A DNA stretch of 64,000 bases from Varroa destructor. Its lineage: Eukaryota > Arthropoda > Arachnida > Mesostigmata > Varroidae. The stretch spans positions 28,346,239-28,410,238 of the forward strand of contig NW_019211455.1 of assembly GCF_002443255.2 (NCBI RefSeq), given 5' to 3'. Under the pieces are notes generated by a model. The model ran no database searches. It was not told the DNA's origin and worked only from the letters and a program-made list of their open reading frames with translations. Shown one piece after another: positions 1 to 64,000 of the stretch. Within the stretch, counting starts at the first letter, position 1. The number at the start of each line of letters is the position of its first letter. Position numbers and translations under genes: made by a program.

Positions 1-3000
1 TCCGCTACGAAAGCACTGAATAGTCTTTGGGATGTGTATCCCGAACGTATTCGGATATTTGGCACGCATCCAAGGAATGAAACTTCCAGGAAGTGCCTGT
101 GTGGAAGACCAAAACTCTTCAGTGGTAAAGTGGATCCTATGAAAGTGCCCGCAACACCCAAGTAAGGAGGGCCGATTGGATGGGTGGCTATGTATATGTT
201 GATTTACCCAGCTTAACGAAAAACATAACAATAAGCTAGCTGGTTTTACTACAAAATATCATCCCGGAGGCAGTCTGGTTATGCAAGAAGTGCAACAGAT
301 ATGCAAATAGTATCTTCGTTTCGAATTCGTTCAATCTTGCACCAGCAAGTTAATCTGTCACATGCAGACCAAGCGTAACGAAAAGTTAGATTCTGACTCA
401 GTTCAATAAAAAAGCATATTTTTTTAAATTGTAAGCGACAAGGAGCCTCTAAGGACGTTCCTGATTGAATAAGCGACCGATTAATTCCGCACTAGCGGTA
501 TTGTTGAGTCCAGCGTATGTTCATCGGTGTCCGTATGTTTGGCCCGTGAAAAATCTTCTACAGAGTAACGAAGCAATTATCTTCCTCGCAAGAACTTCCG
601 CTTACGGCACCTATCTAGTTTTAAAATGCCCTTAAATGAACTCAGGGATCGTAGAGCGTGAAGCACACAGGTCGTCAGTACGCGGATGCTGAGACGCGAT
701 TTGCTAATCTCTATATGGTTTTCGTTGCCTATTGAGTAGAAGGGCAGTCTCCATTCATAAGTTCTCGCGACTGCGGCGGAAAATGAAGTGGAATTTGTGC
801 AAATTGCCAACAATCGCTCCTCTGCCGCTCCTCCATTTCTATGACGACCAATGCTGACGAGTGCTAACTGTCGCCAGGCGTACGAAATAGTGAATTTATA
901 TCAAAGCGTTGGCGTGCGGAAACAGTGCACCAAAAGTGAGAACCGGAAAAGGACTTCCCTTTCCTTACCGCCCTCTTCCAGCTGACCATAAGGAGCGTGG
1001 GAAACTGATGAAAGCGTACCTGTAACGGGAATTGGGGAATGAAACGGAAATCGCGTAAGCAAGCCCCACACTTCATAGGCTGTGAGGAGACAGAAGGCGA
1101 ATGGTCAGAGTTCTCAGTCGACAACACTTAAAAACACAGTAGATGGCATAGAAGAAGAGCGGGGAATGAGCGTAAGCAAACGGACAGTCTCCGTTAAATC
1201 AAAAGGAGCAAAAGGAGCTCCGAAGCAAATGCCAGCGAAGAATACGCAGGCAACAGGAACACAAACAGTCGCGGTGAATTGCAGTGGAAGCGGCTATAGT
1301 AGAGGTATGTGCGACATAAGAATCGTTGCTACCAGCGCCACGTCCTGCAAGCACTCTGACAGCAGGCAAAGAAGAACTGGGAATCGGTGGAGGACAAAGA
1401 AGACCAGCAAAAAGGAAAAGGACAAGAAACTGCGGAGAGCGGGGTAATCTCCTGGCGCTAATTGCAGCTTATGTTTCTATCGCCATCACCTATATCGACG
1501 CGGTAGCGACGACGGCTGCTTCACGCGCTCACTATCAGCCTGCTGCTTGGTAAATCGGTAGGAAGGTGTTCGCAACTATCTACAAAGCTTGTTTTCGTCC
1601 TATCTTACAGGATCATTGGGACTGGTTGCCTTCGTTGAGCCTGATTTGCCGACGCTTTTACCACAGCTTGTTCCACCCATGCCTTCACCTCAAATGGGGC
1701 GCAGTTGCAGAAGCTGGCCTGCAAGACGACCCAAGGGTCAAAATAGCCCTCGCCGCTACTCTGAATTTCGGTTCGTCAGACCTCTACGTTTACTGACTAG
1801 CCAATCGATCGACAAACGGAGCTGCAAACCATAGAACTAATCGCTGTTTTTTTTTCTGGGCGAACATTGCCAATTACTTCCTTAAGTGAAAATCCAATCT
1901 CTTTGCTCCCCTACAACACAAAACACTACGCCACACTATGCCATCGTCCCTTTCCAATCTACCAATGCATGCACCTTTGTGAGCCTATAAAGTGAAGTTG
2001 AAATAGAAGCATGGAAAGCCGTAACGGGCACCGCTGTCCGCACCTCAGCACGCCGAGCGAACGTGGCTAGGTTTACGCGCCGTTAGCACTTTCTTGATGT
2101 CTTCAATTATTTTTCGAACAAAGCCACTAAAGATTTAATACTGGTTGACCCTTGAAGCTTGTAACCGTTGATTTACAGACTTCGTCGTAGGTAATAGAAT
2201 GATTTAAGCTGGATGAAGCTCTTGCCAAATGGTGGTCTGAGCTATTGATTTATTTATTAGCATGCTTGTAATTATGTCGGTCGGGTGAACGGAGGCTGTA
2301 TTTTGCTAAGGAAGTAACATATATGTCTAAAAAAATATGACTGTTGTCAGGCTATAAATGTCTAAATATTATTCTACAATATTACGCTGCGTCAGGAAAC
2401 CGATCTGTGTTCTACACGCCTATCGTACTTTATCAACATATAGAAGTTGAACGTACCCTAAAATCATGCGGCTGTGGAACCATAACTCTCACATGTTCCA
2501 TTTTTCAAGAAAGACTTTATCCAGCCATATGCAAAGCTATCAATGTTTAGAGGCAAAGTTTGGCACAAGGTGAGCGATGATTTGTTATGTTTTTGTTTGC
2601 TAAAACCTAAGTGTATGCAACCGAGGTCCTCCGAGGTATACATATGTATATCTGTACATGTTTACCTGAACAGCTGCTTCGGTCTTTCTAGCTAGCTAGT
2701 TAGCTGACTTTCTTAGTCGGTCTTAGGTTATATATTTTTGCTTGTTAAATATTCCTTTTTGGTGGTTGCTGGAAAACTTTCGGCTGCTTTCTGCAATCTG
2801 CAGGTTCAACTGCAAAATTTCTATGAACTCGTTTAGGCTCTCGATACATTTCCATAAACTAGTACTAGGTTTTTGGGATCAATGTAGTGTAGACTAAGCA
2901 AACGATTGTACGTATAATTTGTGTAAATTTAAAAAACCACATGTCTTTAACGGCCGCCGTGTCCTTTGAATTTAGTGCTTAATCCACTTTCTTCCGTGCC

Positions 3001-6000
3001 TATCTCTATGAGTATCGTGCGTGAAAAAAATGTTATAGTCTGATACTATATAGGCGCCATTAACATGTGTCATTTAAAGTTGAATCATACGTTAAAACTA
3101 CATCCAGGAGTCTTTTCTCTTGCGGTCGTGTGATTCCTTTCTTTACATACTAGAGTCCTTTGTTTATGCAATTCTCGATAAGATACTCCTTTCTAATTAG
3201 AGTGTCATTATTCGTTAGTTAATTGTCACAGTTACTTGAATTATTTATTGGTCTACAAATGTCACAAGGCCAATTACGTCGTACACCAACTTCAGGACAA
3301 GGGAAAAGTATTTCAAAGTACAACCATCCTTCTCGAAAACCACGATCGTTTCTATGAGGCTTGTAAAAGCGCTCTAGGCACCTGCATTCATATATCATAC
3401 GCTTAATAATCATTTTCTTGCCATTTAACATGATCTCTCTATCAGTTAAAACATTATAAAGTATAAAGATTCTGGCACGACTAGGTAAAGATCAGTTGAC
3501 TACGTGTTGCTTCAACATGGCCATCGCGGCGTAGTCAATCAGTAGCCGCTTCGCACCAGGTGGAGCCATCGTGATTGGAAATGTACAGAACCAAATGCGA
3601 TTGACGTTTGAAGCCTATTGTCAGATCTTGATCAGAATTTGATCGAAAAAAAAAAAAAAACGAAATTGATCAGATCAGCACAGCAATGATCTGAGAAATG
3701 GTAGAAGGAGGAATAGCTTCCTGCAAGCCGGCTTACGCGACTCGAGCAGCGATGCGTGCATCGACAATCGTCTGCAAAACTGTCGTTTATGAGGACAGCC
3801 TAAAATTTCCGATGCAGGCGAACGTGTTGATCTCTACCTCAATGGCGGTGCTGTTTTATAGGCCAGTGCGCGTATTGAGGTCTCCGATGGTTTATTGTTC
3901 TCAGTATCGTCTGCTGCTGTTGTTTTCAGTAGCCGAAAAATTGCGTTTTCATGATAAGCTTCCACGAGATCTACATTAGAACGTGTAAAATATGCTAAAG
4001 AGTATTTAAATCTTCGCTCATCGCAAGGATATGCTCAGACACGCAGTTGTTTACAGCAGCACATGTAATATTTAAATTAGCTTCCCTGTTAATAGAAGTG
4101 TCACGATATGTAGAGATGAATTTTTTTGTTCGAACAGCTCACCGCCTCAGTCGCGAATAGAATGGATTGGCAAATGCCTCTACCTCAGAGCTGGCTATTC
4201 GAAGAAGCTCAGCTTAAGAAATTTCAGCTTCTATCTGGGTGTCCACGGGCACTATACGTTACACAAAATGTAAAAGTGTCTATAAAAGAAAAACATGAAA
4301 TTTTTGAGAACTAGATAAAAGCACAATTTATTTGCCTAGACAGGTTTTCAGTACACATTTTCCATGCAAGAAATTGGCTGTTTTCTTTGTTCGAAGACAA
4401 ATCGTGCACAGCGTTCAAATAATCAAGTGGGTACCATTCTTTTCCCCATGTATCGAAACAAAGAAACAATAAACTCACCGAAGCACGGTCTCACTCGCTG
4501 CGGTGACGTATATGCAAGCAAAAAACAAACGTGTACTGTTCTTATACAGCAGACCTCGCGCATAAAAACCAGAACGAGCAAAACAACCAAAACCCCACCT
4601 CACCCCACTCTAGCAGACATCTCCACCTATTGCCCCATCAGCAGCAACTAAAAGCTCGATATTGAGGCAAGCAGCTGTTATTGTCACGGCTTCCCGGTCG
4701 CTATGATCTGCTTCAAAACAACGCCTCCAGGAAGCAATACCGGATATTCCCTCATGCTTACTTCCTGTTAGGCTTCGTTTATGTGGCGCTTCACCCCCAA
4801 ACGCTGACCCTCTCCCCTTATATTGCCGCGACACCTCTGAGGCGAACGCAATTAAATGGATTGAGCGTTGACCATCGTTGGGCTAACCTCATATGATTAG
4901 CATCAACATCATCTGCACCATGAACATCCCTAGGGCAGAGGGGTTGCAGTGACTATCGGTACAGCCCGGAGAAGGCTCGGGTGTGGATGCTAAGATGCAC
5001 TAATGAGGAACATCGTAACAGGCCTAGACTGAACAATGCCACCGGTACTGCCGCGATACTTGTGGGGTGCAGTCGTCAACTTAGTGGAAGAGATGCAGGT
5101 CCTGTTTGTGTGTGGGAGAGGATCGGGCGTACTGTGAGCCTTTCTTTTTTTATGAATATTGAGCTTCTCGAAAGCTTTGTTGTCTTCTTGAACGAATGAG
5201 CCCCCGTCCAAGTGGACCGTTAGTATCAACCCTACGTCTGGAAATGGGGGGTTGAATAAAAATAGGAAACACCCTAACTCCTTTAATTCGCTTGTTTGTG
5301 CCCACACACTACAGCGTATCACTTAGGACTCAGATAACGGCTCATGCAACTTGTATTTGCCCCATCACTTGTTGTCCCGACCCGCATATATTGTTGATTT
5401 GCTGAAGTGCAACACAATTATTGACTCGAAGAAATAGCAACAAATTGATCCTATAAGCCTTCTTACTACATTGGGTCATTGCACTAGGGGACCGTGGCCG
5501 CAATGGATGTTAGTTAAAACAAATCAAAAATATCTTATTGGTATCAAAATGAGCAAAAGCTTGATTCTTTAATAGGCACCTTCGCAATAGATATATATTA
5601 ACGTTTCGTTCGGTTAACTTAAGATACTGGGCCATGCACGGCAGGTGTTGCAGCATAGATTCTGTGATAAATATTCGCTTAACAAAAACTGCTTATCGAA
5701 GATGCTTTTATAAGTGCCGATTGTAGCAGTATTCATTCAGAAAGCATTACTTAGTAATCTTAGAAACACAGCCCAAGGAAACAGGTGTTCAGTTTTTTGC
5801 GTTATAAAAGTAAAGAATTCGGAATAACGAGGTGCTTACCTCAAAGCGCTTCATGTTATGACGTGAATGATTCTAGAACGGATCGGATTAGGCCTTTTTT
5901 GTGAAACACTTGTACTTTTGAAACCGTCACCTTCAGATGCCGGTTACCTCGGTTTAGGCTGTTTTTTTGTGTGAATTTGTAAAGCTTATATTTTTATATA

Positions 6001-7250
6001 GTTGGTTCTTTTTAACAGAATCGCATAAAAAAAAAAAGAAAACTTCTTATATAGTATTATTTGAAAACAAATAGCTACATTCGTCGCAACAGTAATTGAA
6101 AGTGTAATTATTCGCCACGGAATTAAGTTAGCTGTTGATGCAAAGTTTTGGGCTCAGCGTGTCTCTTTTTTTTTGTAATTTGGCCCCATAGTTTTTAAGC
6201 AACGATTGAACACTTTTTGCTGGCTTGCTCTTGTTTTTCTTTTTCTAATTAGCCTCTCTGCTCAACCCGTTCTCCCTAAGGACCACCCCGTCTTGGCCTT
6301 TTGTTGATTCTGACAAAAACACCCGCTACACGTTGGCCTCTCCCAATTCTCTGCATTCATGCGAGGTGCGATGTCTCCCGCATGGAACTCCTTAGTTTCG
6401 TTATGTTCTCTTTGATTCGTTTTCCTCCTTAAAGGCCCTCGTTTCTTGCCTCGGGGCAGAGAATCGCCGAGTGTTGTGACGCCATAAGTAGCGCGGCCCG
6501 TTTACTCTTAGAATCCTGCTATTCTTTATTACTTTCTGAACAACAGACAGAGAAAAGCACCTTATCATTGGCGAACGTGGAGCTCTGAAGATGTGAAGGT
6601 GTAGGGGGGATATTAGTATGAATACCAAGTACATGTTTTACTGTGCCCGCTTTTTTTTATCAGGTCCGACATATACAACGTTTCTTTACTCTTCTCGATG
6701 ACTAGGCGTCAAGGGAATCCAACTAGGAATACTCAAGAATTCAGAGAGCTAGCTAATAAGCAAAAAGCACTAAGCGAGACAAAATACCAGATGTAGAATT
6801 ACTAAAGACTAAACGGGAAGGAACTACGACGGACCTAAGACCTGATTACCTCAGTACATATTTATACGTTGTCAATATAGAGAGTAAGGCCCTGAGAATA
6901 ACGAAAAAAAATATTAAACTCATATTTTAAATAAAACAATGCATTAAGTATTATATAATGCTTAACTAGTCCAATTAGTAAACGCTCACATAGCCACTCA
7001 ATGATATGATAGTTCTCTTATAAAATTTATCGTTTGAGTTGATTTTCAAAGCTATCATCATTAATGCATGTCAAGGACACGTTACTTTCAGCAGTACTAA
7101 TAAATCCTTGCGGTATTTAATTCGGTTGAATATACATTTCAAGTGCAAAGGACAATTTTATCGATCGAGAAATCGTCTCGAATTCGACCGCCTTCATGCA
7201 AAGAGTTAATACTCTCGCCTTTCCATCACCGTTTCATCTATCCACTTCCA
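1..7250. other. AT-rich intergenic sequence, no gene supported
   Basis: No open frame here has family similarity, good splice borders or sustained coding composition. The frames around 1080-1830 and 4360-5330 lie in slightly GC-richer patches, overlap each other on both strands and read as random sequence. A 15-base A run (3646-3660) is flanked by a cluster of GATC tetramers. Nothing else stands out. Confidence 0.6.
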
Positions 7251-8760
7251 TCTACTTAATTCTGTGGCTTCGCTTACTAGTAATACCTTTCGAACCTCTT
7301 GGTCTCCATCGTGATTCCACCAGACCGTGAATCGCACACTCGAAGGTTAAAACTCGGTTCCTCTGCATAGAGGAAAAAAGAAGAAGCTCCAACTTTCCAT
7401 CTATTTCTCATCATCTGTCTTTCTCTCTGCTGGCCAGTCGACATCTTCGCAAGTGCTTCTGTCCTTAGCCTGAACCCCCTTCGCTTGAACCTCCGCTGTC
7501 CTGCGAGTGCCTTTGATGCCATGGGGCTCACGCTGTCCCTGTGGGATTGAACTTTTTGCTTTTTCCTTCAGTTCTTTGCGTACGAAGAGGATGAGTACGA
7601 GAAGCTAAACTCGTTTTTGCCCCTGGCTCACATATGACCCCGCCCGGTAGCCCGCGTGGCTAGACCGCTGCCCGGGGGCTGCTAGAAAAGGGAGAGACTA
7701 CAAAGCCAGGATAGGCGAAGCCTCCAAACGCTTCCCGCCTGGTGCCGATACCTAGATCTCGTATCCATCGTGGCCGTGTCGCTCTGAACGACCGCCCCCA
7801 GTAACAAGTAAAGGAGGACCCAGAAGCTAAGTGTGTGTCATGCTAGGAGCGTCATGGCCGCAATGGCAGGACGATGGCCTGACTAGCAGTTGGGTACTCT
7901 CGGTAGCAGCAGTGGCATCGGCGCGCGAGGAATGAACGAACTACTAGGCGAGAAAGCGAGCCAACGACTTCAAAAAGTGACTGTTGATGATGTGTTTCTT
8001 ATATTCCTCATCGTGCTCGCTAAGCATAGACATCTAGCCTGGCCTGGCGCTCAGCTTAGTTTTTATCCGCTAGCAGTGGTTGTCCTCTTTTACCGGTAGT
8101 GGGCGCAGCAGCTTCTTCCATCCACAAGCTTTCTCTTACACACTCACTCATTCACTGGCACTCAAACTTGCAAACTAAGCTGTAAAAGAAGGCCCAGCCA
8201 GTAGCTTTAGGTTAGATGACGGCATGACGCTAGTATGATTTGGCAGCAAGCTGCCTCTAGTGCAGGATTCAGCATCAGCGGCCATTGGCGCCGGCGACAC
8301 TGGTGCATCATTCGTGCCCAAAATGCGACATACATACAGACACTATTTTAAATAACGTATAGGGTGTGAAGCAGTTCTAAAGGGCAGCGAAACAAAAGGG
8401 ACGTGACGATGGTAACAGAAAAAAATTAGACGCGATGCTGCTGCGACGATGGTCCCAGCCCGGCGAGCATTGCAATGGTACCAGTAAAGAGCATTAGTCC
8501 GCTCGGTTCACTGGCGGCCCGCCTGGTCAGCCACTACCAACTAGAAACAATGATGAACTTACACGCGGCCTTGACGCCGAAGCATGTGGTTTTTATTGGC
8601 TTCAACGAGTTGGCCTGTGACTACATGTACGGTGACATCTCCTTTGTTGAATCCTTAGCGTCCATTCTGACGACAAATAAGCGTTGTCTTAATATCGAGA
8701 ATCATGAGCTACCAAACAGCGCAAGGCGAGCGCGGCGGTGAGCCACTCTGGGATTTCTTC
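7250..8760. other. GC-richer island without a recognised gene
   Basis: Base composition rises here relative to both sides. Short frames exist on both strands (for example 8475-8741 plus, beginning at an ATG), but none shows a recognisable domain or convincing splice sites. It could be a regulatory island or an untranslated exon; the sequence does not decide. Confidence 0.4.
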
Positions 8761-10490
8761 GCACTATTTTGCCTTTCGTCGTCCACTGCTACACACGGAG
8801 CAGATTTGACGGCATCCTACGCAACGAACGCTCGGGTAACCATCCGATGAACCATATCACGATACTGCGATATCACGGCTATTAAGATAATACAAGATAT
8901 TTCATTCATATATGAAAGCCTAGAGTGTGCTATGAGTATAGCTATGTTTGAGTCTTATTGCTACTACTAATCTGTTTCAGATGGACTTTTACTTTTTACC
9001 TATGCCTATGCCATCAGCGACGAAATAATGGGCAGGTAGGTATACATAAACACATGCACATATGCAGATACGACTTGGGCCATGCTGTAGAAGAAATAAT
9101 CCTCAAAGGTGTACTACCACGTCTAATAAGAGCAACGGATGGCGTTAAGAAAGATCTTAAATCGTAGTGAGGTTTCTCCATTAACAAATGTCGCAATCAA
9201 TCCGCATGTGACAGATTCATGCCGTTACATCTAAAGCCAGTCAATTCCAACTCTATTACTGCGCTAGTATATGTATATTTATATAATAAACATATCTGTG
9301 TGGGTCTACAGCTGAACCATTGATTAGGATCTCGTAAAGCCATTGTGACTTCAGCAAGACAATACTAGATAAACCAAGTGTGTCCCCGGTACTTAAAATA
9401 ACCAGCGATCGATTGCTTTTATTTTGCTGCTTCCATGTTATCTGGCATGAACAAAACTGCCATTGAAAACAACCAAGCCTAGTTCTGTGCGCATTATGTT
9501 GCGGCAGGCCAACCGGCGGCATCTCTCCGTTGCCACCGTGGCGCTGGCAAAGGCGTATTTTAGTGAAATGCTTGTTATGTTGCCCGAGACTGAACGGGAA
9601 GGGGGCTGAAGGGCGGGCCTAGGGCCTTTTCGGCATCCTTCTCCGCAACTGCGCCGCGATTTGCTCCCGTCGTGGCCATGAGCCCCCGCCCCCAAGCGGA
9701 CCCTGCGCCCTGCGGGATGCGGCGCCAGGATGCAGGACGATCGCAGCGCCCCCTCAGATGCCCCGAAGAATGCCTTCACAGTGGCGCCCCCTTTAGAGGG
9801 CCTTAGGGCCCACCGTTTGTCGACATAAGTTTCCCTACGATAGACATATGAAATAAGCGAGTAGTTTGGTGTCGCCGACACCAGCTGTTTCCTCGTGTAA
9901 CCATTAGGTAACTTATGCCAAAAGTGGCGTTCCATCTATTTCGATAGGAGCAATGATTTAATTCCATGACTTTGATTTCCAAGTGGGGTGCGAAATCGCT
10001 ACGAACTATAATTTGATTTGAACTGAACCGGCAATTTTCAAGCTTACTTTATTTTACAGAGATGACGTTACAATATTTAACGTTTTTATTTTTCGCATGT
10101 ATGTTCGTCTGAATAATTTTTATCTGAATCTTGTATCTTTCATGGTCTACTTATTTCTTAAAGCGTGGAGTCATGGCTTCAGTTACTTCAGTCGCAAGCC
10201 CCTTCCTGTCTTTTTCTGGGTTGATTCATATCTCAACTGTCTGAGATATTAGTGGAAAAAGGTCTTCCTATGGCGCGATCTATCTTGTACAGGTAGCCGA
10301 CTATTTAACAACGTTTCTCTTATTTACATTTACAAACTCAGCGATTGCCTCTTAAATCAACTCATAAACATTGTTCTATCGATGTATCATACAAATACCA
10401 TTTCCTTGGATGAACACTACCGCTTCTAGTGCGTCGAGCAGTATATCAGGTACAATAAATACGTCTTATTGGCTCACTTAGTGGCTTCAT
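8761..10490. other. Intergenic, with a short GC-rich core at 9.5-9.8 kb
   Basis: Mostly AT-rich. The core at about 9500-9820 is strongly GC-rich and supports a 165-codon minus-strand frame (9438-9935), whose translation is low in hydrophobic structure and matches no family I know. Two sequences resembling the CTCF core (GGCGCCCCCT type) lie at 9743-9757 and 9780-9798. Confidence 0.4.
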
Positions 10491-13400
10491 CTTTATTTGC
10501 TCAGTCGTCATTATCCGTTAACTTTTTTCTTTTTTGAGCGAACGTCTGCTACCCCCACTTCGTCTCATCGACAACGGCCATTACTTAGCTCTTCCACAAC
10601 ATCCAATGATCTATTTGCCCATCAAAGACAAACCTACGCTTGCCTAGGTACACACACAACTTCTCGCTATCGAATATCGGCTTCCTATCATATACGTTTG
10701 CTTATGATGACAGACCGTGGCGTACTCTGTGTTTCATTTCGTGCGTCCTCTTCCGAATTGCGCCTTGCGTGCGAGCATATGCCCATGCTGTGCGTTGGGA
10801 CTGCAAACATCGTCTATTTACACGCCACAGGGTCTAAATAGCCACTGTCCTTCAATAATGCAGCTCGATTCCTTCCAAGCATGGCCCAATGAGTCGTCAA
10901 CCACGGTCATATATCCACGCTCTCCGACCCTTACATAGATATGCGAACGCTGGTACGTAGAGATACATCTCTATGGGGTAAAAGAGATGGCGGCGCAAGA
11001 AGTAGCAGCAGCAGCGGCGGCGGCGTCCTGCTTTTCTCGAACAAAACCAAGACAACTCAGTCAGGCTTGTCTTTGTGGGTTCGTGTGCCCAGGTACAGCT
11101 GATCCCAAAAGATCCCAACAGCAGCCCGACGGATGGACGGACGTTCGAACGTGCGGCGACGACAGCCAAGTCCTCGGCAACAGTAACAGCAGAACGTCGC
11201 AATAGCAAAGCAGTGGATGTGTGAGCTAGAGGCAAGGAGCCTTTTGAGCTAGATCCTTGCTTGTACGAATCCACTCCGGCACGACTCGCTATTTCCTTCG
11301 CCATCCGCTGGTCGTTTTCTTCGTTCCGTCTACAACCGCTGCCGCCTTCACCGCTGCTGCTGCCCTTCCTGCGTCTTGGGTACCTTCTCCACGCCCTCCG
11401 ACCAGCAGACTTATATACATACGCACACATACACACGCACATGCGCATATTCACATAGGCACGCCGGAGAGACGAGGCAAAACGCAGGGCGGCTACCGTC
11501 GCTGCTGCTCGAATTCTTAATTCGTTCTTTGATCAAACACAAGACTAATTAGAAACATCCCCTGCCTCATCCCCGTCCCCCACGCCCATACTCTATCCCC
11601 TACAAACTCCACTCCCGCTTCTAGCCAAAGCCCCTGTACCCCCAAATACTACTCACAATCTCCCTCTATTCGCCGTTCGACACTGTTCTCTACTTCGATT
11701 CGCACCATTCCGTCTGGTTCATTTTCCTCCATCCTGATTCAGTTCCAGTCAGTTCCATCTGTCTGACCGGCGCTCTTCCTTGTACTCAAGCCCTCTATAC
11801 GACTATGGACCCTAACCCCTGCTACTCGCTTGCATCGCATTTTTTCCCAATACACATGCGTATATATATACATGCATTAAGTATTGGCCTACATTATATT
11901 ATAGAATATTTAGCAGTTACATATGGACGTGCGGTGTAGAACGATTTGGCAGGTATCGACTACATTACGTCCTTCTAGTACAGCATCGTTCTCTCTCGCA
12001 TTTCTCGTATGAGTCAGACTAGCTAAAAGCAGCATAGGATCATTTAAATTTATCCCATAAAAGTATAAGAAAGGCCAATGACAACAAAAGCGCTAACCAT
12101 ATCAATGCCCCGGAACCAACGGAGTGCACGTATTAGGTACGATATTGTACATATAATGGCTAGTGCGTATTCTTCTGCGTATCCATAGATGATTTATATT
12201 TGAATGTTGCAAAGACCGCTGCTACTAGCATCAGTAGGCCCGGCAAGCAACAAACGTTGGCGTGAATATCCACTGGTCAAGAGGTAACGAGTACCGATGA
12301 AGTGCTGCGCTAACAGGATGCTTGTTGAATGTAAAAGTCAATGAAGTAAGGAGTGCACGGTTAGAAACAGCAGTCGTGATGGTGGCGGCGACTTCTGTTA
12401 ATTTCGAAGTGTTGAGTGTTGGCTGGCTGGAATTCTAGTAATCGCAGCTGGGCTGACTAGACCAAAGCTGTGTGTCAGTTAGAGGGCCAGGTAGGTAGGT
12501 AGGTAAGTGAGCAAGTAGCAAGTCGTTGTATTCGCCGTTAGCCTCATTTTCCTTACGCATCGGTCCTACTTCAACCTCACACTGTCTCCACGGCCACCAC
12601 CGCCGTTCTCGTTCCTTCCACTATCACTGTCAGCAAAGCCAGTCTTAGCGATTCGCAACGACTAGTATTACTACTACGACAAGGCAAACTGTCGCTGTAG
12701 TCTGCAGCTTGTGTTTTTTTTCTCTTCTCTCATCAAATTTTAATTCGAATGTTTTTGTCACATGCAAAAAATCTAGGGCGCTAGCTATGCGCCGCTGGCA
12801 GCGAAAGCGTCCTCTCCCTCTTTACTCGTTCGAAAGCCCCCTTGCCCCGGCCGCCGTTGCTGCCTGCCTCTCTCCGGCCCTTTCTGGTAGTGCCGATGTT
12901 CTCAGTTTCTCCCTACTCGTGATAATGGTGGCGGTAGAGTTCTTGCGCCTTGCCGCTCCTTCTCTTGCCCGCCAGAGTCTTTCAGCCGCTTGCTAGCTCT
13001 CATCGCGTAGAGAGGTTCAGCCGAAAGCTGGCACAGGCCGAACTGTTAGGCCGCAGGAGTTCAGCTAAAAAATGTCCCCTCTTCGAGCTTCTACTTCTTT
13101 CCCCCGCTGCCCTTAACCTTCCACCCGATGGTAAAGGCCCGATGGTCCTGATGCCCAACACGGCGGTACACCGTGGACGGTGTACTCCATCCGAAATCTA
13201 CAAGACCCTTACTCTAGCTACGCAGAGGGAGTTTCGGGAATGGGCGGTGATGGTGGTCGTAATGGTGGTGGCAGTAGTGGAACTCGAGCAGCAGCAGCGA
13301 AAGATAGAGAACGAGAGAAGAAGCAGCAGCGGAAGGCCGGAACGAAGAGTTAGTTGGACAGGGGTAGCTATTTCTCCCTTTTGAGAAGAAGCAGGCAAGG

Positions 13401-13900
13401 GGGTAAGACGATAGGGCCACGACGGGGAAATAGGGGGCAAAGAGTTTCGAACGAGTGCGTTTTTTTAATTACTGCCCGTCAGGAGAAGCGCCGCTGGCCC
13501 TGGACAGGAGCTGCCAGGCACTGGCTGCAGAGGAACTCACAAAGAGCACTGAGCAGAACCTAACCGACAACGACGACGGCGACAACGACGACGACCAGGA
13601 CGAGTGAACGAGAGAGAAAGGCAGGAAAGAGAAAACGAAGTGAGCTCCTTCGGCCCGATCGCGTCCAGTCTCATGGAATGAGGGAACTAGTAACTGGACC
13701 CGTTTGAGCTAGCGGCGTCAGCAATGGAAAAGTGGGAACGAAACGACTAGCTGCTGTGTGTCGTTTAGTGGGCGAAATTCAGACGCGGCTAGCGGCAGCC
13801 GGCTTAATACGGGGCAATCGGTCTTGAGTCGACTGACATCTGGGGACCAAGACGCTACAAACAGCATTTGCTTGTATAGAGTCGGTGGTGATAGAAGCAG
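10491..13900. other. GC-rich, triplet-rich low-complexity island
   Basis: Long stretches of GCA/GCG, GGT and CGA triplet-like repeats (for example about 11000-11030, 11330-11370, 13240-13300, 13560-13610) and a CA/TA-rich tract near 11405-11460. Both strands are open over long distances (minus 10897-11454, plus 12950-13384), as expected when stop-poor triplets dominate. GTAG tetranucleotide repeats occur near 12490-12505. A promoter, enhancer or untranslated exon is as likely as a protein gene. Confidence 0.4.
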
Positions 13901-15030
13901 TATGACAACGGTGATGCGAATTCACCAGCAGTAACGTCTATACATTGCTTCGATAGAATATATGCGGTGAAGCTATCGAGAGAGAATACTTATCGGGCAT
14001 TTCGGGTTCACAATTACAGAACCGGACTGTGCTGAAAATCGCAGCCAACCAAAAAGATGATGTATAAAGTTAGGCTACGACGTAAGTCTTTTTATTTTAG
14101 CAAGACAGGAAATTAGATAGAGTCTGCGGAATCACTCGCCTGTTCCAATGAACGGAACGAAGCTATGGAAAAGTAAGTGACGGACTTCAAAAAGGTCTGC
14201 GAGAAACGAACTGGTCTATGTGAGACAATGCTGTGGTCTTTTTAAATCTTCATTTCCTTTTGTCATGTTGCTCCTCGAATACGTCGTACATATAACGTTC
14301 ATAACAACATGTTTATAAAAACAGGATCCTCGGCTGCAATGGTTTAGTCGTCGTTAGACAGCTGTTTTCAATATTAAATTTACACTTCCATTCTGAGGAA
14401 GTCACATAATCTTGATTAGGGAAAATAAATGTATGATTTTTATCGGCGATGAAGCCGAAGCTATATCACAGCTAACTTTTTCAAGCAGCTTTCATTATAA
14501 ATGGTATATTTGATTAATAAAGGAAGCAACACCGAGAATTCTAATGATACGGTAGAATTTTGTGGATCAGTTATGCAAGACATATGTCATGTAATTTATG
14601 CCTATGTAACATGAATGGGGTACTTCATTTTTTCGAAGTGTTGGGTATTTTACAGGAACACTGGTCCTCATAAAGTTATGTCTTTTCCTACTATCTGTAC
14701 GTACCACCAGGTCACCAAGTTCAATGACTGAAGTATCTTCTCTGAGTTCTGGAACACCCGTTATATGATAATATTTGGAATAGAGATTTGGTTATGTGCA
14801 ATATATGAACGCAAGTCATATATTGCACGTATGCATGCAAGTGGACGCCACGTCAGATATTCAGAGTACTTAATCAGTAAGCTTGATGAAGTTTTGTAAA
14901 CATTCTACTAGAACTACTAGAAAGTGCTTCTAGTCAAAAGCAAAGTTGCCAGCTGCTGTCGAATAAACGCTATTGCACGTAACTTGGATATATTCTTTTT
15001 CATTCTGGAGTGGCGAGTTTAGAAGTTCAC
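13901..15030. other. AT-rich intergenic sequence with one strong hairpin
   Basis: No coding signal seen. The only structured element is the perfect 13-bp inverted repeat at 14796-14828, listed separately. Confidence 0.5.
14796..14828. repeat. Perfect 13-bp inverted repeat (hairpin)
   Basis: GTGCAATATATGA at 14796-14808 is followed, after a 7-base loop, by its exact reverse complement at 14816-14828. This is seen directly. Whether it is transcribed is unknown; there is no gene within several kilobases. Confidence 0.85.
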
Positions 15031-16700
15031 CATGTCCACACACCTTTTTGCCATACCGTCCCGGTGTGACCTCACTTGGTCACCCCTTCGTCACCTAATG
15101 GTGACAATACTCTTGGCCAGAACATTTACCAAGCGACTATTCAAAAAACACTTCCAGTGGTTTCTGTTGCATGCATTGTCCCCATGCCCGCCCAAAATAT
15201 ATCGCCCACCGAAGGTGCCGTCCTTCCATTGTATCTTTTCCCTTTTCTGCCTTAGATAAGGCGGAGAAGAAAGGCCTTTACTTGTTCTATTAAGCCTCAC
15301 CATTCTCCCATTTTCGAGTGGCAGGCGAGGTTGGGCCCATTCCAGCCCAGGTTCAGCCCTCGTTACTTTTGAGCACCGACGCTTCCACCGCGCTCTTCAC
15401 TGTCGTCGTTCTCCGCGTCTTTAGGAGCCGACCGAACTCTGACGGACCCGTTAAAACCGGCAAGCCAGGCAAACTTCGCCCCCCCAGTAGTCAGCTAGTT
15501 AGCTGGCTAGATGGAAACAATGGTGAACTTTATTCTTATTTCTGCTTCTTCTGTTCCTTTTTTTAGCCCTCCTCATTCCGTCTTAATTCGGTTCTCATTT
15601 CGTCCGTTTGTCGATCCATCCGCTTCGTCGTTATTGTTGCTGTTGTTGTTGTCGGTGTCATCGTCATTGGCGGTAACGAAAGCGAACTTCAGCTACACTT
15701 CATCATTATCATCAACAACAATAACAACACCAGCAGCAACAGCACCACCATCGTTACGGGCAGCAATAGTAGAGACAGTAACAGCATCGCGATGACTGGT
15801 GATAGCAGTTGCGAAGGGGAGCCTTTGGAAAACGACAGGAGGGCCCAGCCAGCAAAGACACCGCCGCCTCCGCCGTCATGCTATTCATTCTCGCTTGTAA
15901 AGTTGACCGCTTCGCCCGTTTTTGGCCTTCCTTTTCCGTTTTCCTCCTCATCCGTCGCTGCCGCTGCTCCAGTTGCAAAGAAGAGGAAGAAAAAACAGCA
16001 ACAGAGGAGAGTATTCTCTAGATGAAAGCTTGAGGGGTCGCCTGGCCTGTCGGTCTAGGACCTTGTTTCTCGTTTGCCAAGCCTCCCCCTTTGTCACTAG
16101 TCTAGTTCTGATACCTTCCCCTCTCTTTTTCCGGTGGAACTCCGCACTGCTTTTCTGGTTCCCCTTAGCGTTCTTTCCCGCCTCTGCCATCGCCACCAAC
16201 GCGGGATTCGAGAACCAGGACACAGCTTGTAACGGACCTATACAGACCCCTAAAGACTTTTCCAAAACAAATCCCTCCCTAGGGCTACCGCCCACACAAG
16301 TCCCTGTCGGCTCTCTGTCCTCTACGCGGCGATCCTTTTCGTTCGGGCCACGCCAACCTCATATAAAATAAAGTGAGTGCGTGAGTGATTGACTGTACGT
16401 GGTGGCATTGGTCGTTGCAACGATCCGGCCATCGCTAGATCTAGGGAGACAGATAGAGCGCGAGATGAGGGACAACCGATGCGAGGACGGGAACGCAGGG
16501 AAATCTAGGGTAAAACAAGATGGGGGCCTCATTTGCTTTTGTTTCAGTATTATTCTCAATGAGTTCCCCATTTTCAAAAGCGCACATACATTTGAAGCGC
16601 TGCCACCAAGGGCCTTCTAGGGCTGTCTTCGACCCGCCTGTCCCTTTCTCGACTGTGGGCAACCGGCGAACAGGGTCTTGCTATTCCTAACTTCTATGGT
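15031..16700. other. GC-rich island with triplet repeats, no recognised gene
   Basis: Contains pyrimidine-rich tracts and GTT/CAA/CAC/CAG-type triplet runs around 15635-15760. Open frames of 75-150 codons overlap on both strands; their translations are Ser-, Pro- and Phe-rich low-complexity sequence. No splice-phased model emerged. Confidence 0.4.
15637..15760. repeat. Triplet-rich simple-sequence tract
   Basis: TTG/CTG-type triplets near 15637-15670, then CAT/CAA/CAC/CAG-type triplets up to about 15760. Imperfect microsatellite seen directly. Confidence 0.7.
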
Positions 16701-18480
16701 TGATATGGTCCTTGTGATCCGCGCATGCTAAAAACAGGGATGAAGAGTACAGGAAGACTTAGCGCGAGGGACAGAAAGTGAGTGGGGGGAGGGTCTCTAG
16801 AGAAGGGCCTTTGTTTTGAGGAGGTCATCCGCCTGCAGCAACACAGAGGCTAGTTGGATTGCATAGACTCAGAGGGGTTTTGCCGGTCGGGGGAACGATC
16901 GCTGCTCTGGAAAAGTATAATGGAAACCTGACCTGGTGTTGCTGGGCTATTTGTCTGTGACCCCGTTAAAGATACGTATCAAGGGATGCAAACGGCCGAC
17001 ACCTGTGTACTATAAATATTTCTCAATACAAGTTACGACCTAATGCGGTACTGAATTCAACGTGTCTGTAATGAGATTATTGTGTAATAACATTTTTACC
17101 ATTGTTACATCAGTTAACTCAGTTGTAGACGAAGGCATATATCGGGATCCCGAAAGTGTGTCTGTGAACATACAACATAATACATCACTTGAGTTTTAAT
17201 TTCGTTTCATTGAGCGACTGTCAAATTCCTCATATAATGTTAATAACTAGAACATCTATAATATGTTACTAGTATTACAATGCATGAAATGATGTCAAGC
17301 TCTACATACAAATACGAGGAACAAGAAAATTGAAGAGAAAGTAGAAAGAAAAAAAAAAACGAAAAGGGTAAACAAAAACTTACGGTAACAATTTCAAGCA
17401 TGGTCCGATACGTGGATGAATAAAAAACACATACAGATTAGATCCAACCAGACGATTAAGCACCAAAAAGTAGCTCAGATAAACGGCTTCAAAATGAGCA
17501 TTGAGTAAAATATGAGGGACAAATGGACCTCTGAGGTCTTCTTTTCTGCAGTTCCATAACGATTAAACTTGTCGAGCGGCTATAACAAACGACTATAATT
17601 TTAACTAGATAGAAGTCATGGAATCAAGCGATGGAATACAACGATAATTTATTGTATTATAAAGCCAGATAGCAAACATCCCCTGGTAAATGTACCTTCT
17701 GCAAAAACTACCGTCAGCCACCCGAGAGAGAATCTGTTATATTTATTTAAGGTTTATTTTCTCTAAAACGGTTTACTGCTGAACTTTGAATGTTGTTAAT
17801 TTTTAGCTCCTGTCTTTCAATTTTTTCAGCGTCCTGTTACTTTAGGTTAGGCGCAGCTTCTCCTGGTTATAAAACATGTAGAATCGGATGTTAATCTCTT
17901 CAACCTAAAATTAAGTTTATTTGGTTGGCATATACGAAGGATATGAAAACTTTCGATAGAAAAATTTCGTAAACACATCGACATTGTCATTCAAACAAGC
18001 GCGCATTTGCGCCGTTGAACAACCAAGTCCAGATCGCTCAATTAAATCGTTCTTGAAAGTAGTGCCCATTTTTAAAGTGGCGATAGTTTAGCCGGCATGG
18101 AAATTTAGTCGACAATATCTCGCTGTTACCCTATTCCTAATTGTGCAGGAGCCGTTGGTTGTCTGGAGCCTACACATAGGCCAATGAGTGGTTGAAGGCG
18201 GGGGGCGAGCAGTAGATTGTATCTAGGGATAACGCAAGCCTGGGAATTGTAGTTCAAGAACTTTTTGAGATAAGCGGACCGAAAAGCGCGTGCTGTTAGC
18301 ACCAGCCGAGCTGCTCGTCAATCGCTTTAGTCTCTCTTTGTAAAATCGGCAGCGCCACGCCAGCTAAAGAACATACTAACATTTATAAATTCACATTTGT
18401 GCGCCTACACACAGACACACATATACTGAGATAGATTGATGCTCACACTGAGAAAAACATTTACTTTCCCAAAATACAAT
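16701..18480. other. AT-rich intergenic sequence, nothing seen
   Basis: No coding, RNA-gene or repeat signal that I can support. Confidence 0.5.
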
Positions 18481-18587
18481 ATCGCTATCGCAATCACGAC
18501 AATACCCCGGAGTAGCTAGTGGACCCGGTGCAGGGAAGCAGTTCGAGCAAATGCTCCGCAGCGACGTAGTGTCGCATTTATTTTTGT

Positions 18588-18866
18588 TTATTTCAACTGA
18601 CCGACCCCAATTCCAGCCCCGTGTGCCCTCCCGAAGAGTTCGTACGAGTGCCCGTAGCCTGCTGTATAGGGTCCATTGTAGCTGTGACCGTATAGCGATC
18701 TATCAGCTAATGCTGCCTCTGAATCTATGCGTGTGTACGCGTTGACTATTGCAATATTTCGGCCGCGACGCAGATGCTGCTTTTCCCGCTTGCCTCTTCC
18801 CTTTCGAGGATGAACTTTTACGCCTGATGCACGATAGTGGTCCGGCTGGCGCTGGACGCGAACCAT
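18588..18866 (-). CDS. Possible small basic protein with a Gly/Tyr/His-rich C terminus (unrecognised)
   Basis: A 92-codon frame begins at an ATG in a good start context (AACAATGG), with an in-frame stop only two codons upstream. The N-terminal half is basic (RKGRGKREKQ region). The C-terminal half carries a short imperfect repeat built on YGHSY and GYGHSYE, which recalls the Gly/Tyr/His-rich stretches of arthropod cuticle or structural proteins. No signal peptide precedes it, which argues against an exported cuticle protein. Two AATAAA-like signals lie directly after the stop. It sits in a GC-rich island where chance frames are common and other frames overlap it. I do not recognise the family; this is a weak candidate. 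Confidence 0.25.
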   Translation of the reverse strand: MVRVQRQPDHYRASGVKVHPRKGRGKREKQHLRRGRNIAIVNAYTRIDSEAALADRSLYGHSYNGPYTAGYGHSYELFGRAHGAGIGVGQLK

Positions 18867-19247
18867 TGTTCAAAAATGGAGGAGAATGAATTTGCCGCGG
18901 CCATCGACGCGGCCGGTCACAGTCGCCGCCTCGATGATCGCTCAATGCAAAGATGCTGTGGAATGCTTCCTCCTTAGCCATATACGCACCGGAACGCTGG
19001 CCATTGTCGCTCTCGGAGCAAAATTTCGAGACTTATCACAACGGGAACCGTCTAGCGCCTGGCTCTCGGAATCGCATCATCCCCGAAGTCAGCAGAAGCA
19101 GCAGTACGGTCGATATCTGTTATGTGCATAAAGATAAACGAAGAGGGAACAAAAACCTGAAGCAGAAAGGACAAGATGCTAACGAAACATTAGCAACGCG
19201 GCAGCACTAACAGCAACTGCGCCAGCGTTAGTCCAACGGGGGTATCC

Positions 19248-19269
19248 CACACACACACACACACACACA
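19248..19269. repeat. (CA)11 microsatellite
   Basis: Eleven uninterrupted CA units, seen directly. Confidence 0.95.
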
Positions 19270-19860
19270 AAAATAAATAAGTTACTTTTAGGGACAAGGC
19301 TAGGCCTCGAGGGGGCTTAAGGCGACCACCGCTGTTAGGGAGAGACTCGAGTGTGGGAGGCGAAATTGTGGAAAATGAGGCTCACGAGACTATGTCTACT
19401 GCGAATGTTGTTGAAGCTGCTACCACCGGCGGCCGTAGCCGTTGCTTGTTCGGCCCAGCTAAGTTCTGCCGGATTCAGGCAAACAGTGGATGCGAAATAG
19501 CCTCTGTAACTGTTTCTCCGACTGCGTATGGGTAGTGACAACGCGGCTATTGTTGCTTGTCAGAGATGTGACTCACCGATGTTGCCATAACTGACTGGAC
19601 ACAACAGTGTTTCTAGCCCCTCGTCCACCAAATGGACGTATAGAGCAGCCAATACAGACATGGGGCAGGTGGACAGGAGCGCAGTCAGTCAGTTTCGGGA
19701 AAATGCGCTCTTTCGTTTGACCACGTTGTAACAGGTCACCAACACTCATTCTTCGTTGCTCCAATTGACACTCATCGTCGTCTATCTTCCCGATATGACC
19801 TTGGATATCTGCGAGTTGCGGAGGAGGAGCGGCTCACACTGATCCTATGGTATTCTTAAA

Positions 19861-22025
19861 ATGCCGCTAAATAAAGCTTACATTTGTGCTCAGCTTGTGA
19901 CGTCTTGTCCCAAAGGCCCGCACTACACACTGCAACTGATGTCCCTAACGTCATTGGCCTTAATTCGTCATACGTCCGTACACTCGAAACGTCGTTGAAA
20001 AATAGTTATTTCATACGGAAGTCCCCTAAGAAGTAGAGTTCCGGTTACGAGCAGTTACGCTGTTTCAAGCAACGCGTAATCGCTCGAAGCTCCGTTGCAA
20101 ACACAACGGATTGGTCTATCAATAATAGGTAGATTTATTAGAATGCTGTACTTCGCGAAGTATCTGATTCGTTGTAGACAAGCACACGGAATTTGATCAG
20201 CTTAAATTCCCTAAGTGCTCCCAATAGCTATACTTCAATACGACCATTGGCAAGAGGCGATGGGTTCGTCAATGCGTGATGGGTAGGGCATTTTTCGTAG
20301 ATCTCGTACCTTTTGAAAAAATATAGCAGTGCAGGATTTTTGCAACGGCCTGAAAACGCGTGGCTCAGATCGTCAATGATGGAAAAACACTCCGAGTATT
20401 GACATTAAGCAATACATAGTAACATCAAAAGAATACGTACTAGTCTAAAACACCACGTGGCGTCAACAATTTTGTCTTTGGACGTTTAAAATTATCCATA
20501 TGGCTTACGATCGCAGAGAAAAAGCCCGAGGCCAACTATTTGTCACACTGGCGTACTAACAGTGACTAACAGATGTCCAGTCAACGACTCTATTCAGGAA
20601 GGAACGTAAATGCAAAATTATAATTAAATTAGCGAAATATGGCGCGTGTGCTGCATCTTTATCACTACTGCTGTTGTTACCAAGGTTACATTTATTGCCG
20701 TCCTCACAGCACGTGAAGTACATCCGTTTTCGAGTTGGCCTTAACGAAGTGATATGTATCCACTATCAGGAGCAAACATTTCTGTGCCAATAGGGTATTT
20801 GACATTTCGGCTAAAAGCCGCATATGGAAACAAGTCTCTGATGAAGAAAAATCAAGAACAGTTCGCCGATCGTTCGGTTTCTATGGGGCCATCGGCGATT
20901 GTTTTTTGTGATTAAACACATTCCATTATAAACATCAACATTAGAAATGAAATGACGAAAAAACCAAGGTGCTCCCTGGTACAGCCTGAAATTTGCACAC
21001 AGTAAGTAATGGACGCTCGTTTCTTTCTATAAACTCATCAAATATCTTGTAGCAGTGCTAAAGCAGACGAAAAATTAAAAAAATTAGCACTTCTCTAGAG
21101 ATATTCATGCCACTGGAAACACACTACTTTTTTTAACAATCATTTACCGCACTGATACGGTTATATCAATTACAACGTTATGCTCTTAATTCTGTGGGGT
21201 TTTAATATCTACGTTCCCACCGAATCTGGACAATTTCATTATGCAGATAGAGAAATTTAGTCACAATTGAGAAACTTTACCTCTTATCGTCGGCTGCTAC
21301 GACGCCTACTCAGTACGCATCAACCTAGTTAGATGAAGCTTTATCGTGCACTCACGCATCCTGAAGATATAAGTTACTTGTACCGATTCCAAAAGTGAGA
21401 CCAAAGTTTCGGAAAAAACTAGAGTGAATACTGCTATTTGAGGTTTTTCCGTAAAAATTTCGTATTTTTACACTTCTCTTTTGACCCGACGAAGTCAGAA
21501 CGACTTTCGAAGGCGTAGTTCATGTATTGCTTAGAAAACTACACAGCGTTCAGAAGATTACATCGCGCTTGCTGGCGTGCTAAGTTCTAGCTTGTTGCAG
21601 TATCGCTGCCGTTTCTCCGTTCGTTTTAGCTAGGTAAGCATTAAGCACCTGTCTATATAGTGGCGTTGTCAGCGTGTTGTGAAAAGCTATGTCCAGTAGT
21701 AAACTGACTGCTCCGCTAGGGATCAAGGCGCTTGTGGAAAAGGAAAGGCTCTTAAGAACTCCTACGAGTGCGGCCATCACTTCAACTTCGAGTTATCGGA
21801 ACATCAGTGAAAAGTAAAAGATGAAACGGCCATTAGTGCTATGGGCCCTTACTTTTTGCATTTCTATTTGTCGGTCGCTACCGCCTGTAGAGGCATCGTG
21901 GTCACCAGTGTTGTCTAACTGAATAACCTGCACTGCACCGCAGTGCTGAACTATGCTATGAAGTGCTATTTTTTTTTTGTACATCCAAATAGCTACGACT
22001 ACGACTACAACTATGGCTAGTCTTC
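19861..22025. other. AT-rich intergenic sequence
   Basis: No coding signal. It contains the 14-bp perfect palindrome TACTTCGCGAAGTA at 20149-20162. Confidence 0.5.
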
Positions 22026-23400
22026 ATAAATGGCTGAGCCATTCCTTCTGCAGCTAGCCACTTGCGGCGCCCTCCTAGAGGTTGGCAAGTCTCTGCTGCG
22101 ATTCCCTCATCGCTCTCCTCCTCGTCTCCCGTACCCGGAGAACACTACTTATCCAGGAAGCACTCTTTTGCTGTTCGTGCGTTTGGCAACGGTGGTGGTG
22201 GTGGTGGTGGTGATAGTCCCGTTTTTCGCCCTTCGCGCTAATGAAGGCATCGCAACGGCCGCCTGCAACGGAAGGGAAGCTGCTGCTATCGTTACCTCTG
22301 CAATCGCCGTACTATTACGACAAGAGACTGCATGCTGTTCCAGCCAAAATGAATGGCCGACTATGGCGGCAAAGGCGAAGAAGGAAGGATAGAAGTAGCA
22401 GCCCAGAGAAAAAAAAAAGTTGTAATTAAAAAATATCTCCATATTTGCATTAAGAAGTGGGACAGCGGCAGCGGCAGCAGCAGAAGCACGGCTCGACGCG
22501 GGGCTATGGATCGAAGGGAGAGGCGCCTATATAACGAGACGAGGGGAGGCAAGACGCTTGCAAAGAGCTAGAGGGACCTGAGCGAATGGAAGAAGCCGAT
22601 CTGCTCCGCCGGGGCCCACCGGCGTGAGGCATGAATATGGCTATAGGCTGTACCGGAAGGGCACAGGCTATTAGGAGGGGATTACAACGAAGTGAAACGC
22701 GAAACGGAAAAGGGCAGGGGCTCAACGGCGGCAGAAAAGGCAACTACGGGAAAATGTCGAAGTGGGGCTGAACTGTGGGGCGGACTTGGATCCAAAACTG
22801 GCGGATCGCAGTAGCGCCGAAGAGTGCAGGGATGTAGTTTGGAAATAGGACAGGAACAGGTTGGTGTTGGTGAGACTACAGGGAAAGGCCGCAATGTATG
22901 GAGAGGGCCCACAATGAGTGGACGAGGAACATCATATGACCAAACCAAGCACAGCGAGTAATGCCTGGTGAGCACTGCGTGCTTGATTTTTTCCGATAGG
23001 AGCAATGAAGGAAGCGGAGTGTTGAGGTGAGCTAGGTGTGTATGCACCTCTGTCCAATACCGAACGAAAATGGACACGGTCTCGAGGGCAAGTTGAGGAA
23101 TTGGAATCGGTCGAGAACGATGGCGACGAAGAGCAGGAGGCGGACGTGACACTTCGTTTGAAGAAGCGAAAGCGAACAGAAGGACAGCGGGGCAACTAGG
23201 AGAAAGGAAGAAGTACGTGCGGCAGACGCAAAATAGTACCTGCGACGACGCCGACGATGAGATTGATACAGAGGATGAAAAAAGGAAGTTGCGGTAGGAA
23301 CTAACCAGTATGATGAACCGTCGCACGGGCCAACGGACGTGGTTCAGGCAGACTATGTTAAACAACTACGTCGCTTTAAAGCTACTCTGGTGCCGAAGGA
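22026..23400. other. GC-rich island with long but unconvincing open frames
   Basis: The longest frame of the left half (227 codons, minus, 22682-23365) lies here. Its translation is rich in Ser, Pro, Val and Arg, without domain, repeat or splice support. The plus strand of the same stretch is purine-rich (GGA/GAA), which depletes stops on the complement. A GGT repeat occupies 22191-22212. Confidence 0.4.
22191..22212. repeat. (GGT)n microsatellite
   Basis: Seven uninterrupted GGT units, seen directly. Confidence 0.9.
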
Positions 23401-26140
23401 CAATAGCTACACAACTAAGTTTATCTGACAGGACAGCTAGATTGCAAAGGCTGGCGAAACTACTTAGTGCACTAGAGCCTAATAGTTAGGCTTAGTACAA
23501 AAAAAGGATGGCAAATAATACAAAAAGAGGAAAAAAGACAACTTTTGTTTATTGAGTCTGGGAGTGTAGTGAGACGCTGAGTGTGAAAATGATAACTTAC
23601 GCTATAAAATGTGTTTCCAGTGACACAGCTACACTACAACAACTATAAAGCGATTGGCTATTTCAACTGAAGAATAGCGAAGAAACGCTATAGACACTTA
23701 TTGGCTAGCGTTTTATAATAAGAAAATCTTTAGATAAATACCATCTTATACCATATTACTTAATTCTCCTTATAATTGACTTGTCTCGCTTAATAATGAT
23801 ACATATCTTATCGTTATTATCATTCAACTATAATAATATAACAACGACGTACAATAGGCGAGATTTTCATTGATGGTCTTGATGTTGAACGCACAGACCG
23901 TCGCTCATGCCTTCATAAAGTTTGAATGTTTCTAGTGAAGGTCTCGCCGTTTTTTGCTAAGTACTATATAATTCGCAATAAAAATAACCCAGTTCTTAGC
24001 TGAGTGACGATGGCGAGGTCTTAACATTATTTCCGATCAATACTGTTTCAAGGTTGCTAGATTTGTCCACCAGCTGTAATATTTAAGGCGAGCTATCCTG
24101 TTTGATACTTTCAGTACGTAAATTATTAATGGCATTGATTGAAATTGTGTTGCGCTTTTTTTTAGGTCAGATTGGCCGAAGAGTTTCATAGACTTTCGAC
24201 GAGTTCGAGTTCTTGAAGAAGCAAAAAACATTATACCTACGCATTGATTTATATCTACAGAACGGATACTGCCTGTTTAGCTTCACAGAAGGTTGCGTTC
24301 GTTTAATAGATGGGAATCGATACTATTCGGCGTACCTGCTAGAAGTAGTATTGGTGATGGTCATAGATCTACATCAGGCTTCCGTAGAAAAGCACTGTCG
24401 TCTGGATAGGTAATATAACAATAAGCCATTAGAAACAGTTATGAGAATAATATGATGCCTTATCGATCCATTCGATATATCCTATGTAAACAGATAAACA
24501 GTGAATAAAGGGTACCAACCAAGAGAGGCGGGCAATTGACGGCTCAGCGAGCGTAATCAACATGGACACAGCAGTTATTCGAAAGACTTTGCAACTGGTT
24601 CTGGTTCAACTAGGGCAATAAGTTAATGCACACATGCAAACCGTACCAACAACAATTACGGCAGCACTATGCGTTCGTAAACTATCGTCAAAATGCAATG
24701 TCCTAGTTAGTATTGAAGAAGGTTAATCAACTTCTAAGGGACCGAATCACAATTTAAACACACAGTTTAAACAAGCTTAAGTGGCCCTAAGTCAATTTGG
24801 CCCAAATGCTAAGTAAACACAATTCAATCTTGCTTTTTGTCTTTATTTTCACAGATTGTGTACTAGCTTTGTGACGTTCATGGGACTTGAAGCAGCGATT
24901 TAAAACACCATACAATTAGGAGGAGCTAATAGATAAAGAGGAAAGAAAGCTTTGGTAGCAATATTTCACTGTTTGTAATTAGCGTTTATTATACTGATCT
25001 GGCTCATAAAAAATGAATCGTTTAAAAATTCACTTACATAACTTAACCTTAATTGATTGTCATAGATTTTTTTTAATCAATCCCCTTAGGAACCTTCGTG
25101 TAGGAGGAACCTTGGTGATTAACAGATATTCTATAATTTAGAAGATCCTATGTTGATCCTGTAAATATTTATTATTTTAATAAACTGAACCAATTTGTGT
25201 GGTTCATGTGAATGCACTTTCAGATCCGAAATTCTGTGCCGAACATTTTGGCTAATTGCCTAGTTGCTAAAAGTAGATAGTTATTTTTAAACAAAGATGC
25301 TTGCAATTTGTTGCATAAAACCAATGGTTTATGTAGGGAGCGTTATAATATAACTATGAATGTTGCTAACTTTCAACTACCGCGAGCAAACAGCGTAAAA
25401 AGCTCTTGGGCTAGCTAACAAAGATATTATAAATGTCTATAAAATTCTTTGAAAATCGCCGTATTCAATAGACAAAGATCAAAATAGGTGACTATCGCCC
25501 GGTGGAGATATACTGATGAACGTGTCGTTCCAAAACTGATACAGGTGGCGCCCCCTTGTGAGGATAGAGAAAAACGCCCTGCTCAATAGCTTGCTCGAGC
25601 TGAGTGCCCGGAGCCGCTTGCTATGCTAGTTGCTCACATACAAAATATTTATGTAAATAATGCCCATATATACAGCACTAAGTACACGATATACGTATGC
25701 ATGGTATTAAATAAAAAATAGTAAACAAATACGATCGGGAAAGCTGGTTGAAAAGCAGACATTTTTTTCGACATGAAGTTGCTCTTTAAAGATCTGAAGA
25801 ATGAATTTTGGATTAAATGACAATCACATATAGCCTCAGATTTTGGCTACATCGTGAACCTCTGTTAGTTTATTTTTGAAAAAGTCAATAGTAATTTACA
25901 CATCTAATGCTGTAACGTTAAATCGTTAATCTGTGTCTGGAGACACATGCGAGAGCAATGGCGTGTTGCTATGTAGGACCATGTTGCTCGTACATGGTTT
26001 GTGTTAAAAATAATCCTTAATACCGTTTAGAGTATAACAGAGGTAAAAAAAGTGACCACTGGTCAATGTTTATAATTGTCTGCCAAAAGGGTTGAGCTTT
26101 ATGGGTGACAAGCGCTAGCTGGTTGTCGTCGCAGTAACTA
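23401..26140. other. AT-rich intergenic sequence
   Basis: No gene seen. A sequence resembling the CTCF core (AGGTGGCGCCCCCTTGTG) lies at 25543-25560, in a small GC-rich patch at 25540-25625. Confidence 0.5.
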
Positions 26141-26144
26141 GCTA

Positions 26145-26330
26145 ATGTTCAAAAGATGCGAACACAAACTCCGAGCCATCGAACCAAGTCGGCTAGATGG
26201 CTCGAAGTCTGTGGCCAACTTCCAAATCGTCCTTGAAAGGGTTATATTATATTATCGTCTTCGCGACGAAATGATCCACAGTTCACTTAGCCTACCATCT
26301 AGTTCCATTGAGCTATCAAACAGCCAATAA
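26145..26330 (+). CDS. Possible small protein or terminal exon (unrecognised)
   Basis: A 61-codon frame starting at an ATG is clearly GC-richer than its flanks. Its translation is charged and helical in look (FQIVLERVILYYRLRDEM region), without a signal peptide or membrane span. The stop is fused to a double poly(A) signal (AATAAATAAA at about 26326-26336). A possible acceptor lies shortly upstream (GTCGTCGCAG, about 26126-26135), but stops lie between it and the ATG. I do not recognise the product. It could be a small gene, a 3' terminal exon or chance. Confidence 0.25.
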   Translation: MFKRCEHKLRAIEPSRLDGSKSVANFQIVLERVILYYRLRDEMIHSSLSLPSSSIELSNSQ

Positions 26331-26895
26331 ATAAATATTGCAACAGCTTTTTTTTCAGAATATCTGTTTTCAATTTACTATTAGGTAAACGGCTGTTAAG
26401 CTATAGCTAGCTCACCCAGACCGTCGCAAAGTCGGATCGAGTTGGTCTGCACGTTGATGCCAACGTTATTTTTCCCTATTTACCTACCATTCGGCCATAT
26501 ATTTAGCTGTGCAGTCAATGTTAGCTAAGTTACATGTTTGAAGTAATGTTTCGACTTTAATTTAGTTCGTATATTTTTTTTACAAACCAACCAACGTATA
26601 TTTAAAGGATGTCGTGAGAATCAGCTGAGACACCCGAAACTGGATAATTGAGGAAAGCGTTCTAGCCGCTTGCCAATTTTTGTGCTCTATAATCAGTACA
26701 GTTTCTTCTCTGTTCTATTTTACGTCATAAATTATTCCAATATGTAAAATTAAATTATCTTTTCTTAGATATTAGACCTGATTTGATATTTTCGCCGTTA
26801 CGATCTACGATACGAGTAATGCTGAGCTGCCGCTCGCGTCACAACGCAATTCAGTTTTTTTTTTTGTTTTTGCCCGCCGCAGTTTATTCGTCTGT
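26331..26895. other. Intergenic, nothing seen
   Basis: AT-rich, with poly-T runs near 26570-26580 and 26856-26870. No gene signal. Confidence 0.5.
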
Positions 26896-27120
26896 TTATA
26901 GAAGAGCAATGCCGAAAGCGCCACCATAGTCAACGTCGAACTTCAACAAATAAGCTGTCTCGTTCTGTATTTTCTCGCCGAATCGGCGTTTTGAGTTTTG
27001 ATGGCACCGCAAAGAAAGGTGCCGATACACATGTAAAGTAGCTATTTTTGATATCTTACACTGGAGGAGAAACTTCTTGGACGATCGCAGCAAAGCACGA
27101 CTTATATTCATCTCAATCAT
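26896..27120 (-). CDS. Possible small protein with a basic, mitochondrial-presequence-like N terminus (unrecognised)
   Basis: A 74-codon frame starts at an ATG; a second ATG lies three codons in. The first 20 or so residues (ISRALLRSSKKFLLQ region) contain Arg, Lys, Ser and Leu and no acid after Glu-3. That is the look of a mitochondrial targeting helix and is an inference only. The C terminus ends in a small-residue stretch (DYGGAFGIALL). AATAAA follows the stop within about 15 bases. Composition is richer in GC than the flanks. No family recognised, and an overlapping plus-strand frame (27048-27305) is almost as long. Confidence 0.3.
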   Translation of the reverse strand: MIEMNISRALLRSSKKFLLQCKISKIATLHVYRHLSLRCHQNSKRRFGEKIQNETAYLLKFDVDYGGAFGIALL

Positions 27121-27309
27121 TGTACGATGCGTTCGTTTGTTGGATAGCTCGTGCTGTGCACTCCAAAGAGCTTAATTTGTTTGCCCTTGAAATAGGTATG
27201 CATATATTCCAAACTGAGATGTTAGGCCATAAGCGAGCAAGTGGCACAAGGCACGTCGAAGACAATACCATCTGTAAGCTTAAGAGCCAGCTTTGGCGGA
27301 TGTAAACCA

Positions 27310-27879
27310 TTAAATGTCATACCAATCAATATCTACCGGCGTGGCGACGAATTGACCATTTGGCCTTAACCTTCCCTCCAAGTAACAAGTCATCCAAACA
27401 GTGGGCAAAATGGAAATCGACAGCTTCACTTTCATCAAATTTAACATACGTGTATGTTTTCAAGGTGGGTGGTGGACCACATAAGAAAAAGCCGGATCCC
27501 AAGGCTACAATAGCTTCCGTACACTGGATTGTATGTATGTCCTATTTGAGTTTACTTTAACCCATATATGTGTCGAATGTATTCAATGTTAAAGCAAATT
27601 TATTAAAAATAGAGAACGCTAAATTATTATGCCATTAACTGAATTAATAACATTTATTAGCGCTATTACCATTCGTATAATATGGCTATCCGCTTCGTAA
27701 GGACATGTGCGTCTAGCCTATTTAGGCGATGCTACGATAAAGCGAGAATATCTGGAGCTTCTGCGAGTCATCTTCTTAAGCAGGGTTTCCCACCTTCTGT
27801 ATATATTTCTGTCTGTTCTAAAGTATTCTAGAGGGTAAACGCCGCCGTGTCCGAAATGCCTAGAAAGATCACATTGATC
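27310..27879. other. Intergenic or 3' flank of the minus-strand gene
   Basis: AT-rich. A reverse-strand AATAAA at 27653-27658 could serve the gene ending at 27880. Nothing else supported. Confidence 0.4.
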
Positions 27880-29394
27880 CTAACTACTTAGTCCAAGGCA
27901 ATCTCGATAGTTTGTCTCCATTCGGTCTTTAGCCATACATGTAGGCGCGCCATCCAGAGCTATGCACCGGCCCAACACCTGCAATGAAATATATCACATA
28001 ATTTCTATCGCACTGTGCGAATATCGGTATAGGACTAAAAAAGGAAATTCTGCTAAAAAATTTGAGCTAGCTCTTGCAATACAATTTCCACTTTTCACCG
28101 TTTCACTCTGATCCGAATTCCCCAAATGCCAATTGTCCTTATTTTAACATATAGCAATTAATAGTATATTCTTTAATTTGGACTTTTAACTTTCTTTAAC
28201 TTTTAACTGGAATCTATAATTTGGACTAGAATTTAGCTCTCAAACAGTTAACCTAAAGCAAGATGAATGCTTTCGTTTTGTCATACATTTTGTATGATAA
28301 ACAAGCAATTAAATCAGTTACGCTAAATTGCCAGTCCCGAGATTTAGATGGTTGGAGCCAGTACATTTAAGGATATCACTCTGTTAAACTTCGCTATGTT
28401 TTCGAAGACAATTATCTGAATATAGAATAAATGATATCAACAGCGTACTTACAAACGCTTAATATGTTTAGAAAACCTTTTTCAATAATCTGCCCAATCG
28501 ATTGGTACGGGATACCTTTTGCGGCATGAGTACGTCGATGTGGCAGACCTTGCCTTCTTCTATAGGAGGTCGAGTCTGAAGTGCAGCTGCAACTTTGGTT
28601 GGGTCACTACCCGGAGGCACTCTGCCCACAACTTGGCTCTGGGCTCCTGTTGAAGCTATCATTCGTATGAAGTCGTGCAAACCCTAAAATCGAACGATCG
28701 ATATCGTTAGCAATTAAACCAAAAATAGGCACAATATCCTAAAAGCACAGATAAGCATCCGTTTCGGACAGAGTCTTAATAAGGACATAAAATTGTAAAA
28801 AATGATCAACTGTAACGTCCACATAGAGTTGAGTCACTATTTTACCATACACTTTTTGTGTTACCTTTACGGCCTGCACCTTGCCTACTCAGCTTCTCTT
28901 TTTTTACTACACTTAATATTACGATTGCTATCATTGTCAGTGATATTATGAAACATATATACGCATACACTCATAACGAAGTCCGTCACATCACTTCTAC
29001 GTATCGACCATCTGTTTTGACAGAGCGCCTTATTTGCTTCTTTCGAATTTATTCCCTTACTACGTAACTCTTTGGGTACGAGATATTTCGGTTCATTTCC
29101 CTTCGAATAACATGGACGAAGTTTGTATCACCTTGTCGCACCAAACGGGCATTGCGCTATATTCTTGTCAAGGATTTCACAGCATTATAGGGACACGTAA
29201 AAGGTTTAATACTTCGTTTTCGAAGCTATAAAATATATTGCAATGAACATTCTTTCCACCTGGTTCGTTCCCTTGAGACGCGGGAACGTCTCAAGCTCAT
29301 TCGCAGGATTCGTTGACTCCGGAACAACTGTCAGCGCCGGTGCGACCACCGCAGCCACTACGACGATCGCCATTGGTACCGCAAAAACGGTCAT
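27880..29394 (-). CDS. Candidate secreted four-cysteine protein, three-exon model (unrecognised)
   Basis: Model: exon 1 29394-29260, exon 2 28683-28516, exon 3 27978-27880, all joined in phase 0, giving 133 residues. Exon 1 starts at an ATG with A at -3 and encodes a hydrophobic leader (AIVVVAAVVAPALTVV) typical of a signal peptide. Exon 2 has an acceptor (ATTTTAG) and encodes a well-composed stretch containing GRVPPGSDPTK and EEGKVCHIDVLMPQK. Exon 3 has a good acceptor (TTTCATTGCAG) and ends RDCLGLSS before TAG. The mature part has four Cys (one in exon 2, three in exon 3), an even number suited to disulfides. The donors GTGGAA and GTATCC are weak, and exon 2 can also read through to a stop at 28468. 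Exons 2 and 3 look coding; their link to exon 1 is less sure. Function unknown. Confidence 0.45.
28684..29259 (-). other. Putative intron 1 of the secreted-protein candidate
   Basis: AT-rich, no coding signal except a few codons before a GTAACA at about 28864. The splice borders are those of the model above (donor GTGGAA, acceptor TTTTAG). Confidence 0.35.
29272..29295. repeat. Perfect 9-bp inverted repeat
   Basis: CTTGAGACG at 29272-29280 pairs with CGTCTCAAG at 29287-29295 across a 6-base loop. It lies inside exon 1 of the secreted-protein candidate, so a transcript would fold there. Confidence 0.7.
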
Positions 29395-29900
29395 TGTTTT
29401 CGCGTGCGACGGGAGCGTTTTTCTATGGGTCAAATAGTAGTATATCACTCGTTCGTAGAAGCAGCTCGTGCCACGCCAGTGGCTTTCCTTTCAGGGGTCA
29501 AATTCGAAGTCAGCCTAACTGCCACGACTCAGGGGCCTCTTATATTCCGAGCGGCTCCCGGATTTTCTTGCCGGGAAGTTCCCGCCAATGGGCTGTGAAT
29601 GTGTGTGCGCCTGCCTGTGTGTGTTGCGAAGAGGTAAGAGCTGAAAATTGTTGGAAAGGGACCCCAGCTGTTCTGACATGGAAGAAACAGGAAGCTTGGT
29701 AACTGAAGCCGCCAGCTGTCAAAGAAACAACCTCAAAAAGAGGCTATACGGGCCGGCTCGAGTTCGGTGAAACGCGTTGCTCCAGTTTGTCCTGTAGTTT
29801 CCCTGTCTTGCCAAAGAGAAACCTTACTTGCGGCATCTCGCCCAATGGTCTGCTAGACGGAAGTCGACGAACACCGGGGAGACCCTGCGAAACAAAACGC
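29395..29900 (-). promoter_or_regulatory. GC-richer 5' flank of the secreted-protein candidate
   Basis: GC-rich sequence immediately upstream of the candidate ATG at 29394. It contains TTCCCGCC (29579-29586, E2F-like) adjoining CCAATGG (29585-29591, CCAAT-like). Motif matches are short, so a promoter is only inferred from position and composition. Confidence 0.25.
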
Positions 29901-32900
29901 GAGTAGAGTGCGAGAATGTGAGCTAACGCCCAGTATAATAGTGAGCAATGAAGTTGTCCTTTCGAATCTAACCCCGTTTATTGAGCCCTTAGAGCTATAA
30001 CCGCGCAGCATAACAGTGCATAACCTCTGCCCCCGAGAGGTTTGGAGGGATGGGAGGAGAGATAAGTACAATGCAGCCCTTCATCTTTTTGGCCACCCGG
30101 TCGACGGCTAATCCGATATTTAATTTCCGCACTCGTGGACGTTTGCAACTTTTGTTCAGATGCAGAGACCGTTTTCCAATTAAACTGCAGAAGCGTACAT
30201 GTCTGCGCTTATGAGACAGAATGGCCCCGGTGCATTTGTTACCATGTAACTAACAAAGAGCGAGTCCTGCTTTACTACCTAAAAGGTCGCCATATGGAAT
30301 GAAACAAACTAATAGAAGAGGAGACTGTTTTTCGTTTTTTCATATATCCGCTAAGAGGTTGAGTTGTTTGTGTATTTGAACGAGGTTATGCTACTAACAT
30401 ATGAGCAACGCACTACTACAAACAGAATATTACACGTAAACCAGAAGTAAACGAGAAAAAGGCCTTAACAGACTAACAACGTGTGTTCTCCAGTAGGCTA
30501 ATAAAAAATTGTCGACTTAGAGCAAAATTAGTGAAAGATAGAACAAAAATGAAAGTTTTATTTGTACTGTCCTCATGTGTAATCTGGAAAAAAAACATGA
30601 CTTATTGCATGATTAAATTTTCTCCCCTGGCTTATGTTGTTTTTTAACTACCGATGTACCTGAGACTACCCACTTCTAATCGTTACGGTCCGCAAAAATA
30701 CGGTGAGTGTCCTGAAACCCGTAATGCTTAGTATCAATAAAGCATCCTTATTAGCAAAGGATAGGGAAGTAAGTACATATAAAATTGGCAATATCTATCT
30801 TCAATGTCTATGTATGCGTTTATAGATATGGTGTAATTTTGATTTGCGATTTAAACATTTTTCAAGGAAATGGCTTACCTATTCAAATGCACAGAGACGG
30901 CAAATTGTTTTGCAAAGAATATTTAAAAGAAATAAGGCTCTATTTTAACTTTCACAATTGTTTTCGAATAACCATGCATGCCTATTACAGCTGCCTTTCA
31001 ACTAATCAAGAAGCAATCGTGACTTACAGGATAGGTACAAGCTATACTTAAAAAAAGAGATATGATTCTTCACGTAACTTTGTTGTGGAGATTTCTTAAA
31101 ATGTCACGTTACCAAAACTATCTAGGGTTTGATTCGATAATCTCACTGGGCTTCCACTTATTAAGAACCTAGAACTTCTTCGTTGCAAACAGCGGTAAAG
31201 AAGCAGGGAGCCGGACAACGACACGCCGCTCCACAGGTGTAAAACACTGATTATTGAGCGTTCTTGCATTTGTGGTATCTTACCTAGTTTGTACCATACT
31301 TCATATTTATCTTCCTTTTGGTGAAGATACTTGAGTATCTATTGCTGACTGCTGGCCCTTCAACAAACTCTTTTATGAACTTATCGAACTGCTGTTAGGC
31401 AATTCAGCTGAGTACATATATATTATCTCACCCATGATGGCCTAGCTTGCCAGGAAGTGCCATGTCTTGCGCATTAGATGTTCGGTATTGGCGTATTTGT
31501 AATTGTTTTCGTCGATGTGCACCTCAGATCTCTGAAACCCGCGTTTGTCCTCATACGACTGATCGATCACATTAAAAACTGCTTCTGACAAATCGGTAAC
31601 CATTTTCATATTTACGTTTTCTACGGCAGGGCCATTATACTAAGCTAGACCTACTCACAAAACTTATATACATTTGTAATGAATATATTGGTGACTGAAA
31701 TTGTTCTATTGTTTTCTAAAACCTCGGAAAATATAAGGCTTCTTAGAGATTGTTCTAATATCAGATGAAATAGTTCTTTTGCCTGTCATTTGCCACGGTT
31801 GTTTTAGCTGATGTTGTTAGTGTTAGAATTTTATTTTATCAATTATCCCTATCGCACTAGTGTTACAGACGAAAGTAGGTTATATATTCAGTTCCAACGA
31901 AAAAAAAATGTCACTACTTGTGATAGTTTAAGTGATATTTTAAGTCGTACCTGTCTTAATGGGCATCTGTACCTGTAGGGAGCCCCATTAAGCCTCTCAC
32001 TTCACTTGGATGGTGTGCAAAGCCTCATTGGCGATACAAACGATTCGAAAACTGAGCACAATCAACAATCTGTGGACGGACACCGTTGGCACGCTGTCCG
32101 TCCACAGACTGTAGCGGATTTGAATACAAAATGCATGGGAAAAAAATAAAAATATTATTATACACTTAAATGCAGCTACCTTAAACTACACCGCAAAGCA
32201 CATGAACGCAAGCCAATTCGCTGTTAACAGGTAAGTTCAACTAGTTAGTTCAAAGGCTGAGCGTATTCACACGGTGAAGTTACCTTGTATTATGATCGAG
32301 TGCTGGTGTCGGAAGATCAATAAATAAAAATATTTGTAAACAAACGAAGCTTTGAACGATGATGAAATATTGAGTCTGGACAACTGCATATTGTCAATTC
32401 TATTAGAACCTCTAAAAACCAATCTAAATCTAAGGCGCTGGACAGCTTTGTATCAGATCCACCTACAGGAGCTCGTTACTTCGATGAAGCAGTTGGCAGC
32501 GGTAAGCTTATGTAACACAGAATCTCCATCGAACTTTGGTGCATAAGATCGGTATAGATAATTCAAATATTAGAATGTTAACTCTTCGGCAAACTACTCC
32601 CTGTTATCAGAGCGCAGTATAGGGCATGAAAGAAAGGTTTCAATAGCCGTGATTAATTTTGGATTATATGGTCATTATCTGTTCTTTCTCTCATTATTCA
32701 GTTGCCGCACATTCACCAACAAGGAGTACTATAAAATTAAAGCGAGTAAGTCCACAAACGTTCAAACACTCAACATCTTGTACCTCGATCTACTTGTTCG
32801 GGTCGTGCCTTATAAAGGCGACAGCAATGGAGAGTCACCGAATACCTTTTTTGTTTGCTAAACAATACGACAGGGTGCCAAGATCTCTACTCCATGTTTC

Positions 32901-33930
32901 AAATAAGCGCTAAAATTGCTCAACGCCATCCGTGGTGGCTAGCCAGATCGAAATTGAAACGAAGATTGAGCGTCACACATTGTCTTCGCTCAAGCTATGT
33001 ACGATCCTAAACAGAATAGCTTCGTAGAAGAACGTTCAACACTGTTTGCGCGTACGCAATAAAACAGAACTGTAAATGGTCTAACAAGCTTAACTGATAG
33101 AAAAATCTCAATGAGTATCTTAAATCATTTGCTTAGTGATACTAGTTTATTTGTGTGACAACGACCCTACCTCACACTAAAGAACAAGTTCAAGCCCTGG
33201 TGTGCATGAACCAAAAAGCTATCAACTTAAAAGGAAAACTTAAAATTATCACGGCAACATAAGATAGCTAAGTAAGTAAAAGGACAAATAGAATTGCCAT
33301 TAATGAAACGTTGTTTTATTACTACACGGTAACAAAATTGCACCCGACCAGGCTGCTAATACTATAATAAAGTTGCTATTCACCATTTCGCTATACCTAT
33401 GACTTTAAGAATGAGTAAAACTATATCGTGTCCCTTATGTTCATTGGATTAGTAGACGAACTAAACTTAATGAGATTTTTTTTTGTTTCGTTCGGAGGAA
33501 GAGTGTCGCTATTAGAGTCGGCTCAAAAATACAAGTCAAACAAAATGTAATATTTTATTCAATCTATACAATTATTCATTGACAATATTTTATACATTTC
33601 CTATCCGATGACTTTTTAACTCATTTTAGACTACTCATAAGTTACGCGACGTTTAAAAAATTGCCCAACTTAATTTGAGATCATTAGCTAAACTAGACAG
33701 TTTCAAAGGCAGCGTTCCATTGTTTTCCTTTCTTGTTATGTAAATGCATAGTCGGATAGTAAAGTTGATTATAAAATAAACCGAAATACTGTACGCAGTA
33801 ATTCAAAACACGGCCGCACTATGGCACGTAGCCTTGCTTGCGCGTGCGCAGCAGCCTCGTTGAGTGACGAGCGATAGAATAATGCATTCATTTTTGGCAC
33901 AGTCGTCTGCTAAGAACTCTGGATCGGCGG
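29901..33930. other. AT-rich intergenic sequence with hairpins and fossil coding scraps
   Basis: No intact gene. Two hairpins lie at 31955-31992 and 32069-32108. A coding-like stretch at about 32357-32509 ends at a good donor (GTAAGC), and a short stretch at 32850-32905 resembles a piece of LINE reverse transcriptase (YDRVPRSLLHV). Both are listed among the findings. Confidence 0.45.
32069..32108. repeat. Perfect 14-bp inverted repeat (hairpin)
   Basis: TCTGTGGACGGACA at 32069-32082 pairs exactly with TGTCCGTCCACAGA at 32095-32108 across a 12-base loop. Two further pairs are possible outside one mismatch. Seen directly; a transposon terminus or structured RNA are possible explanations. Confidence 0.85.
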
Positions 33931-34062
33931 TCAAAGTGCATGAGTAGACCACCAGTTCTAACCGTGGAGTCGAACGAATCCGTTTGGAGAAAAACTTTCG
34001 TGTTTCAATCGTTTACTGTGTTTGCTGCTCCCTTTACCTCTGTCGACAATAGCTCAGAAGTC
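33800..34062 (+). promoter_or_regulatory. Probable promoter and 5' leader of the KEN-box protein gene
   Basis: A short GC-rich patch in AT-rich surroundings contains TGCGCGTGCGCA (33839-33850), one base from the palindromic NRF-1 consensus common in housekeeping promoters. It ends at the proposed start codon. An in-frame ATG at 33940 would add 41 residues, but its context is poorer (T at -3, against G at -3 for 34063) and the added residues look non-conserved in character. Confidence 0.4.
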
Positions 34063-34110
34063 ATGTCTGAGCAGGACACTAAAGCCAGGCTTGCGCAGGA
34101 ACTGAATAAG
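34063..34110 (+). CDS. KEN-box protein gene, exon 1
   Basis: Sixteen codons (MSEQDTKARLAQELNK) ending at the donor GTACGT, phase 0. The first half of the N-terminal helix. Confidence 0.7.
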
Positions 34111-37100
34111 GTACGTAGATGCTTATCTCACCAAACAACGTAAATACAATAATTAGTCATTCAAAAGACCGTTACCGCTTTGCCACTGGTACGTTGAAAT
34201 CAACCCGAGTCGTCAGACGACAGAGTGATGTGTAGTCAACTGACAATTACAAAAATTACGACTAGAGTAGGTTAATCTAGCCCTTCGCTGGAAAATAAAT
34301 CGTGCCAAGCTTTAACGTTGCTTAGCAGCTGATTAAATAGCTGTTATATCCAAGCAGAATCAATTCCAATATGAAATTTATTTATTGTATAATTTTACAT
34401 TTTATTTTTTCTTTCGCTTATTTATTGTCTGTCTGTGTGTCAGTTGGCGTACACGATGAGGTCGAAATTATAGCCAGAACTTCGTCATAAATTATTTTTA
34501 GTTGTAACTTCGTCATATTCTCTGCTGTGTTATTTGGCCAGCGGTCAACCGGTAGTGAATAATATGAATATATATTTATACATATATATATGAAGAAAAA
34601 TGTGAAATCACTGACGCATATTTAACTAAGATAATTGAAACATACGGTTTCATTTAAGTTCTGGACCTCGAATAGTTTGTTAGTTCGTTGAATATCTGGC
34701 CATATTCTTGTCGTACATAAAACGGTGTAATCGTTGCCAAAAATGCGTGGAAAACGGTTTTAAGTAATAACGTTTACGATTTGCAACATATTATTGAAAC
34801 TGTAACTAGTTTAAGCCACAATACAAAGAAATCACACTATTTATGTGTATGACAAAAGCCACCTAGATTGTTTACGTACTCGCTAAAATATCAAAAGCTG
34901 TTTGAAACCAAAGATATGTTCAGGTATCTATATATAAATGAATATATAATAATATTCATAATATTTTATTTGTTAATTGAGGCTCATAATAATACACGAT
35001 AGTTTTTTTCCTGTATCCTACCTCATGTGTGTAGCTGATGATAACATAAAAATTTTAAGGAAACTGTTTAGAGGATGTTTTAATTTCAACGGATTTAGTT
35101 CTACGTCGTCACTGATAATTGTTCCTCATGCTTAGTAAAGTCGCATACAAAAGATAAAGTAACGACATGAAAACTCTTGTCGATAATTTTTAATAGTGCT
35201 TTTATTCATAGCTTAAGATTTGATTTTAATAGGTGCAACTTCACTGCAGTGTTCAAAATTCGAACTCTCGTAATTTATATCTGTTAAAACATCGGCTTTC
35301 ATCTTTATGGCTGCAACGCAGAATATTTTTCGCAATTTTTGCAAGAATGATATTGGCGTTTAACTTAAAAATTTATTCTTGTTTGCCTAGGCCCGGAAAC
35401 TCCTGTTGGCCGCTTCGGTTAAACCGTTTTGGAAAGAAATACCACTTGAGAAACGTTTGGATCTCGCCCGAACCCTCGCAAAGGACGAGAATATTAACTA
35501 CTTGGCAGCCCAGATTCAATTAGCAAAACCCATCGCCAACGAGGTATTTATACGCCTTCATTGACCCGGAATTACTTAACTTAAATCAATTATTTTGACC
35601 CAAATTCACGCCCATCTCCAGGAACCATGGTTTCTGGTAGATATTATAAAAAATAGGTCTTTACAGTAATTATCATACAAACGTAACTGAAGGTGGGAAA
35701 TCATCCAAAGATAATCGTTCTAGCCGCATGTGATAATATCTAATCTCTGTGCCACTACTGGAGGGTGAATCTTTTCCGAACATGAATGTCAGGTGCAATC
35801 ATCGTCATCATTTATGGCATATATATGAAAATAATTCATTATGCATGCAACAGATTCCACCATGGGACGATGACCGTGATCTTCATGAGTGGCTTGAATT
35901 GGAAGCAGAGGCAGTACGTGCAGAGCGTGCGAGACATGAGCGCGCCGCTGCACAGGCTACCGCGAGACTCCGGGAAGCAGAAAGACGATATGAACAATAT
36001 GTCATTTCCAAACAGCAGGAAGAGGCTGCAGTGGATGCTAAATCAACTCAGTCTCGAAAGAGTGAAACTACTGGAAATCCACGTCAGGACAGCTCAGCGG
36101 TAAGTAATTCTTGTATACGGCGCAAGGAAACATACCTTTCTGTAGAACTGCGTAAGAAATAGCTAATACAATTTATATTTATCACCTACTTTTCCCCGTT
36201 TATCATTGTTCATATTGAACTATGATACTTTGAAAACGCCGTCTCTCCGTAAATGTCGAATTACTTGATCTGGCTTCTTGCTTAAGCCAAAGCCGTAGTT
36301 TGAACGGAGCACTTCGCAAGCAGTAGCTTTTGTAGGCAGTCAGTAACTAGAGGTGCCACTGTATCGAATAGTCGTTCCGAAAACAATTTTATTTTTCTGT
36401 ATTCATACCTATTTATGTAAACTTGTTTTTGTCGACAAACATCCAACATGTCTAGACGTGCGCGCTGCGATCGTCAGCCCGGATTCGTCGCTCACTCTCC
36501 AAAGACGACCTCAGCCGAAAGGGTTGTAATACCATTGGTGACAACCGAAAATCAACAACAGGTTCTCCTGGTCTTCGACGTCGACCCTCATTTGTTGCCG
36601 ATACATCACAGTCGCAGATTGAGATTCACATGACCTGCTCGAACTGCCGAGTAAACAACGAGGCCATTATAAATACACAAGACCTTGCGGCGGTAAGTTG
36701 ACTATGTGTAGCTAGAAACGCAGACATTGATCCAGATACGTAAATATTAAAGCATATTAGTGAGAATAGCAACGCTCTTACTCTTCATCATGATGCTACA
36801 CCGACGATACGATTCTTCAGATTTGCATACGATGACGATAGACTATATTGTATGCTTAATACATGGTTTGCGTATTGAAGTATTGAACCTTTAAGTGTAT
36901 ACCCACATAATCGCCGCAAATATTATGTTTGGCCTTACAGATTGCGCAACCGTTGGATGATTTGGCTCTAAACAATGTGTGAGTTGGCCTTCTTAAGATG
37001 CTCTTGATGTTTTCAGGTCGGCATCTCTGTATTGTGTAATGGTATCAAGGTTACTAGTATATATAAGGATATGTGTATGCCTAATATCTTAGTAAAATTA

Positions 37101-40100
37101 AATTGTTAGTAAAAAATTATTAGTATTCTAAAAATTATTAGTATTCTTGTTTATGTCTGCTGCCATTGATAAAGATAAAACGCGACGTAATCAGACATCA
37201 AGTGGATTTTTTTTCGCTACTTTAGGGTAACGTCGACTCCGCATGTGGGTCAACGGGTGCGTGAGAGGCTATTCAATGAGAATACCGTTGAAACTGCAAT
37301 TTCTCGAAGAAGATCCTCGTGTGTTCATTTTGAGGACGAAAAGATCATCATGTTAAACAAGGACCGCACTTTTCAGATAGGTACCTTCGTCATCGAGTTT
37401 ATATATGTAGTCTCTTGTGCATTTTAATCTCATCAATTGATAATTTAAGGTTTTGCAGAAAGAGTATTCATGCACCTCATTCTGGGTGCTTCTGCAGCTC
37501 ATTTTCGCTAGCCAACCTACTGAAGACCATAAAACGATTCCGCATATGCTGAAGAAAGCTCGGATTGCCTATTATGTGACTCTTGGATTGAAAAGAACTA
37601 GGATAGTAGGATAATCCAGCATTATTGCCATCAACCATTGCTATACATCTACATTTTCAATATATTAAGATATATTTATTATCGATGTGTGCGAATGGGT
37701 CAAAAACGGTAATCAAAAACAGGCATCTTGCTTCGTACCACATATAGTTGATGAGGACGAGAACGGAAATATTAGAGGAGATGCTAGAGAGAGTGTGTGA
37801 ACAATGCACTGGCACGAGGAAGATTATTAATATATTTACCGGCAAATAATTAAATATCGAAAATTATTAAATGCCTCATACTGTGGATACGACCCTTTGC
37901 AATAAATGCAGAAGACATTTTAAGTATAGTAAACCTAGATCGAGTCCTCCAACAAACAGCTTTAATCACTACCATAGGAAGGAAAAGCAGGTTTTCTAGA
38001 AAAGGCGAATAAGATACTAGGGTCTGCGGTTTTTCTTAGTACATGAAATTCTTAAAGGCATGCCGCTCATAGAACGCAGTAAGTTCAGCATTGGACCAAA
38101 GCAAGTATTTATGCAGATACTCGGATGTCAGTGAAAGATTTGCGATAGTGCTACGTGGGCGTCATTAGTAGTTTCACAAAGCACACAGGTTTTGACCAAG
38201 GCCGCGTCTGCTTGTGGGCCTAGGGCAGTCCTTTAGATTTGATAAATGGCGTTGCATGCCAAAAAAATTACATGTGTCAGTATTTTAACGCTGAAAGAGT
38301 GAGGTCATTCAGCAAAAGAGCAAAACAGAACGATCCTCATATTTTTTTTCTATGTGTAGTCTCAATAAATTCGCTGAGGACAAAAAGTCAGTTTGCTTCA
38401 CGGATGACTTGTCAGCGAAAAAGATGGAAGTTCTTAAATGACGCCTGAAACTACTTATATACTACAAGCAACTAATATAGCTCGACAGTTTTGAAATCGG
38501 TCAATTGATTTCTAGGCTAGTTACTATCATATGCGATTCACAAACAGGATCGACTTCTACTTGATTATTGAGTTCAGAAGCGTACGTTAAAACTGTTCAA
38601 GCATACGAATTATGTTCTTACATCTTATAAAGCAGCCCGTAGCTTTGAAGTGGGTCCCGGAAGTGTACCAGAATAAACTATAAGAGATAAGGGCCTAGCA
38701 AAGCGAAAAGCACAGGAAGTGATTTGCATGCAAAGTGTAGCGCCAGAGTACCGATGGGTCAACAGATATATCAACGATACGCGGATTTAGGTAGAAAATC
38801 ATAGAATTATTCATCCTAAAGGGTCGCTCATGGGCAGGAAATCTTGACGGTAGATTAGGATGTGGCAGTGCGCTCAAAGGTAGCACACTATTTCTACAAG
38901 AAGTAAAAGCTTATGGAATGCTTATACTGCTGGAAAAAGGAACGGCAAACAGAAATCATAGCGCAGCAAAATGTGGGTGAATCTAAGTCACGACAATAAA
39001 TTCACTGAACATTTCTCTAAGGATCACTGATTTCACTACGCAAAAGAACTAATTTTATAAACCAAATTGTTGTCGACATGTAGCAGTTAGCCCTAATTAT
39101 AGACACCTTAAAGATATAAAGGGTGCCTGTTAGTTCAATGAAAAAGTGGTATAGGGTTATACATGGGATAATTACCGAATACCCTAATGGAATTATTATC
39201 ACATGATTCAAATGTATGTATATGGTTGTAATTTAAATGCTATATACATAGATATCGGGTCTTTGATTGAAAATACTAAATTCATTTACTAAGTTACTAG
39301 TGTATTGGTTTATATTAATTTACCAAATATCGATCCCCGGGTCTAACCTCATAGGCAACTTTTCTTTTGCCGAGAATTTTACGATATATCTAATATAAAG
39401 GGAGATATTGTAGCATCTATTTGATGCACAAATCGTGTAAAATTGGAACATTCTGACAGATGGAGCTCTAATGAAGCTACTTCGGTAACTGTCGATCTGA
39501 AACGCCCTTCACACACATTTCTCGTTATTAGCCATAAAATATTTTCTGTCTATCGTTCACTTGAATTCGTATTTTGGTTTATATGCCTAAAACCGATTTT
39601 TTCTTCTCAAAAAAATGAATTTAGTCCAGCCTTATCTCTCATTTCCTTTTTCATCTGTAACGTTTATTACAGGAACGTCAGAAGACGGCGTAGAGAAAGA
39701 AAACCTAAATCCTCATCAAATCGAACGCCATAGACGGCTTGCTATGGATGACGTTGGTGATGGACCTGAGGAAGCTGTTAATCGAACTGTTGTCAAAGCT
39801 GATTCCTCTAGAGATTCCTTAACGAATAAGCCGGCCGACATCACTACAGTGGTTAGAAAGGCCAAAGCGACCATCGTTAAAGATCGTAATTTACAAAAAA
39901 GCGACACACGTAGCGCTCAAACTGTTGGAGTTAAAAGTGCGGTACCGCGGATAGCGCAACCCCGAATTGGGGGACCAGCTCGAAGCAGGCTTGCCACAGC
40001 CGGACCTGTTGCTGCAATCGGACAAGATCGCCCGCCTACGAGAAACCCTGCAACTGGCTCGACTACTAGTCGTATTGGCTTCGTCAAACCGGTTGGTTCT

Positions 40101-40979
40101 TTGAAGCTGTTCAGCTTAAGGTTTCTGATAGACACTATCTGTAAATCGTAATTAGGTTCCCAAGTAAAAAGAGATTTAGTCAAAAGAAGAGTTATCCGTG
40201 CAATTATGAGATGTTATTGAGTCCTATATGTGCGTAACTCGATTAGATTGGAATCGATCTTTGGTCGACGTTTGGGCGAATTTTGCAGTTTGATTTAAAA
40301 AATCGACGTTGAGGAGAGGTTGGTGCATTGAATTCGCTTTGGGTGCGTGGATCGAAAGCTTATTTAATTACCAAACACAAGCCACCAGCCAGTCATAGAG
40401 AAGTTCCAAACATTCATAAACGTTAAGATTACTAGCATTGCTTGTTGGTACAAACAGTAACAGTATAATAAGTGTGGACTTGTTAAATCATTGTCCGATT
40501 AACCATTCGACTTGGGAGAAATCCCAGCATAATAAAATGTCTTTGAAGAAGCTTCTGCTTGCTAAAACTTTACAATGGCACACTAAAGCTAATGAATCTG
40601 TTCAATATCAGTCATGAAGTATAAAAATAGACTATTGAAATCACTGTTTCATTAATTTATGGGTTTGTATAACCGCAGGGTAGGTTGTCAACTTATGATG
40701 TCTTATTCGGACAATTCCTAAGATTTAGCGTACATTGTTCCATGCAGTTTTTCGCACAAATAATTTTCTAAGGTTAAAAGGTATTTTTATTAATTTTAAC
40801 AGGTGTTACCATCAAAGACTTCAGCTCTGCCTGGAGCAACAAGCAATCGGAGGCCATTTGGGTCTACCGGTACAAGGGACGTACCCAGTACTGGCTTCAC
40901 TCGGTCCGGCCCTGGGGCCAAACCGTCAAAACCCGCAACAGGCCCAAATAGAGCTCCCCAAATTGGAAAACGTAGCTAA
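34063..40979 (+). CDS. Unrecognised 490-aa KEN-box protein with coiled coil and basic Ser/Pro/Gly-rich tail (8 exons)
   Basis: Exons: 34063-34110, 35391-35543, 35854-36099, 36456-36692, 36941-36978, 37226-37380, 39673-40091, 40803-40979; every junction keeps phase and total CDS is 491 codons. Residues 1-67 are helical and charged (FWKEIPLEKRLDLARTLAKD). WDDDRD at 71-76 opens a long Glu/Arg/Ala coiled coil to about 125. Residues 150-230 are Ser/Arg-rich with one CxxC (TCSNC). RERL (253-256) and KENLNP (301-306) are D-box-like and canonical KEN-box degrons. From about 330 the chain is basic and rich in Ser, Thr, Pro, Gly, like microtubule- or chromatin-binding tails. APC/C-controlled mitotic function is an inference; I do not recognise the family. 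The exon 7 donor (GTTGGT) is weak. AATAAA lies at 41110-41115. Confidence 0.85.
35391..35543 (+). CDS. KEN-box protein gene, exon 2
   Basis: Acceptor TTGCCTAG, donor GTATTT, 51 codons in phase 0. Encodes the charged helical segment ending QLAKPIANE. Confidence 0.85.
35854..36099 (+). CDS. KEN-box protein gene, exon 3 (coiled coil)
   Basis: Acceptor after GCATGCAACAG, donor GTAAGT, 82 codons in phase 0. Opens IPPWDDDRD, then an uninterrupted Glu/Arg/Ala-rich helix, then a Ser-rich stretch. Confidence 0.9.
36456..36692 (+). CDS. KEN-box protein gene, exon 4
   Basis: Acceptor ATGTCTAG, donor GTAAGT, 79 codons in phase 0. Basic and Ser-rich (RRSLSKDDLSRKG, LRRRPSF), the latter two resembling basophilic kinase sites; ends with a single CxxC. 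Confidence 0.85.
36941..36978 (+). CDS. KEN-box protein gene, exon 5
   Basis: 38 bases between acceptor GGCCTTACAG and donor GTGAGT; encodes IAQPLDDLALNN plus two bases of the next codon. Confidence 0.8.
37112..37147. repeat. Perfect tandem duplication of 18 bp
   Basis: AAAAATTATTAGTATTCT occurs twice in direct succession (37112-37129, 37130-37147), in intron 5 of the KEN-box protein gene. Likely a replication slip. Confidence 0.9.
37226..37380 (+). CDS. KEN-box protein gene, exon 6
   Basis: 155 bases between acceptor TACTTTAG and donor GTACCT. Contains RERLFNEN (D-box-like) and SSCVHFEDE; enters with two carried bases and leaves with one base over. Confidence 0.85.
37381..39672 (+). other. 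Intron 6 of the KEN-box protein gene (2.3 kb)
   Basis: AT-rich, no supported gene inside. Short frames on both strands have no splice or domain support. Confidence 0.6.
39673..40091 (+). CDS. KEN-box protein gene, exon 7 (KEN box)
   Basis: 419 bases from acceptor TTTATTACAG. The KEN codons are at 39696-39704, followed by LNP as in well-characterised KEN boxes. The rest is basic and Ser/Thr/Pro-rich. The donor CCG|GTTGGT is weak but is the only one that joins exon 8 in frame; reading past it meets a stop at 40149-40151. Confidence 0.85.
40803..40979 (+). CDS. KEN-box protein gene, exon 8 (terminal)
   Basis: Acceptor TTTTAACAG. 58 codons rich in Ser, Gly, Pro, Arg and Lys, ending QIGKRS and TAA. 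GC-rich against its flanks. The poly(A) signal lies 131 bases downstream. Confidence 0.85.
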   Translation: MLPSKTSALPGATSNRRPFGSTGTRDVPSTGFTRSGPGAKPSKPATGPNRAPQIGKRS

Positions 40980-41115
40980 GAATGAGCAACGAGAAATTAG
41001 TTATTTAGAATGTTCAGAGTGGTGATATCGTATATTTTACAAGGACGTTTTAGTAACAACCAATGTTAGCTCTACAATGTAAAGAAAATTAAAGGGTGAC
41101 GTTTTGTTTAATAAA

Positions 41116-44100
41116 TTTACGCATAAGTAATATGTGAATAGCCTGTTAATCGGTTGAATTTATGGTTATTTAATGATATATTTAGATTTCGTGTTAAAGC
41201 CTACTGATCGTAATATGTAACCAGGTAAGTTAATTGTAATGCGTAAGAAGTGCACGATAGAATTTATGGTTGTAGTTCGCATCGGTTCCTGTATAGTTTT
41301 TTTGGACTTGTTTTACAGCTTGGGGAAATCAAAAGTTACATACTGAAGAACATGCGAACAACAGGATTGTATGCTGAACATCGTAGGCTAATCTGCGGTA
41401 CTAAAATTAAAAAAAGACAATAGAAAATCTAACAATAGGGTCAATATTACCCGCCATAAGTCAGATGGGTGTATGATTTTTAGGCGTATAACATTTGTGA
41501 ATTGCGTTGGTACATACCGGAAATTATAACCTACACTTCTACAAACTGATACAGTATTAAAAAGAACCCAAAGTTGAGTTGTTGTTGTTAGAAAATGAAG
41601 TATTTTAGTGTAGTCTTCTATATACGTAACCGATTGGAAATTTCACCGTTTGCGTTTCAGAAGAGCTCTGCGCTTTGTATATTCACAAAAACATTGCCCA
41701 TCAAGTTGCACCAATTCAGCATCCGAACCTACAATTCGCTTTGTTGTAAAGTGGGATCGCATTAGCCTAAAGCCTTACTTTTTCAATGGAGACGCCATAT
41801 CTTCGACAGGCCTGGGTTCACAATTACCGCTCCTAACTTCCTTTCCTTTTTGATATTCGTCGTATTTTGGAGCAGATACTGTACTGGTATGCAGGCCAGG
41901 CACCTTAATAAAGATTGACGTCCAGACATTGCTTCGTTATTTGCAAGTACATCCTTATATTTTACGGTAAATTCAGGTGGCATTCATACCTTCGTATACA
42001 GATGTGTTCAGAGCTAGGAGCTCAGTAAGCTGCAGAAGAGAACGAGCTGAAACATATTTAAAATGCTTGGAAAACTGGGCTAATAGTAAAACTGATGCCA
42101 CCAAATTTGCATTGTCGCTTGTTGCTTGTATATAAATTTATATATATATATAAATACATTTCTAACAAAATGTATGCTGCCATTCCCAACTTTTTGGATA
42201 GGATAAGAAGAACCGATATGCGTATCATATGTGAAACTCAGCTTGTTTACAAAGTCATTGTACGTAGAAATATTCTGCTGCTGAAGTTCATGTGTCAGAT
42301 AATTGGGTAAAGGCACTACTTAATCCATAAATCGGAGTTTTTAAACTATGGGAGAACCGGCGACCACAATGATCACATGATGGCTGCGTATAGCAATCAC
42401 CACCTAAACCGACAATCGGCTCAAACTCGCGAAATGTAACCGCATCTAAAGAAATAATTCCGACAAAATTATTCACAGACTTCCGGCAGGAAATTTTCGC
42501 TCTGCAAATGTTTCAATCTAACAGCATGTTAGAGTGGCGGGTATACTTTTTATAACATTAGAATCATATATTTATTGCTGTACTCCAGAATAGATTCAGA
42601 CGTTTTGGATTTTATCTTGGCAATCTAACTGGCGATGGCCTGCGACGAAGAGAACTGGGAAATACGAGGTGTTCCAGCCTGCCGGGAGTACTATGTTGTA
42701 CTCTGAGTGTCATTAGTATTAAACGCCTTTAGAAATTGTAATATAGAAGTTCAGCCGATTATTGTTATCGCCTTCAGTAAACGACAATGGGCTACAAGGA
42801 ACAAAGCAAACGACTTTGGCAAGCAAAAGAATTTTGGATAACTCAGAGAACACAGTTAGTATGATGACCTTCTAGGCAATTTATAAATTCACCTTCTTAT
42901 TTCGAACCGCAGAGGATAATGGAATGGAACAGTATTACAAAAATTTAATGACTTTCTCCGAGAATACGAAATGTGGTCAAGCGACATAAAAGTTGCGTAG
43001 TTTGTAATTACGCTTTTTAAAGTTTAATGGCCAATATCTTAACTAAATGTGCAGATCAACTTAGCCTATGAAATCTTCAGATAAGTTCTTGAGCGTTACA
43101 ATTGCATTGCATGTTATAATGCTGTATGAGATACCCATGTCGTTTGACGTAGCCAAATCAGGTCATTGCACCGACCAGCAAATAGCCACTCATTTCTTGC
43201 TCTTGTCATATTTTAGAGCTACATATAATCCATAATGATATTACTTTATATGCACGCGCCTCATATTAATACCTTTAGTCTATACAGCTCGTGCGAAAAA
43301 TGAACCGATTATAATATTTTATTTTTCTTAATAATTTATTTTATTTTTATTAATAAGTCATCGAGGCTTTTCTGATTCTTTTTCTCAATTTGTCGGTGTT
43401 ATAAACGCTGAAAAACTCTTCGTATGACTTCGCCAGGCGTGCTCTATATTCACTTGAATATTTTCTGAACAGTATGAGCAGAATATTTCTGAACAAACTC
43501 TGAGCAGTATGTACCAATTTTCATAATGGGCCAGTGCAGGAAATTCATGAAATAAAGACCATATTTAAAAAAATCTAAGAATACGGGGCTACAAGTCGAA
43601 ACTAGTTGAAAAGAAAGAGAACTAGGAACAGGATTTAGAAAAAAAATAGAAAAATTTAATTAAAACGACTAAAAGCTTCTTTCAAAGCTTACAATTTACA
43701 GTCATATATTTGTACAATTTTTTTAAGGTTTTTTTAAAATTTTATTTTATGATATGTCAAAATTGAGGCGTTTTGGAAAATAATACACCTACTCATAAAC
43801 CAAAATTCAAGGTAAACTTTTGTCGTCCAAACAAAACAATGACAATAGCCTTGAAGGACAAAAAAGTGTCAACGATTCATTGTATAGACGACGACACTAA
43901 ACTTATGACGCTTAAATAACAGTAGAACTTCCATTGCAAGTGCATTCAATGGTCTATCGTATGCGTATTAAAAGAACTAAATTTAGTAATCTTGAAGATT
44001 GAACGTATCAGGTCCATCGCAAAGATAGCCTCTAGAAATAAATAAAACATATAATATAAAGTAATATAGCTTTATTAAACCAAGCTTGCTTGCAATATCA

Positions 44101-47100
44101 AGAGCTATATGTTCGTGTATAAGTGTAAGTTATCGTTGCAATATGGTCTTGCTTATCCAAAATACGAACGAATGAGAACAAAATCTACCTTTCGAGAACA
44201 GACCTGTTTTTCGACAGTATTGAATTGCATCCCAGTATCTATCTGTCCTTTTATCTATGTACGCATGATGCTAAATCCATCTATAGTAGCTAACCACAAC
44301 ACCGGCTTTACGAGACAACGTAGCTTCATCACAAGCAGTAGGTGTGAGGAGTACCAAAATGGGTCGTTTTATCGACTGATATATAAAAGCTAACGTTAGT
44401 TAATACGGAGCAATGTTTAAGCCGTTCGAGAATATAGATATGTGTAAAATTTGTTGGTAACATCGTGCAGTTTCCACTATGTAGTATATTAAGAATAATC
44501 GTTTCGATTTTCTTCGTGTCGTTTTACTAATTAACCGAGCGAACCCGAAGCATCAAGCAAATCTGTTGAAATTTAAGAGCTAAGATATTTAAACCTTTAA
44601 TAGGTTGGGGCTTGAGTAATTGTCCGATGCATAGAATTTAACGTTGAACAACAGAATAAGGTGTTTGAATATGTCTGAACATGCAATACATGACTGTGTT
44701 TATTTCCGACAGCGCATTGTTAGAACAAACTGGTCGTAGAATAAAATAAAATAACGGTACTTAAGAAAGACGAAGATACAATGCTTCAAGTATGATTGAC
44801 ATACCCATGTAATCATTTTCTAGACAAAATTGCATTCTGACGCAATTTATCTTTTCCAATTTTTATAGACTATTAGCGGTCGATAGCGTTCTGTTTTATA
44901 TACATTAACTTTTGTAAAACGACACATATCAAGTCTATTCTGAAAAACAGTTTTGGAACAGATTGAAGGCTGGCTGACTATTTCGCTGGTCTAAATACGA
45001 AATAAATGCTTTGCTGTTCAAGATGCTCCACCTCTCAAAATTTGGTTCAGAAAAACTAGTACTTCTCATTATGGTGACTAACTAGCATCATTAACAAATG
45101 AGCTGCGGCTAATTAGCTCGTTGCGGTTATTCTACTATCTCGAGGTGGGACTGAAGTCGAATTTTAAAGGTAAAAATCATTGCGAAATCAAATATTCGCG
45201 TTCTTTTTCAGCAACCCTCACCTCGTTTTTCAGAAAACACCATATTCGACTCGCGACAAATATTTGAACATCCAAGCTTGTATCTGTCTTGTAGAACAAT
45301 TTCGACAGTTGGACGCACTAAAAGCTTATTCTGTCGAATATTAAATCTTTTGGAAGTATCTATTCACCGGTCATCCGACTCATCCGGTGCGCTAATATTT
45401 TAGATCCTTCATACAAGATTGACACTGCATGTCTAACTTCTACATATTTGAAAATCTATTTAAAAAAAAAAACATTTTAAGGAATTCCTCATAAGCTCAT
45501 TTAGCTTATTGCTTCGATTCTGCAGAAAAACCCCTATTATGATGCAAGATGGCATGGCAAAACTAGACACTTTCAACAGGAGTGTAATTTGGAGGTGATG
45601 TAGCAATTACTCATCTTATATTATTTATTATTATAATTTTACTCATCTTTAATTACAGTTTTGGTAACCTTGTATTGAGTTGTTTTTTAAGCATTATTAG
45701 AATCTCAGATGATTTCTTTGATGCATCTGCTCATATAACAATATCGAAGAGGTTTAACATTGCTTGATATGAAATTTTGAAAAGTGTAAAAGTTTTATTC
45801 ATTCAGTTACTGTAAGTTAGAAACTTGCTAACAATTGTTTTCATATCAAACCTACTTACAGAAGAGGGTAAAGCACCTGTGCTAACAAACTGAAATGTGC
45901 TTCGCGTATTTTATCTAAATCAGCGCTTTAAGATATATAACCTGTATCTAATAAGCATATCTAATTTGCCGATTGTGTTCTGCCGGAAATTTTAACCACA
46001 ATAATAAAAAAAACAATCTTAAATTTTTACTTCCATTTAGAAACCGCCATAGAGCCGTGATTGTCATACTGCTTAACGCCGTTCGTATCGTGAAAAAATA
46101 TGTGCATGCTAACAGCCTATTAAGTCGCGAGCTTTGTCAGGTGGGATGTATGGCGCTAAATATTAAATAAGGTTAAATTATCTGTTCACAGCACGAGGTA
46201 AAGGCTGCTGGCAGTTAGATTTAATTTAAAAAATCCAACGCAAAATTTAGCACGGTCGCATCGCCTGGTATTCATCAGCAGTGTACACTCAAACAACGAA
46301 ATGACAACTTGGGACGTGTTTGGTGGTATTTTTATTTGTACAAAAAAGCTTTCCTATTCTTGATTCTTTTTTGCCTAAACATTTGAACAGTTTAACCCCT
46401 TTATTTTGTACAAATATTATTATTTTGGTTGAATTGGTATAATTTCAATACTGACTAAGTACAACTCGCTATCACTCGTTTAAGGCGAATCGAAGAACGA
46501 CGAACTCTGAACATTTCTTGATTGTCAACACGACACAAACGTTGGCCTACCTGACAGTTTTAGGGTTACACAGGAGTCTAGCAAAACCTCTACACTTAAT
46601 TTTGTTGACTGTGATATTCCGTTGCCGCTGTTCCCGCAGTCATTTCGAGGCACGTAAAAAAAGCACCACAGCACATTAGTACCAAATAGAATACCGGTGT
46701 GATATGATTTTACTACTGAAATATTGGCAAATTATGAGTGTCTCTTCTTCTTCTTCTATAAATAGTCAATTTTAAAGCAACGGTAAAATTTTCACTGTAC
46801 ATATTCATACTTTTTATCTTCGAAGCAATACATTCATATACTGTCTGCAAAACACAACAAATACATTTACAGATGTACACATACGTACCTCTCTCTATGT
46901 ACAGGAACGTGTTTCATCGAGGATTTATCAGCAAATTATGATCAATAAATTTATTATAATAAACATAGTTTGCATTACTCCCAAAAAACGGGTAAATACA
47001 ATTAAGGTGTAGTACGTGTGCACGTTGCAAGCATCAATCAGATCTTGGAAACTGTTCTACTCAGGTGTTCACAACGGTTCCCAGTCCCTGACGTAGTAGA

Positions 47101-47119
47101 AAGCGTTGCATTTTTTCTT
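41116..47119. other. AT-rich spacer between the two convergent genes
   Basis: Six kilobases without a supported gene. Frames such as 44109-44393 plus read as random sequence. Noticeable are strongly AT-rich tracts (42135-42160, 43310-43380) and an imperfect short repeat of TTTCTGAACA near 43460-43490. Confidence 0.55.
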
Positions 47120-47125
47120 TTTATT
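47120..47125 (-). terminator. Probable poly(A) signal of the CenH3 gene
   Basis: AATAAA on the minus strand, about 100 bases downstream of the stop codon at 47224-47226. Confidence 0.6.
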
Positions 47126-47223
47126 AATTAACCGCCTCGTAATGAATGAAGCTAACAGTATTTTTTGACAGCGCTTGTAAAAAAAAATATCCTAATCTTA
47201 ATCGCCTAAGGTTCTTCAAATCT

Positions 47224-48232
47224 TCAGTCGCGCTCCACGAGTCCTAACAACCGTAAAAGTTCAAGGTCTTTAGGCATCACCGTTACGCGGTTCGCATGTG
47301 CTGCTACTCGATTTGCATCACAGAACAATGATGTTAAATAGTATTCGGTTATAGTCTGCAGCGCATCTACAGCGTCGGCTGTATACCTAAATCCCGCTGT
47401 CGGACCAGTAATTTCTTGGGTCACCTCGCGCACAACTCGGGTGAATGGAAGACGCGGGATAAGTAGATTGGTAGTGAGTTGCAGCTGCTTGATTTGTCTT
47501 ATCGTGCTCATCATTCGACTAACTTTGGTCCCAAGTTTCTGTGGTTCTGACTGCTTCCGCCGGCCTTTAAGGGTCGCCTTTCGCGCCGCCCGTACCGGTT
47601 CCATAACCGTCACTCTGTCTCGACTTGTAACTGAACTTCGTCGAGTGTCGTGACGCGATGTGCTTGCTTCGTTATTTCCTTGGACAGTTTCCGTTTGTGT
47701 CTTAGAAGCTGCAACTGTCTTGATTGTCTCGGTTCGACGAGACGTTTTTTTTACAGGAGATGCCCGCGCAGGCTCTGCCTGTTGCTCGTCATCTTTATTA
47801 TCTGTGTCTACCAACAAAGCTGGTTCGTCGACTTCATCACCCACTTCGGCAGATGCAATGGTTTTTGCGGTCTTCGGCGCTCTTTTTTTTAAGCTTGTTT
47901 TATTGGGAATAGTTTTTTTTGCAGGTGATTTATGAGAAGCCTTCTGTTGCTGTTGCTTTTTTGACTTTGGCCCGGGCAATGACTTTTGATCAACGGTGGC
48001 CTGTCGGGCAGGACGAGTCGGCGCTGCAGGGCTTTTTGCACGCTCTTCGTCTTCGTCGCTGGCAGGTGTCTCTTCCTCCTCAGGCTGATCTAGTCCCTGT
48101 TTAGACTGCGGCGTGTCTTCCATTCGAGAGGGTGTAGCTATAGCACCACTAGTGCGACTTTTAGGTCCAGGCTTACGGATTTGCAAGGGCCACGCGAACT
48201 CGCCTTTAAACGTTTTGTCTCTGTCCGAATCC
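47224..48232 (-). CDS. CENP-A: CenH3 gene, exon 5: C-terminal half of tail plus histone fold
   Basis: Acceptor TTGTATTGCAG, then 335 codons to TGA at 47226-47224. The histone fold is encoded at 47514-47227; the rest is the charged, low-complexity tail. No intron interrupts the fold. Overlapping plus-strand frames (47441-48104) are complements of this exon. Confidence 0.95.
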
Positions 48233-51200
48233 CTGCAATACAAGGTAGTTATAAAAAAAAAAGTGAAATTAGACAGCTCTTGTTAATCAGATAAATACAA
48301 TTGTACTTTTTGCTTAATATCTAAAAAGTGAATTGGAATAGCGTTTAACGAAGAATCGTACGTACGCGAACGAACCTGTAAGTTTCGGTTGTGCTGTGAG
48401 TACTATGTAATATATGTTCATATATCGTATAATCGTACAGAATCGGCATCGAAGAAATGCATCGATTCAGTGTATGAGCGTATCACTACAGGAAGCCAAA
48501 TTTTTTGAGTAGACCATATTTTTTGTTGCTGCTGCTAATGTAGAAAAGGTGCACAAAGCCAGGATAAGAAAAGGAAAGCCAGCTTGAAATCAATCAATTC
48601 TCCATCCGACAATAGCGAGTAGAACTTCATTTTCGGAAGAGAATAAAAGAAGTCTGTTTACAATAACTCACGAGAACCATAATGCCTAAATAGACTGCCG
48701 ATTTCTGGAAAGAGTTCGGCAACAAACAAATATTTCGTATCAGGGAAATACACAACACACAACATTCCTACGAAACTATGCATACAAAACACTATGCTGA
48801 CTCCTTTAACAGAGACACATACCCTTGCGAAACGCGCTGATCAGGGTGTACGAAAGGTGTTGAGTAGTCTTTCGGATTGAATTCGGGTCTGAAAATATAA
48901 TTAATCAATTAAAAACAGTACTCATCAACCTTAAATATACAATGATCGTAGTCGAACTTATAGCGAATTCATGCATTTTATGGTCGCTTAGCGCTGGCTT
49001 CATAGGGTAGACTGCGCACTTTGAGGCGCTCACTACGGCAGGCTGCCTAGAGGCTTATAGATCTCTGCTTTAGCCTTTCGAGATGTGTCATATCATGGGG
49101 TTTGAATTAGCCATCTTTGTCTTTTTACAGCCAGAAACTTAAGGCAAAAACCACCTCGTCAGTAGCCAGGTAGGTACCTGCACTTCATCGTTCTAAGATA
49201 GCCTAAAAGGTTTACTTATGTTTAGTAAAAAAAATTGTCGTTGTCTGATCTTAACCATTAACCGATGAGGCTTTATATTTTTAAGATACATGTATCTACT
49301 ATAACACCTTGCATAGTATGTTTCAAGCATGTAATCTCATGCTACGCTGAGGCTTTGTTGGTTTTTGTTAGTCCGCTTTATATCCTCACACGGAATTCTG
49401 CAGTGCTTCACGGATATCAACAGCGAAACACTTTGCTTAAAAGCTCCTTCATTGTGTGAACTGTCGTTTCTGCTGAACCTTGCAAACATCCGCAGAAGAT
49501 ACCTTTTGAAAACTTTAATTGTTATCCCCATGACTCGATACACTTCTATCCATCTGCTTCTCCCACATTATCTCATTACTAGGGGTCATCTTTTTTGTTT
49601 TTTTGTCACTTTGGGTTCCGCATCACCTATTTGAATTGTGATTCCACCTAAATTCAAGTTCTTCCCAAATACCTACAGCTGCCATGGTGAATTTGTGATG
49701 GATTCTGGCGAAATCGGAGGTTCGAATACCGGTATCAAAATGTCCACGCATTGTTTGCTATGCCTACGAGGGCGACGTCCTAGAATTCTATATTTTGTGC
49801 CATCTGCTAGAAGGGGTTGAAAACATGTGGTTTGTATTGGACACGGTACAGCGTTTTTAAAGAAATACAGAGATATTTTTGCTACATCAGAACAATCTAG
49901 GTATGTACATACGTTTCGACGTCCTTTGCTAAAGAATAGCACAGAGTATATATTCGGCTCGATTTTCAAATACTTGAACGTCAATGAATACGGTTTCACC
50001 CGATCTGCACTTATAGATTTTAGATTACTTCATAAAAATCGGGAAATATCAGGACGAGAATTTGGAATTTTACTAGTTGCATTGTGGAAACCTTACTACC
50101 AGAGTCAAGCTTGATGATTGATTGGTTTTGAATATCTATCGTTTGAACATCTATTGAATACCTCAATTAAGTAATCTTAGATAATTCCGTCTCCGTTAAT
50201 ATGTAAAGAAATTATCTTGCTATCCCGTATTTCATAGCTTCTTCATGAATAATCTGTAGCTACTTTCCTTTGCACTTGGAAGTTCCTGTAAATGACCACA
50301 GATATTTTTGAGTACCCATGATTTGTAATATGTACGCAGTTGCTGTTCTTTCATCTCTGTTATTAGCTCGACGTTAATTTCGAACTGACTTGCAATTGCG
50401 ACTGAATTAGTCTTTCTTCTTTTAAGTTCAGGTCCTTCGGTATTGTTTCTTCATAATTAAAGTACTACGACTAAGGAGGTTTAATGTTGTACCTTGTAGC
50501 ATCTAGTTGTGTGACAAGCGCAGCATTATAGTTCACAGGTAGTTTTTAACTTCACTTGCCTTTGGGTAGTTGGTCTTTCAGTCGCAGAAAATTTACTGCG
50601 AGACTTTTTTGGGCTTCGTGATGGACCTTTTGGCAACCTTTTCTCGCCATCCCTAAAAGGCAGAACAGATCACGTTGAAAACATGACAAACTTCGTAAAG
50701 ATTTTTGTAAAAAAATATTATTTTTGGTTTGGCTCCTCCACATTAACAGGTATTTGATTAAAATTTTGGATTTGGTTACTTAAATGAACACACTTAGCCA
50801 ATTAATTGCACAGGAATGAAGCCATGACAGTGTAACAAAAGTAGTCAGCAAGACTTTCAGATAGCCCAAACAAGTAAAAAGCCCTCTTACGGGCCTAGAC
50901 AAAGAAACTATTTACCAGAATAAACATCATGGCTACGGGTGAAATTTTCGATGTGCATTGTATGTTTTCTACTTGATATCCACTGTCTCCAATGGTACTG
51001 TATTAAACTGTTCGCAAGGCACTCCTTATACATTTGTTCAAATAACGCCTACCTTGGGCTCATTGTTAGCTCGCTTCCTGGTGCCCCTCGTTGGTCTCGA
51101 ACAGAAACTCGAGACTGCGTGCGGACGGTCATCCGACTTCTAGCCCAGACAAACGTGCCAAAACAAATAATATTGGGACGCAAAATTACAACTATCAAGT

Positions 51201-54200
51201 TAGACGGTCATAGCAATCATGCAGGGCATAATGAAGAACCATATTAAACCACACTGAATAATAGGTCAAGGTTGATAATAATAGTTGATGGTAATTAGTT
51301 GAAGCAGACTTCGAAACAAAAGAGGAAATAGGGAAATACTTAGTGGACATCAGAGGATAGCCTCATAAAATACATAGAGCAACTCAACAAATCGTTTGAG
51401 AACGGCAGGGAGCAGTAAAAAAGAGCTATGAATGAAGGAACCTTAAAAAAGCATGTGCCAGTCCTGCTACGAGAGAATCAGAGAAAAAAGATAACAGGGA
51501 TGTGAAATAAAATAGTAAAAGCTAGAGATTTTGAACGCAGTTAAAGGTATTCACTGCAGATTGTCTGCTAAAAATCTATCAGCAATCCAAAATCACACAC
51601 GAAAACATTTGCAAAACAAGGGATAGACAAGCTTTGATTACCCTAAAAAGAAAGATGGCCACACAATTCCCCTTTATGTGTGTGATGTGGCTAAACGCGG
51701 GAATAGCATAAATTTTTACACCGCCGATGCTATGGAGCCTACCAAAGGTCCGGGGGCCAGGAATTCTCGACACGCAATTTTGTGGCTGGGATATATAAAC
51801 CCCGTGGAGGGCAACCTGGACTTCATGTCATTCCAAGTATCACACAGTGGTAGAGAAAGCACTAGAATGAAAAAAAAATTGAAACCAACTGCTAATTCAC
51901 ATTACAAAACATAAAAAACAACTGCGTTTAAAAAAACACTCGAGATGTACTACAGGTCTTTGAAAAAGAAGGCATTGGAGCTCTGCTCAAAGCCAGAAGA
52001 AGGATACAAAATAGACACTGAAAATGTCTATTTTGAAATGTCCATTTCAATATCTTCACTGAAAATGAGTAAAATCGGCACAGGGAGATGGACTATGATC
52101 GAAGCCCCGATCAACAAGGCAAAAACTTTTGCAAGTACCTTGCAAACGGCACGTCAACATAGAAGGGACCAACCTTAGGGGCGTCCCAAGACGGGGTCCA
52201 TCAAGACAACTGTATTATGGGGAACTGACCCGCTCTCCGATAAAAGAATTCAGACAGCTCTTTCTCTGCTAGCCACTGAACCGAAAATCACTAAAAACAA
52301 GGCAGGAAAGAGCATTGCAACGGTCCCTGATGCAGTAGCCGAAAGTCTCATTGGGTACAAAACCTTGGTTCTGAAATTGAGGTGGTGCAGACCTGAAAGG
52401 TGGGCTGAACTGCTCATCTGTTTCAAACGTAGAAGCTTTTTGTCCTTTAGTGCCATAGTTTTCAGCACGAATTGTAACATTCTATAGGAAAACGATAAGA
52501 AAATACACAGGGGGATGAGTATAAAACAAAAGGACGGTAAGGAAAGCTCGACGGAAACAACGGAAAACAATGATTCAAAGAACAACAAGGAAATCAAGGC
52601 GGTGCGACGAAAAGCAGAAATACATCAAGAAAAGTAAGAGACCCGTACGCCAAAGAACAGACGAAAACTCGGATTGGAAAACCATGGGAGAAAAAGGCCG
52701 TAAACCAAACTAATGATTCGAGTACTATAAGTCAAAGATCGGAACACTACTATGCGAGAAAGTATGCGGGACATGGGTTTGACAAAAAGCCGCCTAAAAC
52801 TAAAGGTTTTGTCCTTTTGGATATGCTCGACGTTAATACCTTCAGTAGTATAGATCAGGATGTCATAATAGTTGTGTTCATGAAAAAAGACATCTCGCCC
52901 TATTTTTGCCGGATTATTTCATCATGTACGAAAACCCTAGAGACAAGTGGTTGGAGGGCAAAAGTATACGCTCACTGCTGGTGTCCCACAGGGACCGCTG
53001 CCCTGAAATCTGTACTATGATGAAGTAATAAAGCTGTAAGAGCTTCCAGAAGGAATTGAAATGTTAGCCTAATTCGATTATTTTACGCTTACAATCACAG
53101 CTAGGACAAAAAACGATCTAGAGGACGCGTCCCATGAAACCTTCGAAAAAATAGTGCAATAAATGGATTGCAAACGTCTGCAGTTGGCATCTCAAAAAAC
53201 GAAGGCGCTGTATTTAATAGGCGAGAACCGAACAAAGGAAATTAACCTAGTGGTAGCGGGCAACCCAATAAAAGTTAGGAAAAAGTCAAAGTACCTTGGA
53301 GTTACCCGGCTGGCACACCATCAATGCGTTTTGGCGGAAACCCAGCTAGTAGCCTTAAACTTGAGTCGAAATCTGCCGAGGGTCGGTCGAGCGTCGTAGG
53401 CTCCCAGCCTATATTGCGAAATCAACAGCACCATACGCAACACTAATATGGGGAAACATTAGATTGCAGTTGTCAAAATATAAGGACGCACTTAAGTCAT
53501 TCCAAAGGACGCTGGTGATCAGTATCGGCCGGGCGTACTTCACAGTCTCGACCAACACACTTCTGGTTCTAACCAAAATGGCGCTGTTGAATTTTCTGGC
53601 GGAAAAAGGAGCTCGCTATTCCTGAACAATGATGTGGAATCGATCATGGCCACAAAAGCTGCTGTAGAGAGCTGGCAGAAGGTTTGGAGAACGGTTAGAT
53701 TATAAGGATGGCCAAGGCAAGCTTGATCAAAAACCTGGTACTAGGTCTTCGGGTATGGCTGGGGGCGCAAAGATGTAACGCAGGTTTTGATCGGTAACGG
53801 ACAATTCTAAACTTACATGGTAAAAATAGAAAGAGCTCAAATAGACATATGTGTTCTCTGCGGCACCGAAGGGAAAGACAACTTAGAGCATAAATTTGCG
53901 GTACTCTGAACGAGGCAAAAAGGCAAACAATCACTTAAACGGTGGACAACGGACCCGACGGTATGAGTAGAAGTCACCAGGCAGCGAAACGTACTAATGG
54001 AGCCAGAGGAACGTAAGGAAAGAATTAAAAGAAGGGCATTCAAATGATATAAGGGAGGAAAAATAGAAAGATTAGGGACCTTGAAGTGACTAAACTCTTT
54101 AAAAGGGGGTCAAAGCACCAATTTGGGCTGAATTAATGCCTCGATAGTTTCAACTCATTAGCATATGTTAAAAAAGGTGAATTAACAAATTCATTTTAGA

Positions 54201-57200
54201 ACCTGAGGGCTTATTAACTCGAGGCTATTTTCTTTTACAGTCATCCTCACAAAGCCTAGCCCACACTTAAAGTATCGTTCAACATATACCTGAGGTGTTC
54301 GCTCACGTAACGCCTCTCTTCTTATGAAAAAATCTTTAGCTACACTACATTTTTCAACACGATAACCACTAGTCGGTTGTGTTTAAGTACGTTTAGGCTG
54401 TCTATAGGGCTAGTTCTAAAGAAGAAACCTTATTAATGATAATTGATCTATCAGACCCTTCGTCAACATTCATGTACACTATTTGGTAGAATAATACTGG
54501 TGCAGCGTAAAAACCTGGTCTTCCCCCATTCTTCACCATGATGTCTTTCAGTCCGAAAGAAACTTACTCATGATGAGTAACTTCGATAGACGGTAACGAA
54601 TGCTGTGCTTCAGAAACTTGTAATAGATTACTATCATCAGGAAGAGCACGGCCTGATGCCGCTGTACTAGTAGAGGCTTCGGCACTGCTTAAAAGGAATG
54701 AATAATAAGAACCTTATTAGTTTGCTGTTAAATTAGAATAAAGCTGTGAAAACAGCACACTGCGCACACGAATATCAGCTATGCTCCTATGCGTTTCATG
54801 GTCAGTATGCGCTTGAGTATTCCATTAGAAGAAAGTGAAACAGATGTTATTTATATTATCGTAATTACTGACAATAAAATGCAACTCAATTGTAACATTA
54901 AAGAAGGTAAAATTTCTAATAAGTAGACACGTCTTGTTATACCAGAACTGTTTTTGACATAAATACAAAAACAAATATTAATCTTTGCTTAGTAGAGTGG
55001 TACGTGATAATCCAATGATTACCCAGATCTATTGCCTGTGAGATCCATCAATGGAGATAGCCGAGATTGGGGACCGCTCTTTTCAGCCGCTCTGGAAAAG
55101 GAAACGCTTACGGGCAGTTTTAGCAAGCAGTAATCATATTGTTCACCGAATTCTTGAAATGAGGAAAAGTTAGTTTGCGCTAGTTCGAAGGTACGCCAAA
55201 AGTGTTATTGCATTTCAATGACGGTAAACAAGTCAGAAAATCTACCCCAAGAAAGTAGCACTACTTACAGCTTTTCCATTAGTCTCCTGCGCATATCTTC
55301 GAGGTTCGGAGGATTTTGCGAATTTGTTGAAAAAACTCCTTGTTGGCGGCTTGTTCGAACGCTGACTGAACTATCGGACGACGACGAGTTGCTCTCGTTG
55401 AATCCGGCCGCTATCGAAAAAGAAAAAATTCCAGTAATTCACTAATGCCATACATTTTCACTCCGATGAAGCTGAGAAATTTTAACCTTACTATCAAGGC
55501 ATCGAGAACATTGTTACAACATCTTTTATTTACTCCCTTTTGACTCTTGGCAACTCAAATCCCGGACAATACTGGCATGCCATTGACACAGGACCACATT
55601 ATGAAAAAATATAACAGTCTTCGTACCACAAAAATTACCCGATTTGCAGGTTCAAATGTTATCTTAGGTAGGTCGTGGTCTTAGTTATTATTAGCTGTAT
55701 GTGTTTAGAGTTAAATAAATGAGTACTACTGCTAAATAACGAAACCATGATACCGTTTCATAAAAAAAAAAAAGGTTTTCAACTTTAGCCTTATAAGAAA
55801 GCCAATAAATGTAAATCAACGTTCGTATAAACGCTTAACTGCAATAGTGCACTACGAAAACAGAAGCTACCGTAGATACTTACTATTAATGAGCTTTATC
55901 GATCGCAAAAACGTGTATACCTTTCCAGTTTTTATCAGTATCTTTTTCTAAAAGGGCATGCATATGATTAGTCATATATATCAGTTCCTCTCTGTTTGTA
56001 TTCTATTAGTTCCAGTTATCCGTAATTGGTTAATATTAAAGATTGTCTTCCCTTTAATTAAAAAAAAAGATTGTAACCCATATTCTCTGATGATAATATA
56101 TTAAGATACTAAAAACTTGTACAATGCAATTTGGATTATATGATTTGAACTAGGCTCACTCGTTTGAACTGGTAATCTTTATAGTGCTTCCTCTGTGATC
56201 TACTATAGACAAATTCAGCTTATGTTAGTATTTCGTCTGGACCTGATATGAACAAATTAAAGTTGACCACAAATTGCTGCTGTACGTTGGTGTAGCTTAC
56301 GTTCTACATAGGTTAACGTCACTTATACGTCACGGAGAGAATATTCCGTTGTATCAAAATATAGTCCGTATAATCTACCACAATGTTTGTATAATGAAAG
56401 ACGAAGGTTTTTTATTATTTTTTCGGTTAGTTTGACGTCCCGTTGTAGTCTTTATAGCTGTACATCGTCATAATTTTTCAACTTAGGAAATTCAGTCGTG
56501 TACTTTTTATGATGTCTCTAAGATCAGTTCGCCCTTATCCTAAATACCTCATTTAGGCTTCCGGTGACACTCAACACAACCGCAATAATATTATTATATT
56601 TTGTATTGGAACGATTAGTAACCTATTCCACTATAAATCGTCTGACGATGCTGATTTATAATAATGATAATTATTATTATTATCAAGCTCAATTTAAATA
56701 AAGCAACGCGAATTTTTCTAAAAATAGTTCCTGTGTCTTCATACAACTATCGTAAAATTGAAAAGAAACATTCATTCTAAATCCGTTCACTTGTGGTAGC
56801 TTTAGATAGTGGTTTACCCAGTGTGCGCATTAGATTGTAAGAAGTTGGTTCGATAGGTCACGTAAAGGTTATTAATAACATTTTAGGACACAATTAGAAC
56901 ATAAGTTTTTTGATGAGATAATATATACCACCATGCATAGATATGAGGAAAAAGCCTTCGTTTATTATTTATTATAATACTATTTACTTTTGAGGTTTAA
57001 ACATTTATTTTGCCGCTTTTCGCATTTGCGCCTTTTTGTACTGTATATTAACGATGAGTCGGGTTAAGCTATATAACTAGAAAACATTAAAGTAATGAAT
57101 GCATCTGCTCATTCTGTAAGTATTACATAGCTAGTTAGGATAGAAAGCAAAAATGATTTTTCTAAATAGTTACAGGTTCTTACAGCTGATATGGCGCTAT

Positions 57201-57344
57201 AAAATGGTCCCGTGCTGCTATAGGCGATACAAAACTACTTATTACTTTTTTCTTTATTAAATCACAGCCAAATTGGGCTCGTGTTAGTTTGGTTCGGAAC
57301 TACTTACCTGCCATATAGTCATTAAATCCATCGCGTCTTGCCAT
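47224..57344 (-). CDS. CENP-A: Centromeric histone H3 variant (CENP-A/CenH3) with a tail of about 360 residues, 5 exons
   Basis: CenH3 replaces H3 in centromeric nucleosomes and founds the kinetochore. Exons: 57344-57308, 55410-55269, 54687-54568, 48888-48823, 48232-47224. All four junctions keep phase, giving 457 residues. The H3-type fold is residues 362-457: alpha-1 LLIPRLPFTRVVRE, loop 1 ITGPTAGF about three residues longer than canonical H3 (a CenH3 hallmark), alpha-2 with ALQ and LFCDANRVAAHA, then RVTVMPKDLELL. The H3 C terminus is replaced by LLGLVERD and no canonical H3 tail is present. The tail has a Ser run (exon 2), acidic blocks at 172-185 and 250-275, and basic parts with SPAKK and SPVKK, the S/P/K motifs of linker-histone tails. 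Start: AAAATGG context. The tail is far longer than in human CENP-A (whole protein about 140 aa). The exact 5' start is not proven. Confidence 0.9.
48823..48888 (-). CDS. CENP-A: CenH3 gene, exon 4
   Basis: 66 bases between acceptor TATTTTCAG and donor GTATGT. Encodes PEFNPKDYSTPFVHPDQ and four more residues, with split codons on both sides that match exons 3 and 5. Confidence 0.85.
50526..50652 (-). CDS. Possible alternative exon of the CenH3 gene with an SPKK motif
   Basis: A good acceptor (TCTGCCTTTTAG) is followed by an open frame that continues exon 3 in phase. It encodes DGEKRLPKGPSRSPKKSRSK and on to a stop at 50526, in keeping with the tail's basic S/P/K style. A donor-like GTGAAG at 50555 would give a 97-base exon, but this cannot join exon 4 in frame. 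If real it would be a terminal exon producing a form without the histone fold, or need another exon. Chance is not excluded. Confidence 0.25.
51650..54110 (+). mobile_element. Decayed non-LTR retrotransposon (R1/I-like LINE), antisense in CenH3 intron 3
   Basis: Colinear scraps of a LINE polymerase, interrupted by stops and frameshifts. A reverse-transcriptase core lies at 52800-53030 (FVLLDMLDVNTF, then a degraded GVPQGS-type block at CPTGTAAL). The catalytic FADD-type box near 53065-53080 has decayed to a stop and FDYF. The thumb region at 53160-53310 has LQLASQKTKAL and KKSKYLGV. A downstream region at 53455-53620 has the ALKSFQRTL and TVSTNTLLVL pattern. A C-terminal CxxC...H zinc-finger remnant is at 53847-53911 (CVLCGTEG). 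No full ORF, target-site duplication or poly(A) tail could be fixed, so the ends are approximate; the 5' part may reach to about 51 kb. It is inactive. Confidence 0.8.
54568..54687 (-). CDS. CENP-A: CenH3 gene, exon 3
   Basis: 120 bases between acceptor CCTTTTAAG and donor GTAAGT. Ser/Thr/Ala-rich start, then LPDDSNLLQVSEAQ. The acceptor reads AAGCAG, a NAGNAG tandem site; use of the second AG would drop one Ser and stay in frame. Confidence 0.8.
55269..55410 (-). CDS. CENP-A: CenH3 gene, exon 2
   Basis: 142 bases between acceptor TTTTTCGATAG and donor GTAAGT. Contains a serine run (NESNSSSSDSSVSV) and ends in a basic helix-like LEDMRRRLMEKL, whose last codon is split with exon 3. Confidence 0.85.
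57308..57344 (-). CDS. CENP-A: CenH3 gene, exon 1 (start)
   Basis: ATG in AAAATGG context, 12 codons (MARRDGFNDYMA) and one base, then donor GTAAGT. The split codon joins exon 2 as GCG. No upstream in-frame stop was seen in the roughly 45 bases checked, so a start further upstream is not excluded. Confidence 0.7.
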
Positions 57345-57700
57345 TTTGCTGATGCGATATGACACCCGCTTAGTTAGCAGAACAATAATTGATATTCTCT
57401 CGGTCTTATATGGTTTACAGGTTTTATTCGCACAACCCAAGTGCGACAACGGCACTTTGTACGCAAAAATATACTATTTTTTGAAAATACCGCACGTCAT
57501 TAAGGTTATATGGGAGTGCCAAAAACATAAAAACCCATTTTTCACAAAACGTTTTCGAGATTTCACAAAAGAAATTAGAACGAAGGACTTCCCTTAGTTT
57601 AACTTGAAGCCGCTAGCCGAAATGGCGCCAACAAGTGTTCAATCTGGCGCTGAATAGACGCATTGGCGCTCACCCTCCTGAGCGCCATGGACAGATTCAA
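57345..57700 (-). promoter_or_regulatory. Probable CenH3 promoter with E2F-like GGCGC cluster
   Basis: Within 280-345 bases upstream of the start codon lie TTGGCGCCAT (57622-57631, minus-strand reading; close to the palindromic E2F consensus), TGGCGC at 57645-57650, and a perfect inverted repeat TGGCGCTCA/TGAGCGCCA at 57664-57687. They stand out from the AT-rich flanks. E2F control would suit a cell-cycle-regulated CenH3; that is inference. Confidence 0.4.
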
Positions 57701-58676
57701 GGTAACTGAGCCGAAAGCTGCTGGTTAAAATCCTATTGACATGACCTGGAATTCTAACTGCAAGTATAGAAAAAAGATTTTCCCTCTTAAAAAAATTTAT
57801 TGTACGCTAAGGAACGAACAAATATGCAATACTTACAAACCTATATTCACGATGAATGTAGATATCGCTAAGTACAGGTTAGTTCGTAACGCCATAAGCT
57901 CTATTTACTTACGAAATTAACTGTGCGTTGAAATAACAGTGTTTCTGATTTCATTAAAGCTGTTCTATGAAGTACAGGGGCATATAACATTGAAATTATT
58001 ACGTATGATTGAGAAAATTTAATAATGATCAAAGTCAGCTATAGCTACAGTAAGTGAAAACCAGACGTGTAAGTCACAGATTTACTTTAGATAGTTTAAG
58101 AGGAATAATTTAAATAAGTTGGCGCCTTTTAACTTCTTGCTTTCGTAATACTTGCCGGCTGCAACTAAATTGACCCTAAATTGACTGATACCGATAGATA
58201 ATTTGCAGGTGGAGGCATACTAAAACACAAAATTGTCCTAAAGGCATACATAGAATATAGACAGCTCCATACCAAAGTATGTTATATTATATATTAATAC
58301 TTTTTAATAGATACTGGAGCCTGCACGTTTTATTGCTAGTTTGTTAGCAATACTACAACCGTCTGTACCATACTTTAATTTACCGGCCCTTGATGACTGT
58401 ATTCGGCGAATACACATCTATTCAGTTTTTGCTTTTTTTATATATATTTTTTATATATATTAATTTTTATATATTTTAATTCTGGTACTTTATGGACATT
58501 GTTGTTACATCCGCCCTAGAACATCCAAAGTTGATCCGGTCAATTTGAATCATATATCTTGTATTACACGGCTTTTTTTTCGAATATATATCAGCAATTT
58601 TAAACACTAAAGAGGTTTAACGAGGTCAAACAAGGAAAAGTAGCACACTCGAACACCTGGAGTTTTTAATCCATAC

Positions 58677-58750
58677 TGCACTATAATGACAAAAACATAT
58701 GAAGTAAAAAAAGTGAATCTTGACTAACATCTTGCTTGCGGATTCTTTGA
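58677..58750. repeat. Direct repeat, copy A (74 bp)
   Basis: Aligns without gaps to 59343-59416, with 63 of 74 bases identical by my count. The copies are exactly 666 bases apart. Confidence 0.8.
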
Positions 58751-59342
58751 CAGATTATTCTGGCCAATACAAAAGTGTGGAAGCCATTTCTAAAAAAATT
58801 CAAAAAACTTCGAAAATTCAGAAAATTTCCCGACAATTTATATAATGCCAAAACGAATTACCAAAGCAATGTCTAATTATCATGAAAAGCTATAATGTAA
58901 GTTCAGATTAACAGGATAACCAGAGTGACAGAATAGATCAATAAAATTATTTCTTTATGATTGCTTTATTCAATGTGTGTATTTTCTCTGCTCTCGAATA
59001 AATAAATTTTGAGCTATGTCTACAAAGCACTTTATTCAGTGCTAAGAGTCATCATAAAACATTGAACTTTTTCATTTATTCATTCAGGTGATTTTACTTC
59101 TGGAATAAATGGGACGACTCTTACTAGATATTTGCGGACTAATCATTCTCCAATATGCGAGTGGCGCCTTAACCAATCCCAGAAAGAATCGCACGAGCGA
59201 TTTTCGTGTGGTTAGGCTGGGCTTGTTTTCAATTATTGACATGCTACAATTTGTCTTCTTTTTGCTTATTGTTGAAAAAACAAAATTACACAAATTTGTT
59301 GGTCTGAATATCCTGTGAACCTCAAAAATACATAAGGAGCAG

Positions 59343-59416
59343 TGCACTATAATGGCAAAAACAGATGAAGCAGAAAAAGTGAGTCCTGATTAATATCTTG
59401 TTTCCGGATTTTTTGA
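59343..59416. repeat. Direct repeat, copy B (74 bp)
   Basis: Partner of 58677-58750; both begin TGCACTATAATG and end near GGATT and TTTGA. Candidate remnants of a dispersed element or of a local duplication. Confidence 0.8.
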
Positions 59417-59975
59417 GAAAAGGAGGTTCTCCAGGTACCTAATGTTCGCGATGCTTAGTTTATCGTCTAAAAATAAAGTTGTGTGATGAACAACTGCTAA
59501 AGGGATACCTAAAAAGGTTGGGATCTAAAAAATGAGGAAACAGAATTTGAAACCATATATATAATATAACTTCAACTAGTATCGATGTTTGCTAAAATAT
59601 AATCCTACGATCAACGGAAATGCGTACGACAAGGGTCGAATTTGTATTTTCATAATCTAAACCAATCCCATCTCTGAAAACTCTCGAAAAGATGTTCGGA
59701 CTGAATGTATATTCACTCCTACTATAATGCTGTGTTCAACATAGCTTAATTCTTTTCTAGGGAACAAAGTGCATAAATAGCATTCATCATGATGATTTTT
59801 TAATGTTGCAGCACAATTTTAGCGTGAAATAATCTGTGCAATTATAAACTCACATCGTGCATTAGTATCGTTCTGGCTAACGAATTTGACAAGCTGTCGT
59901 TCTATTCGAGGACGAACTAGGTGGTACTGCGTTGTTTGACGGCGATGTGTTCCTATGGACCGCATAAGAATTTTA

Positions 59976-59987
59976 CCCCCCCCCCCC
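59976..59987. repeat. Homopolymer of 12 C
   Basis: Uninterrupted C12 in AT-rich sequence; a likely hotspot for slippage or assembly error. Confidence 0.9.
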
Positions 59988-60818
59988 TCGTGATAAAACT
60001 GGGGACAATCATATAAAAGTTAAGTGCACTGTCGGAGCTTAAATGAGCCGTATCAAGACAAACCCGCCGTAGATATGACATTAGTACATGAAGCGCTTTC
60101 ACGGTTGACTGAGGAATTGCTTACTCTAGCCGCACATCTATCATTCTTTTATAATCCCCAAGAATTAATTGTTTTAATATGGTACACTTCTCTGGTTATT
60201 CAATAACACGAAGGGTATGAAACGTCAGCTTTTAAACACCAAAATACACAGTATGTAAATATTTATTTCCACAATGTTTTGCTGGATTACTAGCCGTTAC
60301 CGTAGAAAATTACCGTACATTACATCCAACACAGTTCAAAAAGCTTTTATGAATAGAATAAGTAACCAGCATGTTTTTCATTAAATGAGCAAGTTCACCT
60401 GCATTATCGAATTGGAGTTACATCCTCTGCCAGAGATTCTTGTAGACGGCAATGAATCCCATTCTCAGACAGCGTGTTGAGGTTTATTAGGCTGATTGAG
60501 GCAGCGAATGGAAGCGCGTGTTTAAAGATGTCTTCCAAGTCGGGCATGAAAGGTAACACATACAGCCATAAAACTGCGTACGTTTGTAAGGTATACTGAT
60601 GATAATTATTATTATAGTCGTAGTCGCTCTTCTGTTTGTAGTAATTAAAAATCTAATTCTAGTAACAGAACAGTTCAAGTCGACATTGTTTACGGCTTCG
60701 TTTAAGGACGTTTCGCCCTGTTTTGACGGAACCTGCCTGTAGCCCACAATCTGTCGGAAGAAATGATATACATTTATATAGAACAATCAAGGTGTATCAT
60801 TTTTTCTTTTTTACATAG

Positions 60819-61131
60819 CCAACAAACCAGGGATGGAAACGAACTAATTTGGTTGCTTAAGAATCGAAAATACGAGAGGCACGCTGTGGCTCAGCGAAAT
60901 GGCGGGGAGATCGTAACGAATTACAGTTTTAAGGCTTGTCTTTGGCACGGCACCATTGATGTAAGTTTGATAGTATATTTGCGTTACTGCGATCCTGAAG
61001 ATAGCGGCTTTATCGATGCTGTCGATACGTTTGAGGAGAGTCCAAAACTGCTGCGCACATTAAGTCTTAGCTGTCAGCTTGCTTTACATATTTTAACATA
61101 TAAGCGATGTGTCTGGACTTTGACCCGCTAA
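60819..61131 (+). CDS. Candidate exon or ORF (unrecognised)
   Basis: A pyrimidine-rich acceptor (TTTTTCTTTTTTACATAG) precedes an open frame running to a stop at 61131. At 60960/60961 there is a consensus donor (GTAAGT), so an internal exon 60819-60960 of 47 codons is possible (entering with one base, leaving in phase 0). The text (LLKNRKYERHAVAQRNGGE, then CLWHGTID) is coding-like and GC-richer than its surroundings. The stretch after the donor (DPEDSGFIDAVDTFEESPK) is equally coding-like, so it could also be one longer exon. I found no convincing partner exons and do not recognise the family. Confidence 0.35.
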
Positions 61132-61139
61132 ACGCTTTA

Positions 61140-63273
61140 ATATACAGGAATGAAGTGTTCTGTAAATCGATCGTTTGTGGTTTACCAGCATATAGAGTAC
61201 TTCAAATCAAACCAGACAGTTCCTTATTCACCTCAAAATTTAATCTAACTTTAAGCAAGAAAAACTTGTACGAATACTTGTATTTATAATAGTTGTACCT
61301 ACTATAGCATTTTTTAATGTAACACTAAATGATCGAGACTTTGGAGTATGGCGTTTATATATTTGCTTTTTTGGAAAACATATAGATATATATATGTATA
61401 GAGATTCCAAATTAGATTACCTGTGAGAAATAGAATATGTAGTTACTATATTGGGTATACCCATACATTCTATTAATGTGGTATTCATGCAGCGATCCCA
61501 CGATACTTATGTTATATTTTAGTGTCTTACTACCATTTTATATTTCGTGAAGTTTATCAAATTCCGAGATTTACATGAACAATAATGATAAAAAAATCTG
61601 CTGTTAATGTGAACTTTTTGTCGAGCTTTGGATTTTTTGCGTATATAGAAAGATACACTTTACTTGGAAAAGTCAATTTTAAAGTCTTTTTTTGTCTTTT
61701 AAATTTGCTGCGTTGCTGTGGGTTCATAACAACATCAGGGGTAAGTAAAATCATGCAGGTCAAAAAAGCTTCAAATTACCAGTGGTGGGTTTACTTCTGG
61801 AGATAGGATATTTACGACTATGGCCCTTTCTCATTTCTACATATCCATCAGCAGGTTTCGTAGTAAAAAATCTTCCTCTTTAGGGCTATAGATTGCGGCT
61901 AGCAGTCTTGCCGAACACCGCCCGTGATTGTTTTCAGTAACACTGGCGAGATATTTCATTGTCAAGGCTCAAAGGTTTTCGAAACCTAAGTTTTCCTCGA
62001 AAATCAACTACGGGAAGGTGACATTAAAGGTGTCGACTACCGGGACGTTGCATATGAGAGCCTTTTGGATTCTAAACTGAATATTTATCGTCATAGGAGT
62101 GCAAATATACGCACAAATAGCTAATTTTGTGGGCAAACATTATAACTATATTCCGGCTGCCTTCCATTGTGAAATATTTTATTTTTGCAGGCCGACCAAC
62201 AAACCATTTTGTCTTACATAATTGTAACAGCACTAGGACCCTAGCCATCAAGTAGAAATATATATACATAGATGATTGTATTATTATTTTATTTTAATTT
62301 TTTATTAATATTTATTACAAATTAAGCTAATTTTTACCTGATTCGTTAAACATTATTTTTTAAACTTATGCAGCCAGAAATACATAATGGCTCTTCACTG
62401 ATCCTCAAGACGACTTCAGCTAAGGCGAACAAAATAGGAGTACTGCAACTTCCTATCAGAACTACACTAAGCCTTTCACCAAGTCCCATCCGATACTATT
62501 TATAGCATACAGTAATGGTATTATTTCAATCGCTTAGATCCCACATTACTATACCGCGTAGCAAACGCTTGAAGACTTCCTAGTTATAGGTACCAATATT
62601 TTTTCTAATTTGCTATAATGATACCTTTTCTTTAGAATTATAGACGTTGTAGAATATGAAACTGACACAAACGATCATAACGCAACGGTGTAATCACACA
62701 AATATCGTGAGATTTTTATTATTATTCATATTATTTCCATATTTTTTTTCTTTCAATACACTCGACAGATGTTTTGAGTTCTAAATTTATCATTAATTAT
62801 TATATTTTTATTATTATGGTACATAAAGTAAACAATGAAGGTCCTAGTTCTCTATACCATATCGGTCTTACGCTACAACCGAGAGGCACTCTGCTCGCGC
62901 GTAAGCATAGTTGATCATCTCCAACTTTACGCATTTGCCATCCTTTATCTTGTTCTGCCGCACAACTTTTCTCACACCGTTTAGTGCTTCCATATTCCTT
63001 GCCGCTACTACGGATCACTTTGCCTGATGCCTTTTTTGTTTTAACCGATATGCATCCCTAATTGTTTTTGTTGTCTGGAGTTTCACGGTCTTTTTTCCAG
63101 GTCCTGCTCAATCCAAATTTGTATGTTATCCATTCCCGCAAATTTGACACGCTCCTACAAAGCTTGCCATTTGCTTTTCATCTTTTGGTTCATTGTCTAC
63201 TTGTTTTTCATATATATTGTTGTGGTTTTTATTACTGTTATTATTAATATTATTATTAATAGCAACTATTTCC
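61140..63273. other. AT-rich intergenic sequence and SF3B1 3' flank
   Basis: No supported gene. A GTAAGT follows an open frame near 61741, but no acceptor or coding text supports an exon. The GC-richer stretch at 62850-63010 (minus frame) is unexplained and could be part of a long SF3B1 3' untranslated region. Confidence 0.45.
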
Positions 63274-63279
63274 TTTATT
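63274..63279 (-). terminator. Probable poly(A) signal of SF3B1
   Basis: AATAAA on the minus strand, 118 bases beyond the SF3B1 stop codon. Confidence 0.5.
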
Positions 63280-63396
63280 TCTCTGCTCATTTCTACGACT
63301 GACCCATACATTGTTAACATTCGTTTGTAGTTTATCAAGCGCCGTCTCTGCATATCTGCTTACTATGCATTTGTGCTCTACCTTCGTTCCCACTGT

Positions 63397-64000
63397 CTAG
63401 AGAACATAACCTAGCTCAAATCGTTCGTAATGATTACCATTGAGCTCGTTCGGCACCCGTGGATAGGCTGCCACCAGTGCGTCTTGCGAGCCAATGTACA
63501 AAGAGTTATAGATCTTCCAATAAACGTCGCGTACCTTTCGGGCCGGATGGAATAGCCCCTGCAAACAATACTGCAACAGACGAGTTGGCCCAAGTCCTAC
63601 CCGCATACCTTCGACGGAGCCATGGAACGCTTGAATCAGATGGGGACTCGTCTCAAAGATATTCGGCCACACATAATTCAACAAGTGTGTAAGCGCGTCC
63701 TCACAGCCGAAACCAACAACGCCCAGACTCATATGCTGGATAGCAAAACATGCGGTTTGCCGATGGACGAGGTCGCGATCCATTAAGGCATCCTCTAATA
63801 GTGGTGTCACGGCATAGATGTAGTCTTTGCCCATTTCGCCAATATACTCAAATAAGAATGACAGAGATTTGAGTACGCCGTTCTGTACATTCATTTCGGG
63901 AACACGATATTCATTCATCAATGCTGGCAGCACCGTAAATGGCGAGCAGGTCTCAGCCACAATTGCAATAGCGACGGTGGTGCACACCCGATTCTGACGT
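63397..64000 (-). CDS. SF3B1: Splicing factor 3B subunit 1 (SF3B1/SF3b155), C-terminal part, cut by the window edge
   Basis: SF3B1 is the HEAT-repeat scaffold of the U2 snRNP SF3b complex, which grips the branch-point region of introns in the nucleus. The visible 200 residues are the last sixth of a protein normally near 1,300 residues. They include family blocks such as [66 protein letters not shown] and [20 protein letters not shown], and end FELGYVL where the human protein has YELDYIL. Stop TAG is at 63399-63397. The 5' part lies beyond 64000. No intron interrupts this stretch. The last 25 residues (after [12 protein letters not shown]) and a central patch are more divergent than I would expect for this very conserved protein, but the frame is intact. 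Confidence 0.95.

Follow-up and report, generated by a model that had tools for sequence, protein, structure and literature searches.

Published diagnostics of the centromeric histone CenH3 (CENP-A) are an extension of loop 1 together with three missing residues, Q69, F85 (Met counted) and a diagnostic threonine. The tail of C. elegans HCP-3 (CENP-A) is described as binding KNL-2 (PMC9577544, PMC8259991, PMC13001451), and a recent preprint terms this tail exceptionally long. In S. cerevisiae, according to another study, residues 34-46 of the Cse4 END fold as a helix on Okp1-Ame1 (PMC13079627). Acariform mites are holocentric and some holocentric arthropods are reported to have lost CenH3, so that its presence in Varroa is not to be assumed. 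Among titles and the opening lines of abstracts no work on a Varroa CenH3 was found, and the literature passages retrieved held no statement on the centromere type of this mite.

Here we describe a gene on the minus strand (57344-47224) of a window of 64,000 nucleotides of Varroa destructor DNA, to whose positions all coordinates refer. It is filed in the database as 'histone H3.v1-like', though it is likely the centromere histone of the mite. Our main reading, to which we assign a probability of roughly 0.6, is that this gene, with its H3-type fold, loop 1 longer by three residues and tail of 414 or 443 residues, is the likely Varroa CenH3, and that its tail, predicted to be mostly disordered, would serve as an arm linking centromeric nucleosomes with factors of loading or of the inner kinetochore. 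Its features are:

57308..57344, minus strand: coding exon 1, with the start codon at 57344 and the donor GTAAGT
55269..55410, minus strand: coding exon 2, encoding part of the predicted tail helix (residues 49-59 out of 49-64)
55023..55091, minus strand: coding exon 3, in which the tail helix finishes; one SP site
54568..54684, minus strand: coding exon 4, in both exon joins
51053..51139, minus strand: alternative coding exon 4b, 29 residues, in P0002 and not in P0003
50560..50652, minus strand: coding exon 5, with the GC-AG donor GCAAGT; encodes SPKKS
48823..48888, minus strand: coding exon 6, in both exon joins
47224..48232, minus strand: last coding exon, with the remaining tail (acidic and SPxK stretches), the histone fold and the stop codon
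47227..47514, minus strand: H3-type histone fold, with loop 1 ITGPTAGF, three residues longer than in H3

The seven-exon join reproduces letter for letter the protein P0003 ('histone H3.v1-like isoform X3' of V. jacobsoni, 510 aa), and the eight-exon join, which includes the alternative exon at 51139-51053, is likewise identical to P0002 (isoform X1, 539 aa). The original prediction had proposed five exons, encoding 457 aa with a tail of 361 residues (given as about 360). It overlooked the exons at 50652-50560 and 48888-48823 as well as the alternative exon, so that the tail measures 414 or 443 residues instead, and the five-exon model was dropped in favour of the joins identical to public proteins. 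The remaining elements of that model, namely the ATG at 57344, the stop codon ending at 47224, exons 1-4, the last exon and the reading frame phase kept at each exon join, all match the joins of the annotated proteins; the tail, said to exceed three times the length of the fold, in fact surpasses the histone part more than fourfold in length. NCBI annotation of both Varroa genomes drew on species-specific RNA-seq and protein homology, according to the genome paper (PMC6773775). The animal probably makes the tail in two versions, one that includes exon 4b and one that skips it. An origin of exon 4b as an exonised repeat was considered and is unsupported: the exon has a single match in the genome, in a search that skips very common words.

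One intron spans about 3.9 kb, or 3.4 kb where exon 4b is used, and apparently holds a degenerate retroelement; this could be taken to mean that exons 1-6 come from another gene and that the CenH3 begins in the last exon, with an ordinary shorter tail. We regard such a model artefact as highly improbable, since all joins are in phase and the annotated isoforms X1 and X3 both begin at exon 1, against the possibility, raised earlier, of transcripts starting inside the last exon. Furthermore, exon 5 was the sole candidate to pass a strict splice and open-frame filter applied to the 6.3 kb that separate exon 4 from exon 7, although exons 4b and 6 escaped this filter. Within 46800-58000 no repeats of at least 24 bases were found, Rfam and tRNA scans of the window returned nothing, and ten other ORFs of the window had no Pfam match above the cut-off.

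The assignment to the H3 type holds at the level of both sequence and predicted structure. The fold matches the Pfam family Histone (PF00125, E 3e-25) and H3 chains of the PDB (top E 4e-19, among the best 60 of 177 matches), and its model matches nucleosomal H3 in a Foldseek search of the PDB (E 2e-5, TM 0.67, rmsd 5.4-7.3 among the matches listed), the confidence predicted for the 96-aa fold being middling (pLDDT 67). An NCBIfam search gave only a sub-threshold match to archaeal histones. The fold resembles H3, with 44/101 positions shared, more than human CENP-A (38/96) or Cid (34/103). The lengthening of loop 1 was borne out: between the motifs used, this region has 37 residues, compared with 34 in the eight other places of the same genome where an H3 or H3.3 frame is complete, an extension of +3 over H3 where human CENP-A and Cid have +2. 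The canonical H3 tail is absent, as predicted, and is replaced by the 414 or 443 other residues. At the diagnostic positions, H3 Q68 is T, F84 is Y and T107 is A in the Varroa fold. Because T118 is kept not only in this fold but also in human CENP-A and Cid, the diagnostic threonine, printed as 118 in the CenH3 paper, is read here as probably T107/108.

Phylogenetic trees place the fold nearer to H3, at the end of a long branch. It is split from CENP-A/Cid rows with a support of 94/100 in a 15-row tree and from CENP-A with 92/100 in a 12-row tree, and falls in a 20-row tree within a set of ten rows that holds no CENP-A/Cid (97/97); the tree program warned that long branches make this placement unsure. 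The tree proposed as a check of the centromeric assignment thus leans towards H3 without deciding the matter: a grouping forced with CENP-A/Cid is not rejected by the AU test (p 0.37 and 0.44). Nor is a grouping forced with the H3 row (p 0.23) or with the H3.3 row (p 0.29); placement inside the H3 rows gave p 0.23 with five such rows and 0.095 with three.

The position of this long branch near H3 would suit a non-centromeric, fast-evolving H3 variant with, for example, a role in germline or sperm chromatin. The database name would suggest as much, and the reported loss of CenH3 in some holocentric arthropods points the same way. SPxK stretches resemble DNA-binding tails and count toward this variant too. 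The failure to find CENP-C adds a weak argument in its favour: its Mif2 cupin (PF11699) gave one sub-threshold match (E 4.1), in an apparent BTB-kelch gene, in an exon-by-exon search, and the C-terminus of human CENP-C gave none as a genome query. An exon-by-exon search for SANTA was equally negative, and because these searches had no positive control, the CENP-C and SANTA results say little either way. Against a non-centromeric variant stand the long loop 1 and the missing Q, F and T, which are the published CenH3 diagnostics, and the lack of any other candidate among the histone loci examined. PF00125 has 46 matches in the genome, and in a comparison of part of these (loci L001-L024 and the window, a split H3 copy on C6 being left out) the window gene is the sole H3-type fold with a long loop. 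We therefore consider a non-centromeric variant improbable. The CenH3 identity is well supported because the residues at 68, 84 and 107, the length of loop 1 and the uniqueness of the long loop among the loci examined agree, while the lean of the trees towards H3 and the closer resemblance of the fold to H3 weigh against it. A genomic match over the cut-off for NDC80, a gene of the outer kinetochore, is a further point for the main reading.

The tail is predicted to be mostly disordered, 324 of the 510 residues of the shorter form having a pLDDT under 50. The only tail structure predicted with confidence is one helix (residues 49-64; mean pLDDT 87 over 51-60), which shows no clear amphipathic pattern (its hydrophobic moment of 0.385 is reached by 15% of shuffles). 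In the numbering of the 510-aa form, the two acidic stretches originally described span roughly residues 226-238 and 304-324. The SPxK motifs reported earlier are present, but only slightly above chance: the 414-residue tail has four [ST]Px[KR] motifs against a shuffle mean of 1.26 (p 0.036), a mild excess, and its nine [ST]P sites overall are not enriched (p 0.27). No Pfam family was found in the 440 tail residues searched.

Searches based on the fold found no homologue outside Varroa. Among 238 candidate proteins of about 281-892 aa two were found, both from Varroa, and among 44 of about 104-331 aa none passed the strict 1e-8 cut. In a profile search that scored 7986 candidates, 3301 proteins reached E <= 0.001; the best 120 of these 3301 were mostly vertebrate CENP-A, and Varroa P0003 was the only mite among the rows with a name, some rows being nameless.

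These properties leave some room, though in our judgement not the larger part, for a CenH3 in which the tail, disordered and drifting fast, serves as a passive spacer devoid of any docking role, the fold alone being of importance. The very low pLDDT of most of the tail, the lack of a Pfam family and of a homologue outside Varroa, the mildness of the SPxK excess and the lack of a clear amphipathic pattern in the helix all fit such a spacer. The predicted helix itself and the roles described for other CenH3 tails argue against it, as does the fact that seven or eight phase-matched exons stay open here and in the annotated Varroa proteins, species too close for this to demonstrate constraint.

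In our preferred reading, that of a CenH3 with a linking arm, the gene product would take the place of H3 at centromeres, and the disordered arm would tether the nucleosome there to proteins that load it or belong to the inner kinetochore. A lineage-specific platform, as first suggested, is likewise a putative role, the searches with the fold having found no relative outside Varroa and the tail having a single confidently predicted structure, its helix. The tail helix may be the kinetochore-docking element, holding a partner as the Cse4 END helix does with Okp1-Ame1 or the HCP-3 tail with KNL-2, and the SPxK stretches could make CDK-controlled DNA contacts. In a bolder and improbable version, Varroa would have built part of the inner-kinetochore scaffold into its centromeric nucleosome as an alternatively spliced arm of 414-443 residues, whose N-terminal helix does the linker or loading work of CENP-C, CENP-U/Q or KNL-2 elsewhere and whose two lengths are toggled by exon 4b. 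Recognition of the gene provides a candidate centromere marker for the bee parasite Varroa and for mesostigmatid mites.

Compared with human CENP-A and Drosophila Cid, the Varroa protein also has an H3-type fold, a longer loop 1, a non-H3 tail and residues other than Q, F and T at H3 positions 68, 84 and 107; it differs in its tail of 414/443 residues, a loop extended by three rather than two residues and a more H3-like fold. The stretch ahead of the PF motif has 436 (P0003) or 465 (P0002) residues. In 118 CenH3-profile matches among those listed, which are mostly vertebrate, its median is 63 and its longest instance, in a two-fold H3 of Lotus, has 221. C. afra hcp-3L8, a CenH3 joined to CENP-C parts, has a remade N-terminal part as in Varroa, but is homologous to hcp-4, whereas the Varroa tail matches no Pfam family. 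The Cse4 END helix, like the one predicted for Varroa, is short and lies close to the N-terminus of a tail that is otherwise loose, with no homology claimed; it forms upon binding of Okp1-Ame1. C. elegans HCP-3 is, like the Varroa protein, an animal CenH3 with a long tail and a predicted structured part. HCP-3 ends at residue 287, and because the Varroa tail far exceeds that of HCP-3, itself called exceptionally long in the preprint, the Varroa protein is well suited to studying the role of CenH3 tails.

The gene on the minus strand of the window (57344-47224) encodes a candidate CenH3 (CENP-A), in which an H3-type histone fold stands behind a long tail. All five exons of the original prediction are real, but the gene also has two further internal exons (5 and 6) and an alternative exon (4b), as joins identical to database proteins indicate.

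Coding exons of the candidate CenH3 gene (window positions)
57344-57308, minus strand, coding exon 1, seven-exon join
55410-55269, minus strand, coding exon 2, seven-exon join
55091-55023, minus strand, coding exon 3, seven-exon join
54684-54568, minus strand, coding exon 4, seven-exon join
51139-51053, minus strand, alternative exon 4b, eight-exon join
50652-50560, minus strand, coding exon 5, seven-exon join, GC-AG intron
48888-48823, minus strand, coding exon 6, seven-exon join
48232-47224, minus strand, last coding exon (7), seven-exon join

Conceptual splicing of the window, which lies in contig C2 and has a GC content of 40.8%, yields an uninterrupted seven-exon frame of 510 codons plus stop, whose product is identical in every letter to the V. 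jacobsoni 'histone H3.v1-like isoform X3' (P0003); inclusion of exon 4b gives 539 codons plus stop and a product equally identical to P0002, which represents a cluster of 8 sequences and is named isoform X1. Because the added exons are internal, divisible by three in length and preserve phase 2, a model with only five exons likewise seemed to have a perfect frame. Between exons 4 and 7 (6.3 kb), exon 5 was the sole candidate to pass a strict exon filter, which failed to recover exons 4b and 6. Since the gene is already in public databases under another name, the new part is its re-identification, together with the unusual tail. No Varroa CenH3 is described in the titles and abstract openings of the papers found on Varroa with centromere, CenH3 or CENP-A, nor in the consulted part of PMC3401891, and the genome paper (PMC6773775) holds no match for 'centromer' or 'kinetochore'.

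The fold begins at residues MMSTIRQ, and the predicted lengthening of loop 1 is borne out by alignment with H3, which gives three additional residues (two in human CENP-A and Cid). The aligned H3 positions Q68, F84 and T107 are occupied by T, Y and A. These characters match the CenH3 features listed in the consulted part of Drinnenberg et al. (PMC4359364), except for threonine number 118, which is also kept in human CENP-A and Cid; we take the diagnostic threonine printed there as 118 to be T107/108. Among the histone loci read in the genome as searched (366.2 Mb, 112 contigs; small pieces of the published Vdes_3.0, 368.94 Mb in 1426 scaffolds, PMC6773775, seem to be missing from it), the long loop occurs in the window only and the canonical loop at eight other places with a complete H3 or H3.3 frame, a count that leaves out a split H3 copy on contig C6 and degenerate copies. 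Degenerate H3 copies lie at loci L021 (G000:C42:11300-11900) and L019 (G000:C2:44833400-44834000). Identity amounts to 44 of 101 aligned positions with H3 and 38 of 96 with human CENP-A; the case for CenH3 does not rest on it.

Trees of the fold, a check suggested with the original prediction and sampled without other chelicerates because none were found, lean towards H3 as closest kin. Varroa forms a long branch on the H3 side (1.39, 2.23 and 3.56 changes per column with 20, 15 and 12 rows). In the 15-row tree Varroa falls together with H3, and a branch with support 94/100 sets the two apart from CENP-A and Cid (92/100 for the corresponding branch without Cid); in the 20-row tree it belongs to a set of ten H3 and ungrouped rows (97/97). 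The verdict is not clean, since AU tests reject neither Varroa with CENP-A/Cid (p 0.37, 0.44) nor Varroa within the H3 rows (p 0.095-0.29).

The tail, predicted at about 360 residues, instead measures 414, or 443 with exon 4b; the shorter form contains 74 basic and 56 acidic residues. The anticipated SPxK motifs are present ([ST]Px[KR], 4 versus 1.26 expected, p 0.036), but [ST]P sites overall are not enriched. A Pfam search with 440 tail residues matched no family. AlphaFold2 places 324 of the 510 residues below pLDDT 50 and predicts a single confident tail helix (residues 49-64; mean pLDDT 87 over 51-60) and a short low-confidence one (8-13), from an alignment covering most of the tail with two Varroa rows only. 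The stretch preceding the PF motif spans 436 and 465 residues in Varroa, whereas its median is 63 and its longest case 221 among the other listed profile-search matches (P0004-P0122, 118 of 119 counted because P0060 lacks the motif), a comparison that is not a survey of all CenH3 because it covers the best 120 of 3301, mostly vertebrate. In P0004 (Lotus japonicus, 291 aa) the H3 fold occurs twice in tandem; annotation may have merged two genes.

Within the intron after exon 4, broken plus-strand frames antisense to the gene (51915-53705) resemble what we take, by motif, to be a degenerate non-LTR retroelement; five pieces of this stretch gave no Pfam family above cut-off. Exon 4b sits between it and exon 5 and has one match in the genome, so it does not seem to derive from a recent repeat. 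Elsewhere in the window, two plus-strand frames that are open from one stop to the next (35737-36162, 141 aa; 39591-40151, 186 aa), likewise without a Pfam family above cut-off, are perhaps exons of a neighbouring gene usable as a synteny anchor.

Acariform mites are reported as holocentric and most arachnids as monocentric (PMC11855311). On centromere type, the consulted part of one review mentions, from the mites and ticks, Acariformes and Rhipicephalus (PMC7392213); that of an older one calls the Varroa genome project useful for holocentric evolution, leaving the centromere type of Varroa unstated (PMC3401891).

Beyond the histone fold itself, we infer a mechanism in which the fold would pair with H4 in a centromeric nucleosome, the long arm would extend out of it, and the helix near the tail N-terminus may dock onto a loading or inner-kinetochore factor. 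NDC80 has a match in the same genome; CENP-C and SANTA searches there, run without a positive control, were empty. Models for such docking are the END helix of S. cerevisiae Cse4, which docks on Okp1-Ame1 (PMC13079627), and the tail of C. elegans HCP-3, which docks on KNL-2 (PMC9577544, PMC8259991).
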